The position numbers and the translations under genes were made by a program. A DNA stretch of 25,329 nt from a virus, in IMG/VR virus record IMGVR_UViG_3300047376_000150, positions 1-25,329 of that record; one strand, given 5' to 3'. The notes below the pieces were generated by a model, which saw only the letters and a program-made list of their open reading frames with translations, did no database searches and was not told the DNA's origin. Every line of letters begins with the position of its first letter. Positions within the stretch are counted from its first letter, which is position 1. Positions 1-25,329 of the stretch are shown piece by piece.

Positions 1-62
1 GTTTCAGCGTTAAGAATTAACTCTGCTTCGTTTGAATTTAAAATATCTTCTTGTGATGGCAT
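1..62 (-). CDS. Unknown late protein, N-terminal fragment
   Basis: Only the first 20 codons (beginning MPSQEDILNSNEAE) are inside the window; the gene runs off the left edge. The start is supported by GGAAG seven bases before the ATG, overlapping the end of the previous gene, and by the 3-base gap to that gene's stop codon. It continues the leftward late operon. A scaffold or coat gene would be expected somewhere downstream of the portal, but 20 residues do not allow an assignment. Confidence 0.55.
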   Translation of the reverse strand, partial: MPSQEDILNSNEAELILNAE

Positions 63-65
63 TAA

Positions 66-1613
66 TTATCTTCCAAATTTACTAACTTGTGAGTGACTGT
101 AATTAGGTCTTGATACAGATGGTCTAGATACAGACGGTGTAGATGGTCTTGATACAGAAGAAGAATTATTATTATTTTGTAAAGAATTAGAAATGTTTTG
201 TGCTAATCCTAATCCTGGTACTACCATAGGTACAACCGTTTCCATAACTGCTGGTATTCCTAAATTGATCGCACTACCTATAGGTAACTCTTCTTTATAA
301 GTATCCATATTAATAGGTGACTTATTAATGTATTCATCAAGCTCTACTTGGTATTGATTTCTCACACCATCGTCAGCTGGTATTTGTGATAAGACATCTT
401 TATTAGAAATTAAATTTGATAACTCTTGTTGTGATGACATCTTTGCTGTTTCTTGTGGAGACATACCAACTGGTCCTTGAGGTGGACTTTGGTTTAATAA
501 ATTATTAAGTGGTACCTGTGGTACTACATATTCTGTACTTGGTATATCCTTAAATCTTGGAATATCATCTATAAACAATTGATCTTTTTGTTTTGGAGGC
601 ATAGGCATATCAACTGGACCTTGTGTTGAATCTTTAAAACTATTCAAATCATTCATTGTGGCATAACCACTTAAATCTGGCATATTAATACTGCCTGGAA
701 TACTATCTATAGATTCTTTATTTTGATTAATTAAATTTATAATGGCTGAGTCATCAAATGTTGGGATATTACCCAAAGCATTTTCTAGTTCTTCTCTACC
801 AGTCATTTTTACATTACCGATACCAGTATTAAAATCATCTACAGTTACAAAGTTTGATAAATCTGGAGCTTCGTATGTTGGGATGCTGTTGATACCAGTT
901 GTGTTTTGATTAATTAAATCTCTTAATTCTGTATCATCAAATGTTGGAACATCTATTCCATCTTGAGCAATACTTAAAAAGTCATCTCTAAAATCGTATG
1001 GATTAAATGTTGGGATGTCGTCTTTGGTTACAAATTGACTAGTATCTATTGTTGGAATATCTATTCCACCTATTCCTTTATTTAAATCATCTTTAGTAGC
1101 AAAGTTACTAAAGTCAGGAATATCCATATTTGAAATTACTGTGTCGTAAAGTTTATCGTAATCTATTTCTGGTTGAGTATTGCCAAAATTAATAGGACCT
1201 AAATCTCCCATACCAGGAAAAGGAAGTGGGAATAAATCATCAAAGTCTATACCGCCAAAATCTATAGGAAAAGGTAATCCCATAGGAGGTCCAGGTAAGT
1301 CAACTGGTGGAGGTATATTGGTTGGAGGTCCAAAAGGTGGTGTAGGTCCAGTTACAGGAGGAGGTGTTGGTCCTGCTATTGGACCAGCTACAGGAGGGTT
1401 GTCTGTAAATGCAGTATATCCTTGTGGTCTTTCAGCGGAGTAGCTAACTCCAGGTGCAATCATATTAGGTACGTTTTGTCCGCCAGCTATAGAACGTGCA
1501 TAATTTAAACCACTTGTAAAAGTAGGGTCTGTTGCTAGACTATTTACAATATCATTAGTGTTTTCATTGTTAAATTGTCCAATAAGGCTGTTAAATAAAG
1601 ATCCAAGTGACAT
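66..1613 (-). CDS. Repetitive proline-rich late protein, probably virion-associated
   Basis: A 515-residue protein I cannot assign to a family. Residues 72-137 are very rich in Pro and Gly. Residues 150-330 hold degenerate internal repeats: a PDFSNFATKDDLN-type unit at about 166-185, 250-270 and 311-327, and a PTFDD...LINQN...IxSIP unit at 222-245 and 283-306. The 'ATKDDL' style is common in phage fibre and shaft proteins. The C-terminus is Asn- and Ser-rich, with SRPS/SRPN repeats. It lies just after the lysis genes in the late operon, with the next gene 3 bases downstream. A structural role is inferred from repeats and position; a fibre or head-decoration protein are both possible. Confidence 0.8.
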   Translation of the reverse strand: MSLGSLFNSLIGQFNNENTNDIVNSLATDPTFTSGLNYARSIAGGQNVPNMIAPGVSYSAERPQGYTAFTDNPPVAGPIAGPTPPPVTGPTPPFGPPTNIPPPVDLPGPPMGLPFPIDFGGIDFDDLFPLPFPGMGDLGPINFGNTQPEIDYDKLYDTVISNMDIPDFSNFATKDDLNKGIGGIDIPTIDTSQFVTKDDIPTFNPYDFRDDFLSIAQDGIDVPTFDDTELRDLINQNTTGINSIPTYEAPDLSNFVTVDDFNTGIGNVKMTGREELENALGNIPTFDDSAIINLINQNKESIDSIPGSINMPDLSGYATMNDLNSFKDSTQGPVDMPMPPKQKDQLFIDDIPRFKDIPSTEYVVPQVPLNNLLNQSPPQGPVGMSPQETAKMSSQQELSNLISNKDVLSQIPADDGVRNQYQVELDEYINKSPINMDTYKEELPIGSAINLGIPAVMETVVPMVVPGLGLAQNISNSLQNNNNSSSVSRPSTPSVSRPSVSRPNYSHSQVSKFGR

Positions 1614-1622
1614 AATATATTC

Positions 1623-1859
1623 CTACCCAGCGATTAGTTTATCAATTTTTTCATCTAATTTGTCCAATCTGTCAAAAATTCTTTGCATATCTAAATGAAG
1701 GTCTTGTTTGGTTGCGTAGCGTGTTGGGATTTCTTCTCTGGTTTTATTTAGTAGGATTTCTACTCTTTGTATTTGTGTTGCGTTAGCTCGGATGCTGTAG
1801 ACCATAGGAACATACACTAACGTAATGATTGCGTTCCAAAATAAAATCGGGTTGTCCAT
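1623..1859 (-). CDS. Small membrane protein with coiled coil in lysis cassette
   Basis: This 78-residue protein has one N-terminal hydrophobic segment (about residues 4-22) followed by a charged heptad-like helix ending DRLDKLDEKIDKLI. The topology fits an inner-membrane spanin or a small holin accessory protein, but no family is recognised. The start is chosen at 1859 because GGAG stands six bases before it and the ATG overlaps the endolysin TGA by one base (TGATG). An in-frame ATG at 1871 exists, but its ATGGAG is itself the Shine-Dalgarno sequence for 1859. Position after holin and endolysin supports a lysis role. Confidence 0.75.
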   Translation of the reverse strand: MDNPILFWNAIITLVYVPMVYSIRANATQIQRVEILLNKTREEIPTRYATKQDLHLDMQRIFDRLDKLDEKIDKLIAG

Positions 1860-2230
1860 CAATAACTCCATATATGTGGTCTTGGTCTGTTTGTTTGTTC
1901 TTCCGAAATATCTAAATGTATAAAACGAGAACTTCCTTTTTGATTTACGCCAACACCAGTAAATCCATAATCTCTAGCTTTTGATACAACCTGGAGTGCT
2001 TTGTTTCCTCTTACATATATATCAGCAGCTAGTCCTTCTGCATGAGTTCCTGGTGTTTCCTTCTTCGCTTCTATAGGGTGGTCTTCACACCTGTACCCAG
2101 AAGTTATAACAAAGGGAAAACCCAGCTCTGTTCTTAGTAATTGTAACTTATTTATTAGTTCGTGTGAAATACCATTTTTACCACAATGTTTGCAAGCGAA
2201 CTCTTCTTCTTTAAAGTTTACCCAAGACAT
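1859..2230 (-). CDS. Endolysin, peptidase M15 (D-Ala-D-Ala carboxypeptidase-like)
   Basis: A 123-residue zinc peptidase that would cleave peptidoglycan stem peptides at lysis. The M15 signature is clear: SGYRC at 44-48, then GTHAEGLAADI with the zinc ligands His63 and Asp70, and FIHLD with His105 near the C-terminus. The length is typical of the compact phage M15_3 type. An N-terminal CxxC (FACKHCG, 11-17) is common in this group. The ATG at 2230 shares one base with the holin stop (TAATG) and has AGGA upstream. A longer reading in the same frame, up to 2434, only shadows the holin gene. There is no signal peptide, so export depends on the holin. Confidence 0.92.
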   Translation of the reverse strand: MSWVNFKEEEFACKHCGKNGISHELINKLQLLRTELGFPFVITSGYRCEDHPIEAKKETPGTHAEGLAADIYVRGNKALQVVSKARDYGFTGVGVNQKGSSRFIHLDISEEQTNRPRPHIWSY

Positions 2231-2601
2231 TATTTTCCTACGCCTTTTACTCGTTCGTATGATCTTAGACCACCAAGACCAAGCATACCCATAAGGACGG
2301 GTAGCATGGTTGACGTATCTGCTTGCGGTACAATAAAACCAAAAGGAGCTGCAAGAGGACTGATTAAAAAGTTTACTGCAAAACCACATACACAAATCCA
2401 AGCTGTAGCTGGTCGCCAAGATGATTGAAACCAATTACCTTTTGCTTCTTCTTTGTTTACTTCTATTTGTGCTTTAGCAATCTCATGGATGTGCTTTTGC
2501 GACATAGTTGCAATTTCATGTGCAATCTTTTGTTTCGTGTCTGCATCTGGAATAAACTTATCAAGTATTTCGCTTACGGGTTTTATTAGTTTGTCTATCA
2601 T
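2230..2601 (-). CDS. Holin, 3TM gene-transfer-agent type
   Basis: A 123-residue protein matching the 3TM holin family of gene transfer agents and alphaproteobacterial phages (GTA_holin_3TM) in its layout. The charged amphipathic N-terminus (1-55, with IPDADTKQKIAHEI and many Lys and Glu) is followed by FQSSWRPATAW and hydrophobic segments at about 66-90 and 97-112, with a short basic tail. WRPxxAW before the first membrane span is a hallmark of the family. It would form the membrane lesion that releases the endolysin. The endolysin gene follows directly with a one-base overlap. Confidence 0.88.
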   Translation of the reverse strand: MIDKLIKPVSEILDKFIPDADTKQKIAHEIATMSQKHIHEIAKAQIEVNKEEAKGNWFQSSWRPATAWICVCGFAVNFLISPLAAPFGFIVPQADTSTMLPVLMGMLGLGGLRSYERVKGVGK

Positions 2602-2642
2602 TGTCTCTTAGTTTGATTAGTTTTTTTAATTTAGAAAAAGAA

Positions 2643-2768
2643 TTAACCGTTAGTTTTTCTTCTTTTTTTTCTTTTTGTTTTTTTGTGTGCATTTAAGTGT
2701 TTTTCAAACAGTTTGTTTTCTTGTTTTTGCAAAGACCATTCTAAAAATTTATTTATAAAGCCAAACAA
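2643..2768 (-). CDS. Small basic protein, TTG start (tentative)
   Basis: A 41-codon reading frame beginning with TTG immediately after the TAA of the preceding 28-residue gene. It reads as an amphipathic helix (FGFINKFLEWSLQKQENKLF) followed by a very basic tail rich in Lys and Arg. AAGGA lies upstream inside the preceding gene, about ten bases from the TTG. The amphipathic pattern is protein-like, and the frame fills an otherwise unexplained gap before the holin. There is no known family. A competing ATG frame at 2692-2561 is less convincing because it lacks a ribosome site and overlaps the holin. Confidence 0.45.
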   Translation of the reverse strand: MFGFINKFLEWSLQKQENKLFEKHLNAHKKTKRKKRRKTNG

Positions 2769-2855
2769 TTAACACTTTTTCCTTTTTGTTTTTTTGGTTT
2801 TCTTCTTTGGTGGTCTACCCACTTTGCTTCCGTATGTTCCTTTTCCTTTTGGCAT
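2769..2855 (-). CDS. Tiny basic protein MPKGKGTYGSK type
   Basis: A 28-residue protein starting MPKGKGTYGSKVGRPPKK and ending in a Lys-rich tail and a Cys. The start is well supported: AAGGAG sits seven bases upstream, and the ATG overlaps the previous stop (TAATG). Short proteins with this 'KGxGTYGxxxGRPPK' beginning recur in the late regions of marine phages, as I recall, with no known function. The charge suggests nucleic-acid binding or a minor head component. It is one of a run of small basic proteins between portal and holin. Confidence 0.72.
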   Translation of the reverse strand: MPKGKGTYGSKVGRPPKKKTKKTKRKKC

Positions 2856-3016
2856 TATTTACTCCTTTTCTTTGCTGTCTTTGCAGCTTTTTTAAATGCT
2901 TTTGCTGTTGGTGCACCTTTTGTGCCAGGCTTTCTCATTGTTTCTTTTGAGCCAGCTTTAATTCTTTTTCTTTTTGCATGAATGTTTGCATATAGTCCTT
3001 TCTTTTTTCCAGGCAT
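2855..3016 (-). CDS. Small basic protein MPGKKKGLYANIHAKRKRI type
   Basis: A 53-residue, very basic protein. Its core, GLYANIHAKRKRIKAGS then MRKPGTKGAPTAKAFKKAAK, resembles a small protein found repeatedly in marine phage genomes; the similarity is from memory. AAGGAG is placed six to seven bases before the ATG, and the TAA overlaps the next ATG by one base. About 40% of residues are Lys or Arg and there is no acidic patch, so DNA contact in the head is a reasonable guess. No function is established. Confidence 0.8.
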   Translation of the reverse strand: MPGKKKGLYANIHAKRKRIKAGSKETMRKPGTKGAPTAKAFKKAAKTAKKRSK

Positions 3017-3026
3017 AATTATCTCC

Positions 3027-3278
3027 TTACCATTTTTTACAAGACCAATATCTTGCGGTTAATTTACTAGGCGGATTGGTGTCACACTTATGCCTAGCTC
3101 TAAATGATTTACGTCTGTTAGGCTGGTTCTTTTTAATTTTCATATTAGGATCACCAAAACGAATTAGTTTTATGGTGTCGCCTTGCTTTGCTAAAACAGC
3201 AAACTTCTTGGACTTACCAGGTGTACGTTTAGGTTTGTTATATCCAGAGAACCTTTCGCCTCTATATGTTATTGCCAT
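3027..3278 (-). CDS. DUF6321-like small basic protein
   Basis: An 83-residue protein with the pattern SGYNKPKRTPGKSKKFAVLA, then DTIKLIRFGD, then RKSFRARHKCD and a C-terminal PPSKLTARYWSCKKW. This matches my recollection of DUF6321, a family of unknown function found near portal and capsid genes of marine phages. Two Cys (CDTN..., WSCKKW) and several His and Arg could bind metal or nucleic acid. There is no clear Shine-Dalgarno sequence; the ATG follows the upstream stop by two bases, so translation is probably coupled. Confidence 0.8.
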   Translation of the reverse strand: MAITYRGERFSGYNKPKRTPGKSKKFAVLAKQGDTIKLIRFGDPNMKIKKNQPNRRKSFRARHKCDTNPPSKLTARYWSCKKW

Positions 3279-3280
3279 AG

Positions 3281-3463
3281 TTAATGTATTAAAGTTACTT
3301 TAGAAGATATTAGTTCTGAGTCGTGGGGTATTTGTAAAAATACTAAAGCAACTCTTTTAGCTTCTTCTAAGCTCTTAGCTTTTATATCCGAACCAACATA
3401 GATAAAATCTCCGTCAAGAAATTCTAAGTCGTAAATCTTATCCGACTGGTTGGTTGCTACCAT
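3281..3463 (-). CDS. Small hypothetical protein overlapping portal 3' end
   Basis: A 60-residue acidic-to-neutral protein (MVATNQSDKIYDLEFLDGDF...). The segment IYVGSDIKAKSLEEAKRVALVFL reads like a small alpha/beta fold. The start lies 26 bases inside the portal gene with AAGGAA about ten bases upstream. No family is recognised. It is the only one of the small genes between portal and holin that is not basic. Confidence 0.65.
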   Translation of the reverse strand: MVATNQSDKIYDLEFLDGDFIYVGSDIKAKSLEEAKRVALVFLQIPHDSELISSKVTLIH

Positions 3464-5585
3464 TAGTAAACATTCCTTGAGCCTGGTTCTTAGCCTGCTG
3501 TCTAATTACTTCTCTATCTCTTTCCATGATTGCATTTATTTCAGCGACATTAACTTGTGCACCGTACTTAGCTTGTAGCTCTGCAATCTTCAGTTTTAAA
3601 TCTGCTTCGTGTTCATCTCTTTGTCTATCATCATCCATAATGATTTTCATTCTATCTGTTTCTGCATCGATGATAGCTTTTTGTGCTTGGTTCTGTGCCT
3701 TCATAGCTTCAGCTTGAGCTAGCATTTCTGCTGGGTCAGGTTTGGGTGGTTCTTGTGGTTGCGGAGGCATAGGTGGAACTTGTGTGTTTATAAATGTTGT
3801 TGCATCTTTGAAACCAGCCATCTCAATCATTTTAGTTAAAGTGTTTGCGTACTGCTGTAAATTAACCAAAGGATTGTTAGGTCCTAGTGTTTGTAATATT
3901 TGTTCTTGTTTTTGTGCCATAGCTGTAAGCACTTGGAACTTCTCTTCGTCAGAGTTTTTAGAAATACCAACATTAATAACCATGTCTTTATCAGCATCCC
4001 AATATCTAGGATCGATAGGAATAAACTCGTTGTTTAATCTCATCATGTCTTGACCTTCTTGGTGTTTGATAACAAGTGAGTTTACAAGTTTAAATAAATC
4101 TTTCATTCCGTCAGCAAAGTGACGACATATAAGTTCTACTCTTCCTTGAGCTCCAGACATTGTTGCTGATACAGCTGCGGAAGTTGTAGATTGTAATGCT
4201 TCTGCATTTAATCCAGCGGAAGCCTTAGAAACGCCTGTACGGTTCTCCTTTGCTTCGTCAAGATAAGATAATACTGGGAAGGCTTCTTTACCAACGAAAG
4301 GAACAGAGAAAGGCTGAACCATTCCTGGTGCTCTCATTCTTATTGGTTGTCCTATGTCGGTGTTAAGCACATCGTCAATGTTGACTTGTCCTTCTACTAT
4401 ACCCATTCTCGGGAAGATGGCGTGGCCTAGACTATCAAGGGTATCTCTCATTATCTGAGATTTAGCTGCTTGAATAGGCATCAAGTAGTCCGCTGGGCAT
4501 GAGCCAATGGAGGTATGAGGCTCTGGATCGGGACAGAAGAGTGTAATAGGTAAATCATCCCAGGGAGTTGTATTAACAATATTTAATCCATTCCCTACGG
4601 TGCATACTCTAATCCTTTCATCTATGCCATCACCATCTAAATCATAAAAAACATAATGCTCTACATACAGAACACTTTTACTGTTTGTATCTGCTCTATC
4701 AACACCAGTAAAATCTGCGTACGGGTTTCTGGCTTCTTCGATGTCGTAAGAGTCTTCATCGACTGTAGTTCCAGAACCAGCAAACTGTTCCATTTGTTCT
4801 TTGTCATAACCCATAGCAACTAAGTCACTTACAGTCTTAACCATTCTGTGTGCAACATAAGGTGATGAGTTTAAATCTCTAGCGTGTCTTGATATTAGTA
4901 TTTCTTCAGTTGGTACTGCTTCAATTACTACTTGGTCTTTAGGTTTAATTCTTCTAATTTTAACGTCAAAACTAGCGGGTGTTTCTTGTGTAATCTCTTC
5001 GCCAGTTTCAGGATTCATAATTGTTATGCTTTCCATTTCAGCTTTTTCTTCAACGACTTCTACATTTGGGTCGAGAGTAATAGCTTGATAAGCCTCTGGT
5101 GATAAACCAGTATACTCATGGGTTGATGCAGTAATGCTGTCATCCCAGTAGGCTTTTACAAAACCAGTTTTTCTAATAAGGGCATCTTTGAAAGCATCGT
5201 ATATAACTTTGAATCCAGGGTTTTTTTGTTGGATGACATAGTTGATGTAATCTGTTTGTTGTTTTGCAAGGTCAATATCTTCTGGACCGTTTGGTATAAA
5301 TTCTACTATTTTATTTGTACCAAAAAATGTACGCATGATGGAAGGCAACATGAATAACACGCTGTCTCTTACATCAGTAGATACAAACTCTGATTGCATA
5401 GAGCTTTGTGCTGTTGGTGCATTACCAAGGTAATAATCAGTAGCGTCAGCTCTGTCCTCGTCTATTTGATCGATAAAGTCTTTAGCGTCATCCATCTCGG
5501 ATTTTAGTACGCCTTGTAGTTCTTCTTCGTTGTATGAATCTTCTACTTGTAACTCTTCGATTTCTTGATCTTTTTCGTATTCCAT
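3438..5585 (-). CDS. Portal protein, P22 type
   Basis: At 715 residues it has the length of the P22 gp1 family (about 725), which forms the dodecameric ring through which DNA is packaged and to which the tail attaches. Visible features are an acidic N-terminus, a domain with DVRDSVLFMLPSIMRTFFG and VIYDAFKDALIRKTGFVKAYWDD (60-145), RIKPKDQVVIEAVPTEEILISRHARDL (about 210-240), and a C-terminal third containing a Pro-rich hinge (PPMPPQPQEPPKPDP) followed by a long Ala/Gln/Lys coiled coil. P22 portal also ends in a helical barrel. The gene sits right after terminase. The gap to the upstream stop is 4 bases. Confidence 0.9.
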   Translation of the reverse strand: MEYEKDQEIEELQVEDSYNEEELQGVLKSEMDDAKDFIDQIDEDRADATDYYLGNAPTAQSSMQSEFVSTDVRDSVLFMLPSIMRTFFGTNKIVEFIPNGPEDIDLAKQQTDYINYVIQQKNPGFKVIYDAFKDALIRKTGFVKAYWDDSITASTHEYTGLSPEAYQAITLDPNVEVVEEKAEMESITIMNPETGEEITQETPASFDVKIRRIKPKDQVVIEAVPTEEILISRHARDLNSSPYVAHRMVKTVSDLVAMGYDKEQMEQFAGSGTTVDEDSYDIEEARNPYADFTGVDRADTNSKSVLYVEHYVFYDLDGDGIDERIRVCTVGNGLNIVNTTPWDDLPITLFCPDPEPHTSIGSCPADYLMPIQAAKSQIMRDTLDSLGHAIFPRMGIVEGQVNIDDVLNTDIGQPIRMRAPGMVQPFSVPFVGKEAFPVLSYLDEAKENRTGVSKASAGLNAEALQSTTSAAVSATMSGAQGRVELICRHFADGMKDLFKLVNSLVIKHQEGQDMMRLNNEFIPIDPRYWDADKDMVINVGISKNSDEEKFQVLTAMAQKQEQILQTLGPNNPLVNLQQYANTLTKMIEMAGFKDATTFINTQVPPMPPQPQEPPKPDPAEMLAQAEAMKAQNQAQKAIIDAETDRMKIIMDDDRQRDEHEADLKLKIAELQAKYGAQVNVAEINAIMERDREVIRQQAKNQAQGMFTNGSNQPVG

Positions 5586-5589
5586 AAAT

Positions 5590-7122
5590 TTATCCCACTC
5601 TGATAATTCTTGATGTCAAGGGTTTCTTGAAATTATACCCTAAAAAGTTCTCTCCACCACTAAAACTTGCAGCGGAACTTGCCATGGTTAATGCAAGTGC
5701 ATCTGCTTTGTCAGGTGATTTTACTCCTCGTTTTTTCATTTCGTCTTTAGACTCTATTTTTATTTTTCCAGTTGAGGTATATTTGTAACTGGGTGCAGCT
5801 AATTCCGATACAAGCTCATCATCATTAGGAAGACGGCAATTACGCTGCACCAGCCAATCTTTGATGGCGAACCAAAGTTCAGCTCTTAGGTTTAAATAGT
5901 TCTTTTTAGTCGATGGTGCTTCCGCAACATTGACTCCTCTTACTGGTAAATTTTGTTCAGCTAGTCTATCTACAACACCACTACCAAGACCAATTACGTC
6001 TATGAGTATTTCTTGTGGTTGTTCGATTGCTGTGCAATCATCGTATAAGTTTTTAACCGCACCGCATAATTGCATTAAATCCATCGATTTGAAAGTCTTA
6101 ATTTCAAAAACTGTATTACCTTGTCTTATACATAGGGCAGAATTATCACCACCAAAACGGGCAACATCTAATCCCCATACAATAGGTGCTTTAGTTGTTA
6201 GTGCTACATCTCTTTCGATGGCGTTTCGTGCTAATTCCATTGGTATGACGGAATCATCGTCAGCGTTAGGGAACTCTCCTCTTACTTCTACTCTAGCAAC
6301 AGTAGAATCTTCACCGTATTGCTCGAGCATAGTTTGGAAAAGTTTTTGATCTGTGCCTTCTACTGTTCGTGAGTCTATTTGTTCTAGGTTCCAAAACTTA
6401 CGTTTAGAGGTAAAACTTTCGTAAAAAGGTCCTGTATTTCTTCTAGGGTTAGAGAAAGTAAACCAAAAACGATTTTCAGTAGGTTCGGAGAAGAAACCTT
6501 CGGATACAGAATAGATTGGAGCTGGAATACCCGATGCTTCATCCATTATCAAACATACTCCGTAAGATGAGTGGATACCTGCAAACGCATCTGGGTTTTC
6601 CTCGCTCCATAGTTGTGCTTGGGCGTAGTAATAGCCAGTATCTATTTTTAAATCTCTTTTTAGTGCTTCTTCAAACCAACCATCTGGTTTTATGGTGGTA
6701 GCGGTTTTAGTAAACCAATGATTGTTTATTGCGAATGTTAGCCACTTACCTAACTCGGCCCATGTTCTTGAGCGTAACTGTTGTTCGGTGTTGGCGGTGA
6801 CGATGATGGTTGAGCCTAGTCTGGTTGATAGCATCCATAGGATGAGCCAGGCGACTAATGCAGACTTTCCTATTCCACGACCAGAAGCTACGGCTAACCT
6901 AAACATTTCTGGTGTAGCGACACCTTTATTTCGTTGAATATGAATTGATAAATCTTTTAAAATTTTTTTCTGCCACTCTCTTGGACCATTGAAATCTTCG
7001 AGGGGGGTGTCCTTTTGACCCCAAGGGAAAATAAACATAACAAAGTTGTATGGATCATCAGCAACATGAGGCGACCATACCTCAGTCATTAGTTGCTGTT
7101 CTTGTTCAGCACCGTATTTCAT
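5590..7122 (-). CDS. terL: Terminase large subunit
   Basis: A 510-residue packaging motor and headful nuclease. Walker A is SGRGIGKS at 80-87 and Walker B is CLIMDEAS with Asp194 and Glu195, followed by the coupling region FTFSNPRRNTG (221-231). The RNase H-like nuclease domain carries its acidic residues in GLDVARFGGD (Asp319), ILIDVIGLGSG (Asp375) and SPDKADALAL (Asp471 and Asp474). All catalytic positions are present. The ATG at 7122 overlaps the stop of a 29-residue peptide gene by four bases (ATGA). It is translated after the small subunit and before the portal, the usual order in headful-packaging phages. Confidence 0.95.
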   Translation of the reverse strand: MKYGAEQEQQLMTEVWSPHVADDPYNFVMFIFPWGQKDTPLEDFNGPREWQKKILKDLSIHIQRNKGVATPEMFRLAVASGRGIGKSALVAWLILWMLSTRLGSTIIVTANTEQQLRSRTWAELGKWLTFAINNHWFTKTATTIKPDGWFEEALKRDLKIDTGYYYAQAQLWSEENPDAFAGIHSSYGVCLIMDEASGIPAPIYSVSEGFFSEPTENRFWFTFSNPRRNTGPFYESFTSKRKFWNLEQIDSRTVEGTDQKLFQTMLEQYGEDSTVARVEVRGEFPNADDDSVIPMELARNAIERDVALTTKAPIVWGLDVARFGGDNSALCIRQGNTVFEIKTFKSMDLMQLCGAVKNLYDDCTAIEQPQEILIDVIGLGSGVVDRLAEQNLPVRGVNVAEAPSTKKNYLNLRAELWFAIKDWLVQRNCRLPNDDELVSELAAPSYKYTSTGKIKIESKDEMKKRGVKSPDKADALALTMASSAASFSGGENFLGYNFKKPLTSRIIRVG

Positions 7123-7208
7123 AAATTTACCAAAATGAAGAATAGTAGAAAATTACCAAGTCCAGCTATGGTGGTTATTTCTACTATTTCTTTTATTACC
7201 TCTTTCAT
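7119..7208 (-). CDS. 29-residue membrane peptide upstream of terL
   Basis: A short frame beginning MKEVIKEIVEIT with a hydrophobic second half (IAGLGNFLLFFILVNL), which predicts a single membrane span. Its TGA overlaps the terL ATG in an ATGA arrangement, which argues for a real, translationally coupled gene. The ribosome site is weak (GAG about seven bases upstream). No family is recognised. It may matter only as a leader that couples terL translation. Confidence 0.5.
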   Translation of the reverse strand: MKEVIKEIVEITTIAGLGNFLLFFILVNL

Positions 7209-7364
7209 ATTCTACTCAAAAAAAATTAAAAAAAATTAGTTCAACAGTTACACATACAATACCCGTGCGAAAAATTGTAAGGGGGGGGTCAATCGTTTTT
7301 AAATCGGAGCATGATTTAGCAGATTGAAGGGCAACCCTTACAAGATAACAGCCTTTTATATTTG
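7209..7364. other. terS-terL intergenic region with G8 tract and hairpins
   Basis: No gene is seen here. The region holds an A-rich stretch (about 7216-7241), a run of eight G at 7281-7288, a small hairpin AAGGG-CAA-CCCTT (7327-7339) and a dyad GATAACA/TGTTATC (7344-7350 and 7363-7369) that overlaps the terS stop codon. Neither hairpin is followed by a T run in the direction of transcription, so they do not look like intrinsic terminators. A packaging-site role is possible because terminases often recognise DNA near their own genes, but this is inference. Confidence 0.4.
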
Positions 7365-7865
7365 TTATCCGCCCTTTTTATTCTTTAAATCCTTTTTAGG
7401 GAATTGCTCTGTAGCTGTAGATGTTGATTTAACAGCGTTTATAATCTTTGGTTCTTGTAATTTCCCCATATTTTCCCCTAATCGCTCTTTTGCACCAGAC
7501 AAAACATCATTTAAGTTAATTGTTGCGTGGACATTCTCGACTCGATCCTTCCATGTTTTTGGGTCTTGGTTTTTTAGATAGAATATTTGAGCGGTAACAT
7601 TGCCGTCTGTCGCCGAAGTAAAAAGAGAATTGGTCACCTGGGCTAACCCTTTCGCTTGCCCCCTTTTTAAAGCATCCTCAAATTCAGCACTACGTTTTCT
7701 ATTACGGTCTATAGTATCCCAAGAAACGCCCAAAGCACGGGCAATTTGAGTTGTTCCTAAACCTCTCGACGCTAAGTTTTCTACTTGTTCTAAATCTAAA
7801 TTAATTCGTTTTCTACCTGCTTTTTTGGGTAGTTTTTTATCGTTTTCTGTCAAAAATTGCTCCAT
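7365..7865 (-). CDS. terS: Terminase small subunit-like protein
   Basis: A 166-residue DNA-recognition protein for packaging. Residues 17-60 form a helix-turn-helix: KKAGRKRINLDLEQVENLASRG then TTQIARALGVSWDTI. Downstream lies the signature stretch SLFTSATDGNVTAQIFYLKNQDPKTWKDR (about 82-110), typical of phage TerS proteins in the family with an N-terminal HTH. The C-terminus is Lys-rich. It is the first gene of the leftward late operon, with terL next after a 29-codon frame. Length and order fit. Confidence 0.85.
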   Translation of the reverse strand: MEQFLTENDKKLPKKAGRKRINLDLEQVENLASRGLGTTQIARALGVSWDTIDRNRKRSAEFEDALKRGQAKGLAQVTNSLFTSATDGNVTAQIFYLKNQDPKTWKDRVENVHATINLNDVLSGAKERLGENMGKLQEPKIINAVKSTSTATEQFPKKDLKNKKGG

Positions 7866-8009
7866 TTAGATGATTTTTTTATGCTCCTTAGACCCCTATA
7901 ATACAACATTCCTCATAAAAACCCTAAGTTTTTTTAGCTAACTACTTGTAATATAAGTAGATTTACGAGACAATGTGTATGTCAACGAAATACTTTAGGA
8001 GGTAACAAC
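7866..8009. promoter_or_regulatory. Divergent control region between late and early operons
   Basis: This 144-bp gap separates leftward terS from the rightward operon of tiny genes. It contains a perfect TATAAT on the plus strand (7897-7902); the same bases read TATTAT on the minus strand, so either direction could use it, although neither has a good -35. TTGTAA (7946-7951) with GACAAT 17 bases further is a weaker plus-strand pair. A dyad lies at 7942-7960. The plus operon begins with an excellent ribosome site, AGGAGG, seven bases before the ATG at 8010. Confidence 0.5.
7942..7960. promoter_or_regulatory. Operator-like dyad CTACTT-N7-AAGTAG
   Basis: A perfect 6-bp inverted repeat with a 7-bp centre, CTACTT GTAATAT AAGTAG, lies upstream of the plus-strand operon. 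The right arm is part of TAAGTAGATT (7954-7963), a 10-mer repeated exactly at 18992-19001 beside the integrase promoter. It could be a repressor site; the binding protein is unknown. Confidence 0.4.
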
Positions 8010-8225
8010 ATGACACAAACAGGTGGCGTAATGAGTGCAATACAAAAACCAAAGAAAGTTACACGGCTACAAAAACATTTCATAGCGGACATTATAAGAA
8101 CTCTGGACGATGACCTACAGAACTTAGACATCGCATCTATAGAACGCTTAATAATTGTAATGCTCGGCTTTGAAAAGAACTGGCGAGTGTTCCAGGACTA
8201 TATAACGGGAGAGCTGAACCAATGA
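8010..8225 (+). CDS. Small early protein, unknown
   Basis: A 71-residue protein, first of a six-gene rightward operon. The start ATG has a near-perfect AGGAGG seven bases upstream, the strongest ribosome site of the operon. The sequence is helical and charged: RLQKHFIADIIRTLDDDLQNLDIASIERLIIVML. No membrane segment or known motif is present. Small genes in a short divergent operon opposite the late genes often modify host functions or control expression, but nothing here shows which. Confidence 0.75.
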   Translation: MTQTGGVMSAIQKPKKVTRLQKHFIADIIRTLDDDLQNLDIASIERLIIVMLGFEKNWRVFQDYITGELNQ

Positions 8226-8392
8226 AAACGCGATCACACAAAAGCGTAATAGGACAGCTTCGCAAGAAGTACGGACTGAAAGACAATACACCTATTCACA
8301 AAGTAGAACAAATAATGAAACCAAAGGATTGGCAAGCGTTCAGCGAAGCGTTGACCTTTCCAAATGGTAAACCAACACAAAGGGAAAAATGA
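8222..8392 (+). CDS. Small early basic protein, unknown
   Basis: A 56-residue protein (MKTRSHKSVIGQLRKKYGLK...TQREK) in the second position of the plus operon. Its ATG overlaps the upstream TGA (ATGA), and GGGAG lies about ten bases before it. The N-terminus, KSVIGQLRKKYGLKDNTPIHKVEQIMKP, reads as two helices. No family is recognised. Confidence 0.65.
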   Translation: MKTRSHKSVIGQLRKKYGLKDNTPIHKVEQIMKPKDWQAFSEALTFPNGKPTQREK

Positions 8393-8478
8393 TGGACATT
8401 CAACTATTACCAATACTAATGTTTATGGCTTTTTGCTTGTATGCAATTGCTTTAATAATCAAGGATAAAAACAAATGA
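8392..8478 (+). CDS. 28-residue membrane peptide
   Basis: A very short frame beginning MDIQLLPILMFMAFCLYAIALII, that is, one predicted membrane span, and ending in a basic KDKNK tail. AAGGG lies seven bases before the ATG at 8392; a directly preceding in-frame ATG at 8389 is an alternative but is too close to the ribosome site. Its TGA overlaps the next gene's ATG (ATGA). Overlaps at both ends support translation. Function unknown. Confidence 0.55.
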   Translation: MDIQLLPILMFMAFCLYAIALIIKDKNK

Positions 8479-8723
8479 TATTTTCTATAAACATTAACGG
8501 CTCTATTGTTGACTGGTGCTACACCATTAACAACCAAGAAAAGCAATATCATCAAACTTGGATACCCAAGATCAAAGATATTCAAATCATAACTAAAGAA
8601 CTAAACGGCTTAACAGTTAGCGAAGTTAAAAAAACAATACTAGAAGATATACAACCAGATATACAAATGGTGAGAGATAACACCAACAAGAAGGCGAGAG
8701 CCAGGAGGGAAAACCATGTCTAA
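8475..8723 (+). CDS. Small early protein, unknown
   Basis: An 82-residue protein. The first half (FSININGSIVDWCYTINNQEKQYHQTWIPKIKDI) looks like beta strands, and the second half is helical, ending in a basic, Arg-rich tail (KKARARRENHV). The ATG overlaps the previous stop, with AAGGA nine bases upstream. No family is recognised. The basic tail could touch nucleic acid. Confidence 0.65.
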   Translation: MIFSININGSIVDWCYTINNQEKQYHQTWIPKIKDIQIITKELNGLTVSEVKKTILEDIQPDIQMVRDNTNKKARARRENHV

Positions 8724-8952
8724 AGACGCAGACAGAATAAGAGAACTAATTGAGGTGGAGAGAGATTTAAAATCATCTCCACGGAAAAAAGAAATGGTAG
8801 TAACAATCCAACTACAACCGATTGAATTTAATGTATTCATAGGTAATAAACCACCAACGCGTGATGAGGTAGGCAGGGCAATCATTCAACTAATTGAGAA
8901 TGATAACTACTACTACGAAGAGATAATCAAGCACGTTAAAGATGAAGATTGA
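8716..8952 (+). CDS. Small early protein, unknown
   Basis: A 78-residue charged protein, MSKDADRIRELIEVERDLK... then VVTIQLQPIEFNVFIGNKPPTRDEVGRAIIQLIE. AGGAGG lies seven bases before the start, which overlaps the upstream gene by 8 bases. The middle segment could be a small alpha/beta fold. There is no recognised family, signal peptide or membrane segment. Confidence 0.68.
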   Translation: MSKDADRIRELIEVERDLKSSPRKKEMVVTIQLQPIEFNVFIGNKPPTRDEVGRAIIQLIENDNYYYEEIIKHVKDED

Positions 8953-9229
8953 CCAGGAACAATTAGAAAAAGCGACTGCATTTATTCTGGAAACAAATAA
9001 ATACATCTACGAGCAAGCGGAGGAACTGGCAAAACAACATCTTGAAGCAGAAGATAACAAGAACTTTAAAGCTAGAATCAAACGCTACGAACCAGAGAGC
9101 AAAGAAACGCTTTTACACTTTACTGATGAAGTAACCGCCTGGGCAGAGTGTGAAAAGAATTATCCGCTAATGGATTTCATACATAAATTTTTTAGAATTA
9201 AGAAGGGTTATAAAAATGAATTATATTAA
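8942..9229 (+). CDS. Small early helical protein, unknown
   Basis: A 95-residue, mostly helical charged protein (DQEQLEKATAFILETNKYIYEQAEELAKQHLEAEDN...) with aromatic residues near the C-terminus. It is the last gene of the rightward operon, overlapping the upstream gene by 11 bases and lacking a clear ribosome site, so coupled translation is likely. No family is recognised. Confidence 0.65.
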   Translation: MKIDQEQLEKATAFILETNKYIYEQAEELAKQHLEAEDNKNFKARIKRYEPESKETLLHFTDEVTAWAECEKNYPLMDFIHKFFRIKKGYKNELY

Positions 9230-9238
9230 CGTATAATT
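9219..9238. terminator. AT-only hairpin at the convergent junction
   Basis: A perfect 7-bp inverted repeat, AATTATA-TTAACG-TATAATT, sits across the stop codon of the rightward operon, where it meets the leftward winged-helix genes. A stem without G or C is weak and no long T run follows, so a terminator role is only suggested by position. Confidence 0.25.
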
Positions 9239-9289
9239 AACCAATCACGGAAGCTGGGACGGATAAACCCTCAAACCCCCTAAAGTAAA

Positions 9290-9727
9290 TTATTCGTCTT
9301 GGCTTTCTCTCTCCAACATCACACCTAAACCAACCAACAAGAAATGCTTATGCTGAACGCCACGCTTCAGCTTTCTATATACTTTCCTCTCTCCGTCTAT
9401 CGCACACCAAATAATATTTTTATCCATAAGATTTTGAATACCTTTACTAACGGTGTGTCTGTTCATTCCCACCATTAACGCCAAGTAGCTAACCGCATCA
9501 TGGCTAGAATAATCTTGAGCCGAATACCTCTCGCACAAGGCATACAATACCAGCTTCTCTCTCGCCTTGATCTCCGAACTACCCAGATGTTTCTTATACC
9601 ACTTCCACACCACTTGTTTCAGCTTCGAATAACTCTTATATTTCATGGCTACGCCGTAGGTTATCAACCCACTTCTCTCTGGCTCCTCGATTGGCTCGAC
9701 CACCAACCACCATTTCTGCTCTTTCAA
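9290..9727 (-). CDS. Winged-helix DNA-binding protein (HTH_36-like)
   Basis: A 145-residue protein with a winged helix at about 56-122: helix EIKAREKLVLYALCERYS, then the HTH DAVSYLALMVGMNRHTVSKGIQNLMDKNII and a wing (GERKVYRKL). This layout occurs in phage replication initiators and DnaD- or HTH_36-type regulators. The start is TTG at 9727, right after the TAG of the upstream gene, with AAGG/GCGG upstream; an internal ATG at codon 28 has no ribosome site. It forms a pair with the preceding winged-helix gene, downstream of three iteron-like repeats, which suggests DNA binding there. Whether it initiates replication or represses is open. Confidence 0.75.
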   Translation of the reverse strand: MKEQKWWLVVEPIEEPERSGLITYGVAMKYKSYSKLKQVVWKWYKKHLGSSEIKAREKLVLYALCERYSAQDYSSHDAVSYLALMVGMNRHTVSKGIQNLMDKNIIWCAIDGERKVYRKLKRGVQHKHFLLVGLGVMLERESQDE

Positions 9728-10093
9728 CTAACTAACCGCCTTGAGACTAAAATCCCTTTTCGTAAACCATTCATTCATTAACACCATCGAGTCTGGGCAA
9801 ATCGTATAAACCCTCTCCCTTTTATCCTTCCCTACCTTCTTGCACATATACCCTCTCGCCACAAAATCGTCTAACACCGTTGCTACAGTCGACCGACTCC
9901 CCATACTGCTTGGCAATAGTTTCACTATTGCTTCAAAATTAATGCTCTTGCTACTCGCGTCAGCAATAGCAACCTCTAAGACTAAAACATAATGTAACGG
10001 GTCTAACCACCAGAAGGCCATGAAACCTTTATCCCTTCTATTCCTGTAAAATTCATCTCTCGCCTCCACCATTCTGCTATTGAACTGTTTCAT
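9728..10093 (-). CDS. MarR-like winged-helix regulator
   Basis: A 121-residue protein with a MarR-type core: recognition helix SSMGSRSTVATVLDDFVARGY (about 61-81) and a charged wing CKKVGKDKRERVYTICPD (83-100), then a C-terminal helix. It could be a transcriptional regulator of the phage; no cI-like repressor is seen elsewhere in the window, so this protein or its partner downstream is a candidate for lysogeny control. The start is firm: GGAGGTGA stands six bases before the ATG. The sequence ahead of it holds a strong hairpin and phased repeats. The function assigned is by fold only. Confidence 0.72.
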   Translation of the reverse strand: MKQFNSRMVEARDEFYRNRRDKGFMAFWWLDPLHYVLVLEVAIADASSKSINFEAIVKLLPSSMGSRSTVATVLDDFVARGYMCKKVGKDKRERVYTICPDSMVLMNEWFTKRDFSLKAVS

Positions 10094-10189
10094 TGTATGT
10101 CACCTCCAAAATTCACCGATTCATGTATGTATTAACCTTATAAATACAAGCCAACTTTATCCTTAAATATTACTGATACTTTTTACCCT

Positions 10190-10218
10190 GAGAGTTGAGC
10201 CGTTAGGCTCAATCTCTC
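10190..10218. other. Strong hairpin without T run
   Basis: GAGAGTTGAGCC-GTTA-GGCTCAATCTCTC forms a 12-bp stem with one bulged base and a 4-base loop. It lies between the MarR-like gene and the phased repeats. No U tract follows on either strand, so it is not a standard intrinsic terminator. It could be an RNA processing or leader structure for the leftward transcript, or part of an origin. Confidence 0.6.
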
Positions 10219-10240
10219 TATTAGTCTAGTCTAGGATATA

Positions 10241-10308
10241 TGGCTACCCGTATAGCCAATCATTGGCTACCCATATATACAATAATTGGCTACCCGTGTA
10301 TCCAATTA
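10241..10308. repeat. Three iteron-like repeats, 23-bp period
   Basis: TGGCTACCC(G/A)T(A/G)TA occurs at 10241-10254, 10264-10277 and 10287-10300, exactly 23 bp apart. Each unit is also an imperfect dyad: the first contains TGGCTA-CCCGTA-TAGCCA, and the third ATTGG-N12-CCAAT. The third unit runs into the stop codon of the 43-residue gene. Regular spacing near two helical turns and the neighbouring winged-helix genes fit either iterons of a replication origin or a cooperative operator. Confidence 0.7.
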
Positions 10309-10437
10309 CCCTTTCCGATTATCCTTCTTTTTGGTCTCTTTTTTGGTCTTTTTCTTACCAAAAATCCTATCCCAATTATCTTCAAAAGTTTTCTTATCTA
10401 TTTGTCTTGGTCTCTGGTCGCTTCCTTTACCATTCAT
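10306..10437 (-). CDS. Small basic protein, MNGKGSxxRP...NWDRIFGK type
   Basis: A 43-residue protein with the pattern MNGKGSDQRPRQIDKKTFED then NWDRIFGK and a Lys-rich tail. From memory, this 'GKGSxxRP...F..NWDxIFGK' pattern is a widespread small phage protein of unknown function found in early and replication regions. The ATG overlaps the methyltransferase stop codon (ATGA), so its translation is coupled. It is the last gene before the repeats. Confidence 0.78.
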   Translation of the reverse strand: MNGKGSDQRPRQIDKKTFEDNWDRIFGKKKTKKETKKKDNRKG

Positions 10438-12053
10438 TGTTTAATCTCCATGTTTTTTAAAATGTGTGCAATAGTTTCTATAGTCCAACCATTACCCAAC
10501 ATTTTATATCTTTGGGTATTGCTTACATGGTTAGTGTAATTATCTGGAACTGTTTGCAATCTTTCACACTCAACTGGGGTTAGTTTTCGCCAGTAAACAT
10601 TGTCTTTGGTTAATACATTATCTTTTTGGACTGTAGTAACTGTATTAGTCTTTTCATCTTTTCGCAGCTCCAACATTTGTTTTGTTTTACGAGCAACCGA
10701 ACCAAACTGATCTTGTCTTACTCCGTCTTTGTAATACTTACCACGAAATGCACCAGCAACTATCTTTGGCTCTCTATGTCCACCACCACAAGTTGTAAGC
10801 GTTGGAGACTTACCATCTTCTGAATAAACCCTTTTTATTTGATCGTGTCCTTTTATATCTACTGCTGTTCCAATATGTAGAGGTTTGTCACTTTTCATTA
10901 CTTTTGGACTATCTGATCTTGCTAATAATGTTGGAGATTTTCCATTTTTACCATAAACACGCCTTTGCCTTTCATTATCTTTTAAAACATCTTTTGGTAT
11001 GTCGTGTATTTTATTTGGTTTGTCGTGGGTTTCTATGTATTGCTCTTTATTACCAGCAGTAAGTGTTGGGGATTTACCATTCTCACTATAAACTCTTTGC
11101 TTGGTTTCATAAACACCATCTCTATACTCAAACTCCATAATTTGTTTATCAAACACATCTGTTTCTATTCCAAGAACTTCTTTTAACTTTAACCAAATAT
11201 CATCGCTTGGAATCGCAAAACTTCTGTCAGTTCTAAACCAATGCTCAACTTTGGTTATTGGTGTATTAGTTTCTTCTGCTATTTGTTTATTAGTCTTACT
11301 AGATTCTTTTTTCATTTCTCGCAAAAGATATTGCAAACTATTTATCTCTACCTCATGCTTTCTTACTTTTACTTGCTCAACATTCATACCTACTTTAATT
11401 GGTTTTTGTTGAACCAAAGTCATACAATTGTTACCAGCACCTTTATACATAGTTGCAGTCATACATAAAGATTTTTCATCATTATTTCTGTAGTGTCTTT
11501 GGTTTCTTTCTGTGTCTTTAACAGGTTTTTCATTTGTTTGTGTTTCCAATATGTCCCTTAAAACTATACCTCTTTGTTCAGGTTGTTCTATTCCAGGTAT
11601 ATTAGTCCAATAATATCTAACTCTATTCTGTGCTGATACTAACGCTGAATTAATCATAATCGGCTCAACACCCATATATTCAGATATGACATCTAAGTAT
11701 TCTTTTTTCATTCTTACATTTTCTAATAAAAAATATTTAGGTTTAAGATGTTTTACAGCTCTCCAAAAACAAAAAAACAAAGCACTTCTTGGGTCATCAA
11801 AAGCTAATTGTTTGCCAGCAAAACTAAATCCCTGGCACGGACTACCACCCATAATTAAATCGATTTGCGGTAAATCTTCATAATTCATTTTCGTAACATC
11901 TCCGATTTGAATTATGTCTGGATAATTAGCTTCACTAACTTTCATAGCATACTTATCTATTTCACTAGCGTAATAATTATCTACTTTAATACCAAGACGA
12001 TCTAAAGCGATACGTCCACAACTCATGCCGTCAAATAGGCTTAATACATTCAT
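10434..12053 (-). CDS. DNA (cytosine-5) methyltransferase with repeated recognition-like units
   Basis: A 539-residue enzyme that would methylate cytosine C5 in DNA, probably protecting phage DNA from host restriction. Motif I is LFDGMSCGR (6-14), motif IV is GGSPCQGFSFAG with catalytic Cys73, motif VI is LLENVRMK (109-116), motif VIII is QNRVRYY (142-148), motif IX is KLTPVECERLQ (490-500) and motif X is YKMLGNGWTIETIA (516-529). All are intact. Between VIII and IX lies a long insert: an XRE-like HTH (about 238-296) and three tandem RVY(S/G)xxGKSPTL units at 320, 365 and 408. The start follows AAGGAG. No cognate endonuclease is obvious nearby. Confidence 0.93.
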   Translation of the reverse strand: MNVLSLFDGMSCGRIALDRLGIKVDNYYASEIDKYAMKVSEANYPDIIQIGDVTKMNYEDLPQIDLIMGGSPCQGFSFAGKQLAFDDPRSALFFCFWRAVKHLKPKYFLLENVRMKKEYLDVISEYMGVEPIMINSALVSAQNRVRYYWTNIPGIEQPEQRGIVLRDILETQTNEKPVKDTERNQRHYRNNDEKSLCMTATMYKGAGNNCMTLVQQKPIKVGMNVEQVKVRKHEVEINSLQYLLREMKKESSKTNKQIAEETNTPITKVEHWFRTDRSFAIPSDDIWLKLKEVLGIETDVFDKQIMEFEYRDGVYETKQRVYSENGKSPTLTAGNKEQYIETHDKPNKIHDIPKDVLKDNERQRRVYGKNGKSPTLLARSDSPKVMKSDKPLHIGTAVDIKGHDQIKRVYSEDGKSPTLTTCGGGHREPKIVAGAFRGKYYKDGVRQDQFGSVARKTKQMLELRKDEKTNTVTTVQKDNVLTKDNVYWRKLTPVECERLQTVPDNYTNHVSNTQRYKMLGNGWTIETIAHILKNMEIKQ

Positions 12054-12065
12054 TCTCCTTTCTCC

Positions 12066-13922
12066 TTAATCCCAATCAAAGGATTTATTATTTTCTAAAA
12101 TTTCTAAAACTGCACCACGTCTAACTAAAGTTTTGGTCGCATAATCTACGTTTCCAGAATTACTTTTAACTAAACTGGCTTTTACTACTGCCATTCTGTC
12201 AACTGGTATGCCTTGCTCCATGCATATCTTCTCGCAAGTATCGTTGTCCGCTAACCACATGGCTATTGCGAAACGAACACTATCAGTAATACTTGATGCT
12301 CCTCTTATCTCGGCACGATGCGAAAGTGCATCGTCTGAATCATTAGTAAGGGCAGATTTTGCCAAGTGATGAACTGTAAGAGTCGTAACTCCTAATCTGG
12401 CACTTATATTTGCACAATAACTACCCCATAATTGGCCAACTTCATTACTTGAGCTGATATTACCAGTCGTAAATGCTTGTAATGGGTCGAATACAACCAG
12501 TTTTAAGTTTGGAATACTCTTTAATTCTTCTACTAACTCTGTTGCTTGCGATGTTACTCCTTCTTCTCTTAATAAAATCATTGGTTCTTTTTGTTCTGGA
12601 ATAGGAAATACATAAACGTCATACTCGGATTGAAACCGCAAACCTAATGGGTCTAATGATGCAATCCTTCTATGTACTTCGCCTAGATCATCTTCGGCTG
12701 CGAAAATTACAGTAGAACCTTTTTGTTTTATATGTTTACCCCACCAATCACCGCCAGTTGAAATACCTAGAGCCAACTGAATCATTGATAAAGATTTACC
12801 AACGCCACCAACTGCCGCAATAATTCCAGGTTTGCCAAAAGGAATAAAACTATCTACTAACCATTCTATTGGTTTTGGTTCTTCAACCAAGTTACGAATA
12901 GCGTATTGTCTAATATTAAACTTAGACTCTATTAACTCTAACTTAACTTGTTCTAATCCCTTCTCTAAATACAAATCATTGAAGTCACCAATAATAGAAG
13001 GCAATCTAGAAACTGCATTAGTAATACTATTAACTACTTCATTGGCACACTTCTCACCAATCCCAGAGGTATCGTTATCAAGTGCAATAATAAACTTTGC
13101 ACTAGTGATAGAACGCAATCTCGTACACGCAGAGACACAGAAATTTGCAGAGAATACCACCGCGACAGGTATGCCTGTAGCTTCGTATATAGAGGCTCCT
13201 GTTGCGTATCCTTCACAAAATATTATCGTTTCTAAACCAGGTAATTCATGTGCTTCACAACCAATAAGGAAAACATTTCCCTTAACTTCACCACCTCCAG
13301 CAAACTTTTTGCTTCCGTCTGGCATAATGTATTGAAGTGACTTTATTTCTGAAACTAATGTTCCATTATCATTATTCCTTATGATAGAATACACGCCGAT
13401 TAATAGGTTTCCATTAATCGTTTTTAACCCATAATTTTTAATCTTTTTATCTGTGAGATATTTATGATCTATAACCTTATTCGCACCAGCAAACTTTTCT
13501 TTGACATATACGGCAACTTGCTCATGCTGTATTTTCTTTGCCTCCTCTCTCCTCTTTTGTGCCTCCTCGAGCTTGGATTGTAATATCCTTTTTTGCTCCG
13601 CAGACATCTCATTAGGATTATAAGAAGTAAACTTGTTCTCTAGATTAGTACGCCAGTTACCATAAACGCATACAAAGTTTTGATCTAACTGGTTATAAAC
13701 ATAATATCCTGAACGCTCCCCACCTTTATCTGGTCGATGATTTAGTCCAGCACTTACAGGAACTCTAACTAAGTTTCCTGTTGTATCTAAGTAATCAACT
13801 AATAAACCATGAGAACGCATCTCATTAATTAAATCAGCATTAGATTTACTTGTATTACTAAAGGCATAGTTGTCATCTATAACAACGCCTTTATCTCCAT
13901 AAAATTGTGTTAAGTCAGTCAT
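12066..13922 (-). CDS. Toprim primase-helicase (RepA-like AAA domain)
   Basis: A 618-residue replication protein. The N-terminus has a primase-associated region (GYYVYNQLDQNFVCVYGNWRT), then a Lys/Glu coiled segment. The Toprim domain has CEGYATG with Glu237 and ALDND with Asp282 and Asp284, then DFNDLYLEKG. The C-terminal RecA/RepA-type helicase domain has Walker A AVGGVGKS (370-377), AAEDD (about 408), Walker B LVVFDP (475-480) and TVHHLAK. It probably makes primers and unwinds DNA at the phage origin. I place the start at 13922 (MTDLTQF); an in-frame ATG at 13961 lies deeper in the upstream gene. No phage DNA polymerase is seen, so host polymerase is likely used. Confidence 0.9.
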   Translation of the reverse strand: MTDLTQFYGDKGVVIDDNYAFSNTSKSNADLINEMRSHGLLVDYLDTTGNLVRVPVSAGLNHRPDKGGERSGYYVYNQLDQNFVCVYGNWRTNLENKFTSYNPNEMSAEQKRILQSKLEEAQKRREEAKKIQHEQVAVYVKEKFAGANKVIDHKYLTDKKIKNYGLKTINGNLLIGVYSIIRNNDNGTLVSEIKSLQYIMPDGSKKFAGGGEVKGNVFLIGCEAHELPGLETIIFCEGYATGASIYEATGIPVAVVFSANFCVSACTRLRSITSAKFIIALDNDTSGIGEKCANEVVNSITNAVSRLPSIIGDFNDLYLEKGLEQVKLELIESKFNIRQYAIRNLVEEPKPIEWLVDSFIPFGKPGIIAAVGGVGKSLSMIQLALGISTGGDWWGKHIKQKGSTVIFAAEDDLGEVHRRIASLDPLGLRFQSEYDVYVFPIPEQKEPMILLREEGVTSQATELVEELKSIPNLKLVVFDPLQAFTTGNISSSNEVGQLWGSYCANISARLGVTTLTVHHLAKSALTNDSDDALSHRAEIRGASSITDSVRFAIAMWLADNDTCEKICMEQGIPVDRMAVVKASLVKSNSGNVDYATKTLVRRGAVLEILENNKSFDWD

Positions 13923-14286
13923 CTGCCTGTGCCTTGGAGTTATTGAGATAACTTGACACAAGCCTTCTTACAAAATCTATCCTATCTTCTTTAGTCCATT
14001 CATGCAGAACAAAGGAATTATTTTTTTTAGAAACCTCTAGGTATGTTGACTTACTATCTTTTAGTGCAACAGATAACAGCTCCTCGTTAATCTGTGCGAA
14101 ATTTTTAATTTGCTCCATTTTTTTACCTTCTCCAATAAATTTAAGATGTTCATAGCAACAAGCAGCTTTAATTTTGCCGTTGCGAATATGAAGTAAGGGA
14201 GAAGCCAAGCCGTGACAGTACGAACATAAACTTGGCCTCCGATACTTGAGATCATCATTATTAAAAAGGTAGGTCGTCTTCGTCAT
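13915..14286 (-). CDS. Unknown protein with putative zinc site
   Basis: A 123-residue protein. Near the N-terminus CSYCHG (21-26) and a later CCYEH (43-47) could form a zinc knuckle, as in small DNA-binding or primase-associated proteins. The rest is helical and charged. The ATG at 14286 lies 26 bases inside the upstream DUF669 gene and lacks a clear ribosome site. It sits just before the primase-helicase (8-base overlap), so a primase zinc module encoded separately is one possibility. No family is recognised. Confidence 0.6.
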   Translation of the reverse strand: MTKTTYLFNNDDLKYRRPSLCSYCHGLASPLLHIRNGKIKAACCYEHLKFIGEGKKMEQIKNFAQINEELLSVALKDSKSTYLEVSKKNNSFVLHEWTKEDRIDFVRRLVSSYLNNSKAQADD

Positions 14287-14749
14287 CTACATCGCTTGGG
14301 AAGATTTCTTCTTTTGGTAATACTTCTTTAGGGTCTACATTTTCTTTGGCAGTTGTAGTTCCATAAGGTTTCCAACCATTACCAAAGTTATCTGCAATCT
14401 CTAAATAACCTTTTTCACCAACGACAAGTTCGCCTTCTACTTTTTTACCCAGAAGCTCATCAGTATTTTTCATTGATGCTACTCCCATTGCATTTAGCAT
14501 TTTAACTAATGACTCTCTGCCTATCTCAACAGGCTTGTCATTGTTATGTGCCATAGTAAAAGCGTGACTTACTTTTATTATTTCGCCTTCAACATCAAAG
14601 TGAATCTTCAAAGCCTTCCAACCGTTTCTGCCTTCAATCATTTCTGAACCAGCATATTCAAAGTTGTATCTTCCAGGCTTTACCTTTTCTCCACCGCCAG
14701 ATGTTTCTCCAGCTTCAAGTTTATCCAAACCAAATTCTGTTAAATCCAT
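14261..14749 (-). CDS. DUF669-like ssDNA-binding protein
   Basis: A 162-residue protein whose core (VKPGRYNFEYAGSEMI..NGWKALKIHFDVEG) and central region fit DUF669, a phage family often paired with Sak4- or Erf-type recombination genes. The C-terminus is acidic and ends DDLPF, the same kind of tail SSB proteins use to recruit partners, so single-strand DNA binding is likely. The start is set at 14749 because GGAGG stands seven bases before this ATG; an ATG at 14776 is upstream of that ribosome site. Its neighbours are the Sak4-like ATPase and the primase-helicase. Confidence 0.8.
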   Translation of the reverse strand: MDLTEFGLDKLEAGETSGGGEKVKPGRYNFEYAGSEMIEGRNGWKALKIHFDVEGEIIKVSHAFTMAHNNDKPVEIGRESLVKMLNAMGVASMKNTDELLGKKVEGELVVGEKGYLEIADNFGNGWKPYGTTTAKENVDPKEVLPKEEIFPSDVDDEDDLPF

Positions 14750-14787
14750 GTTGTTACCTCCGTAAAAATTTAACAATTAATATTTAA

Positions 14788-14982
14788 TTACCCAGGGTCG
14801 TATTCCTCGTAATCATTTGCTCGACCTATTTCTTCTTCAAGTGCATCAACAACATCTGCTAAGACTCTGTTGGCACCTAACGGGAGAATAAGGTCATCAT
14901 CTCCGTTTTTTTCCATGCAATCTTCAACCAATATTTTGGCTTTCGTTAAAAAGAATATTAGTTTTTCGTTTTGCGTTGCCAT
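14788..14982 (-). CDS. Small acidic protein, unknown
   Basis: A 64-residue helical protein (NEKLIFFLTKAKILVEDCMEK...VLADVVDALEEEIG) with an acidic end, DYEEYDPG. Its ATG shares one base with the TAA of the Sak4-like gene (TAATG). It lies between recombinase and SSB-like genes, so it may belong to that module. No family is recognised. Confidence 0.65.
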   Translation of the reverse strand: MATQNEKLIFFLTKAKILVEDCMEKNGDDDLILPLGANRVLADVVDALEEEIGRANDYEEYDPG

Positions 14983-15764
14983 TACTTCGCTATGAGTTTA
15001 CCAATCTCTGCCCAAGTTTTTTCAGCTCTAACAATAAAGTCATCGCCTTCTTCTACGACTGGTATCTCTTCTGGTAATCCATATCTATTCTTGGCAACCG
15101 CAGCTGGTGATTCAGTTGTCACTAACACTCTGCCAGATTGAACAGTTTTACTTGTTAGACCTTTACTACCTTGAACCTTAACAGTTCCTTTTTTGTAGTT
15201 CAGAAATAAACACATATCACTAGCCTCTAAGACTAATGCACTTGCAGCCTTATGCATTTTTAATTCATGCCTATCGTATGCTTCGGTGCTTGGATCGTGA
15301 AATGCTTTAATCTGGTTATGAGCAATCATAACAACACGCATTTTCTTTTCGCTTCTTAATCTATTAACTAAATCAAGTATCTCTCTCCAATACTTCAACG
15401 CTTCTGCATAACCACGGCCATAACCAAAAGATTCAATCGATGGTTGTTTGTGTGCTTCACAAGTCTTTGCGTGAATGAGTGGTTCTAACCAATCTAAACT
15501 ATCTATAACTAAAGAGTTGTATTCAAGCTCATCTGCATCAACTAAAGATTTAAGATACCCATAAAAAGTATCGTAGTCTCTTGCTAGTGGAAAGTGAGGG
15601 ATGTCTCTGTTGTTAGTTAAGATTCCCAAACCTTCTTCTGTTTGCAAAACAATAGGATTTTTACTTCCTACAGCAAGTGTTGTTTTACCTAAACCAGAAG
15701 GACCATAGATAATTACAATACTTGGTTTTGCTTTTGCTTTCTTTTGTATCGCTGCTAATGACAT
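14982..15764 (-). CDS. Sak4-type single-strand annealing recombinase (AAA_24)
   Basis: A 260-residue RecA-fold ATPase. Walker A is YGPSGLGKTT (20-29), Walker B is SLVID (84-88), followed by SLDWLEPLI, and a later VVMIAHNQIK resembles the RecA switch region. Size and pattern fit the AAA_24 family, which includes Sak4, a phage recombinase that anneals complementary single strands together with an SSB. Here an SSB-like DUF669 protein lies two genes downstream and a RecB-like nuclease two genes upstream, which would make a complete recombination set. Start shares one base with the upstream stop (TAATG). Confidence 0.85.
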   Translation of the reverse strand: MSLAAIQKKAKAKPSIVIIYGPSGLGKTTLAVGSKNPIVLQTEEGLGILTNNRDIPHFPLARDYDTFYGYLKSLVDADELEYNSLVIDSLDWLEPLIHAKTCEAHKQPSIESFGYGRGYAEALKYWREILDLVNRLRSEKKMRVVMIAHNQIKAFHDPSTEAYDRHELKMHKAASALVLEASDMCLFLNYKKGTVKVQGSKGLTSKTVQSGRVLVTTESPAAVAKNRYGLPEEIPVVEEGDDFIVRAEKTWAEIGKLIAK

Positions 15765-16060
15765 TAGTTAATCTCCTTAGTGACACCCTCTATCTTCACA
15801 GGTTTTTTGTAAGGCGGTAGTTCTGCTTCTAACTTCTCTAAAGTGTTAGCTACATTTTTTCTTACCGACTCCATGTGATGAACAGTTTTAGTTGCAAGCT
15901 GATAGGCTTCGTTTAACTGTTGCTCTGCTTGTAAGTCTTTACTGATTTCTTCAACCATAGGTCTAGTTCTATCAGTTAAGTCTCTCTCAAATATCTCTCT
16001 TGGGTTTCCGTCTTTATCCGAAAAACTCAATAGAGGTTGCTCTTTCTTTTCATTTACCAT
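15764..16060 (-). CDS. Coiled-coil protein in recombination operon
   Basis: A 98-residue charged protein: LTDRTRPMVEEISKDLQAEQQLNEAYQLATKTVHHME and on to VANTLEKLEAELPP is mostly heptad-like helix. The start is at 16060, where GGAGG precedes the ATG by six bases; the upstream extension of this frame to 16165 only shadows the nuclease gene. It overlaps the nuclease stop by 11 bases. An accessory partner of the exonuclease or Sak4 is a guess from position. Confidence 0.68.
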   Translation of the reverse strand: MVNEKKEQPLLSFSDKDGNPREIFERDLTDRTRPMVEEISKDLQAEQQLNEAYQLATKTVHHMESVRKNVANTLEKLEAELPPYKKPVKIEGVTKEIN

Positions 16061-16793
16061 TTGTATCCTCCATGGATTTATATGTTTCGCAAACTTCTTT
16101 GTGTGAACAGAATTTGCACCAAGTTCCAGCATTAAAGCTAGGCTTATCACCCATTGCTTCATCACAAGCTGGTTTTAGAATATTAAAACCCCAGTCAACT
16201 AAGTCGACTGCTTGAATATCCCAAGTTCGTATAGGCCCATCTTTATGAAAGGCTTTTTTGTTTGGTTGTATAATTGTCATTTCTATGACTGTATCTTCGT
16301 TACCCCATCTTGATAGGCAACCTAGGGCGTAGCACATTAGCTGTTCGTTCATCACGACATCCACCGCCCATGCACCAGACTTTAAATCGCCAACAACCAT
16401 TCTATTGCCTTCACCGAGGATAACTGCATCAGCAGTTCCCCAAAGATCATCGTTTATATCTGGAGCATTTACTTTTTCTTCTACAAGTAATTTACCGTTT
16501 AGTTCTTCAGTTCTTCTATTAATATATTCAACATAGATTTCTGCCATGTCGATGTCATCTTGCGTGATATCAAAACTAAATCCGTCAACATCTACATTTC
16601 TACCAAGATAGTAGTCTGCTAATGTAATGCCATCTAATCTATTTTTAAGTAAGGCTTCTACCATTTCATGGGTAGAAGTACCTCTAGCTGCTGCCATACT
16701 ACCTTTACGTTCCGCAGCTGCGTTTATCTTTGCACTAGCTGGACATCTAATAATTCTATTGATGCTACTGGGTGACAGTATTGCGTGTGACAA
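16050..16793 (-). CDS. RecB-like PD-(D/E)XK exonuclease (DUF2800-like) with Fe-S cysteines
   Basis: A 247-residue nuclease. The catalytic core is WGTADAVI with Asp122, then VVGDLKSG with Asp136 and Lys138; Glu105 or Glu106 and Gln151 fit neighbouring active-site positions. Cys17 with Cys226, Cys229 and Cys235 (TWCKFCSHKEVC) match the four-cysteine Fe-S arrangement of AddB- and Cas4-type nucleases. It would resect double-strand ends to supply the Sak4-like annealer downstream. The start is TTG, preceded by AGAGGAG at seven bases; no ATG is nearby. Confidence 0.85.
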   Translation of the reverse strand: MSHAILSPSSINRIIRCPASAKINAAAERKGSMAAARGTSTHEMVEALLKNRLDGITLADYYLGRNVDVDGFSFDITQDDIDMAEIYVEYINRRTEELNGKLLVEEKVNAPDINDDLWGTADAVILGEGNRMVVGDLKSGAWAVDVVMNEQLMCYALGCLSRWGNEDTVIEMTIIQPNKKAFHKDGPIRTWDIQAVDLVDWGFNILKPACDEAMGDKPSFNAGTWCKFCSHKEVCETYKSMEDTNGK

Positions 16794-17187
16794 GTCCGTA
16801 CTCCTCTCTTATCAATGCTGCAAATAGTTCCGTAGAAATATTCATAGCAATATTAAAATCTTCCATTTCAAATAAATTGTTTTTGATAGCGTAAGTGTTT
16901 GCAATCATTACACGCCAGTCTGATCTATCAGCTCTGAACCATAGACATGGTAAAAGTCTTACCTTCTTTGCTTGCGTGGTTGTTTGTTCCCAGAAGTTTT
17001 TTAAGTCTCCTGGTGTTATGACTTTTCTTCTTTTAACTTCGATTGCAAAACCATCTAAGCCAAGTAGGTCGTGACCACCGCCAAATGTTTGTGAGTAGTT
17101 TACTTCTAATTGGATACCTAAGAGTTCTTTGATTTCATCAATGACCTCTCGTTCTCCACGCCTACCCTTGTTTCTAGCGTTGACCAA
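16765..17187 (-). CDS. PD-(D/E)XK nuclease, Holliday-junction-resolvase-like
   Basis: A 140-residue protein with the resolvase-type nuclease core near its N-terminus: NKGRRGEREVIDEI (Glu12 or Glu14), FGGGHDLLGLDGFAIEVKRRK with Asp40, Glu50 and Lys52. The same layout appears in phage resolvases of the Hjc-like group. Its role would be to resolve recombination or replication intermediates before packaging. The start is TTG at 17187 with GGAG six bases upstream, one base after the excisionase stop. It overlaps the exonuclease gene by 29 bases. Confidence 0.8.
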   Translation of the reverse strand: MVNARNKGRRGEREVIDEIKELLGIQLEVNYSQTFGGGHDLLGLDGFAIEVKRRKVITPGDLKNFWEQTTTQAKKVRLLPCLWFRADRSDWRVMIANTYAIKNNLFEMEDFNIAMNISTELFAALIREEYGLVTRNTVTQ

Positions 17188-17188
17188 G

Positions 17189-17371
17189 TTACTCTCCGAC
17201 TTGTGATGATTCTTCTAGCTTTTTGATTTCCTCGAACTTGTATCTAACTTGACCGCCTAACTTTACATAAGATGGTCCTTTGCCATGTGAACGCCAGTTC
17301 TCTAAAGTTCTTGGAGACATTCCCCATCGCTCAGCAAGTTCGTTTTGATTTAAAAATATTTTTTCTTCCAT
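17189..17371 (-). CDS. Excisionase/AlpA-like HTH protein
   Basis: A 60-residue protein with a MerR-type winged HTH (HTH_17): FLNQNELAERWGMSPRTLENWRSHGKGPSYVKLGGQVRYKFEEI. This is the layout of phage excisionases and AlpA-like regulators, which bend DNA at attachment sites or switch on nearby promoters. The integrase is 430 bases away on the same strand. It is the first gene of the long leftward replication operon, so it might also link excision with replication. The ribosome site is modest (AGG about eight bases from the ATG). Confidence 0.82.
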   Translation of the reverse strand: MEEKIFLNQNELAERWGMSPRTLENWRSHGKGPSYVKLGGQVRYKFEEIKKLEESSQVGE

Positions 17372-17531
17372 GTTATTACCTATTACTTCGTGATTGTGAT
17401 ATTCTACTCGATGTAATTTTAATAAAGCAAGTAGCTGAACAAAAATAATAGAAATAATATTGAGATTTAAACTACAGAAAAAAATTACATAAAATTTATC
17501 AATAAAATTAAATCATTATTTGGAGGAATAA
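17372..17531. promoter_or_regulatory. Divergent promoter region of the replication operon and DUF3310 gene
   Basis: This 160-bp AT-rich gap separates two divergent genes. On the minus strand TTGCTT, 18 bases, then TAGAAT is the best promoter-like pair for the excisionase-led operon (about 17401-17430). On the plus strand TTGAGA occurs near 17459, but the -10 is unclear. ATTACCTATTA at 17375-17385 is repeated exactly at 18983-18993 in the integrase promoter. Confidence 0.4.
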
Positions 17532-17807
17532 ATGAGTATAGATAATGCAACACCCGAAGAGTGGGATAGAGCCAGAATGAAAGCAACACAAAAACAAATT
17601 GGTGGAAGCCATTATAAAGATAAAGGCATACAACCATTGGAGTATGCTTACAGCAATGGATTAACGCCTAACTTAACTAATGTAGTTAAGTATGTGACTA
17701 GAGAAAAAGAAGATAGAGTGAAAGACTTACGAAAAGCTATTCACTATATCGAACTTGAATTAGAAATGGTCTATGGTGTTGACCCAGAAGGTAATCCTTT
17801 AGATTAA
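17532..17807 (+). CDS. DUF3310 protein
   Basis: A 91-residue protein that fits DUF3310 (sometimes labelled nucleotide kinase, without firm proof). The hallmark is QIGGSHYKDKGIQPLEYAYSN, then NVVKYVTR and KDLRKAIHYIELELE. It is the only plus-strand gene in this half of the window. GGAGG stands five to six bases before the ATG. Its stop codon overlaps the stop of the convergent integrase by three bases. In many phages it accompanies replication genes; its role is unknown. Confidence 0.88.
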   Translation: MSIDNATPEEWDRARMKATQKQIGGSHYKDKGIQPLEYAYSNGLTPNLTNVVKYVTREKEDRVKDLRKAIHYIELELEMVYGVDPEGNPLD

Positions 17808-18919
17808 TTCATTAACTTTATAGAACCATCATCTATTGCATTACCAACTAAGCTGGCATTTGTAGTAGATGTTTGGTCGTAGATGTGCATATACCTATCC
17901 ATTGAAGCAAGACTTGTATGACCAAGTAAAGTTCCAACTTCTTTAGTAGACATCTTCCCAGAGTTTATAGCTGTTGAGGCATAAGAGTGTCTGAGGTCAT
18001 GCATTTGTAAGTCTGGGCAACCACATACCTCTCTTGTTTTATTCCAAATCTTCCTGGCACTTTTAACTTTAACTATAGTGCTATCTTCAGACTTATTAGT
18101 TAAGTCATTCAGTTTATAAATAATTTTCATAGCCTGGTCATTTAACCAGATTATTCTTCTTTTATTTGTTTTTAAACCAGTCTTATGATCTAAAACTGGT
18201 AACTCTATTCTATTACCTCTCTCATCTTGGACTAGATGTTTCCATTTAGCCTTAGATATTTCATCACCTCTGGCACCAGTAAAGAACTGTAGTCCTATCT
18301 TTGATACTGAATATATAAGACTAGGGTCTTCTTCATATCTTCTGGCTAATTCTATAAAGATAGCTTTCTTTTCTTTATCTGTGTAATACCTACTTCTTGC
18401 TGGCTCATAGTTTTTGTTTATCTTTTTAGTAGGGTTTTTTTCTAACAGTTCCAACACATCAATAGAATAATAGTAAGCTGCTTTTAAAAATACCAAACAT
18501 TTATTTGCAACTGTTGGACTTCTTTTAGTTAGTTCCTGGAACCATTGTACTAAATCACTTTTCTTAACTTTTGCTGCAGTAGTTTTACCAAATACAGGTT
18601 GTATGTTTTTTATATAAATATTTTCTTTTGTTTGTGTTTCTTGATTTTTATGCTGCAAACTTTTGATGTAGTTCTCCCACATTTTATCGACTGTATATTG
18701 ATCTGCTTTTTGTTTCTTTTTCTTTTCTTCAAAAGGATCAATACCTTGTGCAACCAAACCTAATATCTTTTGTACTTCTTTTCTTGCAACATTGATTGGC
18801 ATACTAAGTGAACCAATCTTACGCTCCTTCTTCTCGTTATTAATCCTATAAGATACTGCATAACAAGTTTCTCTGATTTTAAGTTCTGGTATTTTTGTGT
18901 CGTTTACAAACCTTGGCAT
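17804..18919 (-). CDS. int: Tyrosine integrase
   Basis: A 371-residue site-specific recombinase that would insert the phage at a tRNA-Lys gene. The N-terminal arm-binding region (1-70, ending FEEKKKKQKAD) resembles P4-type integrases. The catalytic set is complete: FTGARGDEI (Arg217), the HKTGLKTNKRR beta-hairpin Lys, HDLRHSYAS (His307 and Arg310), LGHTS (His334) and MDRYMHIY (Tyr343). I choose the ATG at 18919; the ATG at 18931 belongs to ATGGAGGTG, the likely Shine-Dalgarno sequence. Arm sites and the attP core lie directly upstream. Confidence 0.94.
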   Translation of the reverse strand: MPRFVNDTKIPELKIRETCYAVSYRINNEKKERKIGSLSMPINVARKEVQKILGLVAQGIDPFEEKKKKQKADQYTVDKMWENYIKSLQHKNQETQTKENIYIKNIQPVFGKTTAAKVKKSDLVQWFQELTKRSPTVANKCLVFLKAAYYYSIDVLELLEKNPTKKINKNYEPARSRYYTDKEKKAIFIELARRYEEDPSLIYSVSKIGLQFFTGARGDEISKAKWKHLVQDERGNRIELPVLDHKTGLKTNKRRIIWLNDQAMKIIYKLNDLTNKSEDSTIVKVKSARKIWNKTREVCGCPDLQMHDLRHSYASTAINSGKMSTKEVGTLLGHTSLASMDRYMHIYDQTSTTNASLVGNAIDDGSIKLMN

Positions 18920-18937
18920 TTTCACCTCCATAAAAAT

Positions 18938-18956
18938 TTCCCCGTTTTTTCCCCGT
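18938..18956. repeat. attP arm sites, pair 1 (TTCCCCGT x2)
   Basis: Two TTCCCCGT copies start 11 bp apart, one helical turn, between the integrase start and its promoter. The identical two-copy arrangement, same orientation and same 11-bp spacing, occurs at 19200-19218 on the other side of the tRNA core. This is how arm-type binding sites of tyrosine integrases are laid out. Confidence 0.7.
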
Positions 18957-18976
18957 CAAAGTGCGGAGCAACGAGT

Positions 18977-19028
18977 ATTATAATTACCTATTAAGTAGAT
19001 TATAAACTGAATTTTGTAAAGAAAACAA
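18977..19028 (-). promoter_or_regulatory. int: Candidate integrase promoter with operator-like dyad
   Basis: On the minus strand TTGTTT (19028-19023), 18 bases, then TATAAT (19004-18999) make a plausible promoter. A second TATAAT lies at 18982-18977. Read on the plus strand, the two form the arms of an inverted repeat, TATAAT-N14-ATTATA (18979-19004 approximately). The centre contains words shared with other control regions (18983-18993 and 18992-19001), which suggests a common regulator. Confidence 0.5.
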
Positions 19029-19096
19029 GGGTTTTTTGACTATAAAAAGTAACAGAGAGTAGTTAAGAGAAAACCTAGGAAAATGGAAAAAAAATA

Positions 19097-19135
19097 CTTA
19101 AAAGGGAATTGCTCTACCAACTGAGCTAAGGGCCC
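19097..19135 (-). other. attP core: 5' half of tRNA-Lys(UUU)
   Basis: On the minus strand this reads as a tRNA from its first base to just past the anticodon loop: acceptor strand GGGCCCT, TA, D-arm GCTC-AGTTGGTA-GAGC, A, anticodon stem ATTCC and loop CTTTTAA with anticodon TTT. The next bases (GTATT, then a T run) do not pair with ATTCC, so the match to a tRNA ends there. It is a fragment, not a working gene. Position beside the integrase and between two arm-site pairs marks it as the phage attachment core. Confidence 0.85.
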
Positions 19136-19157
19136 CACCGCAGAAATCAGCCATTTT

Positions 19158-19619
19158 TTAATGGTTTTGGTCAACTTCAGATAATCTATTTTTTGGTTTT
19201 TCCCCGTATGTTCCCCGTTCAATAGATTCCATAGCTTCTTTTAAACTATTAATAGAATTGGTTGATTTCATAATTTCGTCCTTTATCGTTATTTGTGTAG
19301 TTTGACAATCACAAAAGGCTCTAAAACATATAGTCTGGTATTCAAGATTTACCATAGCGACAATATCAATTTGATCTTTTTTATAATGTCTTCCTGTGGT
19401 GGTAATGCCTTTGCGTAAATCAAAACGCCAGTTCTTTTTTCTATCTTCTATATGTGTGACTGTTTTAACTTGGCATCTATAGAGTTTGTTTTTCCATTCA
19501 AAGATTACATCGGCGTGGGATGTATGAGGCATTATTGTAACGGTGTCTGATTCTCTCGCCAGGACTGAGCAGGTTAAGTATTCTCCACTCCTACCTATTC
19601 GCTCCGATCTGCGTGTCAT
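19158..19619 (-). CDS. PD-(D/E)XK endonuclease-like protein beside attP
   Basis: A 153-residue protein resembling the group-I-intron-associated type PD-(D/E)XK nucleases: RIGRSGEYLTCSVLA with Glu13, HADVIFEW with Asp37, and YRCQVKT with Gln50 and Lys52, followed by RFDLRKG and KDQIDIVAMVN. Nuclease activity is predicted from these residues only. The gene ends 22 bases before the tRNA fragment, and its last codons contain one pair of attP arm sites. It stands between the ejection genes and attP and could be a cargo gene. No clear ribosome site. Confidence 0.72.
   Translation of the reverse strand: MTRRSERIGRSGEYLTCSVLARESDTVTIMPHTSHADVIFEWKNKLYRCQVKTVTHIEDRKKNWRFDLRKGITTTGRHYKKDQIDIVAMVNLEYQTICFRAFCDCQTTQITIKDEIMKSTNSINSLKEAMESIERGTYGEKPKNRLSEVDQNH
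19200..19218. repeat. attP arm sites, pair 2 (TTCCCCGT x2)
   Basis: TTCCCCGT at 19200-19207 and 19211-19218 repeats the pair at 18938-18956 with the same spacing and orientation; only the three central bases differ (ATG against TTT). It lies within the 3' part of the nuclease-like gene. Confidence 0.7.
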
Positions 19620-19630
19620 GGTATGTCATG

Positions 19631-21160
19631 TTAGTTTAGTAAGCTATTCAAATAATTTAATCTTGCTTCTTCTTCTGATTCTTCTATTCCAGAAACAACT
19701 GGTCTAGCTCCTCTTAATGTTTTTTTAATAGGAAGTTTATTTAGTATATTTTGTGTTTGCCCAAGTTTTAATGCTCCCTCGCCTACCAATCTTGGAGATT
19801 GAATGGCTAAACTAGGTATAAGACTTACAGGGTCTACATAACCTAAAGCACCAGCACCAACTTGACCTCCTCCAACAACTCTTTGTATTCCTCTTGGCGT
19901 TATCTGATTTAATGATTGACCCGCTAATGCTGGTAATAAATCTGGATCTAAATCCCTTAATAATTCTAATCTTGCTCCATAATTTGTAGAAGCATTATTA
20001 CGCATTGTTGATTGCAATTTTCTTAAAACAGTTCCAGCAGCGGCTTTGTTATTTAATGATAGTTCTTTCATTATTTCTTTTTCAAATTTAATAGCTTGTT
20101 CATAAGCCTTCATTGTGTCTGCATATTTTGGAACCTGTGCAACTATTTCATCGTGAATAGCTTTTCTTACCCTTGTCACGACTACAGATTCTTTGCCTGG
20201 TTTCCAAAGTGAATCAACCGCTTGTTTTAGTGCATCAACATTTTCTGCTAAATGTAAATCTGGATTATTTTTCCATTGACTTATTAAACGATTAATTTCA
20301 TCAAATTTTTTCTGTAAATCTGCACCACCTTTTAGTACAGGGCCTTGTCTTGTTTTAATTGTAAAATCACTTAGTACATCTTTATATGCTTTTTCAATAC
20401 CATTAAAATCAATTTTTGTTTTAGCAGCTGCTACTGCATCCATACCGCTTTGATAATTTTTTGTTTTAGTTTTTTTAGTTTCATTTAATGCTTCAAAGGC
20501 TTTTGAAACAACATCATCTGCTGAAGCATTACCCCTCATGTTGTCTATTAAAACTCTTTGAGCATCGCCACCAGATTTTCCAGCACTAACCGCACCTTTA
20601 ATAGCATCTCCTCCAGCACCAGTTGTCATTCCAAGAACATCTGCTAAAACATTACCAGTTTTATTTACAGCTAAACTAGCTCCTTTTGTTATTGGGGTTA
20701 CAGGGTCTATAACTTGACCAACTTTATTAATTGCACTTGTTGTTTTTCCTGCAAGACCTGGAACTTTGGCTGCAAGGGTAGAACCTCCTGTAAACAAGAT
20801 AGAGGCATCGCCAGCAAAACCAACTGGATCATTAGCGAATGTTTGTTTGGCTTTTTCTAAACTACCATATCTATTAGCAAAATATTTACCGACAGCTCTT
20901 GCAAGTTCTTCATTAGGCTGCTCTCCTGGTGTAAATAATTGATAAACACCAAGTCCTAAATCTTTTAATGATTTTGCTGTTTCTATAGGATTTAATATTG
21001 GAGTAACTAAATCTTTACCAAACTGTAATGCACTTTGTGGTGTATTTATGAGAGCTTGTGAAAAAATTCCTCTTTCATTATTAGGTGCAGTAACAACAAC
21101 CTCTTCAATTTGTTTTTGTTCTTCAGCTTGTTGTTTTTTTAACTCTTCTAATAAAGACAT
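19631..21160 (-). CDS. Probable DNA-ejection (internal virion) protein
   Basis: A 509-residue protein of unrecognised family. It opens with a charged helix (SLLEELKKQQAEEQKQIEEVVV), has a Gly/Ala-rich middle with possible amphipathic or hydrophobic helices (ASILFTGGSTLAAKVPGLAG, VGAGALGYVDPVSLIPSLAI near the C-terminus) and long helical regions between. It is the last of three consecutive genes following the gp10-like tail gene. In P22 the three ejection proteins gp7, gp20 and gp16 hold this place, so it may correspond to gp16. The start shares a base region with no overlap to the upstream stop (TAATG pattern). Confidence 0.65.
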   Translation of the reverse strand: MSLLEELKKQQAEEQKQIEEVVVTAPNNERGIFSQALINTPQSALQFGKDLVTPILNPIETAKSLKDLGLGVYQLFTPGEQPNEELARAVGKYFANRYGSLEKAKQTFANDPVGFAGDASILFTGGSTLAAKVPGLAGKTTSAINKVGQVIDPVTPITKGASLAVNKTGNVLADVLGMTTGAGGDAIKGAVSAGKSGGDAQRVLIDNMRGNASADDVVSKAFEALNETKKTKTKNYQSGMDAVAAAKTKIDFNGIEKAYKDVLSDFTIKTRQGPVLKGGADLQKKFDEINRLISQWKNNPDLHLAENVDALKQAVDSLWKPGKESVVVTRVRKAIHDEIVAQVPKYADTMKAYEQAIKFEKEIMKELSLNNKAAAGTVLRKLQSTMRNNASTNYGARLELLRDLDPDLLPALAGQSLNQITPRGIQRVVGGGQVGAGALGYVDPVSLIPSLAIQSPRLVGEGALKLGQTQNILNKLPIKKTLRGARPVVSGIEESEEEARLNYLNSLLN

Positions 21161-22293
21161 TATTTTTCTCTTTTTTCTAAAAATCTAATAACAGCATTTT
21201 TTGTTGCTTCATCGCCATTATTATAAATAGCTTTTAATTCTGCATCAGTTTTATTAGAAAAATCACTTGTTACCATTGAATCAAAAATTGAATCAAAAGT
21301 TAATGCTTTTTGCTCATAACCTTCTAAAGTTTTATTTTTCTTGTAATGTGCAATCATAGCTTCTTTGCTAGAAGCGGCACCTTCAATAGTTTTTAATAAT
21401 CTTTGTAATCTTTTAATGTTTTCAGCTTCAGGTAATCTTTGGTCAAATGCAGCTGCTACCAATCTATCTCCCTCTTTCTCTGTAAATTGTGCGCCTAATT
21501 TTTCTCTTAAAGATTGAAAAACAATATCTCTTATATCGCCAATAAACGATAAAGCTGCTGGATTAGCAATGGATTGTGCAAACTCTGGTGTATTACCAAC
21601 AACAGGACCAGATACATTTAATTCTCCACCTTCTAAAATTCTTATTTTATCTTTTAAATTATTTATATTTGCTTCAACTTGAGCCTGTCCACCGCTTAGA
21701 TATTCTATAGCATCATTAGCAAATGCTTCATCCATTTTCATTTGTAAAGGAGGTACAACAACTCCTCCTTGTTGTCCTTTTTTCTTAGCTGATTCAAGTC
21801 CCTCAACAGATTCTTCGTCTAATCTTTTAAGTTGTAAATAAACTTTTTTATCTTCAGGACTTAATGATTGATAATAATTATAATTATCAATATCTGCTGT
21901 GCTACTTCTTCCGCTAGGTGCAGAAAAACCAAACAACTCATTCATTTCAATCATGCCTACTTTATCAGGATTGTTTGCTTTAAAGGCATCTTGTTGTTTT
22001 TTTAACTCTGCTTTTGCTTTAGCTTCTTGTTGCTCTAATTGTCTTTGTTTCATTCTATTAGAATACAAAGCTACACCTTGAGAGTTGCCAGACTTTTGAG
22101 CATTAACCATATTAAATGTATCTGCTAGATTTTTTAGCTTCATTATTTGTTCAGCTTTTTTCTTTTCCTTTTCTTCTTCTTCTGTTGAAGAGGGAAGGTT
22201 CATAAGGTTTATTTGCTCATTGGTTTTATTTATATCTGCAAACAAACTATTAGTTCCAAAAGGATCGAAATTATTTTTGTTAAAAATTGACAT
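21160..22293 (-). CDS. Probable DNA-ejection (internal virion) protein
   Basis: A 377-residue, mostly helical protein. The N-terminal half is highly charged coiled coil (EEEEKEKKKAEQ, then RQLEQQEAKAKAELKKQQ). The second half holds PAALSFIGDIRDIVFQSLREKLGAQFTEKEG and ERLVAA-type helices, a pattern I associate with internal or pilot proteins of short-tailed phages. It is the second of the three-gene set after the tail genes. The start has AAGGAG upstream; its stop overlaps the next ATG by one base. Assigned by position and this similarity. Confidence 0.65.
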   Translation of the reverse strand: MSIFNKNNFDPFGTNSLFADINKTNEQINLMNLPSSTEEEEKEKKKAEQIMKLKNLADTFNMVNAQKSGNSQGVALYSNRMKQRQLEQQEAKAKAELKKQQDAFKANNPDKVGMIEMNELFGFSAPSGRSSTADIDNYNYYQSLSPEDKKVYLQLKRLDEESVEGLESAKKKGQQGGVVVPPLQMKMDEAFANDAIEYLSGGQAQVEANINNLKDKIRILEGGELNVSGPVVGNTPEFAQSIANPAALSFIGDIRDIVFQSLREKLGAQFTEKEGDRLVAAAFDQRLPEAENIKRLQRLLKTIEGAASSKEAMIAHYKKNKTLEGYEQKALTFDSIFDSMVTSDFSNKTDAELKAIYNNGDEATKNAVIRFLEKREK

Positions 22294-22307
22294 TATTTAT
22301 CTCCTTA

Positions 22308-23969
22308 TTAAAACATATCTGAGAGGGTACTATAAATATCCAATCCAGACCCAATCCTGCCCGCAGTACCTTGTTCAGTAGTAGTTGTTTTTCCAGGATT
22401 CATTCCAAAGACAGAACTTGATAATAGACCAAGTTGTTGTGGACCGTAACCAATAGCTCGTAAGAATTCGTTGTAACCAGCATCCATTCCAGCTTGTTGT
22501 AGTCCTTGCTGTTGTCTGCCTATGCCAGATAATAAACCAAGACTTCTGTATTGATCGCTTAATTGATTATTTAATAAACCAGCTTGGAACTGTCTGTTTC
22601 TCATATCTAATTCTGGTTGCATAAATGCAGCTCTATTAGCAGCATCAAACATTCCCATGTTCATTTGATTGTCAAACTGTCCTTGTTGTAAACCAAATCT
22701 ATTTAAAGCATCTTGGTTAGCACCAAATCTTGACGCATCTAATTGTGCTTGTTGAGAACCTGCTCTGTTATAAGCATCCATACCAGCTAATCCAGCTTGT
22801 TGATTTAGTCTTGCTTGATTAAGTGATACGTCACCAAGTAAACCCTGTCTTGCTAAACCAGCTTGTTGACCAAAGTTTGCGTTTTGCATAGCAATAGCTC
22901 TGTCTGCATCAGACATAAATCTATCTGCCTCAAACTGTCTTCCTATATCTTGTCCAGCTAAACCTGTAGCCCTATCAAAACCTTGTGCTCTTAAATTACC
23001 AGCTGTTTTTGCTGCTTGTTCTGCAAAGTTTCTGTTTGTTTCTGATTCTAATAAGGCTGAACGTGAACCACCAAATGCACCTCTTCCGATTGCTGCATCT
23101 TGGTCGCTTTGTATTTGTAATTGTCTTGCTCTGTTTAAGTCACCTAAAGTGTTATCAATAACTTGTGATTGAAAAGGATTTTGATACGCACCTAAATTTG
23201 TATCTAATAATGATGTTGGTGTTACATCTCTTACATCACCACGATTAACTGAAGCACCGCTATATAAGTCTACTGGAGAAATATCAGCACCACCAAATCT
23301 TTCTACAGGTCTAACTGTAGATGCTTGTTGCATTGCAGCTGGACCTAATTGAGTTGGTGAAAATGGATTTGTTTGTGTTGGTTGAGGTCCTCTTCTAACT
23401 GGTCCACCGATTTTTAATGAAGGTGGAGGGTTATTGCCTTGTAATCTAGCATCTGGTCTTCCACCGTTTGGTCCACCGATTGAAAAAGGAATAGGTTTTT
23501 GCTTTAGATCTCCCATCAAACCTTGATTAGAAGGCATAACAGGTCCACCGCCTCCAATACCACCGATTGATGGAGGTGGAGTTGGTCTACCGCCACTGCC
23601 AGTAATAGGCATAGGTGCTGGTTGGAAGATTGGGGAAGGTTGTTGTGGTTGATTATAACCAAATGGTAAATTGACACTTGGTGCAGACATATTAGCTAGA
23701 TTGTTTAATTGGTTTCTAGGATCAAAACCCATAGATTGATTAAACATTCCTCTTGTTGCATCAAAGCCTGTAAGTTGGTCTGGGTTAAATCCAGCTACTC
23801 TTGCACCTGTGTATGGTACAAAAGGTTGATTAGCTACAGACTTAGCTCTGTTGTATAAATCATCATAACGAGCCTGTGTCGCTGGATCAGTATTTGATAC
23901 AGTTGTGTCTCCGCCACCACTACTACCAAATAAACCCCCGACTGCTGGTATTATTGTTTCCCATCCCAT
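22308..23969 (-). CDS. Gln-rich probable DNA-ejection or tail-tip protein
   Basis: A 553-residue protein. It begins MGWETIIPAVGGLFGSSGGG, a short hydrophobic segment typical of P22 gp7- or gp16-like virion proteins. A Pro/Gly-rich low-complexity region follows (about 105-215), then a long Gln/Ala/Asn-rich helical repeat zone (about 290-480) with units such as QQAGLARQGLL, NQARLNQQAGLAGMD and SQQAQLDASRFG. Such repeats fit a long helical virion component. AAGGA precedes the ATG. It lies first among the three probable ejection genes. Confidence 0.7.
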   Translation of the reverse strand: MGWETIIPAVGGLFGSSGGGDTTVSNTDPATQARYDDLYNRAKSVANQPFVPYTGARVAGFNPDQLTGFDATRGMFNQSMGFDPRNQLNNLANMSAPSVNLPFGYNQPQQPSPIFQPAPMPITGSGGRPTPPPSIGGIGGGGPVMPSNQGLMGDLKQKPIPFSIGGPNGGRPDARLQGNNPPPSLKIGGPVRRGPQPTQTNPFSPTQLGPAAMQQASTVRPVERFGGADISPVDLYSGASVNRGDVRDVTPTSLLDTNLGAYQNPFQSQVIDNTLGDLNRARQLQIQSDQDAAIGRGAFGGSRSALLESETNRNFAEQAAKTAGNLRAQGFDRATGLAGQDIGRQFEADRFMSDADRAIAMQNANFGQQAGLARQGLLGDVSLNQARLNQQAGLAGMDAYNRAGSQQAQLDASRFGANQDALNRFGLQQGQFDNQMNMGMFDAANRAAFMQPELDMRNRQFQAGLLNNQLSDQYRSLGLLSGIGRQQQGLQQAGMDAGYNEFLRAIGYGPQQLGLLSSSVFGMNPGKTTTTEQGTAGRIGSGLDIYSTLSDMF

Positions 23970-23971
23970 AA

Positions 23972-24397
23972 TTATAATTCCTTCTTGACTATATATTCTT
24001 GTTCAAAACCAAGATGTTTAAGTTTTCTTATCCAACCTTTACGACCACCGCCATAAAGATATTTACATTCACAATTTTTTGCAAATTCTTCGATGCTTGG
24101 AAACATCTCTTCTAGTTCTTCGTAGTTTCCACCACACAAAAATAAATTTAATACTCTGTATTTAGGAAACTCACCAAAGCTAGATATGTAAAAAGCATCT
24201 TTTCCAGGCCATATATGAAATATTCCTTGGCCTATTTTTTCTTTAATATCACCTAGATTATACCTATCTTGGTGCTTTAATGCACTAATAATATGATGCT
24301 CTAACCTGTCAAACTCTACTTCCCAGTCTTCTTTAGACTGTTGCGGAGGTGGAGAGTGTTCCGTTGTCTGCGACACTAACTTTATATTTCGTTCCAT
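23972..24397 (-). CDS. GNAT-like fold phage tail accessory protein
   Basis: A 141-residue protein. The C-terminal part, RVLNLFLCGGNYEELEEMFPSIEEFAKNCECKYLYGGGRKGWIRKLKHLGFEQEYIVKKEL, resembles phage proteins with an acetyltransferase-like fold ending in GRxGWxRxLxxxGF. Catalytic activity is not evident. In P22 the position between gp10 and the ejection genes is held by gp26 and gp14. The ATG lies 65 bases inside the upstream gene and has no good ribosome site, so the true start may be further in (GTG at 24376). Confidence 0.6.
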   Translation of the reverse strand: MERNIKLVSQTTEHSPPPQQSKEDWEVEFDRLEHHIISALKHQDRYNLGDIKEKIGQGIFHIWPGKDAFYISSFGEFPKYRVLNLFLCGGNYEELEEMFPSIEEFAKNCECKYLYGGGRKGWIRKLKHLGFEQEYIVKKEL

Positions 24398-24560
24398 TTG
24401 GACTAACCAATACTAACTCGGTGGCATCACCACCATTTATTTGTATTCTTTCACCTTTGTTGAAAGTCATACCCGTTTGATATTCTATCTCTGATATTAA
24501 ATAGTTAAGATAGTTCTTATCGTAATCTTCACCTGGTCGTGTCAGCGTTCTTCTTGCCAC
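24333..24560 (-). CDS. Small tail-region protein, unknown
   Basis: A 75-residue protein (MARRTLTRPGEDYDKNYLNYLISEIEYQTG...) with a short helix and a strand-rich C-terminus (IQINGGDATELVLVSPNGTKYKVSVADNG). The start is GTG, sharing one base with the TAG of the gp10-like gene, with AGAGG about nine bases upstream. It could be an adaptor or needle-anchoring protein by position. No family is recognised. Confidence 0.65.
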   Translation of the reverse strand: MARRTLTRPGEDYDKNYLNYLISEIEYQTGMTFNKGERIQINGGDATELVLVSPNGTKYKVSVADNGTLSTSATV

Positions 24561-25329
24561 TATCTACGACCTCTGTTTCTTAAATCTAATCGTATATTAC
24601 CAACCTGAAACATCTGGTCGGTATCGCCAGTTACTTTCATACGAACTTGTCTAGCTGTAAATCTAGCATCGGTGTAACCATCACTATTAAAAGTAAAGTT
24701 ACCAAAATCTGTTTCTGCTCCTAGGGGTGTAAATTTTCCTGTAAAACTTATAACAACACCTGGTAGTGTGTTTGCTTCTTCATCAGGTAATATTTGGTTA
24801 CATTGCACATAGTTATCACCGTTACCTATTTCAATAGGTCCTGATTGTGCGTATGGTACGGCTGTGCCTAAATTCTCAGAATTACTTAATGTTGTGCTAT
24901 CGTGCTGATAAACATTACCAAGGGAATCACAAGCTATCGGATAATCAAAAACACCTTGGTCTATCCAACATCCTCTATCCATTTCACCGATTGACCAAAC
25001 ATTATCAACATAGTTCCAGATGACATATTTATTTGGATTTTTTTGTGCATCGCCAACTGGGTAGAACCACCATATCTCATTAAAGTTAGAGTTATGGCCA
25101 CCACAAGCAATACGTCTATATTGATATTTTATATTATCAAAAATATGGTCATGCACATCACATTTAATTTCTTTAACTGATCCATCAAAAACAAAGAAAG
25201 AGTTTTCACCCATCCATGCTAAAAAGTTACCAGAAGTTACAACTGTTCTTGGTGATGCTGTTTTACAGTTAGTACCAGCATCTTGAATACCGTATATAAA
25301 AGGAGAACCAGTATAGTAAAGTCTTGCGA
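24560..25329 (-). CDS. P22 gp10-like packaged-DNA stabilisation (tail) protein, partial
   Basis: The C-terminal 255 residues or so of a tail component; the gene enters from the right edge, so its start is missing. The stretch SGNFLAWMGENSFFVFDGSVKEI, then NEIWWFYP, YVIWNYVDNVWSIGEMDRGCWID, FDYPIACDSLGNVYQHD, SGPIEIGNGDNY and the end GNIRLDLRNRGRR match the P22 gp10 family closely. In P22 gp10 forms a hexameric ring of the tail that plugs the portal after packaging. The ATG at 25213 is internal, because the frame stays open to the edge. Confidence 0.88.
   Translation of the reverse strand, partial: ARLYYTGSPFIYGIQDAGTNCKTASPRTVVTSGNFLAWMGENSFFVFDGSVKEIKCDVHDHIFDNIKYQYRRIACGGHNSNFNEIWWFYPVGDAQKNPNKYVIWNYVDNVWSIGEMDRGCWIDQGVFDYPIACDSLGNVYQHDSTTLSNSENLGTAVPYAQSGPIEIGNGDNYVQCNQILPDEEANTLPGVVISFTGKFTPLGAETDFGNFTFNSDGYTDARFTARQVRMKVTGDTDQMFQVGNIRLDLRNRGRR

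Follow-up and report, generated by a model that had tools for sequence, protein, structure and literature searches.

A probable attP built on the 5' half of a SAR11 tRNA-Lys gene, with arm sites that vary together with the arm-binding domain of the adjacent integrase

A short repeated sequence, part of a tRNA gene and an integrase gene lie side by side in IMG/VR record IMGVR_UViG_3300047376_000150, a linear record of 25,329 bases (the whole of which is called "the window" below), and this raises the question of whether they make up the attachment site of a temperate phage and, if so, which protein reads the repeats. Family and profile searches recognized terminase, portal, virion, primase and integrase genes in the window. 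The portal and terminase have only distant relatives among isolated phages, the integrase is less than 40% identical to every match in the phage collection, and the nuclease-like protein encoded on the other side of the site has no match among the isolated phages of that collection. A search of the window against Rfam gave no matches. Elsewhere in the window a C5 cytosine methyltransferase gene (10434-12053) carries a long repetitive insert in mid-domain, its product being 539 aa long against a profile of 324 positions.

Counting both strands, the window has exactly four copies of the repeat TTCCCCGT, where 0.27 are expected and the largest number in a shuffled sequence was 2. As the original prediction had it, the four copies form two pairs of direct repeats with a start-to-start distance of 11 bp and the same orientation, they stand on either side of a 39-nt fragment of tRNA-Lys(UUU) on the minus strand, and the integrase is adjacent, its open reading frame (17804-18931, minus strand) adjoining the left pair (Table 1). 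The accompanying description of the layout as symmetrical was not borne out, since the pairs are co-oriented and differ in their distance from the tRNA fragment, 64 bp on the right against 140 bp on the left. The 1 kb around the site was shuffled 2,000 times with dinucleotides preserved; the real sequence has one 8-mer that forms two pairs of equal lag separated by more than 100 bp, and no shuffle has any. Repeated arm-type sites are present on both sides of the core, as a lambda-type attP requires; the left (P) pair is 19-37 bp upstream of the likely integrase start codon, and the right (P') pair is within the 3'-terminal part of the nuclease-like gene upstream. The idea that the repeats are mere codons of the nuclease-like protein was rejected, as the left pair is outside that gene and both pairs change together among relatives.

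Table 1. Positions in the window of the putative attachment site and neighbouring genes.
Feature	Position	Strand	Basis or remark
Candidate excisionase (RDF), 60 aa, HTH_17	17189-17371	-	phrog_66, phrog_7735; PF12728
Tyrosine integrase, 371 aa from likely true start	17804-18919	-	phrog_1, PF00589, PF13356
Arm-binding (AB) domain of integrase, exchangeable part	18734-18919	-	AlphaFold and divergence
P arm site nearest int	18938-18945		TTCCCCGT copy
P arm site, second of pair	18949-18956		TTCCCCGT copy
Candidate int promoter, TTGTTT-N18-TATAAT	18999-19028	-	alignments; similar sequence in relatives
attP core, 5' half (nt 1-39) of SAR11 tRNA-Lys(UUU)	19097-19135	-	exact host match and ARAGORN
Presumed 7-bp overlap CTTTTAA, anticodon loop nt 32-38	19098-19104	-	predicted
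PD-(D/E)XK nuclease-like gene	19158-19619	-	phrog_5018, E 1e-12; weak PF11645 below cut-off
P' arm site 1	19200-19207		TTCCCCGT on plus strand; ACGGGGAA on integrase strand
P' arm site 2	19211-19218		TTCCCCGT copy

The integrase probably begins at 18919, which is M5 of the open reading frame and is preceded by a GGAGGTG ribosome site. It matches phrog_1 with E 2e-43 and both PF00589 and PF13356 (Arm-DNA-bind_3) above cut-off, and in 11 homologues its catalytic residues R217, K246, R310, H334 and Y343 are invariant and H307 is nearly so. Because phmmer against PDB sequences gave no match, a fold search was run; lambda Int was among the best fold matches, aligned over residues 7-351. The AlphaFold model has three domains, arm-binding (AB), core-binding and catalytic, in that order. 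Within the modelled AB domain are strands at residues 13-15, 19-26 and 29-37 and a helix at 42-57, with pLDDT about 80-92 over most of its length. Three strands and a helix are the fold known for arm domains.

The original prediction had named as damaging to it the loss of the repeats in related phages that keep the same integrase and core. Six viral contigs (L002-L007) encode integrases 85-88% identical overall to that of the window and retain the core, L007 with one C-to-A change. In all six TTCCCCGT is indeed gone, and TGACGGAT is found instead, twice at 11-bp spacing on both sides, in the same places. Because the replacement motif goes with a different integrase N-terminus in these contigs, the arm-site reading is strengthened by the loss. 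DNA identity between the window and these relatives is 87-94% in the nuclease gene, 97% in the core and 93% in int beyond its first 45 codons, but drops to 40-56% over the arm sites and to 61-64% over those first 45 (AB) codons; at the protein level the AB domain is divergent from relatives whose integrase remainder is 95% identical. Two separate DNA stretches and one protein domain have thus changed in concert. The change in the core of L007 (4796-4832) is at tRNA position 25, where it would disrupt G10-C25 pairing in the rebuilt tRNA-Lys; it is possibly a sequencing error or a weakened site.

The candidate excisionase is 100% identical in the window and in contigs that have the other arm motif, and the nuclease-like gene is conserved across motifs, so neither is likely to read the motif; we infer that the AB domain of the integrase binds the arm sites. 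The repeats might instead be operators through which a repressor or the excisionase controls int, since the left pair is just upstream of the int start and downstream of the candidate int promoter, and since there are integrases known to regulate themselves through att sites (PMC2951348). We consider this very improbable, as the motif tracks the integrase N-terminus and not the excisionase, does not track the nuclease-like gene either, and has an equal pair beyond the core, about 260 bp away. Self-regulation by the integrase would be compatible with the arm-site reading.

With the nuclease-like gene as query, 79 loci were collected, some of them contigs already found; 64 loci, including the window, were readable through to int, and 63 of these have a recognizable core. 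The nuclease-like gene is adjacent in 64 of 64 loci analysed, all of which were collected with that gene. The P and P' pairs agree in motif, each with 11-bp spacing, in 62 of the 63 loci, the exception being L227 (4390-4690), with a GGCAAAT pair at P' and a CGGAT pair at P, which looks like a recombinant or a chimeric assembly with non-cognate arms. In 17 of 18 representative regions no lag ranks higher than one of 11 bp. Six clusters of AB domains map one to one onto six motifs, ACGGGGAA (the window), TGACGGAT, G(G/T)CGACT, CGGAT, GGCAAAT and TGACAGAT, whatever catalytic domain or tRNA core accompanies them. Since many of the loci are near-identical contigs, the independent units are six alleles and not 63 loci; when the six alleles were permuted, 2 of 720 pairings scored as well as the real one, because two of the motifs are nearly identical.

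Individual pairs of loci separate the two ends of the integrase. L222 and L231 have the same core and are 100% identical in their core-binding and catalytic parts, whereas their AB domains are 55% identical and their motifs, CGGAT and GGCAAAT respectively, differ on both sides. L184 has another core and an integrase 35-37% identical to that of the window, with an AB domain nearly identical to that of L002; TGACGGAT is present on both sides, one of the four copies having a changed base. This motif was expected from the AB domain before the DNA of L184 was read, an expectation unrecorded beforehand. L184 and L185 were the sole useful additions from a distant profile scan, in which L186 and L187 showed nothing comparable. 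In L203 (4370-4600) a duplicated AATACTATCTGGCTCTGTCA stands in place of the P' arm and core, and the integrase frame is shortened, in what appears to be the scar of an att deletion.

Read on the minus strand from 19135 to 19097, the core is GGGCCCTTAGCTCAGTTGGTAGAGCAATTCCCTTTTAAG. A search of it against bacterial tRNA-Lys genes, which the original prediction had proposed, led to SAR11 tRNA-Lys(UUU): with up to 2 mismatches the core pattern is present in 307 of 397 sampled SAR11 (Pelagibacterales) genomes, nearly always once. In a scan of one genome per species, 36 nt of the core match exactly in at least 119 stretches, and among the matches listed all are from Pelagibacterales/Pelagibacteraceae or from uncultured alphaproteobacterial single-cell or MAG contigs. 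The host matches run on into a full tRNA-Lys(UUU), where ARAGORN calls tRNA-Lys. One single-contig SAR11 genome has 32 tRNA genes, of which 30 could be typed, with a single tRNA-Lys among those typed. Identity between phage and host covers tRNA nt 1-39 and stops one base beyond the anticodon loop. Because host identity ends there, and because of the anticodon-loop rule (PMC8371274), we place the presumed strand-exchange region at CTTTTAA, which is flanked by ATTCC and GGAAT in attB and by ATTCC and GTATT in attP; the anticodon stem-loop would fit a 7-bp overlap between inverted core sites.

When phage upstream sequence, core and host 3' part were joined in silico, tRNA-Lys was called for 4 of 4 SAR11 hosts, and no tRNA was called at the reciprocal junction with these four hosts. 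The attP holds the tRNA from its 5' end through the anticodon loop, as the 5'-half class of attachment sites requires, and the full tRNA is rebuilt by integration in silico with all four hosts, which that class requires as well. The site of the window appears to belong to this rarer type. A review (PMC8371274) confines 5'-half sites to the pTN3-like integrases of archaea, finds anything comparable to be seldom encountered among bacteria, and states that bacterial tRNA genes rebuilt by integration retain their original promoter with very few exceptions. The matches to host tRNA-Lys and the arm-like behaviour of the repeats in 63 related loci support the reading of a complete attP; we put at about 0.9 the probability that 18938-19218 is the attP of a temperate-type SAR11 (Pelagibacterales) phage whose arm/AB-domain and core/catalytic modules are separately exchangeable.

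The further claim that the source must be a free phage genome is sustained in substance. The attP is unrecombined and no host DNA was recognized in the 25,329-base record; the wording is nevertheless too strong, because sequence cannot separate virion DNA from replicating intracellular DNA. An integrated prophage should have host DNA joined at the core, and here there are phage genes on both sides and the core is not followed by a tRNA 3' half. Prophage ends typically have part of a tRNA gene next to an integrase, and four SAR11 genomes have an orphan 5' half ahead of a complete tRNA-Lys, but the window comprises an entire viral record and independent viral contigs show the same intact layout, so that we see hardly any chance of the fragment being a decayed remnant or one end (attL or attR) of an integrated prophage. 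Host genomes with the phage flanks joined to chromosomal DNA, which had been suggested as a check, did not turn up: neither of two overlapping sets of 397 SAR11 genomes, one taken by order and the other by family, had a close integrase, the matches being weak and unrelated.

This lack of prophages in the SAR11 samples, together with the lack of any repressor recognized in the window by family and profile searches, could mean that the attP is real and the phage not truly temperate, integration being transient or rarely used; T7-like cyanophages, whose tRNA site is a similar first half, integrate but form no stable lysogens (PMC8776855). We regard this as possible though doubtful. The arm sites and AB domain have been kept in register through repeated swaps, which argues that continuing selection on function was needed, a candidate excisionase is present, and since the 25.3-kb record may be incomplete a repressor could be missing from it. 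Very unlikely, finally, is a phage that complements the tRNA rather than rebuilding it, as in the tRNA-dependent lysogeny of mycobacteriophage Fionnbharth, where the target isotype is the same, tRNA-Lys(UUU) (PMC10865867). The Fionnbharth type needs a phage-encoded complete tRNA of the target isotype; no complete tRNA gene was found within the 25.3 kb of this possibly incomplete record, and in silico the 39-nt core is enough to rebuild the host gene.

If the region is an attP of the kind that we favour, the N-terminal arm domains of the integrase protomers would hold the two repeat pairs while the core-binding and catalytic domains hold the anticodon stem-loop, and strands would be exchanged around the 7-bp anticodon loop. 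Recombination with the chromosomal tRNA-Lys would yield a complete tRNA, with a phage 5' half and a host 3' half, downstream of the phage nuclease-like gene; at the other junction the host promoter and a dead 5' half would now read towards int. Since the core is a 5' half, transcription of the host tRNA-Lys after integration would have to come from phage DNA, and it follows from this geometry that the rebuilt tRNA is predicted to be expressed by phage transcription, either from an unrecognized phage promoter or by read-through from the nuclease-like gene. Read-through is possible because the stop codon of that gene is 22 nt before the tRNA 5' end on the same strand. No good promoter was found upstream of the phage tRNA half, the best candidate having 8 of 12 matches; a consensus scan gave none there, and promoter-like sites were in no excess over shuffles. 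The sequence AAATGGCTGATTTCTG (19136-19160, minus strand), just upstream of the core, is conserved directly after the nuclease stop codon and is kept across Lys, Glu and L200-type cores; it may be a binding site, part of a promoter or a leader.

The candidate int promoter is between the core and the left pair and so would stay with int after integration; the consensus scan gives a neighbouring site, 19006-18977, rather than TTGTTT-N18-TATAAT, again with no excess over shuffles. Integrase bound at the left pair, between promoter and start codon, could repress int, as in KplE1 (PMC2951348). A partly palindromic sequence, CTTGTTTTCTTTACAA(G) (19010-19030, minus strand), is conserved at the candidate promoter in most relatives and is possibly an operator.

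Across the family the core varies as well. Seven full integrases are accompanied by a tRNA-Lys core, and others carry apparent 5' parts of tRNA-Glu or tRNA-Pro; the Glu, Pro and Met identities given here were read from the sequence, ARAGORN finding no complete tRNA there, as is to be expected of fragments. All full Lys-core integrases are of one catalytic class, those with the Pro cores of the L222 group are of another and those with Glu cores of a third, a coupling that is not strict, since L201 has a tRNA-Pro core with a Glu-type catalytic part. In L200 and L204 the AB domain and motif are those of the Glu group, the core is of the Pro type and the catalytic part belongs to another class. 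In this phage family the integrase arm domain and its arm sites behave as a separately exchangeable specificity module, and so, to a lesser degree, do the catalytic domain and its core. As to the host of the Glu and Pro cores, in samples of 58 genomes SAR11 tRNA-Glu was 2 bases off and tRNA-Pro 1 off, and the Glu core had an exact match in 0 of 337 Alphaproteobacteria. The usual side for tRNA attachment sites is the 3' half, and in the distant relative L185 (3350-4060) the core is a 3' half, probably of initiator tRNA-Met, with AAGGGAC-type pairs at 11 bp. The tRNA half that is retained can apparently switch within one integrase family, L185 having the 3' and the others the 5' half.

With the lambda type (the lambda, L5 and Tn916 groups) the system shares AB, core-binding and catalytic domains, arm sites flanking the core, a presumed anticodon-type overlap and an excisionase-like gene; it differs in having two direct pairs exactly 11 bp apart, one on each side, and six natural motif alleles in one phage family. 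As in the KplE1/HK620 type, int is downstream of and co-oriented with the tRNA segment, and arm sites are near the candidate int promoter; KplE1 and HK620 integrases are autoregulated through a promoter overlapping att, and the KplE1 site, unlike that of the window, retains the 3' part of the tRNA (PMC2951348). The pTN3-like archaeal integrases have in common with it the 5'-half core, their rebuilt tRNA being transcribed from the element, but integration of pTN3 splits its integrase gene, in which the att site is located, whereas int of the window stays whole (PMC8371274). A marine case is that of the T7-like cyanophages P-SSP7 and S-TIP37, whose 39-bp sites match the first half of tRNA-Leu (PMC8776855); they differ in the tRNA, in the host and in being phages of an unrelated type. 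HTVC019P-like pelagiphages share the SAR11 host, a tRNA target and an integrase beside the site (PMC3861242), and differ by another integrase, GTGTGC-type repeats and other virion genes. Two of the contigs collected, L127 and L130, resemble the HTVC019P-like type; in L130 (5850-6892) an apparently complete tRNA-Lys is flanked by GCACAC repeats, as if its attP held the whole tRNA.

The four SAR11 genomes with an orphan tRNA-Lys 5' half (G001, G002, G202 and G333; loci L174-L181) have after it about 250 bp with GTGTGC repeats and then a complete tRNA-Lys, which has new upstream sequence. This is possibly the fossil of a 5'-half integration that now supplies the tRNA promoter. One stretch of the insert recurs in L127, upstream of the tRNA; the integrase of that contig is a different one. 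These loci indicate that 5'-half geometry is tolerated in hosts, though they are not proof that the phage of the window did it.

With caution as regards pelagiphage att sites, what appears to be new here is a 5'-half core together with a natural allelic series of arm sites and their cognate arm domains. Through the attP core an uncultivated phage group is tied to SAR11. The family offers six arm motifs, six cognate AB domains of about 60 residues and three 5'-half cores in several combinations, and since the alleles include pairs with identical catalytic domains, the DNA-recognition code of the arm domain can be tested by swaps. It is also a clear example, from a bacteriophage, of the seldom-described 5'-half strategy, where an essential host tRNA would have to be transcribed from the element. 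More tentatively, the only tRNA-Lys of the lysogen may be expressed solely as the tail of the nuclease-like transcript, with arm and core specificities traded independently under a code readable from the alleles; if tRNA-Lys is made in this way, a lysogen would be unable to silence the nuclease-like gene of its phage.
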